From: Anaerobacillus alkalidiazotrophicus
GTDB lineage: Bacteria; Bacillota; Bacilli; Bacillales_H; Anaerobacillaceae
Length of the DNA stretch: 64,000 nt
Direction: 5' to 3'
Assembly: GCF_001866055.1 (NCBI RefSeq)
Contig: NZ_MLQS01000019.1
Span: 62,001 to 126,000, forward strand
Below, piece after piece: positions 1 to 64,000 of this stretch. How positions within the stretch are numbered: the stretch's first letter is position 1; the number at the start of each line of letters is the position of its first letter. Under the pieces are notes generated by a model. It saw only the letters and a program-made list of their open reading frames with translations. It did no database searches and was not told where the DNA came from. The translations under genes and the position numbers were made by a program.

Positions 1-213
1 GCCGCAGGAGCAATTGAAGCACTATTCTCCCTATTAGCAATTAAAGATAGTATTATCCCACCTACCATTAATTACGAAACGCCTGATGAGGATTTAGATT
101 TAGATTACGTGCCAAATACCGCTAAAAAAGCCGACGTAAATATCGTAATTTCAAACTCATTAGGGTTTGGAGGACATAATGTTTCATTAGCATTTAAAAA
201 GTATGAAGCTTAA
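1..213 (+). CDS. fabF: 3-oxoacyl-ACP synthase II, C-terminal end (partial)
   Basis: The first 70 codons, open from the window edge, are the C-terminus of a condensing enzyme of fatty-acid elongation. The end carries the KAS-II signature [15 protein letters not shown], which holds the conserved Gly-rich loop and Asn near the active site. The preceding segment with [18 protein letters not shown] is also typical of FabF. The stop is TAA at 211-213, followed by a hairpin terminator. The active-site Cys and His residues lie upstream of the window and cannot be checked. Identity as FabF rather than another KAS paralogue is likely but rests on the C-terminus only. Confidence 0.9.
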
Positions 214-225
214 ATTTATTATAAA

Positions 226-265
226 AGAACGGGTACGTATTATGACAATACGTGCCCTTTTGTTG
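226..265 (+). terminator. Rho-independent terminator of fabF
   Basis: GGGTACGTAT and ATACGTGCCC form a 10-bp stem with one G-T pair, followed by a short T-rich run. It lies directly downstream of the fabF stop codon. Confidence 0.75.
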
Positions 266-279
266 TTTGCTTAAAGGTT

Positions 280-345
280 GCGGTCACGTAAAGAGTTGAT
301 GCGTCACCGCGGGGAGGAAAAATCATGAAAAGCGGTCACGTAAAA
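280..345. repeat. Direct repeat GCGGTCACGTAAA (two copies)
   Basis: GCGGTCACGTAAA occurs at 280-292 and again at 332-344, with an intervening GCGTCACCGC that can pair with the first copy. A GGGGAGGA Shine-Dalgarno at 311-318 precedes ATG 325, which opens a 10-codon frame (MKSGHVKPFQ) containing the second copy. The element sits in the leader region of the sigma-54 activator gene. It may be a regulatory site or an uncharacterised short peptide; nothing in the sequence decides this. Confidence 0.35.
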
Positions 346-507
346 CCTTTTCAATAAACGGTTCAACAACAATGTTTACGAAAAGCGTTTAAATAAATGA
401 AACATTTCCCTATCCTTTCATATAATTATGTAATATAGATTGATGACCATATTCTTATAACCATCCGCATCTTGAACATAAGCTAGAATAAGGAGGGGAT
501 CTTGTTC

Positions 508-1917
508 ATGCAGTTATCAAAACATTATGAATGGATATTAAATAAAGTTAATATTGGAGTTCATGTCGTGGATAGTCAAGGTGTAACTACTTTTTACAAC
601 CAAACCATGGCTGATATAGATGGATTAGTTCGAGAAACAGTGTTAGGTAAAAATATATTTCAACTTTATCCCTCTTTAACAAGTGAGACGAGCACTTTGA
701 ACTTAGCTTTAAGTAAAGGATGTGAAACTGTAGATGTGATGCAAACCTATGTAAATCTGCAGGGCAAGCAAATTACAACGATTAATAGCACTTATCCTTT
801 ATATGAAGGTGAATTAATTATAGGAGCTGTAGAAACAGCCAAGGAGATAACTCAAATTGTAAGTATGTATGACCAAACACTTGAGTTAAGAAAGCAGTTA
901 TTTCAATCGAAAAAATTAGAACGAATATCTAAAGGATCTGCAGTTTATCATTTCAGTGATTTGATCGGTAAAAATCCAAATTTTCAACAGGCGGTATCAA
1001 TCTCAAAAAGGGCTGCCCGTTCACTTTCACCAGTTATGATTTACGGAGCTACTGGAACAGGAAAAGAATTAGTTGCTCAAAGCATTCATAATGCTAGTGC
1101 TCGCCGCCAAAAGCCCTTTATTGCATTAAACTGCGCAGCAGTTCCAAAAGAATTGTTGGAAGGTTTATTATTTGGTACGAGTAAAGGTGCTTTTACTGGT
1201 GCAATTGATCGACCAGGTATTTTCGAACAAGCTGATGGTGGAACGCTATTTCTTGATGAGTTAAATAGTCTTCATCTTTTACTTCAAGCAAAATTACTTC
1301 GAGTTATTCAAGATGGAAGGATTAGAAGATTAGGTGGAAATGAAGAAAAAAAGGTCGATGTCAGAATTATTTCAGCGATGAATATAAAGCCTAAAAAAGC
1401 GCTAGAGAAAAAAATACTAAGATCTGACTTATATTATCGATTAAATGTCGTCCATATAGAATTACCTCTCCTTAAAGATAGAAAAGGAGACATCCCTATT
1501 TTAATCGACCATTTTATTAAAAAGTGTAATGATTTGTTTGGGTTGAAAGTTAAAGAAGTAAGTATAGAAGCATTACAATATTTAAGTCAATACGATTGGC
1601 CAGGTAATATTCGTGAGTTAGACCATGCAATCGAATCTGCATTTAATATTATTGATTTTGGTTATGAAATGATAGAGAAACACCACTTGCCCTCTCATAT
1701 TTTTAATACAGCATCACAAGTAATTCCTGAAACAGCTAGATTCTCACCAATAAAAGAAAGAATCGATCTACCAAATATTATAGAAGAATTTGAGCGAGAA
1801 ACCATTTTCAGGATGTTTAATGATAATGATCGTAATATTTCGAAAACAGCCAAAGCATTAGGTATAAAACGACAGGCGTTACAATATAAATTAAATAAAT
1901 ACGGAATAGAAAAATAA
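508..1917 (+). CDS. Sigma-54-dependent PAS/AAA+/Fis transcriptional activator
   Basis: This is a bacterial enhancer-binding protein of about 469 residues. An N-terminal PAS sensor domain (about residues 5-115) is followed by a sigma-54 interaction AAA+ domain (about 155-385) with Walker A GATGTGKE near residue 180 and the GAFTGA loop near residue 227. A C-terminal Fis-type helix-turn-helix carries NISKTAKALGIKRQALQYKL. The variant LLFGTSKGAFTGA resembles RocR/BkdR-type Bacillus activators. AGGAGGGG at 491-498 supports ATG 508 (TTG 502 is an alternative). The next gene downstream, kamA, has a consensus sigma-54 promoter, so I infer that this protein activates the lysine cluster. The PAS domain suggests a small-molecule signal, possibly lysine or a derivative; the ligand is unknown. 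Confidence 0.93.
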   Translation: MQLSKHYEWILNKVNIGVHVVDSQGVTTFYNQTMADIDGLVRETVLGKNIFQLYPSLTSETSTLNLALSKGCETVDVMQTYVNLQGKQITTINSTYPLYEGELIIGAVETAKEITQIVSMYDQTLELRKQLFQSKKLERISKGSAVYHFSDLIGKNPNFQQAVSISKRAARSLSPVMIYGATGTGKELVAQSIHNASARRQKPFIALNCAAVPKELLEGLLFGTSKGAFTGAIDRPGIFEQADGGTLFLDELNSLHLLLQAKLLRVIQDGRIRRLGGNEEKKVDVRIISAMNIKPKKALEKKILRSDLYYRLNVVHIELPLLKDRKGDIPILIDHFIKKCNDLFGLKVKEVSIEALQYLSQYDWPGNIRELDHAIESAFNIIDFGYEMIEKHHLPSHIFNTASQVIPETARFSPIKERIDLPNIIEEFERETIFRMFNDNDRNISKTAKALGIKRQALQYKLNKYGIEK

Positions 1918-1946
1918 CGTAAGATTTCTAAATTCCAAAATATAGC

Positions 1947-2053
1947 TTTATCCCACTCTTAAGGGGCAGTAAGACCCCACTTTAAAACTTAAGAAAATCG
2001 ATAAGATTAGGTGGAGGATGAAGGCCCCCCCACTGATTGAAGTTCAGCTTTAT
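1947..2053 (+). repeat. Structured repeat family A, copy 1 (middle-length form)
   Basis: This 107-bp copy runs from TTTATCCCACTCTTAAGGGG to CACTGATTGAAGTTCAGCTT plus TAT. It keeps the left hairpin region and the right terminal segment but lacks the central part of full-length copies (17717-17932, 31033-31249). It lies between the activator gene and the kamA promoter. No open reading frame is associated. Confidence 0.85.
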
Positions 2054-2067
2054 GCGGCTTAGATTAT

Positions 2068-2099
2068 ATCTAGTTGGATTAGTACGTTTTTAACTAGAT
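2068..2099. promoter_or_regulatory. Inverted repeat, candidate upstream activator site
   Basis: ATCTAGTT (2068-2075) and AACTAGAT (2092-2099) form a perfect 8-bp dyad about 145 bp upstream of the sigma-54 promoter at 2242. Fis-type enhancer-binding proteins bind such dyads 80-200 bp upstream of -24/-12 promoters. Assignment to the adjacent activator is inference. Confidence 0.4.
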
Positions 2100-2140
2100 G
2101 GATATCGATTGAATAATTGAATTGGAAAATTCACTTAGAT

Positions 2141-2190
2141 GCAAAAAAAATGGCAGTAATGAAAAATCATTTGCTGCCATTTTTTTTGCA
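2141..2190. terminator. Bidirectional hairpin terminator
   Basis: An A-rich arm plus TGGCAGTAA pairs with TTGCTGCCA plus a T-rich arm. The outer GCAAAAAAAA pairs with TTTTTTTTGC, so the structure works in either direction. It separates the activator transcription unit from the kamA promoter. Confidence 0.8.
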
Positions 2191-2241
2191 TTATATAAAA
2201 ATTAGCTACTTAACTACTTTTCTTTATACGGTTTTACCCCT

Positions 2242-2257
2242 TGGCACGTTTCTTGCA
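2242..2257 (+). promoter_or_regulatory. Sigma-54 (SigL) -24/-12 promoter of kamA
   Basis: TGGCACGTTTCTTGCA matches the sigma-54 consensus TGGCAC-N5-TTGCW at every defined position. It lies 47 bp upstream of the kamA start, with no other gene between, and the upstream neighbour encodes a sigma-54 activator. Confidence 0.92.
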
Positions 2258-2303
2258 ATGATAAAAGGTAAGTAGATTGCATTGAAAAGTAGGGGGTAAA
2301 TGT

Positions 2304-3707
2304 ATGATAAACAAAAGTGGGAAAATTGTTAGACGTCATTACAGTGAGATAGATCTATGGAAAGATGTCCCAGAAGAAAAATGGAATGATTGGATGTGGC
2401 AATTAACGAATACCATACGTACGTTAGATGACCTAAAGAAAGTTGTCAATTTAACTCCTGATGAAGAAGAAGGGGTACGTATCTCAACTCAAACTATCCC
2501 TTTAAATATCACTCCTTATTATGCATCATTAATGAATCCAGAAGATCCACGTTGTCCTATTCGTATGCAGTCAGTACCTTTATCAGCAGAAATAAATAAA
2601 ACGAAATATGATTTAGAAGACCCTTTGTTTGAAGATGAAGATTCTCCAGTACCTGGTCTAACGCATCGATACCCGGACCGAGTCTTATTTTTGGTAACGA
2701 ACCAATGTTCAATGTATTGTCGCTACTGTACTCGTCGTAGATTTTCTGGGCAAGTTGGAATGGGAGTTCCTAAAAAACAATTAGACGTTGCTGTTAATTA
2801 TATTCGTAATACGCCAGAAATTCGTGATGTGTTAATCTCTGGTGGCGATGGACTATTAATTAATGACACTATTCTCGAATATATTTTAAAAAATTTACGC
2901 TCCATTCCTCATGTAGAAGTTATTCGAATTGGTACACGAGCGCCAGTTGTTTTTCCTCAACGAATTACTGAAAAACTTTGTAATATTTTAAAGAAATATC
3001 ATCCAATTTGGTTAAACACACATTTCAATCATTCTCTCGAATTAACTGAAGAAGCTATAAAAGCTTGTGACATGCTGTCTATGGTGGGTGTACCGATAGG
3101 AAATCAAGCCGTCATATTAGCTGGGATTAATGATAGTACGATAATTATGAAAAAACTTATGCACGATCTTGTTCGTAATCGTATTCGTCCTTATTATATT
3201 TATCAATGTGATTTATCGGAGGGGATTAGTCACTTTCGCGCTCCAATTTCTAAAGGGTTAGAAATTATTGAAGGTTTACGTGGGCATACATCAGGATATG
3301 CTGTACCGACCTTTGTTGTTGATGCTCCTGGTGGTGGTGGAAAGATTGCCATTCAACCAAACTATATCATTTCACAAAGTCCCGATAAAGTTGTGCTTCG
3401 TAATTTCGAAGGTGTAATTACTTCCTATCCTGAACCAAAAGGTTACGTTGCAGGGCGTGCTGATGAGTATTTTAATGAAATATACAATATGAAAAAAGAA
3501 AAAGCCGTTGGTATTTCTGGTTTACTCAATGATGAACAATTTAATTTAGTTCCAGATGGGTTAGAGCGCTTAAATAAACGAAAAAAGTATTATTCATCAG
3601 AAAATCACACGAGCCTTAAGGATCGACGTGAAAAACGAGATCAAATGAAAGAAAAGTTGATAAAGTCGAAAGAAAAAAAAGCGGAGGGCAATTCCGAAAC
3701 GCAATAA
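2304..3707 (+). CDS. kamA: L-lysine 2,3-aminomutase
   Basis: KamA is a radical-SAM, PLP-dependent enzyme that interconverts L-lysine and L-beta-lysine. The 467-residue protein has the cluster motif CSMYCRYC, with Cys at about residues 135, 139 and 142, preceded by the family segment PGLTHRYPDRVLFLVTNQ. The SAM-binding stretch LISGGDGLL and the PLP-lysine region near VVDAPGGGGKIAIQPNY are present. ATG 2304 follows AGGGGGT. It is the first gene behind the sigma-54 promoter and is followed by yokU and the acetyltransferase, the arrangement known from Bacillus subtilis (kamA was formerly yodO). The highly charged lysine-rich tail (last ~45 residues) is an extension typical of Bacillus homologues. 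Expression probably depends on SigL and the upstream activator. Confidence 0.96.
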   Translation: MINKSGKIVRRHYSEIDLWKDVPEEKWNDWMWQLTNTIRTLDDLKKVVNLTPDEEEGVRISTQTIPLNITPYYASLMNPEDPRCPIRMQSVPLSAEINKTKYDLEDPLFEDEDSPVPGLTHRYPDRVLFLVTNQCSMYCRYCTRRRFSGQVGMGVPKKQLDVAVNYIRNTPEIRDVLISGGDGLLINDTILEYILKNLRSIPHVEVIRIGTRAPVVFPQRITEKLCNILKKYHPIWLNTHFNHSLELTEEAIKACDMLSMVGVPIGNQAVILAGINDSTIIMKKLMHDLVRNRIRPYYIYQCDLSEGISHFRAPISKGLEIIEGLRGHTSGYAVPTFVVDAPGGGGKIAIQPNYIISQSPDKVVLRNFEGVITSYPEPKGYVAGRADEYFNEIYNMKKEKAVGISGLLNDEQFNLVPDGLERLNKRKKYYSSENHTSLKDRREKRDQMKEKLIKSKEKKAEGNSETQ

Positions 3708-3729
3708 TAAAAAAGAAGGGGGAGAGATT

Positions 3730-3984
3730 GTGAATTGTATGTGGTGTGAAAATAACCAGATAAAAGAAGCAAAAAAGGATTGTTATTGGATCCTGCCTGA
3801 TGGTTTGTCCTCCGTTCAAATATTACAAGTACCAGCCCTTTCATGCAAAAACTGTGGTCTTTATTTAACAGATGAAATGAATCATGAGATAGACTTTGCT
3901 TTATATACACGGAACCTACCCACTAGAAAAAAAGAAATTCTTTATGAGGAATTAATTAATGCGCCTTATAAAGCTACGTTTTAA
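3730..3984 (+). CDS. yokU: YokU family zinc-ribbon protein
   Basis: This 84-residue protein has two CxxC pairs, MWCENNQ near the N-terminus (CMWC) and CKNCG near residue 40, suggesting a structural zinc site of the YgiT/YokU type. GTG 3730 is preceded by GGGGGAGAG and lies 22 bp after kamA, indicating co-transcription. In B. subtilis yokU also neighbours kamA, so the pairing is conserved, but no biochemical role is established. A regulatory or assembly role for KamA would be a guess. Confidence 0.85.
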   Translation: MNCMWCENNQIKEAKKDCYWILPDGLSSVQILQVPALSCKNCGLYLTDEMNHEIDFALYTRNLPTRKKEILYEELINAPYKATF

Positions 3985-4149
3985 TAGTGGGTACTTACCT
4001 CACCGATTGGAAGTAATCGTTCATACACTTCGTTAAATTTTAGTCAAACTTTCTAACGGTTTGATAGGGACATGATTTCCTTAAATAGTTTGATAACTAT
4101 ACTCTTACAATAATTACAGACTAAACTTCAATAAAGAAAGGAGAAAAAA

Positions 4150-5010
4150 ATGATAAAAAAAATTTATCTGTCCTATATTACCCAATGGGAAAAAGGTCAA
4201 AGTTATTCGATGCAAGTGTGTTATGACTTTGTGAGCGAACGATTACGTGTCGATGATTATCAAGGAAATATGGAAGAAATGGTTTCAATGTTAAAAAAAC
4301 TTTCGAAGAAATCGTCTTTTTCAAAAATTATTGTGAAGTCTCGAGTTGAAGATTGGCGCTTTTTACTTTCAAAAGGTTTTTTCTTAGAAGGTGTTATTGA
4401 TAACTATTTTAAAGGTCAAAATGCTTACTTTATGGCCTACTATTTGTCAGATAAAAGAAGAACAAGCCGAGAATGGAAAAAGGAAGATGAGTTAATTGAA
4501 AAAGTATATGAGTTGCCAACTTCAAGTTCAGTAGATCCATTACCTACTGAATACACAATTAGACTAGCAAATGTAGAAGATGCATCGGCATTAGCCAGCT
4601 TATATAACCAGGTTTTTAGCTCGTACCCTACCCCTATAAACGATGAAATGTATATTCAAACTGCTATAAGAGAAGGATCGATTTTTTACGTAGTGGAATG
4701 GGACAGAAGTATTGTGAGTGCGGCAAGTGCAGAGGTAAATACTACGTATTTAAATGCAGAAATAACCGATTGTGCAACGCTTCCAGGATATCGTAGCTAT
4801 GGATTTATGAAGTTACTAATCTCAAAATTAGAAAAAGAATTAGTAAAAAGAAAGATTTTCTGCTCTTATTCGTTAGCAAGAGCGGGATCTTATGGCATAA
4901 ATGCATGTTTAAAAAAACTTGATTATAAATACAATGGGAGATTAACTAATAACTGCTCTATAAGCGATAAATATGAAAATATGAATGTTTGGGTAAAAAA
5001 GTTAATCTAA
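4150..5010 (+). CDS. yodP: Putative beta-lysine N-acetyltransferase
   Basis: The 286-residue protein ends in a GNAT acetyltransferase domain (about residues 135-285), with IRLANVEDASALASLYNQVF starting the fold and the acetyl-CoA loop region around LPGYRSYGFMKLLISKLE. It belongs to the YodP/AblB type. AblB in methanogens acetylates beta-lysine to the osmolyte N-epsilon-acetyl-beta-lysine. ATG 4150 follows AAAGGAGAAA. A gap of 165 bp separates it from yokU, so an additional promoter is possible. With the M20 deacylase and CoA-transferase downstream, the acetyl group may protect an amino group during catabolism rather than make an osmolyte; the sequence does not decide between these. Confidence 0.88.
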   Translation: MIKKIYLSYITQWEKGQSYSMQVCYDFVSERLRVDDYQGNMEEMVSMLKKLSKKSSFSKIIVKSRVEDWRFLLSKGFFLEGVIDNYFKGQNAYFMAYYLSDKRRTSREWKKEDELIEKVYELPTSSSVDPLPTEYTIRLANVEDASALASLYNQVFSSYPTPINDEMYIQTAIREGSIFYVVEWDRSIVSAASAEVNTTYLNAEITDCATLPGYRSYGFMKLLISKLEKELVKRKIFCSYSLARAGSYGINACLKKLDYKYNGRLTNNCSISDKYENMNVWVKKLI

Positions 5011-5048
5011 CTTAGTTAATTGATCTTACATTTTGATCAAATATCTCT

Positions 5049-5255
5049 TTTATCCCATTCTAAAGGGGCAGTAAGAACCCTACCTTACTCAAACCTCAAA
5101 AAAACAGAAAAAATTAGGTGAGATATCTGCCCTTAAATGTACGATATAGAATAGCTTTCGCTTATCATTAGTTATTCTTATCCCTGTGGTATAAGTTAAA
5201 CTAACGATCAATGGGGGATAAAGGAACAACTCCAATGGTCGAAGTTCAGCTTTGT
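5049..5255 (+). repeat. Structured repeat family A, copy 2 (diverged full-length form)
   Basis: This 207-bp copy keeps the order of the full-length form, including the central GAATAGCT...AGTTATTC hairpin and the end GAAGTTCAGC. It has many substitutions, and one side of the right hairpin is degraded. It lies between yodP and the aminotransferase gene. Confidence 0.75.
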
Positions 5256-5325
5256 TAATAGTTTTTACGTTATCTAGGATTTTTTGGAACATTTGCTAGT
5301 AAGTATTGGCAAGAGGAGGAAAGGA

Positions 5326-6684
5326 ATGGAACATAGCCATTTAATTAAACCACTGTTAGACGGTGTCTATCCTACTATTGCTTATGGTAAAGGGGTCTAT
5401 CTCTTTGACACTAATGAAAAAGATTATATAGATGGTTCTTCTGGTGCAGTAACTGCAAGTATCGGTCATGGGGTTCCAGAAATAATTGAAGCTCTTTATG
5501 AACAGGCAAAAAGAATATCGTTTGTTTACCGCGCTCAATTTACAAGTGAACCAGCCGAATTATTAGCAAAAAAATTAAGTGAAATTACAAAAGGAGATGT
5601 AAATTGGGCTTTTTTTGTTAATAGTGGCTCTGAAGCAACTGAAACGGCTATGAAAATTGCAATTCAACATTGGCAAGAACAAGGAATATATACGAAAAAT
5701 AAGATCATTTCGCGTTGGATTAGTTATCACGGAATTACATTAGGGGCATTATCGATGTCAGGACATGTCGGGCGAAGGGAGCGTTTTGTTCCATTATTAG
5801 AGGATTTCCCAAGTGTGTCTGCACCTTATTGTTATCGGTGTCCGTATAACGATACGTATCCTAGTTGCAATCTTCTTTGTGCACTTGAACTAGAACGAGA
5901 GATTAAACGTATTGGGAAAAAATATATCGCGGCGTTTATTGCTGAACCAATTATCGGTGCAGCAGGTGGCGCTATTGATCCTCCGAGGGGATATTACGAA
6001 AAAATCAAAGAAATCTGTGAAAAAAATGATGTTCTTTTCATTGCTGATGAGGTGATGACCGGAATAGGCAGAACTGGAAAAATGCTCGCAATGGAAAATT
6101 GGAATGTTGCCCCTGATATTGTTGCACTCGGAAAAGGTATGACGGCCGGTTACACGCCAATGGCAGCGACATTAGTAAGTGACAAAGTTATGGCACCGAT
6201 TTTAAAAGGGTCAAAAATAATCATGAGTGGCCACACATATAGTGCCAATCCACAGTCAGCAGCTGTATCATTAGCAGTAATTAGCTATATAGAAAAAAAA
6301 GATTTATTAAAGCAGGCTGAACAAATTGGCGATTATTTAAGAACTCAATTACTCACACTTGCTAAGGATTATCCGATGATAGGGGATGTTAGAGGGAAAG
6401 GTTTACTTCTCGGTATTGAATTTGTAGAAGATCAACAACAAAAACGTCCATTTCCAAAACAATTTAAGGTGACAACTCTGATTATTCAAAAATGTATGGA
6501 AAAAGGTTTATTAGTGTACCCAGCCAATTCTGGTGATGAAGGGGTTGGTGGTGATGCGATTATTATTTCTCCACCATTAGTTATTACAAAGAAGGAAGTT
6601 GATGAACTTATTATAAGACTAAAATCAGCTTTAACTGAAGTAAATAAAGAATTAAACCAAATAAAGAGTGATTTACAGAAATAA
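5326..6684 (+). CDS. yodT: Class-III PLP aminotransferase (YodT-like)
   Basis: The 452-residue protein has the class-III fold signatures: NSGSEATETAMKIA near residue 105, LFIADEVMTGIGRTGKM near 240, and the PLP-binding lysine in IVALGKGMTAGYTP. It should transfer an amino group from an omega- or beta-amino acid to a 2-oxo acid. The best start is ATG 5326, preceded by AGAGGAGGAAAGG; an in-frame TTG at 5284 lies in front of this Shine-Dalgarno and is unlikely. It is followed by the CoA-transferase genes after 15 bp, the yodT-yodS-yodR grouping seen in B. subtilis. The substrate is presumably beta-lysine or a derivative, by context only. Confidence 0.88.
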   Translation: MEHSHLIKPLLDGVYPTIAYGKGVYLFDTNEKDYIDGSSGAVTASIGHGVPEIIEALYEQAKRISFVYRAQFTSEPAELLAKKLSEITKGDVNWAFFVNSGSEATETAMKIAIQHWQEQGIYTKNKIISRWISYHGITLGALSMSGHVGRRERFVPLLEDFPSVSAPYCYRCPYNDTYPSCNLLCALELEREIKRIGKKYIAAFIAEPIIGAAGGAIDPPRGYYEKIKEICEKNDVLFIADEVMTGIGRTGKMLAMENWNVAPDIVALGKGMTAGYTPMAATLVSDKVMAPILKGSKIIMSGHTYSANPQSAAVSLAVISYIEKKDLLKQAEQIGDYLRTQLLTLAKDYPMIGDVRGKGLLLGIEFVEDQQQKRPFPKQFKVTTLIIQKCMEKGLLVYPANSGDEGVGGDAIIISPPLVITKKEVDELIIRLKSALTEVNKELNQIKSDLQK

Positions 6685-6699
6685 GAGGGGATGAAACTC

Positions 6700-7374
6700 A
6701 TGAAAGTTTTTACATTAGATGAGGCCCTAACTAATATTAAAGACGGCATGACTATCATGTACGGTGGTTTTGGTGGTGTCGGTAATCCTCCTACACTAAT
6801 CAACGGAATTCTGACTAAAGGTAGTAAAGAGTTGACGTTAATTGGAAATGATGCTGGTTTCCCTAACATTGGGATTGGGAAGTTGATAAGTCAAGGGAGA
6901 GCGAAACGTTTAATCGCCTCTCATATCGGTTCTAACCCAGTGGCCGGGAAATTAATGAGTGATGGAAAATTAGATGTAGAATTTTCACCACAAGGAACAT
7001 TAGTAGAGCGCATTCGCTCAGGTGGGATGGGAATAGGTGGTGTTCTCGTTGATATAGGAATGAATACTAGTTTCTCAGAGAATAAAAAAGTAGTCGAGGT
7101 TGATGGAAGGCAGTATTTAATTGAAGCAGCTTTAACTGCTGATATTTCTATCGTCTTTGCAAAAAAAGCAGACACTTACGGCAATTTAATTTATGACAAG
7201 AGTGCAAGAAATACAAATCCACTTATAGCAATGGCTGGTGATTTAACGATTGCGGAAGTAGAGGAAATTGTACCAGTTGGTCAACTCGAGCCAGAAGAGA
7301 TTATTACACCAGGTGCATTTGTCGATATCGTCATACAAACCGAGGGAGTCGATTGGAAATGGGTATGGGAGTAG
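6700..7374 (+). CDS. yodS: 3-oxoacid CoA-transferase subunit A (YodS-like)
   Basis: This 224-residue alpha subunit of a class-I CoA-transferase carries the family signature around MYGGFGGVGNPPTLINGI and the segment LIGNDAGFPNIGIGKLI. The GAGGGG site at 6685-6690 touches an upstream ATG at 6691 but is well spaced for ATG 6700, which I choose. It overlaps the start of the beta-subunit gene, as expected for a two-subunit enzyme. The pair should move CoA from an acyl-CoA to a carboxylate produced after deamination of the lysine-derived substrate. Confidence 0.9.
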   Translation: MKVFTLDEALTNIKDGMTIMYGGFGGVGNPPTLINGILTKGSKELTLIGNDAGFPNIGIGKLISQGRAKRLIASHIGSNPVAGKLMSDGKLDVEFSPQGTLVERIRSGGMGIGGVLVDIGMNTSFSENKKVVEVDGRQYLIEAALTADISIVFAKKADTYGNLIYDKSARNTNPLIAMAGDLTIAEVEEIVPVGQLEPEEIITPGAFVDIVIQTEGVDWKWVWE

Positions 7375-8018
7375 GTGTAAGAGAGCGAATTGCTATGCGT
7401 GCCGCTGAGGAAATAAAAGACGGGATGATCGTCAATTTAGGCATTGGTATCCCCACATTAGTAGCAAACTACTTACCTAAATCGGTAAATGTAATGTTCC
7501 ATGCTGAAAACGGAATTTTAGGAACTGGTCCTAGTCCCAGAAAAGGTAATGAGGACGCTAATTTGTGTAATGCTGGAGGATTTCCTATAACTGTTGTTCC
7601 TGGAGCCTCGTACTTTGATAGTGCTACTGCGTTTGGAATTATAAGGAAAGGGTTAGTAGATGTCACTATTTTAGGAGCGTTAGAAGTTAGTGAAAAAGGA
7701 GATCTTGCTAACTGGATTGTCCCAGGAAAAAAAGTCCCTGGTATGGGTGGGGCAATCGAACTCGCACAAAAGTCGAAGAAAGTAATCGTGCTTATGAACC
7801 ATGTAAATAAAAATGGAAGTCCTAAAATCTTGCAAACATGTAGTCTTCCATTAACTGCTCAAAGCTGTGTCAATTTAATTATTACAGACTTAGCGGTATT
7901 TAAAGTAACAAAAGATGGTTTATTATTGCTAGAAATTATGAAACCTTATACCGTTGCTGATGTTTACAACCATACTGGTTGTGACTTTACAGTTAATTCT
8001 AACTTAAAAAAAATGTAG
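7359..8018 (+). CDS. yodR: 3-oxoacid CoA-transferase subunit B (YodR-like)
   Basis: The 219-residue beta subunit contains HAENGILGTGP, whose Glu is the residue that forms the glutamyl-CoA thioester in this family. NLGIGIPTLVANYLP and the C-terminal MKPYTVADVYNHTG are also typical. Three closely spaced starts exist (TTG 7353, ATG 7359, ATG 7365); ATG 7359 is best placed behind GAGGGAG at 7342-7348. The gene overlaps subunit A by 16 bp, indicating coupled translation. It closes the operon segment before repeat B1. Confidence 0.9.
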   Translation: MGMGVGVRERIAMRAAEEIKDGMIVNLGIGIPTLVANYLPKSVNVMFHAENGILGTGPSPRKGNEDANLCNAGGFPITVVPGASYFDSATAFGIIRKGLVDVTILGALEVSEKGDLANWIVPGKKVPGMGGAIELAQKSKKVIVLMNHVNKNGSPKILQTCSLPLTAQSCVNLIITDLAVFKVTKDGLLLLEIMKPYTVADVYNHTGCDFTVNSNLKKM

Positions 8019-8050
8019 TCGAATTGGTTTTTAAAGATTAAGAGTATAAA

Positions 8051-8165
8051 GAGAACTCGTTCTAGCTTCGCTAGAACATCGAAAATTCAGATGGAGTCTC
8101 AACTCCACCTGAATGGAAGTTCCCACCTACGCTCCGCTTAGAGGTGGGGGTCTATGACCCTTAAG
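8051..8165 (-). repeat. Structured repeat family B, copy 1
   Basis: This 115-bp element has three hairpins in a row: TTCTAGC/GCTAGAA, a 12-bp stem ATGGAGT/ACTCCAC flanked by TTCAG/CTGAA, and CCCACCTACGC/GCTTAGAGGTGGG. It recurs at 10993-11106 in the same orientation and at 27712-27825 inverted. The following 160 bp (to 8326) hold a degraded family-C-like segment (GCTGTCTAGTTACAGTGCC) and no gene. Confidence 0.85.
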
Positions 8166-8326
8166 TACAAATCAATTTGATTAAAAAGCTGTCTAGTTAC
8201 AGTGCCTTAACGACTAGTCACCTTACCTCATCTAACTTTGTTAACGATAAGTCTAGCTTTTTACGTATAGAGCTGTAGAGTATTGGCTTTTGTAATCAGT
8301 TGTATTTTTTTGAAGGAGGCTCTGAA

Positions 8327-9607
8327 ATGAACCGAACGCAAGAAAATATCCACAAATGGTTAATCGAAAACCGTGAACAAGCGATTATATTTTTACAAGA
8401 TCTTGTCAAACTTCCAAGTACTCAAGGTAATGAAGGACTTATCCAATCGGTTATTGCCACAAATTTTTTACAAATGGGTCTAGAAGTTCATATGTGGGAA
8501 CTTGATGGTGAGGATTTAAAAAAACACCCTTATTTCTTTTCTACACGCGAATCTTTTGTAGAAAGCCCAAATGTGATTGGTGTTTTAAAAGGGAAAGGGA
8601 ATGGGAAATCATTGATTTTAAATGGACACGTCGATGTAGTACCGGCAGGGGATCTTTCGCAATGGGAAAATCATCCTTATCATGGTGTGGTACAAGATGG
8701 AAAAATGTATGGACGTGGTACGACTGATATGAAAGGTGGTAATCTTTCAAGTTATTTGGCAGTAAAAGCTATTAAAGAGTTAGGCATTCAATTAAAAGGG
8801 GATGTCATATTACAAAGCGTAGTTGAAGAAGAAAGTGGTGGTGCGGGAACTTTAGCTGCAGTAATGAAGGGGTTTACAGCAGATGCAGCGATAATCCCAG
8901 AACCAACAAATATGAAAATTTTTCCAAAACAGCAAGGCTCCAAGTGGTTTCGAATTCGCGTAAAAGGCCGCTCTGCCCACGGTGGAACAAGATACCACGG
9001 AGTCAGTGCAATTGAAAAAAGTGCAATAGTTGTCAAACATATTGAAGGACTCGAAACCGTTCGTAACCAACGCATTAACGACCCACTTTATGCTAATATC
9101 CCCATTCCAGTCCCAATAAATATCGGTACAATTAAAGGTGGAGAATGGCCTTCATCAGTAGCAGATCTCGTATTATTAGAAGGTCGAATTGGGATTGCCC
9201 CAAATGAAATAATCGAGGACGTCCAAAGAGAGTTCAAAGAATGGTTAAAAAAACTTGAAAATATTGATCCGTGGTTTAAAAAACACCCCGTAGAATTAGA
9301 GTGGTTTGGAGCACAATGGGTACCTGGATGTATCGATGAAAACCACCCTTTAATGGCAATTTTAAAGGCAAAGTATAAGGAGGTCGTAGGGCTCGACGCA
9401 GTCATAGAAGCATCTCCGTGGGGTACAGACGGTGGTTTACTTACACAAGTAGGGAAAACACCATCCATTGTTTTTGGACCAGGCATCTCCAGTAAGGCCC
9501 ATTTTCCAAATGAGTATATTGAATTAGATGATATTTTCCTTACAGCTGAAATTATAGCGCTAACGATTATTGATTGGTGCCAAATTGCAAAAATAAGAAA
9601 ACGATGA
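8327..9607 (+). CDS. yodQ: M20 family deacylase (YodQ-like, ArgE/DapE family)
   Basis: This 426-residue metallopeptidase-fold amidohydrolase has LNGHVDVVPAG (metal-binding His and catalytic Asp), GRGTTDMKGG (bridging Asp) and EEESGGAGT (catalytic and metal Glu residues). Together these are the dinuclear zinc site of the ArgE/DapE/CPG2 family. ATG 8327 follows a strong AAGGAGGC. Its position after yodR matches the B. subtilis yod cluster. I infer that it removes the acetyl group placed by YodP on the beta-lysine derivative; the substrate has not been established from sequence. Confidence 0.9.
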   Translation: MNRTQENIHKWLIENREQAIIFLQDLVKLPSTQGNEGLIQSVIATNFLQMGLEVHMWELDGEDLKKHPYFFSTRESFVESPNVIGVLKGKGNGKSLILNGHVDVVPAGDLSQWENHPYHGVVQDGKMYGRGTTDMKGGNLSSYLAVKAIKELGIQLKGDVILQSVVEEESGGAGTLAAVMKGFTADAAIIPEPTNMKIFPKQQGSKWFRIRVKGRSAHGGTRYHGVSAIEKSAIVVKHIEGLETVRNQRINDPLYANIPIPVPINIGTIKGGEWPSSVADLVLLEGRIGIAPNEIIEDVQREFKEWLKKLENIDPWFKKHPVELEWFGAQWVPGCIDENHPLMAILKAKYKEVVGLDAVIEASPWGTDGGLLTQVGKTPSIVFGPGISSKAHFPNEYIELDDIFLTAEIIALTIIDWCQIAKIRKR

Positions 9608-9622
9608 TTGTGAGGTGACCCA

Positions 9623-10972
9623 TTGAAAAAGTTCATTGATTTAAAAACTGAAATACCTGGACCTAAAGCAAAGGTTTTATTAGAGCGTCGTTACGAAAAT
9701 GTTCCTAGAGGCCCCTTTAATACAGCACTGACTTTTGTTAAAGAAGGTCGTGGTGCCTTACTTACTGATGTTGATGGAAATACATTTATAGATTTTGCCG
9801 GTGCAATTGGAACAATGAATGTTGGACATTGTCCTAAACAAGTAGTAGATGCACTAAAGCATCAAATAAGCGATTATTTGCATACTTCCTTTCATGTCAT
9901 GATGTACGAACCGTATATTACATTAGCAGAAAAAATAAATTCGATTACACCTGGAACACATGATAAAAAAACATTTTTTTTAAATAGTGGTGCCGAAGCA
10001 GTAGAGAATGCGATTAAAATTGCTAGGAAATTCACGAAGCGAAGAGGAATTATTTCTTTTGAGCGTGGATACCATGGTAGAACGTATATGGCAATGTCCA
10101 TAACGAGTAAAGTAAAACCGTATAAAAATGGTTTTGGTCCATTTGCAACTGATACGTATAAAATGCCTTATCCGTATTACTATCGAAAGCCAAGTGCAAT
10201 GACAAACGATGATGTCGATGACCTTATTTTATCTCAGTTTAAAGACTTTTTTTTACGTGAAGTTTCTGCTGAAGATGTAGCTGCAGTTATTATGGAGCCC
10301 GTACAAGGAGAAGGTGGGTTTATTGTGCCATCGGTTCGTTTCGTTCAAGGAGTTAAAAAATTATGTGAAAAATATGGAATTTTATTCATAGCTGATGAAG
10401 TGCAAACAGGGTTTGGTCGTACAGGAAAGATGTTTGCAATCGAGCACTATGATGTAATTCCAGATTTAATGACATTATCAAAATCAATTGCTGCTGGTTT
10501 ACCGATTAGTGCAGTTACAGGGCGTGCAGAAATTATGGATGCACCTTATTCTGGTGAGATCGGTGGAACATACGGAGGGAGTCCACTTGGCTGTGTCGCC
10601 GCATTGAACGTTATTGATATGATAGAGAAAGAAAAACTTTATGACAGGGCGCAATCTATTGGTGAACAAATTGTGAATCGATTTTCAATACTAAAGAAAG
10701 CTATCCCACAAATTGGAGATATTCGTACGTTGGGGGCTATGACTGCAATTGAGTTTGTAAAGGATCCCTATACGAAAGAACCAAACAAAGAGTTAGTTGG
10801 AAGAATTGTTCAAGAAACAAATAAACGTGGAGTTGTCATTTTAGGGGCTGGTCTATACAGTAATGTATTACGTTTTTTATGTCCACTTGTTATTACTGAT
10901 GAACAACTCCATGAAGGTCTAGAAGTGATTGAAGAAGTCATAGATGAAATTATTAATCGCGAAGTAGAATAG
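9623..10972 (+). CDS. Class-III aminotransferase, GABA transaminase type
   Basis: The 449-residue protein has LNSGAEAVENAIKIARKFTK, LFIADEVQTGFGRTGKMFA and the PLP-lysine motif LMTLSKSIAAGLPIS, with the GabT-like GEIGGTYGGSPLGC near the C-terminal third. It is distinct from the aminotransferase at 5326, so the cluster has two. TTG 9623 follows GAGGTGAC, 15 bp after yodQ, pointing to co-transcription. It may act on 4-aminobutyrate or on the amino acid released by YodQ; 4-aminobutyrate-like products are plausible from beta-lysine chain shortening. Confidence 0.85.
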   Translation: MKKFIDLKTEIPGPKAKVLLERRYENVPRGPFNTALTFVKEGRGALLTDVDGNTFIDFAGAIGTMNVGHCPKQVVDALKHQISDYLHTSFHVMMYEPYITLAEKINSITPGTHDKKTFFLNSGAEAVENAIKIARKFTKRRGIISFERGYHGRTYMAMSITSKVKPYKNGFGPFATDTYKMPYPYYYRKPSAMTNDDVDDLILSQFKDFFLREVSAEDVAAVIMEPVQGEGGFIVPSVRFVQGVKKLCEKYGILFIADEVQTGFGRTGKMFAIEHYDVIPDLMTLSKSIAAGLPISAVTGRAEIMDAPYSGEIGGTYGGSPLGCVAALNVIDMIEKEKLYDRAQSIGEQIVNRFSILKKAIPQIGDIRTLGAMTAIEFVKDPYTKEPNKELVGRIVQETNKRGVVILGAGLYSNVLRFLCPLVITDEQLHEGLEVIEEVIDEIINREVE

Positions 10973-10992
10973 TAATATCTGTGTAACGGCAA

Positions 10993-11106
10993 GAGAACTC
11001 GTTGTTGCTCGCTAGAACATCGAAAATTAAGATGGAGTCTCAACTCCACCTGAATGGAAGTTCCCACCTACGCTCCGCTTAGAGGTGGGGGTCTATGACC
11101 CTTAAG
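10993..11106 (-). repeat. Structured repeat family B, copy 2
   Basis: This copy closely matches the one at 8051-8165, differing mainly in the first stem-loop (GTTGTTGCTCGCTAGAAC). It is also directly downstream of a gene end in the lysine cluster. Confidence 0.85.
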
Positions 11107-11160
11107 TTCAAATCAGTTTGATTAAGAGTAATAAACAAGGTTCTATTACGTTTTACAATA

Positions 11161-11215
11161 TTTATCCCACTCTTAAGGGACAGTAGGAGCCCCACTGATT
11201 GAAGTTCAGCTTTAT
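11161..11215 (+). repeat. Structured repeat family A, copy 3 (short form)
   Basis: This 55-bp copy consists only of the two ends, TTTATCCCACTCTTAAGGGA and CCCACTGATTGAAGTTCAGC plus TTTAT. The internal hairpins are missing. Confidence 0.8.
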
Positions 11216-11308
11216 ATTAATGTTTCAAACAAAAAAATTGCATATCTACTAATTGATCGTTAAAATGAGCAGTGGGATAAAATTTTAGAAAGAAAAGAGG
11301 AGCACCAA

Positions 11309-11602
11309 ATGATTCAACGTATAGTTTTAGTTAAATTTTCCGAGGAAACCACTGCCGATCAATTACTTGAAGTGATTGAACGATTTAAAGCATTGAAAGA
11401 TCACCTTACTGGTATTGCTGAACTTCATGCTGGACTAAATATTTCTGAAAGAAACAAAGAATATCAAGTCGTTCTTATGGTTCGTTTTGAAGACCGTGCA
11501 GCTCTTGATGCCTATGTAACAGACCCTAATCACCAAGCTGTTGCTAATTATATTAAAGAGGTTGGAAGAGTAGACAGTATCGGAGTAGACATCGAAATTT
11601 AA
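11309..11602 (+). CDS. Dabb family stress-response dimeric alpha/beta-barrel protein
   Basis: The 97-residue protein begins MIQRIVLVKFSEETTADQL and ends HQAVANYIKEVGRVDSIGVD, the pattern of the stress-responsive A/B-barrel (Dabb) family of small ferredoxin-like dimers. ATG 11309 follows AAGAGGAG. It is a monocistronic unit ending in a terminator. Members have diverse or unknown roles, so no reaction is assigned. Confidence 0.85.
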   Translation: MIQRIVLVKFSEETTADQLLEVIERFKALKDHLTGIAELHAGLNISERNKEYQVVLMVRFEDRAALDAYVTDPNHQAVANYIKEVGRVDSIGVDIEI

Positions 11603-11620
11603 TAAAGTTTAACGATTAAT

Positions 11621-11650
11621 AAAGCCTAATGTTTTCGTTAGGCTTTTTAC
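11621..11650 (+). terminator. Rho-independent terminator
   Basis: AAGCCTAA and TTAGGCTT form an 8-bp stem followed by TTTT, 20 bp after the Dabb gene. Confidence 0.85.
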
Positions 11651-11770
11651 AATTGTGTATGGTATATTTGGTATTGTTTAGGAAAACTCTGCGTATCGTC
11701 AAGTCCTATAGCGAAAGCCTCAGTTTTTCTTATACTTTAATCCTTTAGCGAAGTTAAACTTTCTTAAAGT

Positions 11771-11835
11771 ACAAGAAAAGCGCAAGCGCCTTGGTCACGA
11801 ACGATAGGCTGCTAGAGCTAGACAGTTTCCAAGTT
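11771..11835 (-). repeat. Repeat family C, copy 1
   Basis: On the minus strand it reads CTTGGAAACTGTCTAGCTC and ends with AAGGCGCTTGCGCTTTTCTT. Related sequences recur at 13264, 23087 and 49378. Repeats of this GTCTAG...GGCGCTTGCGC type are widespread in Bacillaceae genomes. Confidence 0.65.
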
Positions 11836-11881
11836 AGAAATTAATAAATTATATAAAAAACTAAGGTGAGGCGAATAAGAG

Positions 11882-12613
11882 ATGTCAAAAGTAATTTTAT
11901 TTGATTTAGATGGTACATTGCTTCCTATGGACACGGATTTATTTGTGAAAAACTATATACAGAAATTAGGATCAAGAGTATCACACATACTTGATCCTCA
12001 TGAATTTACAAAAGCTCTACTTGCTGGTACAGATGCGATGATACGTAATCTAGAGGAAGAAAAAACAAATGAACAAGTCTTCACGGAGTCATTCCTATCA
12101 TTAGTGAATCTTAATAAAGAAGAAATTTGGCCGACATTAGATAAATTTTATGAAGAAACATTTCCTACTTTAAATTACTTAACGGAACCTACACCGGTCG
12201 CAAAAAAAGTAGTTGAAGAAGCCGTAAATCAAGGTTACCGAATTGTCATTGCTACTAATCCCTTATTTCCAAAAGCAGCTATTTATGAGCGTTTACGTTG
12301 GGCTGGTATCAACGAATTAACATTTGATATCGTGACTGTATATGAAGAAAGTGTTTATACAAAGCCACATGTTGAGTATTACCGAAATATTTGTCACCGC
12401 CTAGAAGTGAAGCCAGAAGATTGTATAATGGTTGGAAATGACAAGCAAGAGGATATGTCCGCATCACAAATAGGAATGAAAACATTTCTAGTTCATGGTT
12501 ATGTCATTGATCGCGGTGAACCGAACTATCCAATCAATGACGAGGGGACACTGGAACAATTATACGATAAGTTGAAAGGAAAATTAGGGATATTTGCTAG
12601 AGAAATAGATTAA
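11882..12613 (+). CDS. HAD family hydrolase
   Basis: The 243-residue protein starts with HAD motif I DLDGTLL, with the nucleophile and acid/base Asp residues. Motif II is in IVIATNPLFPK, and motif III/IV includes MVGNDKQEDMSAS with its acidic pair. It is likely a small-molecule phosphatase in the cytoplasm with an unknown substrate. ATG 11882 is preceded by AAGGTGAGG. It stands alone between repeat C1 and its terminator. Confidence 0.85.
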   Translation: MSKVILFDLDGTLLPMDTDLFVKNYIQKLGSRVSHILDPHEFTKALLAGTDAMIRNLEEEKTNEQVFTESFLSLVNLNKEEIWPTLDKFYEETFPTLNYLTEPTPVAKKVVEEAVNQGYRIVIATNPLFPKAAIYERLRWAGINELTFDIVTVYEESVYTKPHVEYYRNICHRLEVKPEDCIMVGNDKQEDMSASQIGMKTFLVHGYVIDRGEPNYPINDEGTLEQLYDKLKGKLGIFAREID

Positions 12614-12650
12614 ACACTAAAGGAAGCAATTAAGAGTACATTACATAAAA

Positions 12651-12686
12651 GAAGTCTGACTACCGAAATGGTGATCAGACTTTTTG
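12651..12686 (+). terminator. Rho-independent terminator
   Basis: AAGTCTGA pairs with TCAGACTT, followed by TTTT, downstream of the HAD gene. Confidence 0.85.
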
Positions 12687-12817
12687 TATTTTGATTTGCT
12701 GTCGGGAATGAGTAAATTCCTTGAAACAATTTAGATTCTATTATGGCTAATACTGTTGAAGAATTCCACAATAAATTATAAAACTGACAACTCCTATAGG
12801 AATTCCTATTTAGAACC

Positions 12818-12846
12818 TTGCTTTAATACTGCAAGGGGTATATAAT
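12818..12846 (+). promoter_or_regulatory. Promoter with CstR/CsoR-like operator
   Basis: TTGCTT (12818) and TATAAT (12841) are 17 bp apart, and the spacer carries ATACTGCAAGGGGTAT. Outer ATAC/GTAT symmetry and a GGGG core resemble CsoR/CstR-type operators. The same placement is seen upstream of 41438. The downstream gene encodes such a repressor, so autoregulation is inferred. Confidence 0.65.
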
Positions 12847-12912
12847 TGGATTGAGAATTATTCTTGTAGCGATTAGCATTTGATAAGTATTACATGAAGG
12901 GTGGAAAAATAA

Positions 12913-13173
12913 ATGAAATATGATGATAAGGTTAAAAATAGAGTAAAAAGAATTGAAGGGCAAATTAAAGGAATTTTGCGAATGATGGAAGAAGAAAAGG
13001 ATTGCAAAGAATTGGTTGTTCAAATGTCAGCTGCACGAAATGCTCTTGATCGCGCAATTGGTGTTGTAGTAAGTGAAAACTTAGAAAAATGTATCAGAGA
13101 TCAAATAGAAAAGGGGGAGGGAACGGATAAATTTATCCAAGAAGCTGTGGAACTATTAGTGAAAAGTAGATAA
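12913..13173 (+). CDS. CsoR/CstR family persulfide- or metal-sensing repressor
   Basis: This 86-residue all-helical repressor has the family signature RVKRIEGQIKGILRMMEEEK and two cysteines, KDCKEL (about 32) and LEKCIRD (about 61). CsoR copper sensors need a Cys-His-Cys triad; here the position of the copper-binding His is Asn (SENLEKC), as in the persulfide sensor CstR. I therefore favour a CstR-type reactive-sulfur sensor. It is a paralogue of the protein at 42236 but has no sulfur gene next to it; its own promoter and terminator enclose it. ATG 12913 follows AAGGGTGG. Confidence 0.85.
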   Translation: MKYDDKVKNRVKRIEGQIKGILRMMEEEKDCKELVVQMSAARNALDRAIGVVVSENLEKCIRDQIEKGEGTDKFIQEAVELLVKSR

Positions 13174-13188
13174 AGAGTAATTCCATAA

Positions 13189-13236
13189 AAAAGAAGCTTC
13201 TAGGCTATTAATATAGCTTGGAAGCTTCTTTTTTAC
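13189..13236 (+). terminator. Rho-independent terminator
   Basis: AGAAGCTTC pairs with GAAGCTTCT, with an inner AGGCTA/TATAGCT extension and flanking A and T runs. It can act on both strands. Confidence 0.85.
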
Positions 13237-13263
13237 AATGTAAGAAAGGATAAAATTCCTTAC

Positions 13264-13352
13264 CTGGAAACTGTCTAGGTCAAGGAGCAGACCGCTTCTT
13301 GCCGACCTGCCAGTGTTTGTCGCCATTAGGCGGGCGCCTTGCGCTTTTCTTT
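13264..13352 (+). repeat. Repeat family C, copy 2
   Basis: It begins TGGAAACTGTCTAGGTCAAG and ends GGGCGCCTTGCGCTTTTCTT. It lies between the convergent repressor and dapA genes. Confidence 0.65.
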
Positions 13353-13365
13353 TATCGATATACAT

Positions 13366-14253
13366 TTATACAGCTGAAGATAAAATCTTTGGCTCTAATG
13401 CAGAATGGACAATTTGTGATTCTTCTAGAGTAAGTGGAACTAACGGTAATCGTACTGACCCAACGTTTTGACCAAGCATTCCAAGTGCAGCTTTTACAGG
13501 AGTTGGGTTAGGGGCAATAAACATTGATTTCATAATTGGTAATAGATTACGATGCATTTGGGCGGCTTGTTTATATTCGCCATTTTGGAATGCGGTAATC
13601 ATTTGCTTCATTTCAAGACCAACAACGTGAGAAGCAACACTTACTACACCGTAACCACCAATTGACATTAATGGTAGCGTTAAACTATCATCTCCAGTAT
13701 AAACTAGGAAATCTTCAGGCGTGTGTTGAATAATATTAGCAATTGCTTCTAAGTCTCCGCTAGCTTCTTTAATACAAACGATATTATCAATTTGAGCAAG
13801 GCGTATAATTGTCTCAGGTAACATATTAACAGCACTTCGTCCAGGAATATTGTAAAGCATTACTGGTAATTCTGTTGATTCAGCTATTGTTTTGAAGTGT
13901 TGATAGAGTCCTTCTTGACTTGGTTTATTATAATAAGGTACGACTAACATAATGCCGTTGACCCCTACAGAACTTGCAATTTTTGTTAACTCTATAGATG
14001 CAACTGTATTATTTGATCCAGTTCCTGCAATTACCGGAACACGCCCGTCTACTACTTCTACAACATATTTAAATAATTCAGTTTTTTCTTCAGTAGTTAA
14101 TGTCGGAGATTCACCTGTTGTTCCAGCAACAACGATACCTTCCGTTCCAGTTGCTATTAAGTAATTAATTAATGAGTTTGTTGCTTGAAAATCAACTTTT
14201 CCTTCTTGATCGAATGGGGTAACCATCGCAGTTAATAATTGCCCAAAATTCAT
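13366..14253 (-). CDS. dapA: 4-hydroxy-tetrahydrodipicolinate synthase
   Basis: DapA condenses pyruvate with aspartate semialdehyde, the first step specific to lysine and diaminopimelate synthesis. The 295-residue protein has the Schiff-base lysine in CIKEASGD (Lys161), Tyr133 and Arg138 in YNIPGR, and the TTGESPT loop (Thr45-Thr46). ATG at 14253 follows AGAGGTG; codons upstream of it lack a well-spaced site. The leader carries a lysine riboswitch and a terminator, which confirms that this copy works in lysine supply. It is a single gene, not part of an asd-dapG operon. Confidence 0.95.
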   Translation of the reverse strand: MNFGQLLTAMVTPFDQEGKVDFQATNSLINYLIATGTEGIVVAGTTGESPTLTTEEKTELFKYVVEVVDGRVPVIAGTGSNNTVASIELTKIASSVGVNGIMLVVPYYNKPSQEGLYQHFKTIAESTELPVMLYNIPGRSAVNMLPETIIRLAQIDNIVCIKEASGDLEAIANIIQHTPEDFLVYTGDDSLTLPLMSIGGYGVVSVASHVVGLEMKQMITAFQNGEYKQAAQMHRNLLPIMKSMFIAPNPTPVKAALGMLGQNVGSVRLPLVPLTLEESQIVHSALEPKILSSAV

Positions 14254-14351
14254 GTAGAACACCTCTATTCATTAGATTTTTTTCGCCATTGTTATTAATG
14301 ACGATGTTAAGTTCTGAATAGAGCTAAATCGCAAAGATCACCGTAAACCTT

Positions 14352-14392
14352 TAGAAAAAACAAAAACAACAACGAGGGAATCGCTGCTGCTA
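14352..14392 (-). terminator. Riboswitch-controlled terminator of dapA leader
   Basis: On the minus strand AGCAGCAGCGA pairs with TCGTTGTTGTT through several G-U pairs, followed by a T-rich run. It lies between the lysine aptamer and dapA, as expected for transcription attenuation by lysine. Confidence 0.75.
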
Positions 14393-14420
14393 GGAAAAAA
14401 TCAACGGTTATTCTAGCGTA

Positions 14421-14609
14421 AGATAGCCCTCCATATAGTAAATAACTATACGACAGTTCTGCATTTATTCAATGACAGACCCAGCAACAAAGCCAATGAG
14501 AAACTCGTCGCTTCGGCAATTCCCCCTTTTCAAACCCGTCAACGGAGCTCACTCTCCTTAAAGTTTGTACTAATGGTCATTGCGCCTCTATCACTTCAAA
14601 AAATGAAGT
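14421..14609 (-). ncRNA. Lysine riboswitch (L box)
   Basis: Read on the minus strand, the region contains GAAGTGATAGAGGCGC, GGAATTGCCGAAGC, TTGCTGGGTCTGTC, CATTGAATAAATGC and GGAGGGCTATCT in the order of the L-box aptamer known from lysC leaders. GATAGAGG and the closing GGGCTATC form the P1 helix. It controls dapA; bound lysine should favour the downstream terminator. Confidence 0.95.
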
Positions 14610-14692
14610 AGAGAAAATATGAACTTTTGTAAACCTTAACAAATTCTAGCCTCTTTTGCAATACAATTTGAAGAAAAAATAAAAGATTTCTT

Positions 14693-15205
14693 TTAGGAAT
14701 ACCCTTTTTTCAACCGCCATTTTTTATGCACTAATCTAAGGAGAGCTCGTCGATATTTCTTAATGATGTAATAGATGAAAAAGTATAGAATGATACCAAA
14801 AATGATCATATTAACAAACATACCAACGATAAATGTCTTACCAATTTTCAAGCCTGCTTCAAGAACCTCTTCAGGTTCAACGGGGCCGACTTCAATTTCC
14901 TCAATTATGATTTCGATGTTATTTTCAAATTGTATAGGTATTAAGGATTCACCGACGATAATATTTAAATAAAAAAATAACGGGAACGCCCAAATAAAAG
15001 CTAGACATCCAATTAATCCTGCAACAGGATTTCCTTTCACTAATTTAGGTCCTATAGTGGAAAGAAAGGGGCCAAAGCCACATGATGGTACAAAGTTTAT
15101 TAAAAATCCAATCGAAAAGCCTCCTGCTATACTATGAGCTCTATCATTAATCCGTAATAACCTAAGACAGAGATATTTAAGTTTTCTTAGCTGTTTATTT
15201 AACAT
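14693..15205 (-). CDS. DUF2062 family membrane protein
   Basis: The 170-residue protein has an N-terminal basic segment, the family signature GFSIGFLINFVPSCGFGP, and two to three hydrophobic segments (about residues 70-95 and 130-150), so it is an inner-membrane protein. Its function is not known. There is no strong Shine-Dalgarno before ATG 15205. It is transcribed divergently from the GGDEF-EAL gene. Confidence 0.8.
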   Translation of the reverse strand: MLNKQLRKLKYLCLRLLRINDRAHSIAGGFSIGFLINFVPSCGFGPFLSTIGPKLVKGNPVAGLIGCLAFIWAFPLFFYLNIIVGESLIPIQFENNIEIIIEEIEVGPVEPEEVLEAGLKIGKTFIVGMFVNMIIFGIILYFFIYYIIKKYRRALLRLVHKKWRLKKGYS

Positions 15206-15435
15206 AGTTCACCAACCATTACAGTATCTAGTCTTAGAATATATCTTTTTATGACATGATTCAAACTACTTCGGTAAAAATTATTAATTTATTTGTACAA
15301 AAATGTACTAGAAAAAATTTAGGGCGTGAAGATAATGTCTTGTTTTGTCGAACGTATTCAAAAGTTTATGTTTTTTTGACATAATGTGATTATAGTTATA
15401 AATATGTGGTTTATTTAAAGTAAGAGGGTGGTAAC

Positions 15436-17703
15436 ATGCGCAACAATACTGAATTGCTAAAGGAAATCGAACATACAAGAAAACTTATGATTAAACATGC
15501 ATCTATGAAAGGATTATCCTCTAATGAAACTATTAAAGTTAGTCAAAAGCTTGACCACCTTTTAAATGAATATGACAAAATAGAAAAAATGTTAAGAAAT
15601 GAGAGTAAGAATCATTTAACGATTGATATCGAAAGAATAAATTCTGTTATTAATAATGAGGCTAAGATTTTAATTACCGATATCGGGGGAGTTATTCTTT
15701 TTGTTAACGAAAAGTGCTGCAAAGTAATAGGTTATGAAAAAGACGAAATAATTGGAAAACACACTCGAATTTTTAATTCTGGTTTTCATTCAAAAGAATA
15801 TTTTAAAGATATGTGGAACACTATTTTATTAGGTGACATTTGGAAAGAAGAAATTAAAATTAAACGCAAAGATGGCTCAACAACTTGGAATGAAATGACG
15901 ATTTTTCCGTTAGTAGATGCAAAAGGAAATCCTTATCAATTCTTAACTCTTAGAGAAGATATTTCTGAAAAAAAAGAGTTTGAGTTTCGGGCCATACAAA
16001 AAGAGAGAATGTTAAATTTTTTTACAAAGAATTCAAATGATGTGATAGGCATTATTGATAAAGATATGAAAATAATGTATCAAAATAATGCAGTAGAACA
16101 AATGATGGGCTACAAAGTTGATGATGTAATAGGAACAAATCTATTTGATTACTTTAATAATGACGATACCAAAACAAAAAAGTTAAAAAATATCGTAAAA
16201 AAACAGGAAAAATCATTGGATTTTCATATTAATGTAAGACACAAGAATAATTCGTGGATTTTGTGCAAATTAAATACTACTAATTATATTGATGATCCTT
16301 ATATAAACGGAATAGTTTTCAATTTACGTACTATTAACGAACAAGAGAAAGTGAACGAAAAAGTGAACCACCTGTCATATTATGATTATTTAACTGGGTT
16401 GAATAATCGCAGAAGTTTTGAAAAGCGTTTGGCTGAAGAAATCGTTCGCTCAAAAGAAGAAAATCTACAGTTTGCTGTTATATTAATAAACTTAGATGGA
16501 TTTAAGTACGTTAACGATTCTTTTGGGCATGATGTAGGTGATAAACTTCTTAGAGAAGTTTCACAACGGTTAAGAAATGTGTTAAACAGAAAACTATTTT
16601 GCGGTAGATTAGGTGGAGATGAGTATGGCTTAATTTTTCCTAATACCAATAATTTTGATGAAATCCATCAGGTTGGGAAATTATTAGTAAATTTATTTGA
16701 CGAAAATCCATTTAAAATTGATGATTATGAATTTTTCATCTCAGCTAGTATAGGAATTAGTGTCTATCCTTCTTCTGGAGATACAATAAAAAAATTATTA
16801 AAACATGCTGGTGCTGCAGTGTATCATTCAAAAATAGAGGGGAAAAATCAATTTCAAATTTATTCCCCAGACATGAATTTAAATAGTTTTAAAATGTTCA
16901 CTCTTAAAAATGATCTTAAAAAAGCTTTAGTTAAAGAAGAGTTCCTTATTTACTTTCAACCACGTATTAACCCATTAACATTTGAGTTAACTGGAGCAGA
17001 AGCGCTAATGCGCTGGAATCATCGGAAATGGGGCATTGTTTCTCCAATTGATTTTATTTCACTAGCTGAAGAATCAGGATTAATTGTAAAGATGGGTGAA
17101 TGGCTCCTAAGGGAAGTGTGTCGTCAAATTAAAGGATGGTTAGAACAAAGCATAAACTTTGAGAAGATATCGATCAATATCTCTTCCCTTCAATTATTCC
17201 AATCTGACTTTGTTCAAACGGTTTCGACAATATTGAATGAAGAGGGCGTCGACTCAAGTTACTTAGAATTTGAAATAACGGAAAGTGTCATAATCGATCG
17301 AGAAGAACATGTATTAAAGACATTAAAGGAATTAAAAAGCATGGGTATTGCCCTAGCACTAGATGACTTTGGGACAGGCTATTCATCTTTAAATTATTTA
17401 AGAAAATTACCATGTGACACAATAAAGATTGATAAAAGCCTTATAAACGACATTTTAAGTAATAATGAAACTTATGACATATTCGAAGCTACGATTCGCT
17501 TGTGTCATAAGTTAAATAAATCGGTGGTCGTTGAAGGAATTGAAACATATGAACAACTTTCAATTATTCAAAAATTAGATTGCAAGGAATTTCAAGGTTA
17601 CTTATGTAGTAAACCACTAAAACAAGAAAAGTTTTTAGAATTTCTACATTTAGGAAAATGGACGAATGAGTCAAAAAAGCAAATGATGATACAAGCCAAC
17701 TAA
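15436..17703 (+). CDS. Spo0E-like / PAS-PAS / GGDEF-EAL cyclic-di-GMP protein
   Basis: The 755-residue protein starts with a short helical region (residues 1-50) carrying SQKLDHLL at 36-43, which matches the SQELD motif of Spo0E-type aspartyl-phosphate phosphatases. Two PAS domains follow (about 60-185 and 190-305). A GGDEF domain then has GGDEY at 393-397 and no RxxD inhibitory site, and an EAL domain has EALMR at 522-526 and DDFGTGYSSL with catalytic acidic residues. The EAL part looks competent as a c-di-GMP phosphodiesterase; GGDEY may be weakly active or regulatory. No membrane segment is apparent. ATG 15436 follows AAGAGGGTGG. The Spo0E fusion suggests a link between c-di-GMP and Spo0A phosphorelay control, which is inference. 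Confidence 0.9.
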   Translation: MRNNTELLKEIEHTRKLMIKHASMKGLSSNETIKVSQKLDHLLNEYDKIEKMLRNESKNHLTIDIERINSVINNEAKILITDIGGVILFVNEKCCKVIGYEKDEIIGKHTRIFNSGFHSKEYFKDMWNTILLGDIWKEEIKIKRKDGSTTWNEMTIFPLVDAKGNPYQFLTLREDISEKKEFEFRAIQKERMLNFFTKNSNDVIGIIDKDMKIMYQNNAVEQMMGYKVDDVIGTNLFDYFNNDDTKTKKLKNIVKKQEKSLDFHINVRHKNNSWILCKLNTTNYIDDPYINGIVFNLRTINEQEKVNEKVNHLSYYDYLTGLNNRRSFEKRLAEEIVRSKEENLQFAVILINLDGFKYVNDSFGHDVGDKLLREVSQRLRNVLNRKLFCGRLGGDEYGLIFPNTNNFDEIHQVGKLLVNLFDENPFKIDDYEFFISASIGISVYPSSGDTIKKLLKHAGAAVYHSKIEGKNQFQIYSPDMNLNSFKMFTLKNDLKKALVKEEFLIYFQPRINPLTFELTGAEALMRWNHRKWGIVSPIDFISLAEESGLIVKMGEWLLREVCRQIKGWLEQSINFEKISINISSLQLFQSDFVQTVSTILNEEGVDSSYLEFEITESVIIDREEHVLKTLKELKSMGIALALDDFGTGYSSLNYLRKLPCDTIKIDKSLINDILSNNETYDIFEATIRLCHKLNKSVVVEGIETYEQLSIIQKLDCKEFQGYLCSKPLKQEKFLEFLHLGKWTNESKKQMMIQAN

Positions 17704-17716
17704 AGAGTAATTTCTG

Positions 17717-17932
17717 TTTATCCCACTCTTAAGGGGCAGTAAGACCCCCACCTCAAAACTTAAGAAAATCAAAAAGTTTAGGTGGGAGATTAACTGCCCC
17801 TAAAGGTCCGATATAGAATAACTTTCATCAGTGATAGCTGATGATTAGTTATTCTTATGCCTGTGGTATAAGTTAAACTAACAATCAGTGGGGGATGAAG
17901 GAAAACCCCCACTGATTGAAGTTCAGCTTTAT
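17717..17932 (+). repeat. Structured repeat family A, copy 4 (full-length form)
   Basis: This 216-bp reference copy has a left hairpin CCCACCT...AGGTGGG enclosed by GGGGCAGT/ACTGCCCC, a central hairpin GAATAACT...AGTTATTC with inner CATCAG/CTGATG, and a right hairpin CAATCAGTGGGGG/CCCCCACTGATTG. TTTAT bounds both ends. It is nearly identical to the copy at 31033-31249. Confidence 0.9.
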
Positions 17933-17969
17933 GTTTAGAATAATTGTATAGTAGTTTTGAATTTAATAC

Positions 17970-18006
17970 AAAAAAGTAGTCACCAATGGAGGTGAACTAC
18001 TTTTTT
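17970..18006. terminator. Bidirectional terminator
   Basis: AAAAAAGTAGT plus CACC pairs with GGTG plus ACTACTTTTTT. It lies between the convergent GGDEF-EAL gene and the small gene at 18034. Confidence 0.85.
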
Positions 18007-18033
18007 GTTTGCTATAAAAAGCATGTAAGCTTT

Positions 18034-18210
18034 TTAGCCTATGTATCCTTTTTCCTTGAGCGCTTCAAATGCTTTTTTTTCATTTTCATCTTTAATTTGA
18101 TAGACTAATGAAGTACCATCTACTTTTGCACATCTACCACCAAACGGTTTTAATAGTTCTTTTACATCTTTTATATCAAATTCTGTTTTTATTTCGTAAG
18201 AAACTTTCAT
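18034..18210 (-). CDS. Small hypothetical protein
   Basis: This 58-residue soluble protein begins MKVSYEIKTEFDIKDVKELL and ends EKKAFEALKEKGYIG; alternating beta and helical segments are suggested. I do not recognise the family. ATG 18210 has a strong GGAGGTGA site upstream, which supports it as a real gene and fixes the start (an earlier in-frame start lies before this site). It lies just downstream of the PucR-type regulator gene on the same strand. Confidence 0.65.
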   Translation of the reverse strand: MKVSYEIKTEFDIKDVKELLKPFGGRCAKVDGTSLVYQIKDENEKKAFEALKEKGYIG

Positions 18211-18258
18211 ATCATTCACCTCCTCTATTAAATTATACACTATATAAAGAAAGAATAG

Positions 18259-19773
18259 TTACAAGTATTCCTTATATAACAAGATGTCTAATGAAATTTG
18301 GAGATGCTTACAATGTATTTCATTAGTTAACTTGAAACCTGCAATTTCTTCACACTTTTTAAGTCTGTAAGTTAAGGTGTTACGATGTATGTTCAATTCA
18401 TTAGATGTATCGTTAATATTTTTATATTTTGTAAGGTATAAGTGAAGTGTTTTTGCGTAATCTGTTTTATTTGTATGGTCATATTCAATAAGAGTTTTAC
18501 AACCAGGGTACACAAAAACTAATGAGGATTCTTTTTTTAAAGCAGAGTCAATTAAGTGTTGGTAGACATAATCTTCATACTTATAGTAGTTTTTCTTTCT
18601 ATCTATTTTTCGTCCAATTTTATTTGCAACTATGGCTTGTCGATAATAAATAGAAGAATCGATTAATTCGTAATAGACATTACTAACTCCAAAATGAATA
18701 GTAAGATTTTTAAGGATGTTCACTGTAAATTTTATAGACCGTTCAATCCCTATTCCAAATAATAGAAGAACTAGATAACCGCTGTGAGTACTTAAATGGA
18801 AATTTTTGATTTTTAACGTAAGCTGGTTATGTGCAATAGTTAGTAATGATGTATTTTCTTTCGTGAAATTTAGAGGTGCAACGAAAATACAATATGGTGC
18901 TTTAAACGGTAGTTTAGCTCGAGCCATTGTTTTTTGAAGTGTATCTTCAGATGAAATTCCACCGTCCAAAAGATTTGCAAGAAATGTTTGTTTTAAAATA
19001 GATGGCTCACTAGCTGGTGTTGTTTTTCTTTTTAGAATCGAACATAAAACCTTACATACTAAATGGGTAATTTCATAATCTGCCTGTGAAAAAGGTTTAT
19101 TGTATTCAATAATTCCTAAATAACCATATATTTTCTTTCCATCAATAACTGTTGCAGAAAGTCTTGGTATTTCTTGTGCCCAACTCCAATTTAAATAAAT
19201 TGGCCTATCACTAACTAATGACTTTTCTTTTGTTTTATCTGTTTCAAACATCATAACAAAATCCTGTTCTAAAAATCCCCTTACATAAAGACTATCCCAT
19301 ACTGGATCATTTAATTTTTTTTCTGGATAGAAGCCTAGCAATCTATATGTAGGATCTGTTAATGCAATGGGGTTTCCCAATAATTCAAATGCTGTATAAA
19401 GGATTGAAGAGATACTAGATTCTTTGATTACTTCATCAAAAAGACGTTCTTTTGCGTCTTGTATAACTTTCTTTTCTGCAAGGGCCATTTTTACAATGGA
19501 TATAGCAATATCAAATTTATGGTCAGCTACGTAGATCAAATTATTATTGTCTATGTTAATCAAGTCGCTAGCAAGATTACTTTGAAATAAAAAGTTTGCA
19601 TTTTGGGGAAGCGTGGACAATATTTTTGTGCTGCCATAATAAAGTGTGTTTAACTCAAAATTTTGCAAATTTGAATGTAAGGGTTCAATGTTTGCAATAC
19701 TGCGTTCTGGATAACTAAGCTGTTTCAATGGAGCTAATTCTTGTAAGCGTTCAATAAGTTGTAATATTTTCAT
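18259..19773 (-). CDS. PucR family transcriptional regulator
   Basis: The 504-residue protein has a long ligand-sensing N-terminal region and ends in the PucR/CdaR-type helix-turn-helix (about residues 440-500), with INDTSNELNIHRNTLTYRLKK. Regulators of this family usually control an adjacent catabolic gene in response to its substrate. It is divergent from the ene-reductase gene at 19936, with a 162-bp shared intergenic region, so that gene is the likely target. The stop is close to the small gene at 18034. ATG 19773 follows GGAGGA. Confidence 0.88.
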   Translation of the reverse strand: MKILQLIERLQELAPLKQLSYPERSIANIEPLHSNLQNFELNTLYYGSTKILSTLPQNANFLFQSNLASDLINIDNNNLIYVADHKFDIAISIVKMALAEKKVIQDAKERLFDEVIKESSISSILYTAFELLGNPIALTDPTYRLLGFYPEKKLNDPVWDSLYVRGFLEQDFVMMFETDKTKEKSLVSDRPIYLNWSWAQEIPRLSATVIDGKKIYGYLGIIEYNKPFSQADYEITHLVCKVLCSILKRKTTPASEPSILKQTFLANLLDGGISSEDTLQKTMARAKLPFKAPYCIFVAPLNFTKENTSLLTIAHNQLTLKIKNFHLSTHSGYLVLLLFGIGIERSIKFTVNILKNLTIHFGVSNVYYELIDSSIYYRQAIVANKIGRKIDRKKNYYKYEDYVYQHLIDSALKKESSLVFVYPGCKTLIEYDHTNKTDYAKTLHLYLTKYKNINDTSNELNIHRNTLTYRLKKCEEIAGFKLTNEIHCKHLQISLDILLYKEYL

Positions 19774-19873
19774 ACAAAATCCTCCGCAGCCTAAAGATTA
19801 GTTATATCAACCATATTTTATCTCAGTTGTTAAAATTGCACAATTGTAATTGGTTAAATTATGAAAATTGACA

Positions 19874-19891
19874 TTGTGAAACATTTAACAA
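19874..19891. promoter_or_regulatory. Rex/Fnr-like operator upstream of the ene-reductase
   Basis: TTGTGAAACATTTAACAA differs at one base from the Rex palindrome TTGTGAA-N4-TTCACAA. It lies directly after a TTGACA -35-like hexamer (19868). The related core TGTGA-N6-TCACA is also bound by Fnr/Crp proteins, so the cognate factor is uncertain. Confidence 0.5.
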
Positions 19892-19935
19892 GTTAATATA
19901 ATCGAAGTAAATAAAGATTGAGGGAGGGTTTTGTC

Positions 19936-21855
19936 ATGTTGAAGATGTTAGGTAAAGCGAACATTGGTAAGATGAAATTACGTAATCGTGTATTTATGGC
20001 ACCAATGGGAACGACTACAGATCCTGATGGTGGATATTCTGATCGAAATATTCATTATTTCACCGCTCGTGCAAAAGGTGGAATAGGCCTCATCATTACT
20101 GGTGCAAATACAGTGACTGATAAATATGAACCTCGTCCATGTCATCTCCTTGACCATTTCAATAAAGTTGGTCGATTAAATCTTTTAATAGAACGTGCGC
20201 ATCAATATGGTGCAAAAGTATGTGTTCAATTAAGTCCTGGTTTAGGTCGCGTTTCATTTGTGGATCCATTTACACCACCATACGCCCCTAGTCCAGTTCC
20301 CGCTTTTTGGTTTCCCTCTTTAACTTGTAAACCATTTACTATTGAAGATATTCAATATCTTATAAAGGCTTTTGGATATTCAGCAAGCCTAGCCAAGCAG
20401 GCAGGTGCAGATGCTATTGAAATTCATGGTTATGGAGGTTATTTGATAGATCAATTCCACTCAACTTTATGGAACAAACGAACGGATGAATACGGTGGAG
20501 ACTTAGAAGGAAGAACACGATTTAGTCGTGAATTAATAACAGAAGTTCAAAAAACATGTGGAAAAGATTTTCCGATCATATTTAAATTCACTCCATATCA
20601 TGGTGTAGAAGATGGACGCGAACTTGAAGAAGGTATTGAAATAGCTAAGATATTAGAGAGTGCGGGTGTGGCGGCACTTCATGTAGATAAAGGTTGTTAT
20701 GAAGCATGGTATCATGCAATCTCAACAGTTTATGAAGAAAAAGGCGCCCAAATTAGCCTTGCTCACTCAATTAAAAAAGCAGTGAAAATACCGGTTCTCG
20801 CACAAGGGAAGTTAAGTGAACCAGCTTTTGCAGAGCAAGTATTACAAGAAGGGAAGACAGACTTTGTTGGACTTGGTCATCAACTACTAGCTGATCCTGA
20901 ATGGGTTAATAAGGTCGCTGATGGAAAAATAGACGATATCATTCCTTGTATTGGATGTAATGAATGTCTCTTAGGTGGGTTTTCAGGTAAAAACACAACC
21001 TGTGCACTTAACCCTACGTGCGGTTATGAAAGCGAATACAAGCTTGAAGAAGCGAAAAAAACAAAATCAATTTTAGTCGTTGGTGGTGGACCAGGAGGAA
21101 TGACCGCAGCGATATCTGCTGCAAAGCGAGGTTTTAAGGTAGAGCTTTGGGAGAAAAAAGACCATTTAGGTGGGAACTTACTTGCAGCTGGTGCACCTTC
21201 ATTTAAAAAAGATGTTATAAATTATACTGATTATTTAAAAACACAAGTAAGTAAGCACCCAATTAATTTAAAACTACTTAAAGAAGGGTCAGTTACTGAT
21301 ATCATCAATCGAAAAGATGACCTTGTTATACTTGCTTTAGGGGCGAAAGAAGCAACACCACCTATTCCTGGGATTGATAAGGCCCATGTTAAATATGCAA
21401 ATAATGTATTACTAGGTAAAGAAATAACTGGTGATGAAGTAGTAGTCATTGGTGGCGGTTTAGTTGGTTGTGAAACAGCCCTTTTCTTAAAACAACAAGG
21501 GAAAGAAGTAACCATAGTTGAGATGCTTGATGATATACTACAAAAAGACAGTCATTCCTTAAATAACACAATGAAACTTAGAAGTTTACTCGCAGAAAAC
21601 GGAATAACGATTAAAACGAAAACACAAGTTGAATCGATATGTTATACAAATGTCACCTTGAAAACCAATGAAAATGAAGAGTTATTCGATTGCGATTCAG
21701 TTGTTATCGCCACAGGCTACCTACCTGAAAGTGATCTTGTATCTGCTTTAGAAGATAAAGTCCCATTGGCCTCTGTAGGTGATTGTGTAAGACCAGGTAA
21801 AATTTTAGATGCTGTTCATGAAGCGTTTCACACAATACGTTTACAAAATTCATAA
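19936..21855 (+). CDS. NADH:flavin oxidoreductase / ene-reductase with Fe-S cluster (2,4-dienoyl-CoA reductase type)
   Basis: The 639-residue protein has an N-terminal old-yellow-enzyme TIM barrel (about 1-340) with an active-site region IEIHGYGGYLIDQFHSTLWN. A four-Cys 4Fe-4S site follows (CIGCNECL, then CALNPTCG), then FAD- and NAD(P)-binding domains with VVGGGPGGMTAA and VVIGGGLVGCETA. The layout is that of 2,4-dienoyl-CoA reductase, 2-enoate reductase and related anaerobic ene-reductases. ATG 19936 has AGGGAGGG 7 bp upstream. It is divergent from a PucR regulator, and a Rex/Fnr-like site overlaps its promoter region, consistent with redox control. The actual substrate is unknown. Confidence 0.9.
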   Translation: MLKMLGKANIGKMKLRNRVFMAPMGTTTDPDGGYSDRNIHYFTARAKGGIGLIITGANTVTDKYEPRPCHLLDHFNKVGRLNLLIERAHQYGAKVCVQLSPGLGRVSFVDPFTPPYAPSPVPAFWFPSLTCKPFTIEDIQYLIKAFGYSASLAKQAGADAIEIHGYGGYLIDQFHSTLWNKRTDEYGGDLEGRTRFSRELITEVQKTCGKDFPIIFKFTPYHGVEDGRELEEGIEIAKILESAGVAALHVDKGCYEAWYHAISTVYEEKGAQISLAHSIKKAVKIPVLAQGKLSEPAFAEQVLQEGKTDFVGLGHQLLADPEWVNKVADGKIDDIIPCIGCNECLLGGFSGKNTTCALNPTCGYESEYKLEEAKKTKSILVVGGGPGGMTAAISAAKRGFKVELWEKKDHLGGNLLAAGAPSFKKDVINYTDYLKTQVSKHPINLKLLKEGSVTDIINRKDDLVILALGAKEATPPIPGIDKAHVKYANNVLLGKEITGDEVVVIGGGLVGCETALFLKQQGKEVTIVEMLDDILQKDSHSLNNTMKLRSLLAENGITIKTKTQVESICYTNVTLKTNENEELFDCDSVVIATGYLPESDLVSALEDKVPLASVGDCVRPGKILDAVHEAFHTIRLQNS

Positions 21856-21858
21856 GAA

Positions 21859-21905
21859 ACAAAAGGAGGTACGATTTAGTATACATCGTACTTCCTTTTG
21901 TTTTG
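21859..21905 (+). terminator. Rho-independent terminator
   Basis: ACAAAAGGAGGTACGAT pairs with ATCGTACTTCCTTTTGT (one mismatch region), ending in T residues, directly after the ene-reductase gene. Confidence 0.9.
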
Positions 21906-21934
21906 CTATTAAGAAAAAGGAAAGTAAGAATTAA

Positions 21935-22144
21935 TTATTGGTTTTTATTAAATTGTGGTTCTTCTTTAATGACTTGGTCATAGCGTGTTTGTAGTTGTTG
22001 AACAATATTTTTTTGTTGTTGAGATAGGCTTTCATACAACTGTTTTGCTTGTTGGTTTTGAGTTTCAAGGCTAAACTGAGTTAAGCTAGCCTCCACACTT
22101 TGAGCAGAAGATAACGCTTGTTGAATTTGAGTTTGTACAGTAAA
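21935..22144 (-). pseudogene. DUF1657 family protein lacking a start codon
   Basis: The minus strand encodes a nearly complete DUF1657 protein of about 69 residues, starting TVQTQIQQALSSAQSVEASL and ending KEEPQFNKNQ before TAA. Family members normally start MTV; here the codon before TVQ is TTT and the one before that is a TAA stop. No in-frame ATG, GTG or TTG is available at the N-terminus. Functional relatives are small proteins usually found beside spoVA/yetF genes in spore formers. Either the start was lost by mutation or there is a sequence error; GGGGG 15 bp upstream may be the old ribosome binding site. Confidence 0.7.
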
Positions 22145-22274
22145 TTAGAAAACCCCCATGAAAATTTAGTGGTAAGTATGATACAAAAATAAGATTCGTA
22201 AAACTCAATCATAATAAACATGGTAATAAATACTTTTAAAAGGTTACTTATTTTGCAAAATTCTCTTACTGAGT

Positions 22275-22384
22275 GAATTTTATAATTGCCTAAATGAAGC
22301 TACATAAAACAAATGTTGTTGGAAATGCTCTTCGTCCATTAATATTTAGTATCATAGTAGCGAAAATACACAATTATGAAATTG
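22275..22384 (-). repeat. 110-bp foldback MITE-like element, copy 1
   Basis: The ends GAATTTTATAATT and AATTATGAAATT are inverted repeats. The minus-strand sequence aligns along its whole length with 30900-31009, sharing for example TATTTTCGCTAC and TTTCCAACAACATTT, at roughly 75% identity by eye. It is followed 12 bp later by a family-A repeat. Confidence 0.75.
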
Positions 22385-22396
22385 AAATTCATTAAC

Positions 22397-22452
22397 TTTA
22401 TCCCACTCTTAAGGGGCAAGTAAGACCCCCACTGATTGAAGTTCAGCTTTAT
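22397..22452 (+). repeat. Structured repeat family A, copy 5 (short form)
   Basis: This 56-bp copy contains only the two ends, joined at GACCCCCACTGATTG. Confidence 0.85.
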
Positions 22453-22508
22453 ATTTTTCGTATTTTTTCATGGAATAGGGGAAATTAACATAAAGGGGGT
22501 TTGTTAAA

Positions 22509-23000
22509 ATGAACAAAAAAATTATTCTTGTATTATCAGTTTTATTCAGTTATATGGTTTTCAGTTTTAGTTTATTTCCTAACGATGCTTTTGCAACTAT
22601 GACTTCAGAAACTACTGAAGAAGAAAGTAGTTCTCGTATTCATAAAATTGGAGAAACCGCTAATGTTGGTGGATTAGATGTTACTGTTCAATCACTAACA
22701 GTAACAGAGGACCATGGTGATGGGCGTAGGCTAATACTCAACGTATCTATTTTTAATCATTCGGAAGAGGAAATTGATGTTCTAGGTAACAACATGAAAT
22801 TATTAAATCATCAAGGAAAGAATCAGTGTAGAATTATTGCTAATGAAAAAAGGGCAGTACCAACAATTACCATTAATCCAGCTGAGGTTCACGATGAGCA
22901 AATCATTTTTGAAATTGAGGATTTAGGCATCTACAATTTTACATTTAGAAACCCATTTTATACGGGTGAGGCGTATTGGTCTATTGACCTTTCAGAATAA
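22509..23000 (+). CDS. Secreted DUF4352-like protein
   Basis: The 163-residue protein has a signal peptide (residues 1-30: MNKKIILVLSVLFSYMVF, cleavage near AFA). The beta-rich domain has IGETANVGGLDVTVQSLTV near its start, the pattern of DUF4352 immunoglobulin-like extracellular domains. No lipobox Cys is present at the cleavage site, so it is probably released or wall-associated rather than a lipoprotein. ATG 22509 follows AAAGGGGG. Function is unknown. Confidence 0.7.
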   Translation: MNKKIILVLSVLFSYMVFSFSLFPNDAFATMTSETTEEESSSRIHKIGETANVGGLDVTVQSLTVTEDHGDGRRLILNVSIFNHSEEEIDVLGNNMKLLNHQGKNQCRIIANEKRAVPTITINPAEVHDEQIIFEIEDLGIYNFTFRNPFYTGEAYWSIDLSE

Positions 23001-23012
23001 AAAACGAAATTA

Positions 23013-23056
23013 GACTACATTCACATATATTTTCGAATATGTAAATGTAGTTTTTC
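23013..23056 (+). terminator. Rho-independent terminator
   Basis: CTACATT plus ACATAT pairs with ATATGT plus AATGTAG, followed by TTTTT. Confidence 0.85.
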
Positions 23057-23086
23057 TTACATAATCAAAATTTATAAATTTCTAAT

Positions 23087-23272
23087 TTGGAAACTGTCTA
23101 GCTTCAGCGCGTACGAGCTCGGTCACTTCAGGCCTTTTTCGGAAGCCAAAGAGCGGCTTCTGTCAAAGGCCGCCCCAGTGAAGCTACTACTCGAATTACT
23201 TCGAAGCTGCTTTGCGACGAGCAAACGGAGTGGCACAGGAGCAGCTGCTCGAGACCAAGGCGCTTGCTCTTT
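23087..23272 (+). repeat. Repeat family C, copy 3 (long form)
   Basis: It starts TTGGAAACTGTCTAGCTTC and ends ACCAAGGCGCTTGCTCTTT, 186 bp long. Its G+C is clearly higher than the surroundings, and it has several internal complementary blocks (GCCTTT/AAAGGC). The 25 bp before it are also shared with the copy at 49378. Confidence 0.7.
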
Positions 23273-23330
23273 ACTTAATACTTAATATTCTGATTATTGT
23301 TCTCGCACAACTAAAAATGGAGGTTATACA

Positions 23331-23918
23331 TTGGATTTGCGAACTAAATGGAATGATAAATATAAAGACCGTATTAAAAAGTTTATAGATAATAAAAATA
23401 AACCGAATGAAAGGTTAGAAAACTTATCCACATATTTTACAGGTGGGAAAGGCCTAGATCTTGCCTGTGGCCTTGGAGCAAACAGTCTCTTTCTGGCTCA
23501 ATTAGGCTATAACATACAAGCATTGGATATTTCGGAGGTAGCTACACAATATGTTAGAGACCAGGCGAGGGAAAAGCAACTTGATATAGTTGCTACTGCA
23601 ATTGATCTAACTAATTTAAGTAATCTGAATTTTAAAAAGAATTTATTTGATCTAGTAATCATTACTTATTACCTTGATCGCGACATTTTTCCATATGTTA
23701 AATCAATCATTAAAGATAATGGATACTTTTTTATGGAAACATTTTATTTATCAGAAGAAACAAAGAAAGTTGGAATATCAAATAAATACAAGCTACATTC
23801 TAATGAGTTACTATCTACCTTTACTGATTGGCAAGTTCTTTATTATGAGGAAAATGAAAAAGAGGGACGACAAACAATACTAGTAAAAAACAAGTCTATT
23901 TCAAATGCCCTGGAATAA
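23331..23918 (+). CDS. Class I SAM-dependent methyltransferase (TehB-like)
   Basis: The 195-residue protein has the SAM-binding motif GKGLDLACGLGANSLFLAQL near residue 45 and a second motif NIQALDIS, typical of small TehB/UbiE-type methyltransferases. TTG 23331 is preceded by TGGAGG, and no better start exists. It is a single gene between repeat C3 and pckA. The substrate is unknown; tellurite/thiopurine-type activity is one possibility. Confidence 0.82.
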   Translation: MDLRTKWNDKYKDRIKKFIDNKNKPNERLENLSTYFTGGKGLDLACGLGANSLFLAQLGYNIQALDISEVATQYVRDQAREKQLDIVATAIDLTNLSNLNFKKNLFDLVIITYYLDRDIFPYVKSIIKDNGYFFMETFYLSEETKKVGISNKYKLHSNELLSTFTDWQVLYYEENEKEGRQTILVKNKSISNALE

Positions 23919-23960
23919 ATCTATGTTATTTGATTATAAGATTTTAGCTTAAGTATGAAA

Positions 23961-24016
23961 TGAGTGAAACTCTAATTCTATTTCTTTCTTTTTTAAGAAA
24001 AAGAATTAGTTTCTCA
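23961..24016 (+). terminator. Hairpin terminator after the methyltransferase gene
   Basis: TGAG-GAAA-CTCTAATTCT pairs imperfectly with AAGAATTAG-TTTCTCA across a T-rich loop. The following region to 24260 holds the pckA promoter area and no gene. Confidence 0.6.
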
Positions 24017-24136
24017 TAATTTTATTATGTAAACTACATTTTTTAATAATTAAAAAAACTAGAATGATTATTTATCATTAGTAATTTTAAACATTCACTG
24101 AATGTACATTTACTAGCAATAATAATTTTGTATAAA

Positions 24137-24154
24137 TTGTGAAACGGTTCACAA
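24137..24154. promoter_or_regulatory. Rex/Fnr-type operator upstream of pckA
   Basis: TTGTGAAACGGTTCACAA is a perfect 7+4+7 palindrome. It equals the Rex consensus TTGTGAA-N4-TTCACAA and also contains the Fnr/Crp core TGTGA-N6-TCACA. It lies 107 bp before the pckA start. Confidence 0.65.
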
Positions 24155-24260
24155 ATACAAGTAGGTGCAGCATATTATTTAAATGTAAAGTATTCTAGAT
24201 TTAGCAAAATTAAAAGAGTAGTACATGTGGTTATAATTTTATAAAAAGAGGTGGATGTTT

Positions 24261-25832
24261 ATGGGTAAAAACAGTAACATCTCATTAGAAAAACTTTTAA
24301 CAAATACTGAGGTCTATCGCAATTTATCTGTACCCCAGCTTGTAGAAGTCGCGATAAAAAGAGGAGAAGGAAAGCTTACTAACACTGGAGCTTTACGAGT
24401 ATCTACAGGAAAGTATACAGGACGTTCTCCTAAAGACAAATACATTGTAAAAGAACCTACTACAGAACAAAAAATTGCGTGGGGAGCTGTCAATCAGTCA
24501 ATAGAAGAAGAAAAATTTGAAGCTCTTTTTGCAGATGTTCTGCAATATTTAAATGAAAAACAACTATTCGTGTTTGACGGCTTTGCAGGTGCTGACGACT
24601 TGTATTGTTTACCGATTACTGTTGTAAATGAGTATGCATGGCATAATTTATTTGCTCATCAGTTATTTATACGCCCAGCTGACGAGGAATTAAAACATCA
24701 TAAAGCTCAATTTACAGTCGTATATGCACCAGGTTTCCAAGCCAAACCAGAGAAACACGGCACAAAAACAGAAACTTTTATTATTGTAAATTACAAAAAG
24801 AAAATGGTCTTAATTGGCGGTACTGAGTATGCAGGTGAAATGAAAAAGTCAATTTTTAGTGTAATGAATACGATCTTACCAGATAATGACGTTCTACCAA
24901 TGCACTGTTCAGCAAATATTGGAGAAAATAATGATGTAGCACTATTCTTTGGTCTTTCTGGGACGGGAAAAACAACATTATCCGCCGACCCAAATCGTTA
25001 TCTAATTGGAGATGATGAACACGGCTGGTGTGATGCTGGAATATTTAACTTTGAAGGTGGCTGTTATGCTAAGGCAATCCATCTTTCTATGGAAACTGAG
25101 CCAGAAATATATAAAAGTGTTCGTTTTGGCGCCATTCTTGAAAACGCTATTATTAATGACAAAACAAGAGTGCCAGATTATGATGATAATAGTTTAACTG
25201 AAAATACTCGTGTTGCATACCCAATTAACCATATTGATAATGTAATTATTCCAGGTTTAGCTGGACACCCGAACGTTATTATATTCTTAACTGCAGATGC
25301 ATTTGGAGTATTACCACCAATTTCTAAGCTTACAAAAGAACAAGCTATGTACCATTTCCTTTCTGGATACACTAGCAAACTTGCTGGGACAGAAAGAGGA
25401 GTAACAAAACCTCAAGCGACATTCTCTACATGTTTTGGCGCACCTTTCCTACCACTATATCCAAGCGTTTATGCAAAACTACTAGGTGAAAATATTGATA
25501 AATATAATACAACTGTTTACCTTGTTAATACCGGCTGGACTGGTGGTCCTTACGGAGTAGGGAAACGGATGAAATTAAGTTTTACACGAGCTATGATTAC
25601 AGCAGCTTTAAAAGGAGAATTAGATAAATTTGCATTTAATCCTGACCCGATATTTGGTCTACTAATACCGGAGTTTTGCCCTGGTGTTCCAAGAGATGTT
25701 TTAAATCCTCGAAACACGTGGCCAAATAAAGAGGACTATGATAAACAAGCTAAAGATTTAGCTGATCGTTTTAATAAGAACTTTGAGAAACTAGAAAGTA
25801 ATGATCCAACTATTAAATCCATGAAGTTTTAA
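24261..25832 (+). CDS. pckA: Phosphoenolpyruvate carboxykinase (ATP)
   Basis: PckA decarboxylates and phosphorylates oxaloacetate to PEP, and can run in reverse in fermenting cells. The 523-residue protein has the kinase-1a P-loop [11 protein letters not shown], the metal-binding LIGDDEHGW and the PEPCK signature around [24 protein letters not shown] at 24249-24254 abuts an ATG at 24255 and is better spaced for ATG 24261. A Rex/Fnr-like operator upstream suggests control by NADH/NAD ratio or oxygen. It is monocistronic with a terminator. Confidence 0.96.
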
Positions 25833-25871
25833 AAAGGATTTTAAATTCATAAATTATTAAATAAATAGAAG

Positions 25872-25908
25872 AAAAAGCATCTTCATCATAAACGTGAAGG
25901 TGCTTTTT
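25872..25908 (+). terminator. Rho-independent terminator of pckA
   Basis: AAAAAGCATCTTCA pairs with TGAAGGTGCTTTTT. Confidence 0.9.
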
Positions 25909-26073
25909 ACTTTTTCACCTTAATTGTATATTTATTTGGTTCATAATGATTTGATTACTATTATTTTTTATAAATAATGTGAGTAAATTCAAGCTTTTGT
26001 CATATTTAATCACAATTATATAGTATAAAAACCACATTTGACCATATGATTTAATACTTAAGGGGGGAAGATG

Positions 26074-27687
26074 ATGGATAACAAATCATATCCTAAAGTT
26101 GCATATTTTTGTATGGAGTATGGATTAGATTCAAAAATGAAAATGTATGCAGGTGGCCTTGGAATTCTTGCTGGTGACTATTTAAAGGGGGCGAAGGATT
26201 ACAATTATCCGATCATAGGGATCGGGATAAAATGGAAACAAGGTTATTCTGATCAAAAAATTGATGAAAACGGTCAACCATATGATGCTTATTCGAACCA
26301 TCAATATGAGTATTTAGAAGATACTGGGATAAGTGTAACGGTAAAAATTAGACAAAGAGATGTTATATGTAAGGTGTGGAAAGTTGACAAGTTTCAAAAT
26401 GCCCCTTTATATCTTTTAGACACCGATTTACCTGGAAATGAAGATAGTTGGATTACTGGTCAGTTATACGGTTGGTTTGGAGAGGAACGAATTGCTCAAG
26501 AAATGGTACTTGGCATAGGCGGGGTTCGAGTTTTAAGAGCACTAGGATATGATATAGATGTGTATCACTTTAACGAAGGTCACGCACTTTTTGCTGGCTT
26601 TGAATTAATTAAAGAAAAGATCGATCAAGGTATGGGTTTTGAGGATGCAGTCTTAAAGTCGAGAGAGGAGATTGTTTTTACAACACATACTCCAGTGATT
26701 CAAGGAAACGAATCACATTACTTAGATCGTTTAATGTATATGGGTGCAAATAATGGATTAACAATTGAACAATTAGTTTGGATTGGTGGTTCACCATTTA
26801 ATATGACAGTTGGAGCCTTGAGGCTTGCACGTCATTCAAATGCTGTTGCAAAACTTCACAGTAAAACAGCAAATAAAATGTGGGCATGCGTAAAAGATCG
26901 GTCAGAAATAACTGGAATTACTAATTGTATTCATAAACCTACATGGGTAGATGAAAAAATGATTGATGCTGCTGTAAACGATGGAGATTTATGGGGCAAC
27001 CATATGAGGAACAAAAGAAATTTAATTCAATTTGTTAAAGATAAAAATGGTGTAGTACTTAATGAAAACAATATGATTATTGGATTCTCTAGACGTGCAG
27101 CCCCTTATAAACGAAGTAATTTTATTTTTACAGATGAAACTATAATTGGACCATTGTTAAATAGCGGTAAAATTCAAATTATCTTTTCAGGAAAAGCGCA
27201 CCCTTTAGATGACACGGGTAAAGAAATCGTTGCTAATCTAGTTGCAATGACAAAAAAATATCCAAACTCTGTCGTATTCCTAGAAAACTATGATATGGAA
27301 ATTGGTAAAATGTTAACAAGAGGATCTGATGTATGGTTAAACAATCCAAGAAGACCAAAAGAGGCAAGCGGAACATCGGGGATGAAAGCAGCAATGAATG
27401 GTGTTCTAAACTTTAGTATCCTTGACGGTTGGTGGCCTGAAGCTTGTGTACATGGGAAAAATGGTTGGCAGTTTGGAGATGGGTTCCAGTGTGAAAATGA
27501 GAAGAAACAAGATGAACGTGATTTAAGGGAACTCTATAAAGTTTTGTTAAAAGAAGTTATTCCAACGTATTACGAGGACCGTGCTAAATGGATTAAAATG
27601 ATGAAAAATAGTATTCTAAGCACAAAGGATCAGTTTGATGTGAAACGAATGCTTGAAGAATATTATCAAAAGTTATATAAAAAGTAG
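26074..27687 (+). CDS. Alpha-glucan family phosphorylase (short GT35 type)
   Basis: The 537-residue protein is a short member of the glycogen/maltodextrin phosphorylase family. It contains HFNEGHALFAGFELI, FTTHTPVIQGNE, SRRAAPYKRSNF and the PLP-site segment EASGTSGMKAAMNG, where the Lys carries pyridoxal phosphate. It should release glucose-1-phosphate from alpha-1,4-glucan. AGGGGGG at 26061-26067 favours ATG 26074 over ATG 26071. It stands apart from any glg operon here, so the physiological glucan is uncertain. Confidence 0.88.
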   Translation: MDNKSYPKVAYFCMEYGLDSKMKMYAGGLGILAGDYLKGAKDYNYPIIGIGIKWKQGYSDQKIDENGQPYDAYSNHQYEYLEDTGISVTVKIRQRDVICKVWKVDKFQNAPLYLLDTDLPGNEDSWITGQLYGWFGEERIAQEMVLGIGGVRVLRALGYDIDVYHFNEGHALFAGFELIKEKIDQGMGFEDAVLKSREEIVFTTHTPVIQGNESHYLDRLMYMGANNGLTIEQLVWIGGSPFNMTVGALRLARHSNAVAKLHSKTANKMWACVKDRSEITGITNCIHKPTWVDEKMIDAAVNDGDLWGNHMRNKRNLIQFVKDKNGVVLNENNMIIGFSRRAAPYKRSNFIFTDETIIGPLLNSGKIQIIFSGKAHPLDDTGKEIVANLVAMTKKYPNSVVFLENYDMEIGKMLTRGSDVWLNNPRRPKEASGTSGMKAAMNGVLNFSILDGWWPEACVHGKNGWQFGDGFQCENEKKQDERDLRELYKVLLKEVIPTYYEDRAKWIKMMKNSILSTKDQFDVKRMLEEYYQKLYKK

Positions 27688-27711
27688 GCTTGATTTCTCA
27701 AATGATTTGTT

Positions 27712-27825
27712 CTTAAGGGTCATAGACCCCACCTCTAAGCAAAGCGTAGGTGGGAACTTCCATTCAGGTGGAGTCTCAACTCCACCTGAATTTTCGATGT
27801 TCTAGCGAAGCTAGAACGAGTTCTC
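27712..27825 (+). repeat. Structured repeat family B, copy 3 (inverted relative to copies 1 and 2)
   Basis: It runs from CTTAAGGGTCATAGACCCC to CTAGAACGAGTTCTC and contains a perfect 12-bp stem TTCAGGTGGAGT/ACTCCACCTGAA plus GTTCTAGC/GCTAGAAC. As with the other copies it lies just after a gene end. Confidence 0.87.
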
Positions 27826-27870
27826 TAAGTTTTAAGTTGATACACTTCATATGATTTGGTAAATAAATTT

Positions 27871-27905
27871 AGGGGCGATCCGGTATAATTAGATTCGCCC
27901 CTTTT
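27871..27905. terminator. Hairpin terminator
   Basis: AGGGGCGA pairs with TCGCCCCT, followed by TTTT. It lies in the convergent region between the phosphorylase and yyaC-like genes; the rest of 27826-28000 shows nothing else. Confidence 0.75.
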
Positions 27906-28000
27906 CCATACAATAGATTATTATTGGCTATCTAAGCGCTTTTATATGCATTTGGCTTTCGTTTCAAAGGTATAGTTTAAGACAACTTCTCCCGATAAAA

Positions 28001-28612
28001 CTAAAGTAAAATGGGCTGATCAGATGGATAGTTAAAATATTGCCTCACAGTCAAGGATATACCTCTTGAAATCTGTAATGCCATAGTATAGATGAGATTT
28101 AAATTCGTGTAGAAAAGGGAATTTTCTACACTAGGGTCATTTTCTAAAACTACTCCCATAACACTACAGTCACCTATAGGAGGAAGATCATGCCCAAGGC
28201 CAGCTCCAGGTAGCACAGAACCATTTCGAACAACTATAGAATTAACAATCTTTGGATTCCCTAATACACTATCAATTGCAATAATGAAACTATTGTTTGG
28301 AAGATTAAGGCGTGAAATCTCAGGAACGTTTGTTGCATCTATTGGTGTTTGAAGACTTCCTAGGACGGTTAAATGGCCAGGATATAAATTCTTTAATAAC
28401 GTTCCAACAAAAGGGCCTAAACTATCTCCATTGATAAGATTCGAGCCAATTCCTATTACATAAATATGTTCTATCCCCTCAGGTAAAAGTGTAAATAAGC
28501 TGTTACGTATATATAAAGGTGCCAATTTGTTGTTATATGGAATAACTTTATCGTACATGTTTAGTTTCGTATTTTTATTTAAATTGTTGCTCACCTCTAA
28601 TCGTTTTTCCAT
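28001..28612 (-). CDS. yyaC: YyaC family (DUF1256) spore protease-related protein
   Basis: The 203-residue protein has VIGIGSNLINGDSLGPFVG and later FIIAIDSVLGNPK and GAGLGHDLPPIGDCSVMGVV, the conserved blocks of the YyaC/DUF1256 family. The family is distantly related to germination protease GPR and is made in sporulation. The best start is ATG 28612 behind CGGAGG; a longer frame exists upstream without support. It confirms the spore-forming background. Confidence 0.85.
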   Translation of the reverse strand: MEKRLEVSNNLNKNTKLNMYDKVIPYNNKLAPLYIRNSLFTLLPEGIEHIYVIGIGSNLINGDSLGPFVGTLLKNLYPGHLTVLGSLQTPIDATNVPEISRLNLPNNSFIIAIDSVLGNPKIVNSIVVRNGSVLPGAGLGHDLPPIGDCSVMGVVLENDPSVENSLFYTNLNLIYTMALQISRGISLTVRQYFNYPSDQPILL

Positions 28613-28834
28613 GTTCGTCCTCCGTAGCTTCTTTTTGCCCTTCATAAATTTTTCTGATTTATCTTAACTATAATTAGTTTCTTCGCATTTATAAAAAATC
28701 CTTTAAAGTAAAACAAAAGATTATTATGTCAGTCTATTTCCACATATAGATCATTAATTATTTCCATAATGATTAAAGTTTAACCTTTATTTGGATTTAA
28801 ATGAAGAGACCATTAAAGGGCTAATCATGTCAAT

Positions 28835-29160
28835 ATGCATGAGGATTTTCCGGGTATCCCTGAGGAAGACCCAGAAAAAGTTATCTATGAAGAAGATATA
28901 TTTATGGGTTATCGATATTTTTCAACCCTTGATGTTGAGCCAACCTATGAATTTGGTTATGGATTATCTTACACAACGTTTCATTTTCCTAAAGTTAAAG
29001 TGAAAAAAATTAAAGATAAAGTAAGGTTTCTGTTACAGTTGAAAATAGTGGAGATATGTCTAGTAGAGAAGTGGTACAAGTTTACCTCTCCGCTCCTGAC
29101 AATAAATTAGAAAAGCCAGCAATAGAATTGAAAGCCTTCGTTAAAACAAAACAAAATTAG
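28835..29160 (+). pseudogene. Remnant of a glycoside hydrolase family 3 beta-glucosidase
   Basis: The first frame gives HEDFPGIPEEDPEKVIYEED and GYRYF...EFGYGLSYTTF, the C-terminal signature of GH3 beta-glucosidases. Near 29020 the frame shifts, and homology continues as VSVTVENSGDMSSREVVQVY and LSAPDNKLEKPAIELKAF up to TAG 29160, where the protein ends early. The catalytic domains upstream are absent. It is a decayed fragment with a frameshift and both ends missing. Confidence 0.8.
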
Positions 29161-29198
29161 CATTGTTTGTTTAGAGTACCAATTGGTTGCTCTCTTTT

Positions 29199-29309
29199 TT
29201 TATCCCACTCTTAAGGGGCAAGTAAGACCCCCACCTCAAAACTTAAGGAAATCGAGAAGTTTAGGTGGGGGATGAAGGAAAACCCCCACTGATTGAAGTT
29301 CAGCTTTAT
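29199..29309 (+). repeat. Structured repeat family A, copy 6 (middle-length form)
   Basis: This 111-bp copy has the left hairpin CCCACCT...AGGTGGG and the right end, without the central hairpin. Confidence 0.87.
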
Positions 29310-29455
29310 AATCCCCTCAATATTAAAAGCATTGGAAAATGATACTACTTAGAACAAAGATCACGTTTAGGAGTTAAACGTGAGACGCATAAAGATGATA
29401 TACTATAAATAAAAAATTGATCCATTATAGTATAAAAGGAGAATAATTAAAGACT

Positions 29456-30322
29456 ATGGATACAACGGTTAAGGATTTATTTCTAAATCGACAAGCTGTA
29501 ATTGCAACGATGCATAAAAAAGAACAAGTAATTGCCCCTATTTTAGAGAAAGAATTAGGTATTTGTGTTACAGTACCTAAAAATTTTAATACAGATCTAT
29601 TTGGTACATTTACAAACGAAGTCGAAAGAGCCGGAGACCAGCTCCAAGCTGCACGAAAAAAAGTTGAAAAAGCTATGAAACAAAGTAATGTCGGTATAGG
29701 AATTTCAAGTGAAGGCTCATTTGGACCACATCCATTCATACCTTATTTACCTTATAATAGGGAGCTCGTATTATTGGTAGATCAAGAACAGGAACTGGAA
29801 ATTGTGGGACATATTGCAAATAGCAACACAAATTACGCTCAAAAAGTCATAAAAACTGTTGAGGAAGCCTATGAGTTTGCCTTATCAATTGGCTTTCCCA
29901 CACATGGTGTTATTGTAAAAACCAATTCATCTACGACAAAAATGGACGAAATGGTTAAAGGGATAACCGATGTGAATCATCTACATCATGTGTTACACAA
30001 CTTATTTTCAAAATCTGCAGATTCATTATATATTGAAACGGATATGAGGGCTCTATACAATCCTACTCGTATGAAAAATATTGAACTAGCAACAATCGAC
30101 CTTGTGTCAAAAATACGTTCATTATGTCCGAATTGTTCATCTCCTGGTTTTGAAGTAACTGAATCTAAAAAAGGTTTAGAGTGTGAATATTGTGGTTGTC
30201 CAACAGAGTTAGTTCGTTCTCACATTTTTGAATGTAAAAAGTGTAATCATCAAGAAGAAGAACTTTATCCTAAAGGAAAAGAATATGCAGACCCTTCACA
30301 ATGCCCACTTTGTAATCCATGA
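29456..30322 (+). CDS. Conserved hypothetical protein with C-terminal zinc ribbons (DUF6671-like)
   Basis: The 288-residue protein has an N-terminal alpha/beta domain with HKKEQVIAPILEKELGICVT and SSEGSFGPHPFIPYLPYNRE. The C-terminus has three cysteine pairs: CPNC, CEYC and CKKC, then CPLC, suggesting two zinc ribbons. The pattern is that of the DUF6671 family as I remember it; the assignment should be treated as tentative. No reaction is known. The start at ATG 29456 is preceded by AAGGAGAA at some distance. Confidence 0.65.
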   Translation: MDTTVKDLFLNRQAVIATMHKKEQVIAPILEKELGICVTVPKNFNTDLFGTFTNEVERAGDQLQAARKKVEKAMKQSNVGIGISSEGSFGPHPFIPYLPYNRELVLLVDQEQELEIVGHIANSNTNYAQKVIKTVEEAYEFALSIGFPTHGVIVKTNSSTTKMDEMVKGITDVNHLHHVLHNLFSKSADSLYIETDMRALYNPTRMKNIELATIDLVSKIRSLCPNCSSPGFEVTESKKGLECEYCGCPTELVRSHIFECKKCNHQEEELYPKGKEYADPSQCPLCNP

Positions 30323-30330
30323 TTAAACGA

Positions 30331-30379
30331 AAGAATCCAAAGAAAAAAGAGCATAGGCTCTATTTTTCTTTGGATTCTT
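30331..30379. terminator. Strong hairpin terminator
   Basis: AAGAATCCAAAGAAAAA pairs with TTTTTCTTTGGATTCTT around a GAGC/GCTC core; it can serve both the gene at 29456 and the convergent gene at 30419. Confidence 0.85.
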
Positions 30380-30418
30380 AGATTTGGTTCGTATCTATTA
30401 ATTCTGTTGACTGATACC

Positions 30419-30676
30419 CTATTCTTCCATCATCATGCATTGTTTATGTTCATTGAAATTCTGACTTGGTGCAGCTCCGACAGTACCATGGTGGTTTACA
30501 TACATTTCTTTTACTTCATGTACTGTCATATTCTCATGTTTCGATAATTTCTGGCCAAAGTTAAATGTACCATATGCATTTCCGTTTTGAGTTTCTTCTT
30601 CCATCGCTAGTGTGTTACCTGCCCCTAAAACTAGTAATCCTATTGATAGTGCAGTTACGACGATTGTTTTTTTCAT
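30419..30676 (-). CDS. Small secreted protein
   Basis: The 85-residue product has a signal peptide (MKKTIVVTALSIGLLVLGAG, cleavage near LAM) and a mature part with GTFNFGQKLSKHENMTVHEV and KEMYVNHHG. Similar small exported proteins with an NFGQ segment followed by a KEMY helix occur in Bacillus without known function. ATG 30676 lies behind AAAGGAGATGG. Confidence 0.65.
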   Translation of the reverse strand: MKKTIVVTALSIGLLVLGAGNTLAMEEETQNGNAYGTFNFGQKLSKHENMTVHEVKEMYVNHHGTVGAAPSQNFNEHKQCMMMEE

Positions 30677-30899
30677 TAACACCATCTCCTTTTATTTTCT
30701 AATGTAAGATTAAAATGAAATATTGAAGAAATGATGTAGATTTTTTGATAAAAAAAGTAATTTCATAGCTAAATGAATAGAATTATTTTAATTATGGTCT
30801 TTTTACCCAGAGCAATATGATCATCCCGTTCTATAGAACTTCGTTATTAGATGAGACAGAATCAGGAGAAAATGAGTGGTTAATAGTAAGTAAATTAAT

Positions 30900-31009
30900 G
30901 AATTTCATAATTGTTTATTTTCGCTACCCTGATCCTAAATGTGTTGGAAAAAGACCGTTTCCAACAACATTTAGACTTATGTATCTCAATTTAGGTAATT
31001 ATGAAATTC
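30900..31009 (+). repeat. 110-bp foldback MITE-like element, copy 2
   Basis: Perfect 13-bp terminal inverted repeats GAATTTCATAATT and AATTATGAAATTC enclose a second palindrome CTAAATGT-TTGGAAA / TTTCCAA-ACATTTAG, so the whole element can fold on itself. It has the same length as the copy at 22275-22384. A family-A repeat starts 23 bp downstream. An open frame across it (30817-31059) is not considered a gene. The flanking 30677-30899 shows no feature. Confidence 0.8.
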
Positions 31010-31032
31010 ACTCAAATAATTACAAATTTTTA

Positions 31033-31249
31033 TTTATCCCACACTTAAGGGGCAAGTAAGACCCCCACCTCAAAACTTAAGAAAATCGAGAAGTTTAGGT
31101 GGGGGATAAACTGCCCCTAAAGGTCCGATATAGAATAACTTTCATCAGTGATAGCTGATGATTAGTTATTCTTATGCCTGTGGTATAAGTTGAACTAACA
31201 ATCAGTGGGGGATGAAGGAACCCCCCCACTGATTGAAGTTCAGCTTTAT
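31033..31249 (+). repeat. Structured repeat family A, copy 7 (full-length form)
   Basis: This 217-bp copy is nearly identical to 17717-17932 and has all three hairpins. It ends immediately before the promoter region of the alcohol dehydrogenase gene. Confidence 0.9.
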
Positions 31250-31262
31250 TAATTCATTTTGT

Positions 31263-31302
31263 GCAAGCGCTTGCTTTTGTAGGTTTTTAAGATTACTATA
31301 AT
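31263..31302 (+). promoter_or_regulatory. Palindrome and -10 element before the alcohol dehydrogenase gene
   Basis: GCAAGCGCTTGC (31263-31274) is a perfect 12-bp palindrome and TATAAT lies at 31297-31302. The palindrome shares the CG centre of a CcpA cre site but misses three defined positions, so a catabolite-control role is only a possibility. Confidence 0.4.
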
Positions 31303-31322
31303 AGTAGAGGAGGGGATATTAA

Positions 31323-32486
31323 ATGAGAGATTTTGAGTTTCAAAATGGGACGAAGATATTATTTGGAAAAGATCAGGAACAATATGTAGGAAGAGAATCT
31401 ACTAGATATGGAAAAAAACTTCTCTTACATTATGGTGGAGGAAGTATTAAGAGCAGTGGTTTATATGATAGAGTTGTTTCTTCATTACGTGAAGAAGATA
31501 TTGAAATTTTTGAATTAGCTGGAGTAAAGCCTAATCCTAGGGTTAGCCTTGTTAGAGAAGGGGTCATAATTTGTAAAGAAAATAATATTGATTTAATTCT
31601 TGCGGTTGGTGGGGGAAGTGTGATTGATTCAGCTAAGGCTATTGCTGCAGGAGCGAAATACGAAGGTGATGTTTGGGATTTCTATACTGGAAAAAATAGT
31701 GTGTCAGACTGTTTACCGATTGGTGTTGTTCTTACTATACCTGCTGCAGGTAGTGAAACGAGTGCTGGTACTGTTATTACAAATGAAGATGGGTTTTACA
31801 AACGAGCAATGGGGCATAACAACTTGCGCCCGAAGTTTTCAATTTTAAATCCAGTGCTTACATATACATTACCTTCATTTCAAACAGCATGCGGTATTAC
31901 AGATATGATGGCACATATTTTGGAGAGATATTTTACAAATGAAAGAAACGTGGAGTTAACAGATCGACTATGTGAAGCTACCTTAAAAACGATTATTAAT
32001 AATGCTCATACAGTTTTAGAAAATCCAACAAGTTATGATGCAAGAGCAGAGATTATGTGGTCCGGAACAATTGCACATAATGATTTGTTAAGCACTGGAA
32101 GAGTAGGTGATTGGGCTAGCCATGACATTGAGCATGAGATTAGCGGAATTTATGATATCGCTCATGGTGCAGGACTTGCGATTGTTTTCCCAGCATGGAT
32201 GAAGTATGTTTACAAACATGACATCAATCGATTTGTTCAATACGCTCATCGTGTTTGGAATGTTGAAATTGATCCTTTTGATTTAGAAAAAACAGCATTA
32301 GCAGGTATTAAGAAAACTGAAGAATTCTTCCGTTCAATTGGTATGCCGATATCGTTAACGGAAGTAAATATTTTTGATGAACATATTGATGAAATGGCCA
32401 AAAAAGGAACTGAAAGAGGCCCCCTCGGTAATTTTGTGAAATTATATGAGGAAGATGTTCGTCAAATTTTACAATTAGCCAAATAA
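31323..32486 (+). CDS. Iron-containing alcohol dehydrogenase (butanol dehydrogenase type)
   Basis: The 387-residue group-III alcohol dehydrogenase has the nucleotide-binding GGGSVIDSAKAIAAG and the metal-binding histidines in HDIEHEISGIYDIAHGAGLA. It resembles BdhA/YugJ-type NAD(P)H-dependent butanol dehydrogenases that reduce aldehydes in fermentation. ATG 31323 follows GAGGAGGGG. It is monocistronic. The substrate is not fixed by sequence. Confidence 0.92.
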   Translation: MRDFEFQNGTKILFGKDQEQYVGRESTRYGKKLLLHYGGGSIKSSGLYDRVVSSLREEDIEIFELAGVKPNPRVSLVREGVIICKENNIDLILAVGGGSVIDSAKAIAAGAKYEGDVWDFYTGKNSVSDCLPIGVVLTIPAAGSETSAGTVITNEDGFYKRAMGHNNLRPKFSILNPVLTYTLPSFQTACGITDMMAHILERYFTNERNVELTDRLCEATLKTIINNAHTVLENPTSYDARAEIMWSGTIAHNDLLSTGRVGDWASHDIEHEISGIYDIAHGAGLAIVFPAWMKYVYKHDINRFVQYAHRVWNVEIDPFDLEKTALAGIKKTEEFFRSIGMPISLTEVNIFDEHIDEMAKKGTERGPLGNFVKLYEEDVRQILQLAK

Positions 32487-32495
32487 AGTAATAGA

Positions 32496-32521
32496 AAAAC
32501 CTCGTAACTATATGAGGCTTT
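32496..32521 (+). terminator. Probable terminator of the alcohol dehydrogenase gene
   Basis: AAACCTC pairs with GAGGCTTT over a short loop; the T run is weak. Confidence 0.5.
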
Positions 32522-32603
32522 GGTTTATAAATACAAAAATCGTTTTAGTTGACATACTGAACGTTTATGGTAAATTTAATATAATTAATAACATACAGCA
32601 TTG

Positions 32604-32697
32604 AACCACTAGGGGTGTCTATTTGACTGAGATTAAAGCCTAGCTTTAAGACCCTTTGAACCTGAACTATCTCATTATAGCGGAGGGAAGTGGAACA
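32604..32697 (+). ncRNA. TPP riboswitch (THI box)
   Basis: The aptamer has AGGGGTGT near its 5' end, the CTGAGAT core (32627-32633), ACCCTTTGAACCTGA (32651-32665) and the 3' GCGGAGGGAAGTGG. This is the order and spacing of thiamine-pyrophosphate riboswitches. A TTGACA hexamer lies at 32549. A terminator follows at 32757, so TPP should switch off the downstream lux-like/ABC operon. Confidence 0.95.
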
Positions 32698-32756
32698 TCA
32701 TGATTAGAGCTATTTATATGAGAGTTTCTATATAAAATTAGTTAATAACGAATGAT

Positions 32757-32790
32757 GATCACTTTCTAAGTAGAAGGTGATCTTTTTGTT
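32757..32790 (+). terminator. Expression-platform terminator of the TPP riboswitch
   Basis: GATCACTTTCTA pairs with AGAAGGTGATC and is followed by a T-rich run, between the aptamer and the first gene of the operon. Confidence 0.85.
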
Positions 32791-32846
32791 TTTTACATAA
32801 GGTTTTCAAAATAGTTTGTTATAATTTTTTTCTGAGGAGGTCTACT

Positions 32847-33965
32847 TTGTTACATACATATATGCAACTACAACAGGAATTGAAGGCATTTATCAGCCAA
32901 CCTTCATCAACTGACGAACAATTTAATACAATGGCGTTAAAATTGTTTCAGTTTCAATATGAATACAATCAGCCTTACCGAAAATTTTGTAGGAAACGTC
33001 GCGTTTTACCTAGGTCAATTAAACACTTTACAGAAATACCACCGGTTCCAATTGATGCATTTAAATTGACGACGTTATCTTCATTTCCGATAGAAGAGAC
33101 TAGCGCTGTTTTTATGACGAGTGGAACAACGAACCAAGACAGAAGAGGGAAAAACTATCACCTTGATTTAGAACTTTATGATTTATCGATGAAAACCCAT
33201 TTTAAGTCTTTTATGATGCCTGAATTAGATAATATGAAAATGTTTATTCTCTTCCCAACACAAGATGAGATGCCAAACTCTTCGTTAGCTCATTATTTAC
33301 ATATTGCAAAAGAGACATTTGGTACCAGTGACAGTAAATATGCATTTACTAATGAAGGTTTTCAAATAAAAACATTAATTGACGATCTTCAATTAGCCGA
33401 AGAAAAAGGGGAGCCAATTATGCTAATTGGTGCAACATTTTCATTTATTCATTTGTTAGATGAATGTAAAAAGAACAACATTCAATTTAAATTGCCGCCA
33501 AATAGTAGGATTATGGATACAGGTGGTGCAAAGGGACGTTCACGTGAAATTGAACTAACTGAGTTTAAAGAAAAGATTAGTGAACTGTGTGAAGTCCCTT
33601 TAGAAATGTGTGTCAACATGTATGGGATGACGGAATTAAGCTCACAAATTTATGACCGAAATCTTTTTGATTATTTTCATCAAAACGAAATTCATACGAC
33701 TAAGGTATCACCTCATTGGGTTAAAACCGTTATCATGGATATAGAAGAAATGAGAGAACAACCGTTAGGAGAAAAGGGACTTATTGTTCATTATGACCTT
33801 GCTAATATTAATTCGGTTTCAAGTATTCTTACTGAAGATATTGGTGTTCAAGGTGACGGTGGATTTTATTTATTAGGTAGAGCAAAAGGTGCGGAGGCAA
33901 AAGGTTGCTCATTAGCTGTTGAACAATTTATGGCTTCATCACAAAATGCTAAAGGGGCATTGTAA
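32847..33965 (+). CDS. LuxE-like acyl-protein synthetase
   Basis: The 372-residue protein belongs to the LuxE family, which activates a carboxylic acid with ATP and transfers the acyl group to an enzyme Cys. It has the adenylate-type motif MTSGTTNQDRRGK near residue 90, VNMYGMTELSSQIYD near 255 and a C-terminal Cys in KGCSLAVEQ (about residue 354), at the place of the acyl-accepting Cys of Vibrio LuxE. TTG 32847 has GAGGAGG 6 bp upstream. It is the first gene after a TPP riboswitch and is followed at once by a LuxC homologue. A role in fatty-acid reduction is family knowledge; I infer a thiamine-related carboxylate from the riboswitch. Confidence 0.87.
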   Translation: MLHTYMQLQQELKAFISQPSSTDEQFNTMALKLFQFQYEYNQPYRKFCRKRRVLPRSIKHFTEIPPVPIDAFKLTTLSSFPIEETSAVFMTSGTTNQDRRGKNYHLDLELYDLSMKTHFKSFMMPELDNMKMFILFPTQDEMPNSSLAHYLHIAKETFGTSDSKYAFTNEGFQIKTLIDDLQLAEEKGEPIMLIGATFSFIHLLDECKKNNIQFKLPPNSRIMDTGGAKGRSREIELTEFKEKISELCEVPLEMCVNMYGMTELSSQIYDRNLFDYFHQNEIHTTKVSPHWVKTVIMDIEEMREQPLGEKGLIVHYDLANINSVSSILTEDIGVQGDGGFYLLGRAKGAEAKGCSLAVEQFMASSQNAKGAL

Positions 33966-33966
33966 A

Positions 33967-35457
33967 ATGACAACACCCTTTCCATGTTATTTCGTTCCGG
34001 AACAAAGTAAACGATTGTTTGGAAATGTTTCACTAAAAACATTAACGTTTGAAAATCATGGACAAAAAGCTGAATTACTAGTTCCTAACCTTAACCCAGA
34101 GCTTATCGAACAGGTTATTAAGTTAATTAAAAAACAACAATTAGAATATATGCAAAATTTAAGGACAAATGAAATTATCGACATCATGGATGAAGCCATT
34201 CAAAAATGGCTAGACCCAAAATACGAACGGAGGCAATATGCTGAGCACTTATTGCCAATTATTACTGGATATGATCATGAAATGATTCGGTTGTTTCTAA
34301 GTCGTTACTTGAGACAATTTCGTAAACCGAAATTACAAAGAATGATTGATGAGGACTTTCCTAATCCGCTAATATTAGACGAATTTCGTCCGCGAAAATC
34401 TGGCGGATTATACAGGGCATATGGACCAAATGTTATTACCCATATTTTTTCAGGAAATGTACCGGCTTTACCACTTTGGAGTTTAACAGCAGGTTTATTG
34501 CTTAAATCTGCAACTTTAGGAAAAGTATCCTCTTCAGAACCGTTATTTCCTGTACTATTTGCTGAGACGTTAAGAGAAATTGATGCAGAGCTTGCTGAAA
34601 GTATAGCCATATTATCTTGGAAGGGCGGCAATAGTGAATTAGAGGATGTAAGCTTTTCTCATTCAAATGCAGTCATCGCATATGGAGGCGATAAAGCCAT
34701 TAATAACATCAAACAAAAGGTTCCTTCTCACGTAAGCTTTCATGCTCATAGTCATAAAATTAGTTTTGGAGTTGTAACCAAAGAATGTTTAGCAACAACG
34801 AAAGCATGGCAAACCGCCAAATTAGCGGCTTATGATGTTTCTTGGTTTGATCAACAAGGCTGCTTATCACCTCATGTGTTTTTTGTTGAGCGTGGTGGCA
34901 AATACTCACCTCGTGAACTTGCTCAAATGCTAGCAAATGAAATGGAAAACTTTCAAACGACACATCCACGAGCATCATTAACAAAAGAAGAACAACATGC
35001 AATTTTAAAGCATCGCTTAAACGTTGAATTTGAAAGTTTTACTAATAATAAAGTAGAGTTAATCAAATGTGAGAACAGTACTGCTTGGACCGTCGTTTAT
35101 CGTGATATGGGTGAAAACAAATCTATAGGGGATACTCTTTTTCCTTTTTCTCCACTTAATCGTTTTGTTACGATTATTCCTATTGAAAACGTATTTGAGA
35201 TAAAAGAGTATAGTAAAAATATTGAAGGTCATATTCAAACGGTAGGGGTTGGTTGTTCTCCAAAACAGTTTTCATCAATCATTTCACTATTAGGGCAATG
35301 CGGTGTTAACCGCATTTGTGCGTTAGGTTCTATGCCTCATCCACAGCCAGGGTGGCACCATGACGGTAGATTCCATTTAGCAGATTTGGTTCGTTTTTGT
35401 GATGTAGAATCTTCACTTGAAGATCAAATGGATCAATTTGACCCTAATAGAGAGTGA
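33967..35457 (+). CDS. LuxC-like acyl-CoA/acyl-protein reductase
   Basis: The 496-residue protein is a LuxC-type reductase of the aldehyde dehydrogenase superfamily. It contains FSGNVPALPLWSLTAGLLLK, the nucleotide region VIAYGGDKAI, and the nucleophile Cys299 in FDQQGCLSPH, which takes the acyl group from LuxE before NADPH reduction to an aldehyde. ATG 33967 follows AAAGGGG and starts 1 bp after the luxE-like stop. No luciferase (luxAB) is present, so the product is not for light emission. The aldehyde may be passed to the SDR encoded at the end of the operon. Confidence 0.9.
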   Translation: MTTPFPCYFVPEQSKRLFGNVSLKTLTFENHGQKAELLVPNLNPELIEQVIKLIKKQQLEYMQNLRTNEIIDIMDEAIQKWLDPKYERRQYAEHLLPIITGYDHEMIRLFLSRYLRQFRKPKLQRMIDEDFPNPLILDEFRPRKSGGLYRAYGPNVITHIFSGNVPALPLWSLTAGLLLKSATLGKVSSSEPLFPVLFAETLREIDAELAESIAILSWKGGNSELEDVSFSHSNAVIAYGGDKAINNIKQKVPSHVSFHAHSHKISFGVVTKECLATTKAWQTAKLAAYDVSWFDQQGCLSPHVFFVERGGKYSPRELAQMLANEMENFQTTHPRASLTKEEQHAILKHRLNVEFESFTNNKVELIKCENSTAWTVVYRDMGENKSIGDTLFPFSPLNRFVTIIPIENVFEIKEYSKNIEGHIQTVGVGCSPKQFSSIISLLGQCGVNRICALGSMPHPQPGWHHDGRFHLADLVRFCDVESSLEDQMDQFDPNRE

Positions 35458-35471
35458 GAGGTGGGACAAAG

Positions 35472-36227
35472 ATGACAGCGATTATCGATTGCCAAGATGT
35501 TGATTTGAAATTTGATGGAGAACATAAACCGATCCTTAAGAATATTAATCTACAAATAAATCAAGGTGAATTTGTTAGTATCATCGGAAAAAGTGGTAGT
35601 GGAAAAACGAGTTTATTACAAATGATTGGTGGGTTACTTGCACCTTCAAAAGGTGAAATCTTAGTAAATGGACAAATTATCAAAAGTCCAATTGACGAAA
35701 TGACGTATGTGTTCCAAAAGCCAGTACTACTAGAATGGCGGAATGTATTAGAGAATGTATTATTACCTATAGAATTAAAACGTCGTCCAAATCAAGTTGA
35801 TAGAAAAAAAGCAAAAGACTTGATTGAAACAGTTGGTTTAGGCGGTCACGAAAAAAAATACCCCCATGAACTTTCAGGCGGAATGATCTCGAGAGTTACA
35901 TTAGCAAGAGCTCTATTAACCGAACCGGAAATTTTATTAATGGACGAGCCGTTTTCAGCACTAGATGCTATGACAAAGGAGCAGATGCAGTTAGAGTTAG
36001 TGGAACTGTCTGTTCAATTTTCAACAACAGTTATTTTTATTACACACGATTTATCTGAAGCTGTTTATTTAGCAGATCGTGTCGTGTTATTAGGTGGAGA
36101 TCCTGCCCAGGTCATTCGTGAATTTTCAGTTCCTTTTCAACGACCGCGACTGAAAGACTGGAAGTTTGAACCTTCGTTTACAAAGATCGTGAAAGAAATT
36201 TATGATGAGATCGAAGGGTTAAAGTGA
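35472..36227 (+). CDS. ABC transporter ATP-binding protein (ThiZ/SsuB type)
   Basis: The 251-residue ATPase has Walker A GKSGSGKTS, the signature LSGGMISR (Met instead of the usual Gln), Walker B ILLMDEPFSALD and the switch His in FITHDLSE. It matches the nitrate/sulfonate/thiamine-precursor subfamily. ATG 35472 is preceded by GAGAGGTGGG. It powers the importer formed with the next two genes. Confidence 0.9.
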   Translation: MTAIIDCQDVDLKFDGEHKPILKNINLQINQGEFVSIIGKSGSGKTSLLQMIGGLLAPSKGEILVNGQIIKSPIDEMTYVFQKPVLLEWRNVLENVLLPIELKRRPNQVDRKKAKDLIETVGLGGHEKKYPHELSGGMISRVTLARALLTEPEILLMDEPFSALDAMTKEQMQLELVELSVQFSTTVIFITHDLSEAVYLADRVVLLGGDPAQVIREFSVPFQRPRLKDWKFEPSFTKIVKEIYDEIEGLK

Positions 36228-36236
36228 GGATAAAGC

Positions 36237-37004
36237 ATGAATAAAAATAAATTTCTTTCATTTTTACTATTCATTACGTTCATAAGTATTTGGGAACTAG
36301 TTGTCCATGTAAGAGAAATTTCAAAGATTATTTTACCTGCTCCTTCTGATATTGTCATTAATCTCATAAATAATTTTCAAAGTGGGTACTTCTACCCTCA
36401 TATATACGCAACAACGGTTGAAGTACTTGGTGGTTTTTTTCTAGGATCCTTTCTTGGAATCAGCTTAGGTTTTCTTGTATCCCAGTCGAAAACAGCTCAA
36501 GAAATTTTACAACCATACATCATTGCTTCCCAAGCAATGCCAAAGCTTGCCTTAGCACCGCTGCTTGTCCTTTGGTTTGGATTTGGGTACACACCTAAAA
36601 TTATCATTGTTGCACTTGTTTGTTTTTTTCCATTATTTGAAAGTACGGTAACAGGCTTAACATACGTGAGTCGAGAAAAATTACAATTATTTCATTCGTT
36701 ACAAGCAACCTCTTTTCAAACGTTAATAAAGCTTCGTTTACCAACAGCTATACCATATATTTTTTCCGGTTTACGTGTAGCCATTGTCCTTAGTGTTGTT
36801 GGTGCAGTCGTAAGCGAGTTTATAGGTGCGAGCAAAGGATTAGGGGCCTTAATTATCGCTTCACAAGGGATGTTAAATACAACATTAACGTTTTCTGTTT
36901 TTATTTTATTAACCATGAAAGGCATGTTATTGTATCAATCGATTTATTGGATTGAAAAACTATTTTTAAAAAAATATATTTATTCTAGGGGGAAAACAAA
37001 ATGA
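36237..37004 (+). CDS. ABC transporter permease (ThiX/SsuC type)
   Basis: The 255-residue permease has about six membrane segments and the BPD-transporter EAA-like loop around SLQATSFQTLIKLRLPTAIP. It follows the ATPase by 9 bp and overlaps the binding-protein gene by 4 bp (ATGA). Together they form a full importer of the NMT1/THI5-type substrate class. Confidence 0.9.
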   Translation: MNKNKFLSFLLFITFISIWELVVHVREISKIILPAPSDIVINLINNFQSGYFYPHIYATTVEVLGGFFLGSFLGISLGFLVSQSKTAQEILQPYIIASQAMPKLALAPLLVLWFGFGYTPKIIIVALVCFFPLFESTVTGLTYVSREKLQLFHSLQATSFQTLIKLRLPTAIPYIFSGLRVAIVLSVVGAVVSEFIGASKGLGALIIASQGMLNTTLTFSVFILLTMKGMLLYQSIYWIEKLFLKKYIYSRGKTK

Positions 37005-38050
37005 AACGATTTGTAAAGAAAATGAGTGTAGCATTTTTATTTAGTGCACTAACATTTACTATCGCTGCTTGTGGTGCAGCTAATGAGGATGTTCAAGAAG
37101 AACAACAAGGAGACAATCAAGTAGTTGAAGAACAAACCGTTGAAAAAATAAGAATGGCTTCTTGGAGTAACCCAATTGCCGAACAAAGCAATCTGTATGT
37201 CGCTGAGGAAAAAGGATGGTTTGAAGAAGCGGGTCTTGAGTTCGAATACATCCCAGGCCAAGGTGGTGGAGATGCGGTTCGAAATATCATTGCAGGGAAT
37301 GCTGATATTGCTTTTGCTAATGTAGAGGCTGTTCTATTAGCGCTTGAAAAAGGAGAGAAATTACGTGTCATCTATAATATTTACCCTGAAAATGTCTTTA
37401 ACCTAGTATCTCTAAAAGAAAACAACATTACTTCAATAGAAGATTTACGTGGGAAAAATGTTGGCGTGTATAGCCGTGCAAGTGGGACGTATGATAACCT
37501 GCTTGTTTTACTTCACAAAGCAGGAATGACCGAAGATGATATTACGATCGTAGATGCTGGTGTTTTAAATTTTGGTCCTTTAATGAACAATCAAGTAGCA
37601 GCTACAGCCGCAACAGATACTGGACTTTTTAGTGCGCAGCTAGAAGGGTTAGGAGAGGTAGATGTTATAGAAGTTAAAGATGTTTTAAACACACCGGCTG
37701 ACGTTTTTGTTGTAACGGAAAAAGTGTTCAATGAAAAACAAGATATGTTGCTCCGTTTCTTACAAGTGTATCGTGATAGTGTTGCCTATACGATGGAAAA
37801 CCCTGAAGAAGCAGCTGAAATTGCTGTTTCACATGCGATCGATGGGCAAAACGTAGAGAGAAACCTTGGAATTATTCATATCCGTAACCAAACTTCGATA
37901 AATGAAGAAATGAAAGAAAAAGGGTTAGGTTGGTTGGATCTTGATATATTAAAAGAAGTAGAAGAAACGTATTATAACTTAGGGTTACTAAATGAAAGAG
38001 TTTATATTGAAACGATTACGACAAATGAACTGGTGGAACAGTTAAACTAG
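37001..38050 (+). CDS. Lipoprotein substrate-binding protein, NMT1/THI5-like (ThiY type)
   Basis: The 349-residue lipoprotein has a signal peptide ending in the lipobox TIAACG, a charged linker and then an NMT1-type binding domain beginning IRMASWSNPIAEQSNLYVAE. GNADIAFANVEAVLLAL and LRGKNVGVYSRASGTYDN are the usual ligand-pocket blocks. ThiY of this family binds formylaminopyrimidine, a thiamine breakdown product. With a TPP riboswitch upstream, a thiamine-precursor ligand is likely, but its identity is unknown. Confidence 0.88.
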   Translation: MKRFVKKMSVAFLFSALTFTIAACGAANEDVQEEQQGDNQVVEEQTVEKIRMASWSNPIAEQSNLYVAEEKGWFEEAGLEFEYIPGQGGGDAVRNIIAGNADIAFANVEAVLLALEKGEKLRVIYNIYPENVFNLVSLKENNITSIEDLRGKNVGVYSRASGTYDNLLVLLHKAGMTEDDITIVDAGVLNFGPLMNNQVAATAATDTGLFSAQLEGLGEVDVIEVKDVLNTPADVFVVTEKVFNEKQDMLLRFLQVYRDSVAYTMENPEEAAEIAVSHAIDGQNVERNLGIIHIRNQTSINEEMKEKGLGWLDLDILKEVEETYYNLGLLNERVYIETITTNELVEQLN

Positions 38051-38059
38051 GTGATAAAT

Positions 38060-38836
38060 ATGGATACACAATTACAACAAAAAGTTGTCCTCATAACAGG
38101 TTCAAGTAGAGGGATAGGAGCTGCGATCGCAAGAGGTTTTGCAGAGCAAGGGGCAACGGTTGTCATCAATTATTTGAAAAATAAAGAGAGGGCCGAGCAA
38201 CTAGCAAATGAACTAATCGAGAAGTATGATGTTGATGCTTATACAGTACAAGGTGATGTAACAAATGAAGCAGATATGAAATCTTTGTTTGAGGAGGTTA
38301 TCTCTGAATTTGATACGATTGATATTGTTGTCAACAACGCTCTACATGCATATGCGTTCGATCCCGAACAACGAAAGCTCGCTTGGGAACTTGAATGGGA
38401 AGATTACCAACGACAAATCGATGGCGCATTAAAGGGGACGTATAATGTATGCAAACATGCAATCTCTATTATGAAGAAAAAGAGAGCGGGACGGATTATA
38501 AACATGGTTAGTAACCTTGTTTATCGTCCAATTGTACCATACCATGATTATAATACTGCTAAAGCAGCCGTCCTTACGTATTCTCAAAACTTAGCGGTAG
38601 ATGTTGGAACTTTTGGTATCAATGTCAATTGCGTAGCACCGGGTCTTGTTTATCCGACTGATGCAAGTAGAACAACAAAAGAGGAAATAAAAGAATTGAT
38701 AAAGCAGCAAACCCCACTTCATAGAATTGCTACACCTAATGATGTTGTTGGTAGTGTATTATTTTTTGCAAGCAGCTGGTCAACGTTTGTTACTGGACAA
38801 TGCATGGTCGTTGACGGTGGATTGGTCATGAAATAA
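38060..38836 (+). CDS. Short-chain dehydrogenase/reductase
   Basis: The 258-residue SDR has the cofactor motif TGSSRGIGAAIARGFA, the structural NNA in VVNNALHAYA and the catalytic YNTAK. It resembles FabG-type 3-oxoacyl reductases. AGGTGA before ATG 38060 and a 9-bp gap place it at the end of the TPP-riboswitch operon. I infer that it could reduce the aldehyde made by the LuxE/LuxC pair to an alcohol; a 3-oxoacyl substrate is the alternative. Confidence 0.85.
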   Translation: MDTQLQQKVVLITGSSRGIGAAIARGFAEQGATVVINYLKNKERAEQLANELIEKYDVDAYTVQGDVTNEADMKSLFEEVISEFDTIDIVVNNALHAYAFDPEQRKLAWELEWEDYQRQIDGALKGTYNVCKHAISIMKKKRAGRIINMVSNLVYRPIVPYHDYNTAKAAVLTYSQNLAVDVGTFGINVNCVAPGLVYPTDASRTTKEEIKELIKQQTPLHRIATPNDVVGSVLFFASSWSTFVTGQCMVVDGGLVMK

Positions 38837-38847
38837 CATATTTATAT

Positions 38848-38880
38848 GGGACTGTTCAACTGTGAACGGTCCTATTTTTT
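38848..38880 (+). terminator. Operon terminator
   Basis: GGACTGTTCA pairs with TGAACGGTCC, followed by a T-rich run, 12 bp after the SDR gene. Confidence 0.88.
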
Positions 38881-39030
38881 AGTTTTTAGGTAGATGATGT
38901 TTTACATTGTAATTGTTGTGATGAGTGGTTGGTCTCAAAAAAGGAGACAGGAGGTAAAAGAAAAAACATGCCACTCTTTTTGGAGAAAGAGTGACGATGA
39001 TTATGAAATTAAAGACAATTGTAGTAAAGG

Positions 39031-39059
39031 AACTTACCGAGCAAGGGTAAGTTTTTTTT
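39031..39059. terminator. Terminator downstream of the recombinase gene
   Basis: AACTTACC pairs with GGGTAAGTT, followed by TTTTTTT. It lies 18 bp beyond the minus-strand recombinase stop; the T run is on the plus strand. Confidence 0.65.
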
Positions 39060-39076
39060 ACGTTCTTTTAAACTCT

Positions 39077-40171
39077 TTATAAGGAAAAACTTAAACGTTC
39101 AATTGCTTGTTTTCGTGTATGATCTTGAACATGGGCATATACCTGTGTTGTTGCAACAGATTCATGGCCGAGTAAACTTTGAACCGTCAACACATCAACA
39201 CCATTCTCAATTAATGCAGTCGCAAATGTATGTCTTAACTTGTGTGCAGTTATTGGCTTATCTCTTAAAATAGGAACATGTGATTTTGCTCGCTCAATCG
39301 TACGTTGGATCATTTTCTGTAATGCACTTAATGTAACTGATTCTGTATATGAATTTGTTTTAAAGTCATAGCCGATGATCAGTGAAGCACGTGATGTTTC
39401 TCTTCTTGATGAAGGAGGAAGTGAATGTAAATAAAATTGAATAGTCTTTATCGTTTCACTCGTAAGTGGAATTGTTCTTTCCTTATTTCCTTTTCCTCGT
39501 ACAGTTAACGTTTGGCGCTCAAACTGTATATCCTTCATTTTTAAAGCAGAAAGTTCAGAAATGCGTAAGCCTGTTGACGTTAATAAATAAAAAACTAAGT
39601 AATCACGGTGTTTTAATTTTTCATGGTAAAGCCGTTTTCGTAGATTTTTTTCAGGTTGTTCAGTTTTAATATAGTCTAGTAATTGGCGCACTTCTCTTTG
39701 TGTTAAAAATATAGGTTCACGCTTTCCAATTTTCGGTCTGTTCACATTTGTAACTGGGTTAGTTGTTGTTTTTTCTATTTCAATGAAATAATCAAATAAG
39801 GATTGCAGGGCTGATAGTTTACGATTAATCGTACGTGCTTCATTTTCAACTTCTAATGAAAGGTAACTTACATAAAGTTGAACAGAGGACGTTTCTAGTT
39901 TTAAAAAATCTTCTAAAGGAAGCTGAATAATATCTTCTAACTTGCTTTCCGTTTGTTTCATTACATATGTAAAAAAATCACAAAAATCATAAATATAACG
40001 TTGGATGGTAGCTTTAGAATATCCGAGTGTAATTCTGCTGATTAAATAGTCTTGAATAAAAAAGGGTAGATGCTCAATTCGGTTATATTCATTTTTCAAT
40101 GCTTCATGTTGGAAATTATTTGTATTTTTTTCTTCTGATCGAATCGCATTTAATCTTGCAAACAATGACAC
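39077..40171 (-). CDS. Tyrosine recombinase, XerS-like
   Basis: The 364-residue integrase-family protein has a SAM-like N-terminal domain (about 45-150) and a C-terminal catalytic domain. The first Arg is in TGLRISELSALK, the Lys in RGKGNKERTIPLT, the His-x-x-Arg in AHKLRHTFATAL, the second His in LLGHESVATTQ and the nucleophile Tyr in QVYAHV. Its length exceeds XerC/XerD and is close to XerS. GAGGTGA favours GTG 40171; the frame begins 9 bp earlier inside that site. No mobile element is visible around it, so a housekeeping or site-specific role is possible. A 38-bp palindrome lies 33 bp upstream. Confidence 0.88.
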   Translation of the reverse strand: MSLFARLNAIRSEEKNTNNFQHEALKNEYNRIEHLPFFIQDYLISRITLGYSKATIQRYIYDFCDFFTYVMKQTESKLEDIIQLPLEDFLKLETSSVQLYVSYLSLEVENEARTINRKLSALQSLFDYFIEIEKTTTNPVTNVNRPKIGKREPIFLTQREVRQLLDYIKTEQPEKNLRKRLYHEKLKHRDYLVFYLLTSTGLRISELSALKMKDIQFERQTLTVRGKGNKERTIPLTSETIKTIQFYLHSLPPSSRRETSRASLIIGYDFKTNSYTESVTLSALQKMIQRTIERAKSHVPILRDKPITAHKLRHTFATALIENGVDVLTVQSLLGHESVATTQVYAHVQDHTRKQAIERLSFSL

Positions 40172-40203
40172 TATTATCACCTCAATTCTAGTTTATCGTA
40201 AAA

Positions 40204-40241
40204 TTAACGTTCTGTGAAATAGTTATTTCACAGAACGTTAA
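40204..40241. promoter_or_regulatory. Perfect 38-bp palindrome upstream of the recombinase gene
   Basis: TTAACGTTCTGTGAAATA and its exact complement are separated by two bases (GT). There is no T run, so a terminator is unlikely. It may be an operator or recombinase-binding site, or a cruciform-forming sequence. Confidence 0.6.
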
Positions 40242-40594
40242 GGTCGTGTTTGTAACTATGTAATAAGTGGCGATATTAGGTGGGTTGGTTTTTTCTGTGG
40301 TTTCAACAAATTAGGGGAGCTTGTGCCCATGAAGGTTTAAAAAGCAGCCAATTTTGCGGAGATAGCGGAACTACTGAATTTGGTCCCATAAATTCATTTT
40401 CCAATCCACTTTTTAAATCGTCATTGATAGTTGTTTTTTAAACTAGCTATTATTTGGATACAAGAGAATTAGAACAAATTAGAAAAAGGGACAAATTGTA
40501 AAATATAAGAATTATATAGGTTAGATAATATTACTATAATCATGATTTAAGGTAAAATAATGATATGATATAATTAAAAGGGAGGTGAATGAAC
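40242..40594. other. Intergenic region without recognised feature
   Basis: The 353 bp between the palindrome and the coiled-coil gene contain no supported coding frame or structured RNA that I can identify. The last 80 bp are A+T-rich and probably hold the promoter of the next gene. Confidence 0.5.
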
Positions 40595-41206
40595 ATGGAA
40601 GAATTGCTACTAAAGATTTTAGATGGACAAGCAAAAACAGAAAATCAGTTAAATAGCCTACGATCTGAAATGAAATGTGAACTCCATAACATAAAAGGAG
40701 ATATCAACAATATTAAAGATGAAATCTTTAATATGAAAGGCGATATGAGAAATTTACAGACCGATTTCTCTACTATGAAAGGCGATATGAAGAATTTACA
40801 GACCGATTTTTCTACTGTAAAAGGCGATATGAAGAATTTACAGACCGATTTTTCTACTATGAAAGGCGATATGAAGAATTTACAGACCGATTTTTCTACT
40901 ATGAAAGGCGATATGAAGAATTTACAGACCGATCTTTCTACTGTAAAAGGCAATATGAAGAATTTACAGACCGATTTTTCTACTGTAAAAGGCAATATGA
41001 AGAATCTACAGACCGATTTCTCTACTATGAAAGGCGATATTAAAGAAATTAAAACAGCGGTTTTCCGCATCGAAAAGCATCAGGAAGAAACAATTGTTGG
41101 CATGTTACTGCATGTAAAAAAACAAGTAGATCAAAAAGATTGCCAAATAAAAGTATTAAACCAGAGATTATTTGATGTTGAAGTCAAGACTGAGACTTCT
41201 CAATAA
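40595..41206 (+). CDS. Coiled-coil protein with 14-residue repeats
   Basis: The 203-residue product begins MEELLLKILDGQAKTENQLN and contains seven 14-residue units of the type MKGDMKNLQTDFST (about residues 47-144), each two heptads long, then a partial unit and a C-terminal segment EKHQEETIVGMLLHVKKQVD. This predicts a long parallel coiled coil. There is no signal peptide. GGAGGTGA at 40581-40588 touches ATG 40589 but is correctly spaced for ATG 40595. Similar proteins of unknown function occur in Bacillus; a scaffold role is speculative. Confidence 0.75.
   Translation: MEELLLKILDGQAKTENQLNSLRSEMKCELHNIKGDINNIKDEIFNMKGDMRNLQTDFSTMKGDMKNLQTDFSTVKGDMKNLQTDFSTMKGDMKNLQTDFSTMKGDMKNLQTDLSTVKGNMKNLQTDFSTVKGNMKNLQTDFSTMKGDIKEIKTAVFRIEKHQEETIVGMLLHVKKQVDQKDCQIKVLNQRLFDVEVKTETSQ
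40733..41026 (+). repeat. Tandem 42-bp repeats inside the coiled-coil gene
   Basis: Seven in-frame units of 42 bp, with few substitutions (ATG/GTA first codon, GAT/AAT at the fourth), encode the 14-residue repeat. Such arrays vary in copy number by replication slippage without frame loss. Confidence 0.92.
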
Positions 41207-41373
41207 TTTTATTAGTAAGTACTGTTATTTACCAATTTCACTCTTATGAAAAAAATCAAGCCTAATTAATAAAATGTTTTGTTCCTCGTACTCTCTTCAT
41301 TTAAACGAACCCACCAACCTCAAGCACCAACCATAAATTGATTGGTGCTCTGAATGATGATTAAATCTCCCTA

Positions 41374-41401
41374 TTGACTTTTATACCCCCTCAGGTATAA
41401 A
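41374..41401 (+). promoter_or_regulatory. Promoter with CstR-type operator 1
   Basis: TTGACT (41374) and TATAAA (41396) are 16 bp apart, with the palindrome ATACCCCCTCAGGTAT (41383-41398) between them. A repressor bound here would block the polymerase. The cluster encodes a CstR-type repressor. Confidence 0.75.
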
Positions 41402-41437
41402 ATAAAAACATCAAATGACGAGAGGAGTAGTTATTCA

Positions 41438-41830
41438 GTGATCAAAAAATATTTTCATTTCATTTTATTATTCTTACTATTATTGTTATTTTTTGGCTAT
41501 AAGCAGTTCCAAGCTCAAGGAATTGAACAAATTAATACAGATCAATTAGCTGAAATGTTAGAGAGCGATGGCCAAAATGATGTATTTTATATTGATGTTC
41601 GTGAACCACATGAATTTCAGGATGGACATATTAACGGCATGGTGAATGTTCCATTAAGTCAGTTAGAAAATAATTATGACATAATTCCTAAAGAGAAAAC
41701 AGTTGTTATCTTTTGTCGTAGTGGAAACAGAAGTTTGCAAGCTGCTAATATTTTAAAAGATATTGGTTACAAAGATTTGGTCAATGTAAAGGGTGGGATT
41801 CTTGATTGGAAAGGTGAAGTGGTGAAATAA
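41438..41830 (+). CDS. Membrane-anchored rhodanese-like sulfurtransferase
   Basis: The 130-residue protein has an N-terminal membrane anchor (residues 6-24, FHFILLFLLLLLFFGY) and one rhodanese domain with FYIDVREPHEFQDGHINGM and the active-site Cys loop CRSGNRS. It should carry or transfer persulfide sulfur at the membrane. GTG 41438 follows AGAGGAG. It is the first gene behind operator 1 and leads into the next rhodanese-like gene. Confidence 0.88.
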   Translation: MIKKYFHFILLFLLLLLFFGYKQFQAQGIEQINTDQLAEMLESDGQNDVFYIDVREPHEFQDGHINGMVNVPLSQLENNYDIIPKEKTVVIFCRSGNRSLQAANILKDIGYKDLVNVKGGILDWKGEVVK

Positions 41831-41847
41831 GGGAAATAGGTGATTAA

Positions 41848-42252
41848 ATGATGTATTTCACGATTATTAGTGTAACTATTTTACTTAAGGTTTACTATCT
41901 ATACAGAAGACATTTTCCAGTTAAAGGGATAGAATGTATCAAATTAGATAAAATAGTTAAAACAAACAATGCATACATTCTTGATATTAGAGATTATGAA
42001 TTGGCTCATCATCATCAAATAAAAGGAACGATAAATATTCCATTGGCTTATTTAAAGAGAAATTATCGAGGGTTAAACGAAAAGAATGTATATATTATAG
42101 CTTCAAATATTGTAGATGTAAACATAAGTAGTCGCTTCTTACTTAGAAAAGGGATTAAAATAAATGGCTTCTATTTAATTCATCATCCAAATAAAAAGTC
42201 CAATATACAAAATTGCAAGAACAGGAGGGTCATACATGGAGTACACGGATAA
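41848..42252 (+). CDS. Rhodanese-like protein lacking the active-site Cys
   Basis: The 134-residue protein has a short N-terminal membrane segment and a rhodanese fold (ILDIRDYELAHHHQIKGTIN, INIPLAYLKRN). The loop that normally reads CxxGxRS is replaced by ASNIVDVNISSR, so it is probably not catalytic. It starts 17 bp after the active rhodanese gene and overlaps the repressor gene by 17 bp. It may be a partner or a decaying copy. Confidence 0.75.
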   Translation: MMYFTIISVTILLKVYYLYRRHFPVKGIECIKLDKIVKTNNAYILDIRDYELAHHHQIKGTINIPLAYLKRNYRGLNEKNVYIIASNIVDVNISSRFLLRKGIKINGFYLIHHPNKKSNIQNCKNRRVIHGVHG

Positions 42253-42496
42253 AATGAAAAATAGAATCAAACGTATTGAGGGACAAGTAAAAGCGATTTC
42301 AAGAATGATGGAAGAAGGGAAAGACTGTAAAGAACTAGTCATACAAATATCTGCAGCTAGAAGTGCTTTAGATCGAACGATAGGTTTAGTCGTTAGTTCA
42401 AATTTGGAGCACTGCGTCAGACAGCATGTTGAGAAAGGTGAAGAGACTGAAGCATTTATTCAAGAAGCCGTTAACCTACTCGTAAAAAGTAGATAA
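42236..42496 (+). CDS. cstR: CstR-type persulfide-sensing repressor
   Basis: This 86-residue CsoR-family repressor has RIKRIEGQVKAISRMMEEGK, Cys in KDCKEL (about 32) and Cys in LEHCVRQ (about 61). Asn replaces the copper-binding His of CsoR (SSNLEHC), which is the CstR pattern; two Cys per pair of protomers form di- or trisulfide links with persulfides and release DNA. It is embedded among rhodanese genes and three palindromic promoters, as in known cst clusters. About two thirds of residues match the paralogue at 12913 by eye. Confidence 0.9.
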   Translation: MEYTDKMKNRIKRIEGQVKAISRMMEEGKDCKELVIQISAARSALDRTIGLVVSSNLEHCVRQHVEKGEETEAFIQEAVNLLVKSR

Positions 42497-42558
42497 AGTT
42501 TAGCGGTTTCTTGGAAAGTGGATTAGTAATGTAACTAATTTACTAAACTAAAATTTTT

Positions 42559-42589
42559 TTGTCTACCTATTACCTATACGAGTATAGGT
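42559..42589 (+). promoter_or_regulatory. Promoter with CstR-type operator 2
   Basis: A perfect palindrome ACCTATACGAGTATAGGT (42572-42589) overlaps a TATAGG -10 element 18 bp downstream of TTGTCT. It precedes the second rhodanese pair. Confidence 0.75.
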
Positions 42590-42620
42590 TAAAGAAAACG
42601 AATGAGAAGGTGTGAAATAA

Positions 42621-42984
42621 ATGGATGTAATTATAAACGTAGTACTCGTTGTTATTGCTGGTATATATTTTTATTCAATCGATTCGTACCGGTTAAGGGT
42701 GTTAATCAAATTACAACGGAAGAATTAAAAACGAAACTAAAAAGAAAAGACATTCAATTTGTTGATGTTCGAACTTTAGGAGAATTTACTAGCAACCACA
42801 TAAAAAGCTTTAATAACATTCCACTTCATGAATTAACTATAAAGTCCGAAAAATTAACGAAAGATAAAGAGTTGTTGTTATCTGCCAAAGTGGTATGCGA
42901 AGTAATAAAGCAGCAAAATTGTTAAAGAAAATGGGTTTTCAACAGATTACAAATGTTAAGGGCGGTATGAGTTCATGGTACTAA
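42621..42984 (+). pseudogene. Membrane rhodanese gene with two frameshifts
   Basis: ATG 42621 opens MDVIINVVLVVIAGIYFYS, a membrane anchor; homology then moves to another frame with RFVPVKGVNQITTEELKTKL and FVDVRTLGEF. After LTKDKE it moves again to VVVICQSGMRSNKAAKLLKK and VKGGMSSWY before TAA 42984. Merged, the three pieces give a complete rhodanese with the active-site Cys loop CQSGMRS. The two shifts are near 42680 and 42870. Either the gene is newly inactivated or the assembly has errors here. Confidence 0.8.
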
Positions 42985-43005
42985 TTTTATAAAGGGCGTG
43001 GTTTC

Positions 43006-43290
43006 ATGAGGGAAATCAGATCAACAGAAGTCGGAAAGTTAAAAAATCCAATTATTATTGATGTTCGTGAGGACGACGAAGTACGAACAGGTAAAATACC
43101 GGGGAGCATTAACATACCACTTAGTATCCTTGAGTTTAAAATGTACGATTTAGACAAGGCTAAAGAATATATCATTGTTTGCCATTCAGGTGCCAGAAGT
43201 ATATTAGCTACACGTTTTCTCTTAAATCATGGGTACAATGTCATCAATATGGTTGGCGGAATGCTAGATTGGAAAGGGATAGTGGTTTAA
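43006..43290 (+). CDS. Single-domain rhodanese sulfurtransferase
   Basis: This 94-residue cytoplasmic rhodanese has IIIDVREDDEVRTGKIPGS and the active-site loop CHSGARS, ending NMVGGMLDWKG. It has no membrane anchor, unlike its neighbours. ATG 43006 lies 21 bp after the frameshifted gene, so it is probably driven from operator 2. It may shuttle persulfide between the membrane rhodaneses and the reductase fusion at 43360. Confidence 0.9.
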   Translation: MREIRSTEVGKLKNPIIIDVREDDEVRTGKIPGSINIPLSILEFKMYDLDKAKEYIIVCHSGARSILATRFLLNHGYNVINMVGGMLDWKGIVV

Positions 43291-43296
43291 TTTTTT

Positions 43297-43327
43297 TTAA
43301 GATTAAATACCTATACGCGTATAACTA
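43297..43327 (+). promoter_or_regulatory. Promoter with CstR-type operator 3
   Basis: ATACCTATACGCGTATAACT (43308-43327) has a perfect TATACGCGTATA centre and overlaps a TATAAC -10 element, 17 bp from TTAAGA. It shares ACCTATACG with operator 2. Confidence 0.7.
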
Positions 43328-43359
43328 ATTGAAGTTAAAATATAAGGGAGGAAGTATAA

Positions 43360-45303
43360 ATGAGTAAAAAAATAGTGATTGTTGGTGGTGTTGCAGGTGG
43401 TGCAACGGCTGCTGCTCGCTTAAGAAGATTAGATGAAACTTCTAAGATTGTTATGTTTGAAAAAGGGGAACATATTTCTTTTGCTAACTGTGGTTTACCC
43501 TATTACATTGGTGAAACGATTACCGATCGAGAAAAGTTATTAGTTCAAACTGTTGAAGGAATGTCTAATAAATTTAAATTAGATATTCGAAACTTAAGTG
43601 AAGTTATTGATATTAACCGTAATAACAATACTGTAACTGTCAAAGATTTACGTACAGGAGAGCAATATGAAGAGGGCTACGATCAATTAGTTCTATCACC
43701 AGGAGCTCGCCCGATTGTCCCACCTATACCAGGGTTAAAAGAAGCAAATGCCATTTTTACGTTACGAAATATCCCAGATACTGATCGAATTAAATCGTAC
43801 GTTGATCATAAAAATCCGAAACGTGCTGTCATAGTAGGTGGTGGTTTTATTGGCTTAGAAATGGCTGAAAATTTATATGAGCGTGGCCTATATGTGACGA
43901 TTATCGAAATGGCCGATCAAGTGATGGCGCCTCTTGATTATGAAATGGCCTCGATCATACACACACACCTTAAGGATAAAGGAATTAATCTTATATTAAG
44001 TGATGGGGTAAAGTCTTTTGAAGATGAAGGGAAAAAGGTCGTGACACAAATCGGAAAGGAAATTGAAACAGACATGATCATCCTTTCTATAGGTGTACGT
44101 CCTGAAAATGAACTTGCAGTTCGGGCAGGCTTGAATGTTGGTGAACGTGGTGGTATTCAAGTGAATGAATATTTACAAACAAGTGATCCTACGATTTATG
44201 CAATTGGTGATGTGATTGAAGTGAAAGATTATATTAACGAACAACCAACGATGATCCCACTGGCTTGGCCAGCTAATCGTCAAGGAAGAATCGTTGCTGA
44301 TAATATTTATGGGAAAAATGTTCGTTATAATGGGACGCTAGGCAGCTCGATAGCAAAAGTTCTCGATTATACGGTAGCCACGACTGGAAATAATGAAAAA
44401 ACGTTAAAACGTCTAGGGATTCCTTATCAAGTGGTCCATCTACACCCTGGCTCACATGCAGGCTACTATCCTGGAGCAAGTCCAATTGCCTTAAAACTCA
44501 TCTTTGATAAAGAAACGGGGAAAATTTATGGAGCACAAGCAGTTGGAAAAGACGGAGTTGATAAACGAATTGACGTAATTGCTACTGCCATCAAAGGAAA
44601 TTTATCAGTAATGGATCTTGTCGATATAGAGTTAGCCTATGCACCTCCGTATTCGTCTGCGAAAGATCCAGTTAATATGGCTGGTTATGTAGCGACCAAT
44701 ATCGTTGAAGGAGTACTTGAAACAGTTCAATGGAATGAGATCGATGAAATTGTTACTAATGGTGGAACTTTAATAGATGTTCGTAATCCAATAGAGCTAG
44801 AAATGGGGTATATCAAAGGTTCAAAAAATATACCGCTTGATGATTTACGTGATCGGTTAGCTGAACTACAAAAAAATGAAACGATTTATGTCAGCTGTCA
44901 GGTTGGATTACGTGGTTATTTAGCTACTCGAATACTACAGGAAAATGGTTTTAACGTGAAAAACTTGGACGGTGGATGGAAAACTTATTCTTCAGTTTTC
45001 AGTCATACTAATGTTGACAATCATGTTACTATAACGAACGATGAAGGTGTAGCTATTAGACAAAAAGAATTAGAGGAAATAGATGTTTCAATAGATGTTA
45101 CAGGTATTCAGTGCCCAGGCGCGATTATGAGTGTATCGAAAGCAATGAATGAAATGATGGATGGACAAGTTTTGGAAATAACAGCTAGTGATGTCAACTT
45201 TATAAAAGATTTATCTACTTGGTGTGAGTGCAATGGTTATATAATTTTCAAGCAATTAAATGAAAAAAAGATGGTGAAAACGTATATTCAAAAAATAGAT
45301 TAA
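43360..45303 (+). CDS. CoA-disulfide/persulfide reductase fused to rhodanese and TusA domains
   Basis: The 647-residue protein starts with a flavoprotein reductase (about 1-445; FAD motif VVGGVAGGATAAARLRR, redox Cys44 in ISFANCGLPYYIG, NAD motif VIVGGGFIGLEMAENL). A rhodanese domain follows (about 460-555, Cys513 in YVSCQVGLRGY), then a TusA-like domain (about 575-647) with Cys585 in TGIQCPGAIMS. All three sulfur-handling cysteines are present. The fusion should reduce CoA persulfide or other persulfides and relay sulfur within one chain. It lies behind operator 3 and ends the persulfide cluster. Confidence 0.92.
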   Translation: MSKKIVIVGGVAGGATAAARLRRLDETSKIVMFEKGEHISFANCGLPYYIGETITDREKLLVQTVEGMSNKFKLDIRNLSEVIDINRNNNTVTVKDLRTGEQYEEGYDQLVLSPGARPIVPPIPGLKEANAIFTLRNIPDTDRIKSYVDHKNPKRAVIVGGGFIGLEMAENLYERGLYVTIIEMADQVMAPLDYEMASIIHTHLKDKGINLILSDGVKSFEDEGKKVVTQIGKEIETDMIILSIGVRPENELAVRAGLNVGERGGIQVNEYLQTSDPTIYAIGDVIEVKDYINEQPTMIPLAWPANRQGRIVADNIYGKNVRYNGTLGSSIAKVLDYTVATTGNNEKTLKRLGIPYQVVHLHPGSHAGYYPGASPIALKLIFDKETGKIYGAQAVGKDGVDKRIDVIATAIKGNLSVMDLVDIELAYAPPYSSAKDPVNMAGYVATNIVEGVLETVQWNEIDEIVTNGGTLIDVRNPIELEMGYIKGSKNIPLDDLRDRLAELQKNETIYVSCQVGLRGYLATRILQENGFNVKNLDGGWKTYSSVFSHTNVDNHVTITNDEGVAIRQKELEEIDVSIDVTGIQCPGAIMSVSKAMNEMMDGQVLEITASDVNFIKDLSTWCECNGYIIFKQLNEKKMVKTYIQKID

Positions 45304-45377
45304 TATTACAGAATGGTGTCCGAAAATAGGAAGAACAACAGAAAATGGGACCAAATGTAGTCTAATTATATAATACT

Positions 45378-45407
45378 AAGAAAACGCTATACTTTAGCGT
45401 TTTTTTG
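45378..45407 (+). terminator. Rho-independent terminator
   Basis: AAAACGCTA pairs with TTAGCGTTTT, continuing into a T run. Confidence 0.88.
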
Positions 45408-45513
45408 TTTGTTAGGTAATTAGACTTAATACTAAATTAAAGTATTTATAATATGTATATTTTGGTTTTTTTAAAATAAATATTAAAAGAGTCCGTAAAG
45501 TGGGGGGGGAATA

Positions 45514-47154
45514 ATGTTGAAAATAATAATTGCTAAAAGTACTGATACATTGAGGAAAATTGCTCATTCACAAAATATAGATATGCATTCATTATTAAGA
45601 GTTAATGCTCATATTGATGATCCTGATGGAGATATCACGAATATGAAAGTGTATATTCCCCCTGAATTAAATAATCATTTCAAAATTCCTCCATTTGGCT
45701 ATCCGAAAATGCCAGAAGAATTTATCAATCATTGGATACCAACGACTTCAATTGAAAAAATGGTACTTGAAGAATATGACGTTCTTATCGTAGGTAGTGG
45801 AGCTGGTGGGTCAGCAGCACTATACCGTGTATGTGAACAATGGAGTAAAAAAGGGAAGAAAATTGGAATGATAGAAGCTGGTGGATTATTACTACCGACA
45901 CACGCGCATAATATTTCCACCTTGGAAAATGAAAGATTTCCTAAGTACTTCTTAAACCCGAATATTAGCACCCCGGTAGGTTGGGAACTTCCCGAATTTC
46001 CTGGAGCGAGAATCGTTTATGCTTTAGGTGGAAGAACCTTATTTTGGTCTGCCGTTACACCAAGAATGCATAAAATAGAATTTCCAATTAATGATTGGCC
46101 AATTTCTTATGATGATTTAATTGGGTATTATAATAAGCTTGAGAGGGTTATGGGGGTAACTAACGACTTTACTAAAGATGCTTCTATAACAGATATTACA
46201 TTAAAAAGACTAAGGGAAAATGGTTTCCCTCAGGCTACTGGAGTACCGATAGCCACTGACATTTCAAAGACAAAGTTTGGTACAATCAAATCGGATGTAT
46301 ACTTTAGTTCGATAGATTTTCTTGCAAGGTCACTTGAACTAAATCCATTTGATCTCTCAATTAATACTAAAGGAGTACGTGTTATCGTAAATAATGACAA
46401 AATATCTGGGATAGAAGTTGTAACTCCTGAGGGGCAACCCTATATTATTCGAGCAAAAAACATCATTTTATCAGCTAGTGCACTTGAAACTCCAAGAATC
46501 TTATTAAATTCAGGAATTGAAGGAAAAGCAATCGGGCATTATCTAGTAAATCATTCTTTTTTAGAAGTTAACGGTAGTTTTAATCGCTTTGACTTCCTAG
46601 AAAATTTTGGTAATCTTGGAATTTTAGTTCCGCAGACGAGGGAAATTCCATTTCAACTTCAATTATACGGTTTAGGTGGCTTTTTTTTCTATTATAAAAA
46701 TCAATTGCCTGAGCAAGATAGAATTCCTTTTTTTGTACAAGGTTTCGGAAAAGTTGAAGCTAGGTACGAAAATAAAGTTATGCTACATTCAACAAAAAAA
46801 GATAGATTTGGCTACCCGACAATTGATGTTAATTTTTCATATAGCCAAAAAGACTATCGATTAATTTCTTATATTCATAACCAAATGGAATACGCTCTAA
46901 AAATCATAAATGGAAAGAAAGACGAAGAAATATCTTTACGACCACCTGGGCTTGACTATCATGAGATGGGAACTTGTAGAATGGGGGATGATCCTGAAAC
47001 TTCGGTTACAAATAAGTACGGGCAAGTTCATCATGTTCGTGGACTCTTTGTTGCTGATAATAGTGTATTACGAAACACTGGGGCCGCAAACCCAGTTATA
47101 ACAACCATGGCATTAGCTCTTCGTACAGCTGATTATATTACACAAACTAATTAA
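45514..47154 (+). CDS. GMC family oxidoreductase with N-terminal LysM-like domain
   Basis: The 546-residue protein has a LysM-like module (residues 1-50: AKSTDTLRKIAHSQNIDMHS, then VNAHIDDPDGDI and MKVYIPPE). An FAD-binding GMC oxidoreductase follows, with VLIVGSGAGGSAALYRV, ALGGRTLFWSAVTPRM and the C-terminal DYHEMGTCRMGDD...GLFVADNSVL. GMC enzymes oxidise alcohols or sugars. LysM binds peptidoglycan, but there is no signal peptide, so the protein may sit inside the spore coat or cortex region. ATG 45514 follows a run of G residues. Confidence 0.82.
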   Translation: MLKIIIAKSTDTLRKIAHSQNIDMHSLLRVNAHIDDPDGDITNMKVYIPPELNNHFKIPPFGYPKMPEEFINHWIPTTSIEKMVLEEYDVLIVGSGAGGSAALYRVCEQWSKKGKKIGMIEAGGLLLPTHAHNISTLENERFPKYFLNPNISTPVGWELPEFPGARIVYALGGRTLFWSAVTPRMHKIEFPINDWPISYDDLIGYYNKLERVMGVTNDFTKDASITDITLKRLRENGFPQATGVPIATDISKTKFGTIKSDVYFSSIDFLARSLELNPFDLSINTKGVRVIVNNDKISGIEVVTPEGQPYIIRAKNIILSASALETPRILLNSGIEGKAIGHYLVNHSFLEVNGSFNRFDFLENFGNLGILVPQTREIPFQLQLYGLGGFFFYYKNQLPEQDRIPFFVQGFGKVEARYENKVMLHSTKKDRFGYPTIDVNFSYSQKDYRLISYIHNQMEYALKIINGKKDEEISLRPPGLDYHEMGTCRMGDDPETSVTNKYGQVHHVRGLFVADNSVLRNTGAANPVITTMALALRTADYITQTN

Positions 47155-47211
47155 TAAATGGGAGTTGGAATTAGAATCATGAAAAATCCATGAGTAGTTT
47201 CTGAGGGGATC

Positions 47212-47808
47212 GTGTACGATCTAAAAGATGAGCGTTGGATAAAAAACTTGAAACAGGTAAAAGAAGCTAATAAGAAAGTTGTACTTACTTTTGATGATGG
47301 TCCGAGCAGGCACTTAAATACGATATTGAATATCTTAAAAGAGAAGAATGTTCAAGCGATATTTTTTTGGCAATCCAAATTATTGTATCACGAGAGACCG
47401 TGGCAGCGGGTGATAGATGAAGGCCATATGATTGCTTCGCACGCTCACAATCATAAAAATCTAGTGAAATTGACCCGAGGTGAACAATTTCGTCAAATAA
47501 ATAATAGTATAAGGATTATAGAAAACGTGACTGGATCAAAGGTAGGATATTTCCGCCCGCCATTTGGTCAATATAACGAAGATACAATGGAGATTTTAAA
47601 AGAATTTGAATTAACGCCAATTATGTGGGAAATTACCTCTTATGATTGGGAAAATAAGCAAAATCCCCATAAAATTGTATGTAATGTCATTGAACATATA
47701 ATGGATGGCTCCATAATCCTACTTCACGAATTAGAACAAACTGTTTCTATTCTTCTGGAGCTTATTGATAACATTAGAGATAAAGGGTTTGAATTTTCTC
47801 TACTATAG
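47212..47808 (+). CDS. Polysaccharide deacetylase (NodB domain)
   Basis: The 198-residue protein is little more than a NodB domain, with TFDDGPSRHLNTIL (catalytic and metal Asp), SHAHNHKNL (metal His pair) and RPPFGQYNED. It lacks a signal peptide. GTG 47212 follows GAGGGG. It probably removes acetyl groups from a peptidoglycan or chitin-like glycan; with the LysM protein upstream, a spore-wall role is conceivable. Confidence 0.88.
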   Translation: MYDLKDERWIKNLKQVKEANKKVVLTFDDGPSRHLNTILNILKEKNVQAIFFWQSKLLYHERPWQRVIDEGHMIASHAHNHKNLVKLTRGEQFRQINNSIRIIENVTGSKVGYFRPPFGQYNEDTMEILKEFELTPIMWEITSYDWENKQNPHKIVCNVIEHIMDGSIILLHELEQTVSILLELIDNIRDKGFEFSLL

Positions 47809-47846
47809 ACCGATAAATTTCTGGTATTACTAAATATATATAACGA

Positions 47847-47892
47847 AAAAACAGCTTAATGCTCTATTTTTTTATGGGCGTTTAGCTGTTTT
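47847..47892. terminator. Bidirectional terminator
   Basis: AAAACAGCT-AA pairs with TT-AGCTGTTTT between the convergent deacetylase and hypothetical genes. Confidence 0.7.
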
Positions 47893-48286
47893 CATTTTCA
47901 TTAGTAATTCGATATAGAAAATGTTCCATCTCGAGGACTATGTCATTAGAGGAATGGTGAAAGCAAACACTTTGTTTTTTAAAAGCACGTTTTAAAAGTA
48001 AATTAGCAATTTTTATCGCTTCAGGACCATGATTTGGATTTCTTTTGATGCGAATCAAAGCTAAATGGAGTTGATCTCGTAACCTTCTCAGTGATAGTAA
48101 ATATTCTGAAGCATGAAAGAAGCTTCTCATCATTTTTTGATCTGATAATAAATAGAACACCAAAATTATTTGTCTTCTACAATCCTTACTATTTTGTACT
48201 AGTAATTGTTCAACCGAATTGTTATTATCGCCGACCATTAATGATTTTTCGTGTTTTACTTGTTTTATAAAAGTTTCAAGCTCCAT
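47882..48286 (-). CDS. Hypothetical protein
   Basis: The 134-residue, mostly helical, basic protein (LRRLRDQLHLALIRIKRNPN) has no signal peptide or recognised motif. ATG 48286 has GGAGTGAGGG just upstream, which supports expression. I do not recognise the family. Confidence 0.6.
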   Translation of the reverse strand: MELETFIKQVKHEKSLMVGDNNNSVEQLLVQNSKDCRRQIILVFYLLSDQKMMRSFFHASEYLLSLRRLRDQLHLALIRIKRNPNHGPEAIKIANLLLKRAFKKQSVCFHHSSNDIVLEMEHFLYRITNENENS

Positions 48287-48544
48287 AAACCCTCACTCCA
48301 AATAGGTAGTAGTCATATTTTTCTTGTTATCATTAGAAAATATCTAAACTTCTCTTTAGTAGATTTTTATTAACATTTATTGGACAATATACCGAAAAGG
48401 AATGAGAAGTTTTTACTACATAGAAAAATACATACTTGGAAAAGCGAAATTAGGGTATATCCGGACCCATAATCAATAATTAATGATAAAATGGAGAGAT
48501 GAAGCTGCAACTATTTTTTTAGAATTGGCTGGTGTTTATATATT

Positions 48545-49291
48545 ATGAAAGAGAAGAAAAAGCTATTAGAGGTTGACTTATATAAACCAATCCAAACGTA
48601 TTTTATTAAAGAAGGATATGAGGTTTATGGTGAAGTTAATGACTGTGACATTGCCGCTATCAAAGAAGATGAATTAATTGTTATCGAATTAAAACTTACC
48701 TTAAATGTTGATCTCCTTATCCAAGCCACAAAACGGCAGCGGTTAACAGAGTTTGTCTATGTCGCAGTACCTAAACCGAAATACAGCTTACGATCCAAAC
48801 GTTGGACAGATCTATGTCATTTAATTAAAAGGCTTGAGCTCGGATTAATTATTGTATCATTTACAGGTAATCGTAAAAAAGCTGCAATTATCTTTCATCC
48901 GACTCCATTTAATCAGAGTAAAAATACACGTCAAAACAAACAAAAAAGAAAAAGGTTACTAGCGGAAATTAACGGCAGAAGTGCAGATTATAATCTAGGT
49001 GGGAGTAATCGAACGAAAATTATGACCGCTTATAAAGAGAATTGTATACAAATTGCATGCTATTTAGAAAAATTCGGCCCTTTATCGCCCAAAAGACTAA
49101 TTGAAATGGGGGCGGGAGCGAAAACTTCTTCAATTTTAACAAAAAACTTTTACCAATGGTTTGAAAGAATTAAAAGGGGGATATATATCATTAGTGAAAA
49201 AGGGAAACAAGACATAAAAGAGTATCCTGAGCTTGTTACTTATTATCTAGAATTAATGAATAATACCGATGTGAATAAAGGAGAAAATTAG
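48545..49291 (+). CDS. DUF2161 family PD-(D/E)XK nuclease-like protein
   Basis: The 248-residue protein has a restriction-endonuclease-like core (about 10-110) with KPIQTYFIKEGYEVYGE, CDIAAI and VIELKL, giving the D-x(n)-ExK pattern of PD-(D/E)XK phosphodiesterases. A C-terminal winged-helix-like part follows. It matches the DUF2161 family. The start has only a weak ribosome binding site. Function is unknown; a DNA-cleaving role is inferred from the fold. Confidence 0.82.
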   Translation: MKEKKKLLEVDLYKPIQTYFIKEGYEVYGEVNDCDIAAIKEDELIVIELKLTLNVDLLIQATKRQRLTEFVYVAVPKPKYSLRSKRWTDLCHLIKRLELGLIIVSFTGNRKKAAIIFHPTPFNQSKNTRQNKQKRKRLLAEINGRSADYNLGGSNRTKIMTAYKENCIQIACYLEKFGPLSPKRLIEMGAGAKTSSILTKNFYQWFERIKRGIYIISEKGKQDIKEYPELVTYYLELMNNTDVNKGEN

Positions 49292-49319
49292 TGTAGTTTT
49301 ATAAATTAACGAGAGAGCG

Positions 49320-49350
49320 AACAGGAACACAAAGTGTGTTTCTGTTTTTT
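49320..49350 (+). terminator. Rho-independent terminator
   Basis: AACAGGAACACA pairs with TGTGTTTCTGTT, followed by TTTTT. Confidence 0.85.
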
Positions 49351-49377
49351 TACATAATCACAAACTATAAATTTCTA

Positions 49378-49532
49378 ACTTGGAAACTGTCTAGCGCAAG
49401 AAGGCTACGATCTCGGCCACTTCTTACCTTTTCACAGTAGCCAAAGAGATGCCTCTGTCAAAGGTCTTTAGTTTCGTATATTATTTGCAGTGAAAGGGCT
49501 AAAAGCCTAAATAGGTACCTTGTTCTTTTCTC
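49378..49532 (+). repeat. Repeat family C, copy 4
   Basis: It begins CTTGGAAACTGTCTAGCGC and shares CTCGG(C/T)CACTTC and CAGTAGCCAAAGAG-like blocks with 23087-23272; the end (ACCTTGTTCTTTTCTC) is diverged. The rest of 49533-49769 shows only A+T-rich promoter-like DNA. Confidence 0.65.
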
Positions 49533-49769
49533 ACTAATGAAATAGAATGTTAGATTTTCTAATGGAAATGTAGTTATTGTTTCTTTTTTTGTACTATAAT
49601 CATTTCAACAATTAACAAAGTTACAAGTTGTGTTAGATGATTTACAAAAAGTACTGAGATATAGTAGTGCACTAACTTATTAATGTTAATTGAAGAGAAA
49701 CCCAAAAAGTACTAGGGAAATATCACTCACTTTATTATTTATATCGAAGAAAAAGGAGTCCTTTCTATT

Positions 49770-50741
49770 ATGAAATACAAAATAGGCTTTCGAACCATCA
49801 AAACAGCTGCTGCAGTCTCTATTGCGATTACGATTGGTCAATATTTTGATTTGCAGTTTTATGTTTTTAGCGCAATCATTACGATACTTTGCGTTCAAAC
49901 ATCGAAGAAAAAATCATTAGAGAGCGCCTCAGCTAGGTTTATGGCCTGTATGCTTGCAATACCTTTTACGTATGTTTTTTTCGAAGGTATAAGTTTTTCT
50001 CCTCCAGTTATCGGACTCTTACTACTATTTTTTATCCCTACAACTGTTTTTCTTAAAATTAACGAAGGAGTGGTAACGAGTACGGTTATTATTTTGCATA
50101 TTTATCTGACTGGGCATGTTTCTTGGTCAATTGTATTAAATGAAATTGCCTTGGTATTAATAGGAGTAGGATCGGCGTTGTTAGTAAATCTATATATGCC
50201 TAACTTAGAAAGGCAGTTACAAAAGAAACAAGAAGAAGTTGAAACGAACATCCAACATATTATTAGTGAGATCGCTGAATATTTAAGGACCAATCAAAAG
50301 CTTTGGACAGAACAAGAAATTACAGATTGTGTAAAGGGAATTAGAGAGGCAAAATCTCTTGCTTATCGAAATTTAGAAAATCAACTTTCTAAAAAAGATG
50401 ATTATTATTATCGGTATTTCACCATTCGAGAAAAGCAAATGGAAATAATAGAGAGATTAATACTTAATATGGAACATATTCACCCAATGGTAGAACAACG
50501 ATATCTTATTGCTGACTTTATTGAATTTGTTAGCTCCTATTTCCACTCAGATACAGACAAGACTATTTGTCTTAAAAAACTCAAACGAGTGGAAGAAGAT
50601 TTCAAAAAAGTTCCTCTACCAGAAACTTGGGAGACATTTGAAGCTAGAGCACATTTACTACTAATAGTAAGAGAATTAGAGTATTATCTTTCTATTACAA
50701 CCAAAATGAATGCCAGTCGTAAAAAATTGGCATATAATTAA
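49770..50741 (+). CDS. Aromatic acid exporter family protein (YqjA-like)
   Basis: The 323-residue protein has an N-terminal membrane region of about four to six helices (FRTIKTAAAVSIAITIGQYF to EIALVLIGVGSALLVNLYM) and a cytoplasmic helical C-terminal domain (about 150-320). This is the layout of the ArAE_1/DUF939 family that includes Bacillus YqjA. The family is related to FUSC-type efflux proteins; the exported substrate is unknown. ATG 49770 follows AAGGAG. Confidence 0.82.
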   Translation: MKYKIGFRTIKTAAAVSIAITIGQYFDLQFYVFSAIITILCVQTSKKKSLESASARFMACMLAIPFTYVFFEGISFSPPVIGLLLLFFIPTTVFLKINEGVVTSTVIILHIYLTGHVSWSIVLNEIALVLIGVGSALLVNLYMPNLERQLQKKQEEVETNIQHIISEIAEYLRTNQKLWTEQEITDCVKGIREAKSLAYRNLENQLSKKDDYYYRYFTIREKQMEIIERLILNMEHIHPMVEQRYLIADFIEFVSSYFHSDTDKTICLKKLKRVEEDFKKVPLPETWETFEARAHLLLIVRELEYYLSITTKMNASRKKLAYN

Positions 50742-50892
50742 ATTATTTGGAATATGATTTAAAAGTAATGGTGCAGAGATTTTCTCTGGACCTTATTTTA
50801 ATGGATTTTGCACATGATTTTACGGCTTATTAATAGGCTTCTAGCGATGAAAGTGGTAAAATAAAAAAAATAGAACAAAGGGAGAACAGAGT

Positions 50893-51201
50893 ATGATCAA
50901 TAAAAAAGATGTAATAGCACGTAGAATATTTGGATGGAGTCTAAATAGTTCAGGTAAGTGGTTCGACCTTGAAAAACGGACTTTCATTAGCGATTCAGAA
51001 TTTAAGCCTGATCAAAATCTAGATCAAGCGATACTTATCGTAGAAAGACTACAACAGTTCGGATTTACATACACTAAGAAAAGTGATTTTGAGGTTGGTT
51101 TTAACGACATATACGGAACGGGAAACACACTAGCAGAAGCGATCACTAATGCAGCGTATCAACTAGCAGAAAATAGCTCAATATCTGATGATTGGCTATA
51201 A
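50893..51201 (+). CDS. Phage ABA-sandwich domain-like small protein
   Basis: The 102-residue protein has IARRIFGWSLNSSGKWFD near its start, a central DQAILIVERLQQFGF helix and TLAEAITNAAYQLAE near its end. This order resembles the phage ABA-sandwich (BC1872-type) domain of phage-derived proteins. No other phage gene is nearby. ATG 50893 follows AAAGGGAG. Confidence 0.65.
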   Translation: MINKKDVIARRIFGWSLNSSGKWFDLEKRTFISDSEFKPDQNLDQAILIVERLQQFGFTYTKKSDFEVGFNDIYGTGNTLAEAITNAAYQLAENSSISDDWL

Positions 51202-51220
51202 TCATACATGAAACAACATT

Positions 51221-51270
51221 AACCAAAACTCATGCATCTTTTTTAAAATGTGTGAGAGTTTTGGTTATTT
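51221..51270 (+). terminator. Rho-independent terminator
   Basis: AACCAAAACTC pairs with GAGAGTTTTGGTT across a 20-nt loop, followed by T residues. Confidence 0.75.
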
Positions 51271-51345
51271 TTATTAATCTAGTCATAGTTTGTTGACGAT
51301 TACGCTTTATTTTTAAACGGCTAATGATTACAAAAGGAGAGTAAG

Positions 51346-52055
51346 ATGGGAAGATCTTTAGAACAAAAACGTAAAAGACTAAAAAGAAAACAACGATTAA
51401 AAGACGCTAAAAAGAATTGGCTAACACAAACAATAACTTCAAAAAATATCTTGCCATCCTATTGTCAGTGGTATGGCGTTGATAAGCTTTGTGCATTAAT
51501 AGAGTTAGAAATGCTTGGTCACTCTTTCAGTGAAGAATATAAACAAAATATTATGAAAGAAATAGAAGAAAAAAGATCTCAAAAAAAAAAGCACGTAAAA
51601 GAAAACATCAACCATATTTGGAGGATGATTTTGATTCAGACGAAATGTTTGCCTTTATCGTAGATTATACTGAAGGGGGAGCGCCTATTGGGATTACTCA
51701 CGAGGAATGGGATAAAACGGAAAATTTGAACCGTGTTCCGCCTGATTTGCTTAATAATGAGGTTATGATCAAGTTGCCAAAAAGCACAACTAAATTAATT
51801 CGGCAACTTGATCATAACCAACCTCTAGAAAATTTAGTTCAATATTCAATCGCTATTACTTTGTATGTCTCAAAATCTCTTTCCTTATCGGAGGCAGCGA
51901 CTGTAGCTGGGCTTAACTTTACTGACTTTATTAACCTATTAACTTCAAATCATATCCCTTGGAATACAGATTTAGAAGACAGTCATTTTGACCATCAATC
52001 AAGTTTACAGTCATTAATATTTGAGGAGGCCAGTTATAACCATAAAGAAGAGTAG
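51346..52055 (+). pseudogene. Hypothetical gene split by a frameshift at an A10 run (UPF0175-like C-terminus)
   Basis: The first frame (51346-51663) encodes a basic N-terminus MGRSLEQKRKRLKRKQRLKD. After the ten-A run at 51581-51590 the coding signal continues one frame away as ARKRKHQPYLEDDFDSDEMF to TAA 52055, and the downstream part has no good start of its own. Merged, this gives one protein of about 236 residues whose C-terminus has LSLSEAATVAGLNFTDFINL, the helix-turn-helix pattern of the UPF0175 family. The break could be a true mutation, a homopolymer sequencing error, or transcriptional slippage that restores the frame in part of the transcripts. ATG 51346 follows AAAGGAGAG. Confidence 0.7.
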
Positions 52056-52262
52056 TGGCTAAGATAGGTTAATAAATGAACGATAAGGAGAAAAATAAAC
52101 AAGAAAACGTGAAAATGGTATTCTTGATCAATATTATTAAAAGTTAACTGATGAACAAAAAAGAAAATTCCTGACTATCGTTAGATCGATGAATATAGTT
52201 AAACATGTATAAACAATAATAGATAGTTAATTCTATATAAAAAAGATAAAAGGTGGTTAATC

Positions 52263-52490
52263 ATGGATCAGTATAAAATCAAACACATGATTATAGATGA
52301 TCATTTTGATGGACAAGAATACGTAACAGCTGATTTTTCCTATAATAATAAAGATTATAGTGTAACATTCAATAAATCCGACCTTGAAACAATCAACACG
52401 TGGCTTTTTGAAGAAAACAAATCCATTCCAGCTCATTTATCAGAAAGCGTAATAGATGCAATAAGGGATGACGTTAGAAAGAGGATCTAG
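52263..52490 (+). CDS. Small hypothetical protein
   Basis: The 75-residue acidic protein begins MDQYKIKHMIIDDHFDGQEY and ends in a helix ESVIDAIRDDVRKRI. No family is recognised. ATG 52263 has AAAGGTGG upstream and the composition is coding-like. Confidence 0.6.
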   Translation: MDQYKIKHMIIDDHFDGQEYVTADFSYNNKDYSVTFNKSDLETINTWLFEENKSIPAHLSESVIDAIRDDVRKRI

Positions 52491-52508
52491 TTTAAAATGC
52501 TAGATCCT
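52483..52508 (+). terminator. Hairpin overlapping the stop codon
   Basis: GGATCTAG pairs with CTAGATCC; the T run after it is weak (TTTATGGG). It is a possible terminator. Confidence 0.5.
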
Positions 52509-52657
52509 TTATGGGTTTTGTGGAAATTACGCTTAAAGTTGTAGTTTTTCCGGGGAGTGAATTTATTATTCTAAAATACAAAATCCGATCTATAACCCCG
52601 ATATTTTTTTCATATTAAAGAAAAATAACTATATTAAAATAGATATTTTAAGGCTAT

Positions 52658-54541
52658 CTATAGTTCATATTGCGATAAAAACTTGTTTCGGTAATTACTT
52701 AACGTAAGTAGAGGCCAAATGTAGCGATAGCTATGATAATGAATGTAAAAGGCTCCTGGTAGACCAGCTCCTGTTGGATAGTCTGTCTTCCAACTGTCTT
52801 CTTGAACACTTTGAATAAGTCGCTCTATTCCTTTATCAATAATGGTAGTAGGCTGATCAAATACGGAAATGAGCGCATCCAATGCCCATGCCGTTTGCGA
52901 AGGTGTACTTGCATTAAGGGGAACATACTTTTTGTATGCGTCACTATAGCAAGACTCTCCCCACCCCCCGTCCTTATTTTGAATGGAATGTAACCAATCT
53001 ATACCTTTCGTAATGGAAGAGTGATTCTGGCTAATGCCAACAGCTCTTAACCCTGTAATAGCTGCCCACGTACCATAAATATAACAAATGCCCCAACGAC
53101 CATACCATGAACCGTTTTCTTCTTGATTTCGAACTAACCAACGAGCGCCCATTCGTATTTGTGGATAAATCACATGTAAATTCACATCATTACCTAAAAA
53201 CTCTAACGTTCTTCCAGTTAAGTCCGTTGTTGAAGGATCAATAAATGTTCGTTCCGCCTCATCAATTGGTATGAAGGTAACCATGAAGTTATCAGTGTTT
53301 CTTTCAAATGCAGCCCATCCACCATCATTATTTTGCATCGATAATACCCAATGAACACCTCTAGACCAACTATTTGAAAAATTTACATAGTTACTCGCAA
53401 GTTCATTTATTGCTCTCAAAGCTGCTGTTGTATCATCAACATCAGGATTAATGGTATTAATATCTGAAAAACCCCACCCCCCCGGAAGTGTATTCGGATT
53501 GTTAAATGCCCAGTCCCCGTATTTCGTGTGCTGTCTTGATAAAAGATAGTTACCTGCTTTTACAATCATCGGATCAAATGGTTCAACGCCAGCTTTTTGT
53601 AACGAATGACTAATTAAGGCGGTGTCCCATACGGTTGAAGTAGAATTTTCAGTATGATACCCATGTTTTGTTCTGCAAATAAGACCTTTTAGGCCGTTGA
53701 TAGCATTTACAATTACTGGATCCGTTTTTGAATAGCCAAGGGAAAGTAGAGAAAATACCATAAGGAAAGTTGCACTAAAATAACTATATAACGTTCCATC
53801 AGGTTCGATTCGCTTCAACATAAATTGTTTTGCTTGTTCAAAAGCAAGACTACGAATCTGTTTCGGTAAGTAGATAAGTTTTTTTATTTCCCTTTTTATC
53901 GTCTCAATAATGCTTTTTGAAAAATCAAGTGGACGGTCATTGAGGTGTCGCTCTCCAAGTAATTCAGATAAATTCGGAGTTTCTTTCGTTTTTAGATGGA
54001 AATCCATATTTGAAGCGATAAGGATCGGTACATAGTGAACCCGAGCATATCCGACAAGGTCATATAAACTAATTGGAGCAGAGCGAGGTAACAATATAAA
54101 TTCAATTGGAACTTGGAAAGCTTTAGGCCAAGAAATTTGTCCAGTTAAAGATAGGATAACCTTTGTTAAATCATGGGCACTTGCGAGACCACCTTTTTTC
54201 ATAATAAACGATTTCGCCTTTAGCATACGGTCTTCCTTTTCATTTACATAGCCTGAATAAAGTAACGCGAAATAAGCTTCAATTGTTGCAGAAAGATTAC
54301 CTTCTTCTTCGTCATAAAATTCCTTCCAAACACCATTAGTGCTTTGAATTGAAAGAAGTCGCTTTACTATTTTTTTTATTAGCTCCTCATCTTGATGGTT
54401 TAAAGATTTTAATAATATAATCATATAGGCATCTGTCTTTACGCCAGTTTCAAAGCAAAATCTCCAAGACCCATCAGCTTTTTGGTGAGTGCGTAATTTA
54501 TCAACTAGATAATTTATTGTGTGGTGAATAGTAGCTTTCAA
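52658..54541 (-). CDS. sqhC: Squalene-hopene/sporulenol-type triterpene cyclase
   Basis: The 627-residue class-II terpene cyclase has the catalytic DxDD motif as DVDDT at 367-371 and many QW repeats, for example QNNDGGWAAFE, QNKDGGWGESCY and QEENGSWYGRWG. Bacillus SqhC cyclises tetraprenyl-beta-curcumene to sporulenol in spores and can act on squalene. GGAGGTG favours TTG 54541; the frame opens three codons earlier within that site. It lies next to the cobalamin region but on the other strand, divergent from it. Confidence 0.92.
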   Translation of the reverse strand: MKATIHHTINYLVDKLRTHQKADGSWRFCFETGVKTDAYMIILLKSLNHQDEELIKKIVKRLLSIQSTNGVWKEFYDEEEGNLSATIEAYFALLYSGYVNEKEDRMLKAKSFIMKKGGLASAHDLTKVILSLTGQISWPKAFQVPIEFILLPRSAPISLYDLVGYARVHYVPILIASNMDFHLKTKETPNLSELLGERHLNDRPLDFSKSIIETIKREIKKLIYLPKQIRSLAFEQAKQFMLKRIEPDGTLYSYFSATFLMVFSLLSLGYSKTDPVIVNAINGLKGLICRTKHGYHTENSTSTVWDTALISHSLQKAGVEPFDPMIVKAGNYLLSRQHTKYGDWAFNNPNTLPGGWGFSDINTINPDVDDTTAALRAINELASNYVNFSNSWSRGVHWVLSMQNNDGGWAAFERNTDNFMVTFIPIDEAERTFIDPSTTDLTGRTLEFLGNDVNLHVIYPQIRMGARWLVRNQEENGSWYGRWGICYIYGTWAAITGLRAVGISQNHSSITKGIDWLHSIQNKDGGWGESCYSDAYKKYVPLNASTPSQTAWALDALISVFDQPTTIIDKGIERLIQSVQEDSWKTDYPTGAGLPGAFYIHYHSYRYIWPLLTLSNYRNKFLSQYEL

Positions 54542-54724
54542 ATTAAACACCTCCTACATACAAACGTATAGTAATAGGACGCTTATTATGCATATTTAAA
54601 CAGAAAAATTAATCTCAACATACTAAACATTTTAAAGAAAAAATTAGTTTTATTATCTATTCCTTGCAAAACGATAATAAATATTATTTAATAGATTTAG
54701 AAAATTTAATAATTTCATTTAAGA

Positions 54725-54885
54725 GTGCTTCATATTAAAATGTGAAGATAATAGGGAAATCGGTTAGAGTCCGATGCAGCCCCCGCTACTGTATTCGCTG
54801 ATGAAATTGTCTGTAACCACTGACGTTTAAGTTGGGAAGGAGGCAAGAGTAGAAAGAAGCGTAAGCCAGGAGACCTGCTTTTAAA
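54725..54885 (+). ncRNA. Cobalamin riboswitch 1
   Basis: The region has GGGAAATCGGTTAGAGTCCG, the B12-box GATGCAGCCCCCGCTACTGT, and the 3' AAGCCAGGAGACCTGCTT, in the order of adenosylcobalamin aptamers. A terminator follows at 54967. No gene lies between it and the second cobalamin aptamer, so both sit in one leader. Confidence 0.92.
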
Positions 54886-54966
54886 GTTGTTTCTTTATTC
54901 TTCGGTGGGAGGGATAGAATTCATATGATATATAAGTTATTTTACTTTATCTATTTATGTGTTCTA

Positions 54967-54997
54967 AACCCTTAACCTCTCGTTAAGGGTTTTTTAT
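54967..54997 (+). terminator. Terminator of cobalamin riboswitch 1
   Basis: CCCTTAAC pairs with GTTAAGGG, followed by TTTTTT, 80 bp after the first aptamer. Confidence 0.88.
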
Positions 54998-55000
54998 TCT

Positions 55001-55054
55001 TATTTCGCACTCTTAAGGGCAATAAATCCCCCACTGATTGAAGTTCAGCTTTAT
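55001..55054 (+). repeat. Structured repeat family A, copy 8 (short form, diverged left end)
   Basis: It has CGCACTCTTAAGGGCA then CCCCCACTGATTGAAGTTCA and TTTAT. It lies between the first riboswitch terminator and the second aptamer. Confidence 0.8.
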
Positions 55055-55084
55055 AGACATTTCAACAATTAAATATCTTACAAA

Positions 55085-55281
55085 AAGGTACGTGACCTTA
55101 AAGGTAACGTTTAAAAGGGAAGATGGTGTAAATCCGTCACGGTTCCCGCCACTGTAATGGGAAGATTCTCAAACAGTATTTAAGTTTACAGGGTCTTATG
55201 GAGTTAGTGAACCAGCTGCTCGTTTGTATAGTGGAGCAAGTCACTATCACTAACAAAGAAAAATCAGGGAACGTCACGATT
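55085..55281 (+). ncRNA. Cobalamin riboswitch 2
   Basis: It has AAGGGAAGATGGTGTAAATC, the B12-box CGGTTCCCGCCACTGTAATG, and the closing strand AACGTCACG that pairs with CGTGACCTT at the 5' end. No terminator follows. CCTTTTTAGAAAGG at 55297-55310 can hide the ribosome binding site of cbiA, suggesting translational control. Confidence 0.88.
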
Positions 55282-55321
55282 TCTGTTGCCGTTATCCCTT
55301 TTTAGAAAGGTAGGAAAGAAA

Positions 55322-56698
55322 TTGACAGAAAGACGAATAGTTATTGCAGGTACGGGTAGTGGGGTAGGAAAAACGACGATCACAATTGGATTAATGGCCG
55401 CATTACAGAAAAAGGGTTATGTGGTTCAAGGCTTTAAATGTGGACCAGATTATATCGACCCTACTTACCATACGGCTGTAACAGGAAGAAACTCTCGAAA
55501 TCTTGATAGTTGGATGTTAAATGAAGAAACCGTAAAAGGTATATTAGTAAATGGAAGTAAAGGAGCCGACATTTCAATCATTGAAGGGGTTATGGGCTTT
55601 TATGACGGAAAAGATCCAAGGAGCGATAAAGGAAGTACAGCAGACATTAGTATCTTAACAAACAGTCCAGTTATCCTTGTCGTTAATTGTTCTAGTATGG
55701 CTCGTAGTGCTGCAGCAATTGTAAAGGGATTTCAGTGTTTATCTGAAGAGGTAAACGTTGTCGGTGTGATAGCTAATCGTGTCGGAAGTATTGGACATTT
55801 TAGTCTTGTAAAAACAGCGATTGAACAAGAATGTCAAGTTCCTGTCATTGGTTATTTACAGCGAGAGTCAGATATTGAGATGCCTGAAAGACATTTAGGG
55901 TTAGTCCCTTCCATTGAACGCGGTGAGCTTGATGACTTTTTTAATCAACTTGGTGATTTAATTTTAGAAAACATCGATATTGACAAATTACTAGAAATTT
56001 CAAAAACGGAACCTTTAGAAATTGAGGAGACATTTACACTTTTAGATAAAAAAGAGGAGAAGGCTTGTCGGATAGCTGTCGCGAAAGATGCTGCTTTTAA
56101 TTTTTATTATCAGGAAAATATTGAACTTCTTGAAGCATTCGGAGCAGAAATCGTTTATTTTTCACCTTTGGCAGGTGAAGTTTTACCAGAAAATATTGAC
56201 GGTTTATATCTTGGTGGCGGGTTTCCAGAGGAATTTGTTGATGAACTTTCTAGCCATGATAACGTAAAACAATCAATAAAAACGGCAATCCAATCTGGCA
56301 TGCCAACTCTTGCTGAATGCGGTGGATTTATGTACTTAACAGAAGCAATTGAGACAACAAGTAATGAAGAATATGAAATGGTAGGGATCATTCCAGGTAA
56401 AGTAACGATGCAAATAAGACTAGCTGCTCTTGGATACCGTGAGATAACTGGAAAAAGTGGCAATTTCTTTTTACCAAATGATTTACAGGCAAAAGGACAT
56501 GAATTTCATTATTCAACCTTTCATTCAAAAAACGAAATCCCTTATGCATATGAAACAAAAGGAATGCGTGGTGTCTCACTTGAAGGTTATATGATGAAAA
56601 ATTTGGTTGCTGGTTACACTCATTTTCATTTTGCTTCTTGTCCTGAAATGGTAGAAAATTGGATACTAAAATGTAAGGAGACAAAACGATATGAGTAA
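55322..56698 (+). CDS. cbiA: Cobyrinate a,c-diamide synthase
   Basis: CbiA amidates side chains a and c of the corrin ring with glutamine and ATP. The 458-residue protein has the N-terminal P-loop VIAGTGSGVGKTTITIGLMA, FKCGPDYIDP, and a C-terminal glutaminase-like domain with the Cys in LAECGGFMYL. TTG 55322 follows AAAGGTAGGAAAG; this site is the likely target of the second riboswitch. The gene overlaps cobQ by 8 bp. Confidence 0.94.
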   Translation: MTERRIVIAGTGSGVGKTTITIGLMAALQKKGYVVQGFKCGPDYIDPTYHTAVTGRNSRNLDSWMLNEETVKGILVNGSKGADISIIEGVMGFYDGKDPRSDKGSTADISILTNSPVILVVNCSSMARSAAAIVKGFQCLSEEVNVVGVIANRVGSIGHFSLVKTAIEQECQVPVIGYLQRESDIEMPERHLGLVPSIERGELDDFFNQLGDLILENIDIDKLLEISKTEPLEIEETFTLLDKKEEKACRIAVAKDAAFNFYYQENIELLEAFGAEIVYFSPLAGEVLPENIDGLYLGGGFPEEFVDELSSHDNVKQSIKTAIQSGMPTLAECGGFMYLTEAIETTSNEEYEMVGIIPGKVTMQIRLAALGYREITGKSGNFFLPNDLQAKGHEFHYSTFHSKNEIPYAYETKGMRGVSLEGYMMKNLVAGYTHFHFASCPEMVENWILKCKETKRYE

Positions 56699-58211
56699 AG
56701 CTCTACCACTCATGATTCAAGGTACTCATTCAGATGCGGGGAAAAGTGTCATTGTGACGGCTTTTTGTAGGATATTTAAGCAGGATGGTTATCTTACTGC
56801 CCCCTTTAAATCACAAAATATGGCTCTAAATTCATATATCACTATAGATGGAAAAGAAATTGGAAGAGCTCAAGGTGTTCAGGCTGAAGCTAGTGGTGTG
56901 ATTGCTACAACCGATATGAACCCGATTTTAATTAAGCCAAATCGAGCAAATGAGTCGCAAATTGTCGTCCATGGAAAGCCGTATAAAAATATGCAAGCAG
57001 GTCAGTATCGTAGTGAATTTTTTTATCAAGGGTTACAGCTGATCGAAGAAGCTCTTACATCTTTATCTGAAAAATATGAAAGAATTGTCATAGAAGGGGC
57101 TGGTAGTCCCGCTGAAATTAACTTAAATGATCGAGAGCTTGTCAATATGCGTGTGGCAAATATGGCAGATGCCCCGGTTATTCTTGTTGGTGATATTGAT
57201 AAAGGAGGCGTTTTTGCTAGTTTAGTAGGAACTCTGCAACTTTTGTCTGCTAGTGATCGTGATCGAGTCATTGGGGTGATCATCAATAAATTCCATGGAG
57301 ACATTAAGCTTTTAGAGCCTGGTTTAACTTGGTTTGAACAATATACAGGCAAACCCGTTCTAGGAGTGATTCCTTTTTTACCAAACTTGAATATTGAAGC
57401 CGAGGATTCTGTTATTCTGGATCGATATAAACCTGGTGTAGATCAATCTAAGGACATTGATATAGCGGTTATTCAATACCCGAAAATTTCAAACTTTACA
57501 GATGTCGATCCTTTTTTTGTTGAGTCAGACTGCCATGTTCGTTTTATTACAAAAGCAGATCAATTAAAGCAGCCTGATCTCATTATTTTACCAGGAAGTA
57601 AAAATACAATTGAAGATTTACTGTTTTTGAAAAAGACCGGATTGATGGATAAAATTTTAGCTTTACATAACGATCAAAAGCCTTTCATCTTTGGGGTATG
57701 CGGTGGTTATCAAATGCTTGGCTTATCGATTGAAGACCCTTATGAAATAGAATCAAATTTTCAAATAGAAACTGGTTTAGGTTTATTGCCATTAAAAACG
57801 ACAATAACAAAGGAAAAAACAACGATTTTATCAGAAGGAACCCTTTCATTTGGAAAGTATTTTACAAAAGTATCAGGCTATGAAATTCATATGGGAAAGA
57901 CATCATTTGTAGGAGATTATGAACCGTTCATTCAGATGGAAGATAGAGAAGAAGGTTGTAAAAATGCAGATGAACGTGTTCTTGGTACGTATTTTCACGG
58001 CATTTTTCACAATGATGAGTTTAGAAAAAATCTTTTAAATCAAATACGTGCAGATAAAGGATTGCATGAAATGAATGATCGAGTGTCGTACCAACAAATC
58101 CGCGAACAAGCCTTTGATCGACTAGCTGATCATGTACGCAAGCATGTGCAATTAGACAAAATAAATGAGAAAATGAAGGAGTTTCATTTGAGGAGGAAAA
58201 CAAATGACTAA
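56691..58211 (+). CDS. cobQ: Cobyric acid synthase
   Basis: The 506-residue amidotransferase (CobQ/CbiP) has the synthetase P-loop IQGTHSDAGKSVIVTAFCR, APFKSQNMALNSY, and a C-terminal glutaminase domain with FGVCGGYQMLG. It adds the remaining four amides to adenosylcobyrinate diamide. ATG 56691 lies inside the end of cbiA and its own end overlaps cobT by 8 bp, so the genes are translationally coupled. Confidence 0.95.
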   Translation: MSKALPLMIQGTHSDAGKSVIVTAFCRIFKQDGYLTAPFKSQNMALNSYITIDGKEIGRAQGVQAEASGVIATTDMNPILIKPNRANESQIVVHGKPYKNMQAGQYRSEFFYQGLQLIEEALTSLSEKYERIVIEGAGSPAEINLNDRELVNMRVANMADAPVILVGDIDKGGVFASLVGTLQLLSASDRDRVIGVIINKFHGDIKLLEPGLTWFEQYTGKPVLGVIPFLPNLNIEAEDSVILDRYKPGVDQSKDIDIAVIQYPKISNFTDVDPFFVESDCHVRFITKADQLKQPDLIILPGSKNTIEDLLFLKKTGLMDKILALHNDQKPFIFGVCGGYQMLGLSIEDPYEIESNFQIETGLGLLPLKTTITKEKTTILSEGTLSFGKYFTKVSGYEIHMGKTSFVGDYEPFIQMEDREEGCKNADERVLGTYFHGIFHNDEFRKNLLNQIRADKGLHEMNDRVSYQQIREQAFDRLADHVRKHVQLDKINEKMKEFHLRRKTND

Positions 58212-59250
58212 CGATAGCAACTATACTATGCCCGCACTTGATAAAGATACTGGTCATCAGGTCAACGAATATATGAATACACTAACCAAGCCGCCAGGGA
58301 GCTTAGGGAGATTAGAAGAGTTAGCAAGAAATTTAGCCGAAATGACTTCAAACCCATTTCCGATTGTTACACCACCTGGGGTTATTGTATTTGCAGCGGA
58401 TCATGGTATCACTGATGAAGGCGTTTCAGCATTTCCAAAGGAAGTAACAGGTCAAATGGTGAAAAACTTTTTAGCTGGCGGTGCGGCAATTAATGTATTT
58501 AGCAAGCAAATTTCTGCTCAATTTGAAATTGTCGATATTGGTGTTGCAGCTGATATTGAAGGCGAAGCATTAATATCAAAAAAGGTTCGTTACGGAACTG
58601 GCAATTTTTCTAAAGAAAATGCAATGACTAGAGAGGAAGCAGAAAAAGCGATTGAAGTTGGTTTTGTTGAGGCAGAAAAACTTATTCAAAAAGGGATAAA
58701 ATGCCTTATTTTAGGTGAAATGGGGATTGGCAACACGACAACAAGCAGTGCGATTTTGGCTGCTATTAGTGGGAAAGAAGTACACGCGCTCGTTGGCTTT
58801 GGAACGGGCATTCCAAAGGATAAAATCATTCATAAGCAACAAGTCATTGAAGAAGCACTAAAAATAAGAAAGCCTAATCCTACTGATGCCATTGATATCC
58901 TGTCTAAAGTTGGTGGTTTAGAAATTGCCGGAATGGCAGGCGCAATGCTTGCTGCAGCGAGTAATCGAATCCCAATTCTAGTTGATGGATTTATTTGTAC
59001 CGTAGCTGCACTAGTTGCGAAATTGATTAATGCTGACGTGGCAAATTATATGATCGTTAGTCATCGCTCCGTTGAACCAGGTCATCAAACAGCAATTAAG
59101 CTTTTAGAAAAAGAGCCATTAATTGATTTAGGTTTACGTCTTGGTGAAGGAAGTGGTGCTGCGATTGCCTTTCCGATCTTACAATCTGCTACCTTAATGT
59201 TAAAAGAAATGGCCACATTTACGTCAGCAGGCGTTAGTGATAAAGCATAA
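58204..59250 (+). CDS. cobT: Nicotinate-nucleotide-dimethylbenzimidazole phosphoribosyltransferase
   Basis: The 348-residue protein activates dimethylbenzimidazole for the lower ligand. It has LTKPPGSLGRLEELARNLAE, FAADHGITDEGVSAFP, GEMGIGNTTTSSAI and ILVDGFICTVAAL, the CobT family blocks; the catalytic Glu near the C-terminus is in GLRLGEGSGAA. ATG 58204 is preceded by GAGGAGGAA. Confidence 0.95.
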   Translation: MTNDSNYTMPALDKDTGHQVNEYMNTLTKPPGSLGRLEELARNLAEMTSNPFPIVTPPGVIVFAADHGITDEGVSAFPKEVTGQMVKNFLAGGAAINVFSKQISAQFEIVDIGVAADIEGEALISKKVRYGTGNFSKENAMTREEAEKAIEVGFVEAEKLIQKGIKCLILGEMGIGNTTTSSAILAAISGKEVHALVGFGTGIPKDKIIHKQQVIEEALKIRKPNPTDAIDILSKVGGLEIAGMAGAMLAAASNRIPILVDGFICTVAALVAKLINADVANYMIVSHRSVEPGHQTAIKLLEKEPLIDLGLRLGEGSGAAIAFPILQSATLMLKEMATFTSAGVSDKA

Positions 59251-59279
59251 ATTTAAACAACGTGGAGGGAAAGAAGGAA

Positions 59280-59822
59280 ATGGAAAATTGTGATAAAGGA
59301 TTGACGTTAGTCTATACAGGTGATGGAAAAGGTAAAACAACTGCAGCTATGGGGCTAGCCATTCGAGCAAAAGGCCAAGGAAAAAAAGTGTTGATGCTTC
59401 AATTTATTAAATCGAAAGACCGTACATACGGGGAGAAGATCATGTTCGAAGAAATTGGGATCGAGATGCATCAGCTAGGTATAGGTTTTACGTGGACGAA
59501 AACGCCTGAAGAGCATCGCGTCGCATTAAAAGAAGCATGGGCGTTTGCAAAAGAGAAGATCTTATCAGAACAATATGATGTGATTATTTTAGACGAATTA
59601 AACAATGCTCTTGCTATTAATAGTTTTCCAGTAGATGACGTCCTATCGTTAAATGAAGTGGTTGATATCATCCAAAATCGTCATGAAAAAATACATCTCA
59701 TTATAACGGGTCGCTCCGCTAAAGAGGAAATAGTAGCAATCGCTGATTTAGTAACCGAAATGAAACCGATCAAACATTATTATGATAAAGGCATTCCTGC
59801 TGTTAAGGGAATTGAATTTTAA
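59280..59822 (+). CDS. cobA: Cob(I)yrinic acid a,c-diamide adenosyltransferase
   Basis: The 180-residue BtuR/CobA-type enzyme transfers adenosyl from ATP to cobalt(I) corrinoids. It has the P-loop YTGDGKGKTTAAMGLAIRA, MLQFIKSKDRTYGE and VIILDELNNAL. GGAGGGAAAG favours ATG 59280 over the upstream in-frame GTG 59262, which lies in that site. It follows cobT by 29 bp. Confidence 0.94.
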   Translation: MENCDKGLTLVYTGDGKGKTTAAMGLAIRAKGQGKKVLMLQFIKSKDRTYGEKIMFEEIGIEMHQLGIGFTWTKTPEEHRVALKEAWAFAKEKILSEQYDVIILDELNNALAINSFPVDDVLSLNEVVDIIQNRHEKIHLIITGRSAKEEIVAIADLVTEMKPIKHYYDKGIPAVKGIEF

Positions 59823-59857
59823 CGTTAAACTGCTTTGAGAAGAAGGTGTCATTAAAA

Positions 59858-60706
59858 ATGAAAATAGGCATAGGCTACTGTCATGGTACATTTGGAGAGC
59901 TTGTTCAGGGTATCATTAATGAAAAGGATCCGTTTTTAATACCATTACCAATACAACTTTATAGCAAAGCTGTTTTCTTGCCAAGATACAACGTAAAAGA
60001 AATTGAAGCAAATAAAAATAAATGTAAGGCAAGCTTTGCTTGCCAACTTCTTCTTGATTATTATCAACTGAATCACGGTGGTCATTTAGTGGTTCAATCT
60101 CAACTACCTACCGGTAAAGGAATGGCAAGTAGTAGCGCTGATATAGTTGCTTCCTTACGTGCAGTAGCCGACTGCTTATCTTTACCCTTAACAGAAAAAC
60201 TTATTTCAGAAATCGCAACAAAAATCGAACCAACAGATGGAATTATGTATGATGAAATTGTAGCCTATAATTATCTCAACGGAACCGTAATAGAAACATT
60301 TGGTAAGTTTCCAGAACTATTACTATTTGGAGTAGATATAGGTGGTTTCATTGATACACAGCAGTTTAATCTAAAAGAAAAAAATTATTCGATTGATGAT
60401 AAATTACGATTAAAAAAGGCTTATGATTTAGCTAAGAAAGGTTTAACTGAAGGTCATATTTCAAGTATTTTTAAGGCCTCAATGATAAGTGCAAAAATTA
60501 ATCAAAAAGTACTTCCAAAGAAACATTTTGAGGAAATGGAACGTCTATCTAAAGTCTATCGGGGTGGTCTTGTAGTTGCGCATAGTGGTACGGTTATTGG
60601 AATTTTAATGGATCCAAACAAACAAAATGGCAAGCTGAAAAGGTTATTAATGGATATAGGAGAAATAACAGGAAGTCCTCCATTTATTATGAAAGTTTTA
60701 ACATAG
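59858..60706 (+). CDS. pduX: L-threonine kinase (GHMP family)
   Basis: The 282-residue GHMP kinase has GYCHGTFGELVQG at the start and the ATP-loop PTGKGMASSSADIVASLRA. PduX phosphorylates threonine, the precursor of the aminopropanol linker of cobalamin. AGAAGGTG supports ATG 59858. Its place at the end of the cob operon fits this role. Its partner CobD and the assembly enzymes CbiB, CobU and CobS are not in the window. Confidence 0.88.
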   Translation: MKIGIGYCHGTFGELVQGIINEKDPFLIPLPIQLYSKAVFLPRYNVKEIEANKNKCKASFACQLLLDYYQLNHGGHLVVQSQLPTGKGMASSSADIVASLRAVADCLSLPLTEKLISEIATKIEPTDGIMYDEIVAYNYLNGTVIETFGKFPELLLFGVDIGGFIDTQQFNLKEKNYSIDDKLRLKKAYDLAKKGLTEGHISSIFKASMISAKINQKVLPKKHFEEMERLSKVYRGGLVVAHSGTVIGILMDPNKQNGKLKRLLMDIGEITGSPPFIMKVLT

Positions 60707-60830
60707 AAAAAATCTGTGAATACACAAAAACAATATTCAATATTATCTAGATTAAACTAGCCATTTCTGGAATGAATTGGTTGGTTTATTTTTTTAGTTT
60801 ACAATATTTATGATATAGTTTAGTAGTCAT

Positions 60831-60880
60831 AAGGTGTTTAAATATAGATAGATCATATGATCTGGTGATATATTTAACCT
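60831..60880. promoter_or_regulatory. Long imperfect dyad between pduX and the dehydrogenase gene
   Basis: AAGGT-TTTAAATAT and ATATTTAA-CCTT flank a perfect AGATCATATGATCT centre, giving a nearly continuous inverted repeat of about 48 bp. There is no T run, so it may be an operator or part of a leader hairpin. Confidence 0.45.
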
Positions 60881-60951
60881 TTTTCATACAGTGTTTACTT
60901 TATACCATAGTTTAAAGTAATGAAAATCATAACGTGTAAGAGGAGTAAAAG

Positions 60952-61884
60952 ATGAAGATCGAAAACATATTAGTAGTTAGTCCAAAGTTTCAAGAAATCG
61001 AAGACATTATGAACAAAAAAGAAATACAAAAAAATGTTAAATTTTTATCAGAAGAGGAAATGAATGACGACCACTTAGATTGGGCCGATGCATTTGTAGC
61101 TTTTAATCTAAAATCTACTTATGATTATAGCAAAGTTAAATGGGTTCATTCTTTTGGGGCAGGTGTCGATAGCTTTTTATTTAACAAACAGTGGCCTGGC
61201 AATGTCTTATTAACGAGAACCATTTGTTCTTTTGGGCAACGAATAGGAGAATATTGCTTAAGTTATATTCTAAAAGATGTTCAATTCCATGATCTATTTC
61301 GTGATTTTAAGAAACAAAGAAACTGGCAGCAAAAAACTCCTAAATTATTAAGTGAACAAAAAGTATTAATTTATGGAACTGGAGAAATCGGTTTGAAAAC
61401 AGCACAGATTCTCGCTTCATTTGGGGTAACCGTATACGGAGTATCCTTGAGTGGAAAACAAAAGCATCCGTTTAATGAAGTGTTTCGTATAGATGATCAT
61501 TACTCTATATTAAATGAGGTACACTATATGATTAATACGTTACCGTTAACAGAAAAAACGGCACTCCTATTTAACAATTCTTTGTTTTCTTGTGTATCAA
61601 ACATCGGGTTTTTAAATGTTGGTAGAGGATTATCACTAGATGAACATGCATTACTCGACGCATTAAATCATAAAAATGTTCGATTTGCTGTTCTTGATGT
61701 TTTTACTACAGAACCACTGCCTGACGAGCACCCGTTATGGAGTCATCCAAATGTATGGATAACACCGCACATCTCAGCTGTAACAACTCCAGATGAGGGG
61801 GTAGATTGTTTTATTAAGACACTTGGAAATATCGAAGCAAATAAGCCGCTTTTGAACAAAGTTGATACAAATAAAGGGTTTTAA
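60952..61884 (+). CDS. D-isomer-specific 2-hydroxyacid dehydrogenase family protein
   Basis: The 310-residue protein has the NAD-binding LIYGTGEIGLKTAQILASFG near residue 140, the catalytic Arg in LNVGRGLSLDEHALL, Glu in FTTEPLPDEHPLW and His in ITPHISAVT. It would reduce or oxidise a 2-hydroxy acid. ATG 60952 follows AGAGGAG. No neighbouring gene fixes the substrate. Confidence 0.88.
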   Translation: MKIENILVVSPKFQEIEDIMNKKEIQKNVKFLSEEEMNDDHLDWADAFVAFNLKSTYDYSKVKWVHSFGAGVDSFLFNKQWPGNVLLTRTICSFGQRIGEYCLSYILKDVQFHDLFRDFKKQRNWQQKTPKLLSEQKVLIYGTGEIGLKTAQILASFGVTVYGVSLSGKQKHPFNEVFRIDDHYSILNEVHYMINTLPLTEKTALLFNNSLFSCVSNIGFLNVGRGLSLDEHALLDALNHKNVRFAVLDVFTTEPLPDEHPLWSHPNVWITPHISAVTTPDEGVDCFIKTLGNIEANKPLLNKVDTNKGF

Positions 61885-61950
61885 AAAGTTTGTTAAGCTT
61901 AAATGACTTAGTTTCTTATGGATTTGATAAAACCTAAAAGAGGGATAAAT

Positions 61951-62343
61951 ATGGATAACATCATATTATTTGATGGTATATGTAACTTTTGTAATCACAG
62001 TGTTCGATTTATTATTAAAAGAGACAAGAATGCCGTTTATAAGTTTGCTTCTCTTCAGAGTAATATTGGGCGGGAATTAGTAAGTAAACATAATATTCCT
62101 ACAAATATAGATAGTTTAATCCTTATTGAAAATAATCAATGCTACTATCAATCAACAGCAGCATTAAAGATATGTAAGCATTTAAAAGGTGCATGGAAGT
62201 TACTATATTGTTTGTTAGTAGTTCCAAGGCCAATCCGAAATTATCTTTATCACATAGTAGCAAAAAATAGATACAAATGGTTCGGGCAAACAGATAGTTG
62301 TTTACTACCGTCGCCCGAGTTGAAAAAGCGGTTTTTAACATGA
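61951..62343 (+). CDS. DCC family thiol-disulfide oxidoreductase (DUF393)
   Basis: The 130-residue protein starts NIILFDGICNFCNHSVRFII, with the DxxCxxC motif that names the DCC family. The C-terminal half is hydrophobic around YCLLVVPRPIRNYLYHIVAK. AGAGGGAT supports ATG 61951 rather than the upstream ATG 61918. Members are thioredoxin-like proteins of unknown partner. Confidence 0.87.
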   Translation: MDNIILFDGICNFCNHSVRFIIKRDKNAVYKFASLQSNIGRELVSKHNIPTNIDSLILIENNQCYYQSTAALKICKHLKGAWKLLYCLLVVPRPIRNYLYHIVAKNRYKWFGQTDSCLLPSPELKKRFLT

Positions 62344-62545
62344 AATCCTACGTATTAAGCCTTACAATGAATATTACATATTTATTCATAAATTTCGGTT
62401 CACTAGCGGAATAACATCCTTAAATACGCGAAACAATTGCTACTAGTTACAGAAATGGTGTACCTTACAGATAATTTAATGAACATTATCTAAAGGATCA
62501 TGTTGTTGTTTACACTCTATTCGTTTCTATATTATAGGACGTCTT

Positions 62546-63034
62546 TCATAAACGTTTATTAATAATAAAGCTAGTTAAGCTGCTAGTAATAGCACTACCA
62601 ATAATATCAGTAGGATAATGGTGTCCTACCCAAATACGTGATATACCCGATAGCGCTGAAAATCCCATAAGAATTGAGCCTACTATTCGTTTATGAAGGA
62701 ATATTGAAGTAGATACTGCAAATGCCAACAAAGTATGTCTACTTGGGAATGATGACGTCAGCTTAGAGGGAATAAGAATCCCAATACGTCGTTTAACAAA
62801 TGGACGTGGTTTATAATAAAATAAGTTTATGAAAGAACAAATAGAAAAAGAAAATACAATGGATAGTATTGTTTGTCGTGTTAATTTTTTAATGTGTAAA
62901 CTTCGCAAAGATATAAGAATTAAAATGAATATAAATAAAAAATTAGATTTTTTGGAAACTTCTATCATAAACTTATCTACTAATGGGTATCGTCCTGCTA
63001 AGCCATTGATTGCTTTAAATATTTGGTCATCCAT
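62546..63034 (-). CDS. PAP2 family membrane phosphatase (undecaprenyl-diphosphatase-like)
   Basis: The 162-residue protein has four to five membrane helices and the three PAP2 motifs KPRPFVKRR, SFPSRHTLLAF and SRIWVGHHYPTD. BcrC-type members dephosphorylate undecaprenyl pyrophosphate at the outer face of the membrane. AAGGAG lies before ATG 63034. Other lipid-phosphate substrates are possible. Confidence 0.88.
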   Translation of the reverse strand: MDDQIFKAINGLAGRYPLVDKFMIEVSKKSNFLFIFILILISLRSLHIKKLTRQTILSIVFSFSICSFINLFYYKPRPFVKRRIGILIPSKLTSSFPSRHTLLAFAVSTSIFLHKRIVGSILMGFSALSGISRIWVGHHYPTDIIGSAITSSLTSFIINKRL

Positions 63035-63118
63035 AAGTTAATCTCCTTATTTTAGTATTAGTTAGTATGTTCTGTAGTTACTTTGTATGAGAAAATGGAA
63101 AAAAGGGTTGAGATATTA

Positions 63119-63268
63119 TTAAATGGTTTTTTTATTTGAAAGAAGTATTACTTCTTTTTTTATTATTGGAGATTTTTCAATAGATTTAAGTTGCTTTTTA
63201 TCCGTTTGGGTTTCCCATATGCTATATTTCATTGTATTATTTGGTACATCTTTGTTTTCGCTTGTCAA
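63119..63268 (-). CDS. Possible small protein
   Basis: A 49-codon frame runs from TTG 63268 behind GGGGTGAT to TAA at 63119. It encodes a lysine-rich peptide with MKYSIWETQTDKKQLKSIEK. The ribosome binding site is good but no homology is recognised, so this is a weak call. Confidence 0.35.
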   Translation of the reverse strand: MTSENKDVPNNTMKYSIWETQTDKKQLKSIEKSPIIKKEVILLSNKKTI

Positions 63269-63372
63269 ATGAATCACCCCATTCTTTATATATTGAGTTT
63301 AATTTGTTAAAAGGTGAAGCTTTTTATGCAAGTGTAATCCTTTTATTATGTAAAATAAAATGTTAAATCTTA

Positions 63373-63401
63373 AAAGAGGGCTGTCATGCAGTCCTCTTTT
63401 A
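63373..63401 (+). terminator. Hairpin terminator
   Basis: AAAAGAGG-CTG pairs with CAG-CCTCTTTT. No plus-strand gene ends nearby; 63402-63653 is otherwise featureless. Confidence 0.6.
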
Positions 63402-63653
63402 GTCTTGTAAAGAATAATGAAGATAAAGTATAAGATGGTGGTATGAAAATTGTAATAACTTTGGTTGAATTTGAATAATTTTCCTATTTTAATTAATTAT
63501 AAAAATGATATGAGTAAAAGAGGAAAATTACTTATGCTTTAAGGAAAACTTTTAAACGTAATAGGTCCAACCCTTATAATGCATAATACGAAAAAACAAG
63601 ATTTTTAATACTTTAATCAACTTCAGTCTATTACGAATTGGGAGTAATATATT

Positions 63654-64000
63654 ATGAATACAAAACTAAAATATAAAATCTTTATATCAACTTTGTTTAA
63701 ATGGGGATTTTGGGCTGCAATCATTGGAGCTATTATCGGTTCAACAACCGCTTTTTTATTAACTACTAACGACTTTCTTGGCAATGAAATACGTGAGAAA
63801 AATTCATGGTTAATCTTTTTTCTTCCTTTAGGTGGGATTGTTTTAGGTTACATATATATGAATTTTGGAAAAAGTAATGGAAATGACATAGCAAAAGGAA
63901 ATAACCTTGTAATAGAGGGTGTGCATGGAATTTCAAAAGTGTTACGAAGAATGGGACCATTTGTCTATTTAGGAACATTTATTACTGTCTTATTTGGGGG
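63654..64000 (+). CDS. ClC family chloride channel/transporter, N-terminal part (partial)
   Basis: The frame from ATG 63654 runs off the window edge after 115 codons. It has two membrane helices (FKWGFWAAIIGAIIGSTTAF; FFLPLGGIVLGYIYMNFG) and then GNNLVIEGVHGISKVLRRMG and LGTFITVLFGG, the start of the voltage-gated chloride channel fold. The selectivity-filter segment lies beyond the window, so ion preference (chloride or fluoride) cannot be judged. No fluoride riboswitch is visible upstream. Confidence 0.8.
   Translation, partial: MNTKLKYKIFISTLFKWGFWAAIIGAIIGSTTAFLLTTNDFLGNEIREKNSWLIFFLPLGGIVLGYIYMNFGKSNGNDIAKGNNLVIEGVHGISKVLRRMGPFVYLGTFITVLFG

What the first reader, a model, noticed from the sequence alone, without database searches (positions are those of the whole stretch)
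32604..38836. TPP-riboswitch operon joining LuxE/LuxC carboxylate reduction, an NMT1-type importer and an SDR
A clear TPP aptamer and terminator lead into six closely spaced genes: LuxE-like synthetase, LuxC-like reductase, ABC ATPase, permease, lipoprotein and short-chain dehydrogenase. LuxE and LuxC keep their acyl-carrying Cys residues (about 354 and 299), and there is no luciferase. Known family chemistry is acid to acyl-enzyme to aldehyde; the SDR could give the alcohol. Inference: the operon imports a carboxylated thiamine fragment, for example an oxidised thiazole or pyrimidine moiety, and reduces it back to the hydroxyalkyl precursor. I know of no described thiamine salvage route using LuxE/LuxC, so this may be a new pathway.
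Basis: partly seen in the sequence, partly recalled or inferred. Interest (0 to 1): 0.87.

Follow-up and report, generated by a model that had tools for sequence, protein, structure and literature searches.

The report
Vitamin B1 scrap acid recycling operon
A vitamin-B1-sensing RNA switch controls a small, portable set of genes, found in several distant groups of bacteria, that probably takes up oxidised (acid) pieces of vitamin B1 and reduces them back to usable building blocks with enzymes related to those that supply fuel for bacterial light.

Summary
A TPP riboswitch (74 bits) and terminator precede luxE-luxC-ABC ATPase-permease-NMT1 lipoprotein-SDR (window 32601-38836). The linkage is not a one-off: of 33 in-clade luxE loci examined (window included), 29 have a TPP aptamer above Rfam's cut-off, 3 a weaker one, 1 none; 0 of 8 more distant LuxE loci opened have one. 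The cassette occurs in Bacilli, other Bacillota, Azospirillum, Pantoea and Pseudomonas, partly on plasmid records. The core is luxE-luxC-SDR; the importer varies (NMT1-type ABC in 20 loci, NCS2 permease in 5, none in 7, unreadable in 1). Four loci, one each, are joined to thiM, thiW, a thiG operon, or a ThiN-domain gene with divergent thiD-thiM-thiE. The acyl-carrying cysteines are kept in 33 of 33 LuxE and 32 of 32 readable LuxC. The lipoprotein model is closest to solved binding proteins for formylaminopyrimidine and thiamin. Best reading: a TPP-repressed salvage route reducing a carboxylic acid derived from thiamine to the alcohol. Which acid is open: gene neighbours favour thiazole acid, but two complete carriers lack ThiM, so pyrimidine acid and intact thiamine acetic acid are live rivals. 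I found no description in the open library searched. No chemistry was tested.

The parts
32549..32576 (+). sigma-70-like promoter (TTGACA, spacer 16, TAAATT)
   Evidence: Consensus scan, 10 of 12 positions; 1 site found against a shuffle mean of 1.9, so weak evidence.
32601..32705 (+). TPP riboswitch aptamer
   Evidence: RF00059, 74.0 bits, gathering score 54.3.
32757..32782 (+). intrinsic terminator hairpin; its 5' arm can instead pair with the P1 3' strand (antiterminator)
   Evidence: predictions.
32847..33965 (+). LuxE/PaaK-type acyl-protein synthetase (372 aa, TTG start), acyl Cys354
   Evidence: PF04443 92.5 bits; Cys354 in 33 of 33 in-clade loci, aligned to 7xc6 LuxE.
33967..35457 (+). 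LuxC-type acyl reductase (496 aa), catalytic Cys299
   Evidence: PF05893 320.7 bits; Cys299 in 32 of 32 readable in-clade loci; aligned to 7xc6 LuxC.
35472..36227 (+). ABC transporter ATPase
   Evidence: PF00005 111.7 bits.
36237..37004 (+). ABC transporter permease
   Evidence: PF00528 101.3 bits.
37001..38050 (+). NMT1/THI5-like substrate-binding lipoprotein
38051..38836 (+). short-chain dehydrogenase of NF006393 (an ATG nine bases on, at 38060, may be the true start)
   Evidence: 296.9 bits against a cut-off of 292.

Best explanation
A TPP-repressed salvage operon for a carboxylic acid derived from thiamine. When TPP is scarce the riboswitch lets transcription through. The NMT1-type ABC importer takes up an oxidised thiamine fragment. 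LuxE activates its carboxylate with ATP and holds it as a thioester on Cys354, LuxC takes it on Cys299 and reduces it with NAD(P)H to the aldehyde, and the SDR reduces the aldehyde to the alcohol that re-enters thiamine synthesis. Shown here: the aptamer by covariance model, the gene set, its conservation and the conserved cysteines. Inferred: the switching, the substrate and every reaction. Most likely substrate, about 40% within this reading, is 4-methylthiazole-5-acetic acid, giving hydroxyethylthiazole for ThiM.
For: TPP aptamer in 32 of 33 in-clade loci (29 above cut-off, 3 below), found by luxE/luxC searches that did not use the riboswitch; 0 of 8 out-of-clade LuxE loci opened. SDR in 32 of 32 loci with readable context, LuxC similarity in 33 of 33 (partial in L051, whose contig ends). 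Thiamine genes joined to 4 of 33 loci: thiM at the 3' end (G177); a TMP-TENI protein, ThiO (by eye), ThiG and ThiF upstream in one operon (G156); thiW and NCS2 under tandem TPP aptamers (Niallia); an AIRS-ThiN protein 3' and divergent thiD-thiM-thiE (G525). A paralogous SDR overlaps thiM under its own TPP aptamer in G092. G525 (100% complete) has no ThiC and only partial 22-34 bit ThiG matches. The SBP model ranks the thiamin-bound and FAMP-binding structures first. Acid metabolites of thiamine are on record: thiamine acetic acid, reported together with FAMP, and the pyrimidine carboxylic acid (titles in reference lists only).
Against: No biochemistry. ThiM is over cut-off in only 12 of 16 carriers tested; G156 and G113 (100% complete) have none, which contradicts a thiazole-only reading there. 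G082 lacks ThiC but has ThiG and ThiM, which fits a pyrimidine or whole-thiamine substrate better; in G306 the divergent TPP-controlled neighbour is a YkoE-like gene (by eye; PF09819), of a transporter described for HMP or thiamin, not a thiazole gene. Most carriers also make both moieties de novo (ThiC in 17 of 19; full-length ThiG in 21 of 22). One in-clade locus (G910) has no detectable aptamer. LuxE/LuxC relatives of known function act on long-chain fatty acids (recalled). The ThiM baseline in non-carriers was not measured. The cassette is rare: 11 of 398 genomes in the class sample.
Confidence: 0.68

Rival explanations
1. Same machine, pyrimidine substrate: 4-amino-2-methylpyrimidine-5-carboxylic acid is reduced to HMP, which ThiD phosphorylates.
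For: Needs no ThiM, so it fits ThiM-less carriers G156 and G113. G082 lacks ThiC but keeps ThiG; at its five TPP loci the only importers I saw are a ThiT-like protein (by eye) and the lux importer. SBP model best matched by VIA-align to the FAMP-binding protein. NCS2 nucleobase-type permease in 5 loci. The divergent neighbour in G306 is YkoE-like. The acid is a recorded thiamine metabolite (reference title).
Against: The SBP lacks the DWxPNxxH motif seen in 5 of 5 ThiY-like SBPs compared. Genes joined in G177, G156 and Niallia point to the thiazole branch (thiM, thiG operon, thiW). Some carriers already have what by eye is the YlmB-TenA-ThiXYZ pyrimidine route.
Confidence: 0.25
2. Same machine, intact substrate: thiamine acetic acid is imported and reduced to thiamine, then pyrophosphorylated.
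For: Works without ThiM or ThiC; Foldseek's first and VIA-align's second structural match of the SBP is a thiamin-bound protein; the compound is a recorded thiamine metabolite, reported together with FAMP (reference title).
Against: Would not explain joining to thiM or the thiG operon; NCS2 permeases are not known to me to carry a thiamine-sized cation (recalled).
Confidence: 0.2
3. The enzymes reduce an acid unrelated to thiamine (for instance a fatty acid), and TPP control is incidental.
For: LuxE/LuxC of known function work on long-chain fatty acids (recalled); sources name the proteins long-chain fatty acid-CoA ligase, acyl-CoA reductase and 3-oxoacyl-ACP reductase.
Against: Both proteins score far below the NCBIfam luminescence equivalogs (66.8 against 550; 112 against 750). 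No luxA/B/D in the operon. Linkage to the aptamer is near-universal in the loci examined, and 25 of 33 loci bring an SBP-type or NCS2 importer.
Confidence: 0.08
4. Chance neighbours of a TPP riboswitch.
For: One locus (G910) lacks an aptamer.
Against: 32 of 33 in-clade loci have one. Outside the sister species, similarity to window 22001-48000 starts and stops at about 32500 and 38999, the leader and the SDR end, in 5 of 5 relatives (one has in addition a 29% identical alcohol dehydrogenase elsewhere in its locus).
Confidence: 0.01

Closest known systems
Bacterial luminescence fatty acid reductase (LuxC-LuxE; PDB 7xc6)
   Same: LuxE ATP-dependent acyl-protein synthetase and LuxC acyl reductase side by side, acyl-carrying Cys of both conserved.
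   Different: No luxD and no luciferase genes in the operon; far below the NCBIfam equivalog cut-offs; TPP riboswitch, importer and SDR instead.
Base-degraded thiamin salvage (ThiXYZ-YlmB-TenA; FAMP route)
   Same: TPP riboswitch, NMT1-type ABC importer plus enzymes that turn a thiamine breakdown product into a precursor.
   Different: Reductases in place of a deformylase and TenA; the SBP lacks the DWxPNxxH motif; G003 and G177 have both systems (by eye).
Thiazole salvage (ThiM, ThiW)
   Same: Genes joined to the cassette in single loci (thiM in G177, thiW in Niallia) and to a paralogous SDR (thiM in G092).
   Different: ThiM/ThiW handle the alcohol itself (recalled); this cassette would make it from an acid.
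OarX, a thiamin-regulated SDR of Rodionov et al. 2002 (recalled, paper not held)
   Same: Possibly the same SDR family as the last gene (NF006393); TPP-controlled relatives found in G007, G092 and G306.
   Different: The LuxE/LuxC partners; I recall no assigned reaction for OarX. Identity with NF006393 was not tested.

Membership tests
TPP riboswitch (RF00059) | aptamer sequence and structure | tested here: met
   74.0 bits, cut-off 54.3
TPP riboswitch (RF00059) | expression platform coupled to P1 | tested here: met
   predicted terminator and antiterminator using the P1 3' strand; prediction only
TPP riboswitch (RF00059) | binds TPP and controls expression | not testable with these tools
   needs in-line probing or a reporter
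Luminescence LuxC-LuxE fatty acid reductase | LuxE and LuxC domains with acyl cysteines | tested here: met
Luminescence LuxC-LuxE fatty acid reductase | NCBIfam equivalog cut-offs NF052244 and NF052251 | tested here: not met
   66.8 of 550 and 112 of 750 bits
Luminescence LuxC-LuxE fatty acid reductase | luxA/B/D in the operon | tested here: not met
   none among the six genes
ThiXYZ-type FAMP importer | NMT1/THI5 family and fold | tested here: met
ThiXYZ-type FAMP importer | DWxPNxxH motif of the ThiY-like SBPs compared | tested here: not met
   absent in 13 of 13 lux SBPs, present in 5 of 5 ThiY-like ones; the D, N and H positions hold S or L, I, and Q or S
ThiXYZ-type FAMP importer | ylmB or tenA in the same operon | tested here: not met
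   none among the six genes of the window operon; none noted by eye in the other cassettes
SDR family NF006393 | curated score | tested here: met
   296.9 against 292
Thiamine salvage pathway | product feeds thiamine synthesis | not testable with these tools
   needs enzyme and growth assays

The most novel reading that the evidence does not exclude
A widespread, partly plasmid-borne and undescribed vitamin B1 salvage pathway: TPP-controlled import and LuxE/LuxC reduction of carboxylic acid catabolites of thiamine, with the NF006393 SDR as a hub aldehyde reductase that other routes also feed (a TPP-controlled NtaA/DmoA-type monooxygenase beside such an SDR in G306; an SDR beside ThiM in G092).
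Probability: 0.55. Interest if true: 0.86.

Novelty: new variant of a known kind. Interest (0 to 1): 0.76.

Why it matters
It would show that bacteria recover vitamin B1 from its oxidised breakdown products, which no thiamine salvage route known to me does, and it would give a LuxE/LuxC pair a role outside luminescence. Sources name these proteins as fatty acid enzymes. Three candidate acids, one SBP and one enzyme pair would settle it.

Tried and rejected
Rejected: chance linkage (aptamer in 32 of 33 loci); the upstream iron alcohol dehydrogenase as a member (at that place in 1 of 6 relatives); the NMT1 importer as simply ThiXYZ (motif absent; both systems in G003 and G177 by eye); auxotrophy as the general reason for the cassette (ThiC in 17 of 19; full-length ThiG in 21 of 22).

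Led nowhere: gene content did not decide between thiazole, pyrimidine and whole-thiamine acid; ThiM absence could not be compared with a baseline because all 12 genome-search runs were used; Rfam found no aptamer at G910 even at E up to 1. The LuxE tree has the 23 in-clade rows on one side of a branch, but with weak support (59/73; 58% of bootstrap trees) and one very long outgroup row. In the SDR tree the three TPP-linked SDRs without lux genes group together (100/100) among the lux SDRs; that tree also holds one unrelated SDR and long rows. A thiamine gene beside the cassette was noted in 4 of 33 loci plus a YkoE-like one in G306; flanks of the other loci were looked at by eye, not annotated by profile. 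Papers: searches listed no paper on this linkage among the rows shown (searches show only the top 10 to 20 of 24 to 244); the two most suspicious rows, opened by passages, were false leads. The library holds open-licence papers only.

Rows left aside: of 15 out-of-clade genomes I opened 7; of 27 in-clade plasmid records; of 14 distant ones, 1. G001 and G002 hold the same locus (same coordinates) and are counted once. L192 and L193 carry the same protein accessions, so the 33 loci are not independent.
Full report
What is there. A TPP aptamer (RF00059, 74.0 bits, cut-off 54.3) lies at 32601-32705, followed by an 11-pair hairpin with a T tail at 32757-32782. The 3' strand of aptamer helix P1 and the bases after it can pair with the 5' arm of that hairpin (-15.1 kcal/mol; terminator alone -14.2), and do so in the minimum-energy fold of the transcript that stops before the hairpin's 3' half. 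So bound TPP should favour termination; this is prediction, and the leader as a whole is not unusually stable (z -1.25). Six ORFs follow with gaps of 14 bases or less or a 4-base overlap: LuxE, LuxC, ABC ATPase, permease, NMT1-type lipoprotein, SDR.

Conservation. A LuxC scan of genome contigs gave 6 loci; 6 of 6 have the TPP aptamer and all six genes in the same order, at 62-97% identity. LuxE surveys: 11 of 398 genomes of the class; 19 of 398 of the phylum, of which 4 (one already known) score 489 bits or more and 15 score 315 or less; 5 of 261 of one family, scoring 480 bits or more, 2 of them already known; 2 of 4 of another, both already known. In the plasmid collection 41 records match LuxE: 27 at 39.8% identity or more (Azospirillum 9, Pantoea 13, Niallia, Priestia, Pseudomonas, Lactiplantibacillus and Levilactobacillus 1 each), 14 at 27.5% or less. 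I call the high-scoring set in-clade; the boundary is this score gap, the tree supports it only weakly (59/73). I examined 33 in-clade loci: the window, 6, 10 more, 3, 3, 10 of 27. TPP aptamer at or above the gathering score: 29. Below it: G089 52.7 bits and G177 42.2, Priestia 49.0. None: G910, also at E up to 1. In L050 the aptamer heads a longer operon, and in the NCS2 loci it precedes the permease. Of the out-of-clade LuxE loci I opened 8 (7 of 15 genomes, 1 of 14 records); 0 have a TPP aptamer (at the gathering score, at E up to 0.5).

Anatomy. LuxC similarity is present in 33 of 33 loci (partial in L051, whose contig ends about 0.8 kb after luxE) and the SDR in 32 of 32 others; the SBP and its permease are present in 20 (order). 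Five loci have an NCS2 permease instead (PF00860 in four of them; L193 carries the same accession as L192), 7 have neither and L051 cannot be read. So the core is luxE-luxC-SDR and the importer is exchangeable. Beyond the sister species, similarity to window 22001-48000 runs from about 32500 to 38999 in 5 of 5 relatives; L008 has in addition a 29% identical alcohol dehydrogenase elsewhere in its locus. The unit therefore seems to move as a block, and it is on plasmid records of Lactiplantibacillus, Levilactobacillus, Priestia, Niallia, Pantoea, Pseudomonas and Azospirillum.

Thiamine links. G177: thiM is the last gene (PF02110 320 bits). G156: a TMP-TENI protein, a ThiO-like protein (by eye), ThiG and ThiF precede luxE under one aptamer. 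Niallia taxi: tandem aptamers, then thiW (TIGR02359 175 bits, cut-off 84), NCS2, luxE, luxC, SDR. G525: divergent aptamers, thiD-thiM-thiE on one side and luxE-luxC-SDR and an AIRS-ThiN protein on the other. This genome (100% complete) has no ThiC and for ThiG only partial 22-34 bit matches, of the kind that other genomes show beside a 340-376 bit ThiG. G306: luxE-luxC-SDR is divergent from a TPP-controlled YkoE-like gene (PF09819), which points to pyrimidine or thiamin rather than thiazole. G092 has, elsewhere, TPP-SDR-thiM with overlapping genes. G306 also has TPP-SDR beside an NtaA/DmoA-type monooxygenase (TIGR03860 487 bits), and G007 a lone TPP-SDR. These three SDRs pass NF006393 with 360-435 bits and group together among the lux SDRs (100/100). 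Some carriers also have, by eye, a TPP-controlled YlmB/TenA/ThiXYZ set (G003, G177) or parts of it (G005, G006, G007, G129), so in G003 and G177 the lux importer is an additional one.

Mechanism and rivals. Known family chemistry (recalled; LuxE: acid to acyl-AMP to thioester; LuxC: thioester to aldehyde) plus an SDR gives acid to alcohol. Thiamine and its moieties carry a hydroxyethyl or hydroxymethyl group whose oxidised acids are recorded metabolites: thiamine acetic acid, reported together with FAMP, is in a 1970 title cited by PMC7575681, and the pyrimidine carboxylic acid in a 1964 title cited by PMC7780320; I saw only those reference entries. FAMP has a known bacterial salvage route (Jenkins 2007, seen as cited in PMC5627462), so a parallel route for the acids is reasonable. 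Which acid is open. For thiazole: thiM, thiW and thiG-operon links, one locus each. Against: ThiM is over cut-off in 12 of 16 carriers; G156 and G113, both 100% complete, have none, nor have two drafts (G006, G089). For pyrimidine or whole thiamine: G082 lacks ThiC but has ThiG, and the YkoE-like neighbour in G306. I put thiazole acid first at about 40%, pyrimidine 25%, thiamine acetic acid 20%.

What is known. In PMC3766115 (TPP regulons in 249 genomes; passages) and PMC5627462 (passages) the term LuxE occurs 0 times in the main text. Searches listed nothing on this linkage among the rows shown; two suspicious rows proved to be false leads (passages). OarX, which I recall from Rodionov 2002, may be the SDR; that paper is not held. 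Novelty: a new variant of thiamine salvage built from known enzyme families.

Noticed in passing
window 54706-54896 and 55073-55233: Two cobalamin riboswitches in tandem (115.4 and 47.2 bits) ahead of what look by eye like cobalamin genes (55286 onward).
   Followed up: no
window 14416-14598 (-): Lysine riboswitch (119.9 bits) ahead of a gene that looks by eye like dapA (13366-14262).
   Followed up: no
window 39077-40180 (-): A gene that looks by eye like a tyrosine recombinase lies just beyond the operon; no similarity to that stretch was found in the six relative loci.
   Followed up: partly
L168 4107-6269 (G306): TPP riboswitch ahead of an NF006393 SDR and an NtaA/DmoA-type flavin monooxygenase; such enzymes can release aldehydes (recalled), so it may feed the same SDR step.
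   Followed up: partly
L156 5585-7215 (G092): TPP riboswitch, then an SDR overlapping thiM, separate from the lux cassette of the same genome.
   Followed up: partly
L192 and L193: 10 kb and 21 kb plasmids of Lactiplantibacillus plantarum and Levilactobacillus brevis carry the same TPP-NCS2-luxE-luxC-SDR cassette.
   Followed up: partly
L197 7001-10267: In a Pseudomonas silvicola plasmid the cassette is present with a TPP riboswitch (63.8 bits), but its frames are broken.
   Followed up: no
L129 4720-5744 (G410): The lipoprotein gene of the cassette is split over two ORFs.
   Followed up: no
L200: A Priestia megaterium plasmid carries a different LuxE (27% identity) with a fatty acyl-AMP ligase, a phosphopantetheine-binding protein and a cysteine desulfurase, and no TPP riboswitch at E up to 0.5.
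   Followed up: no
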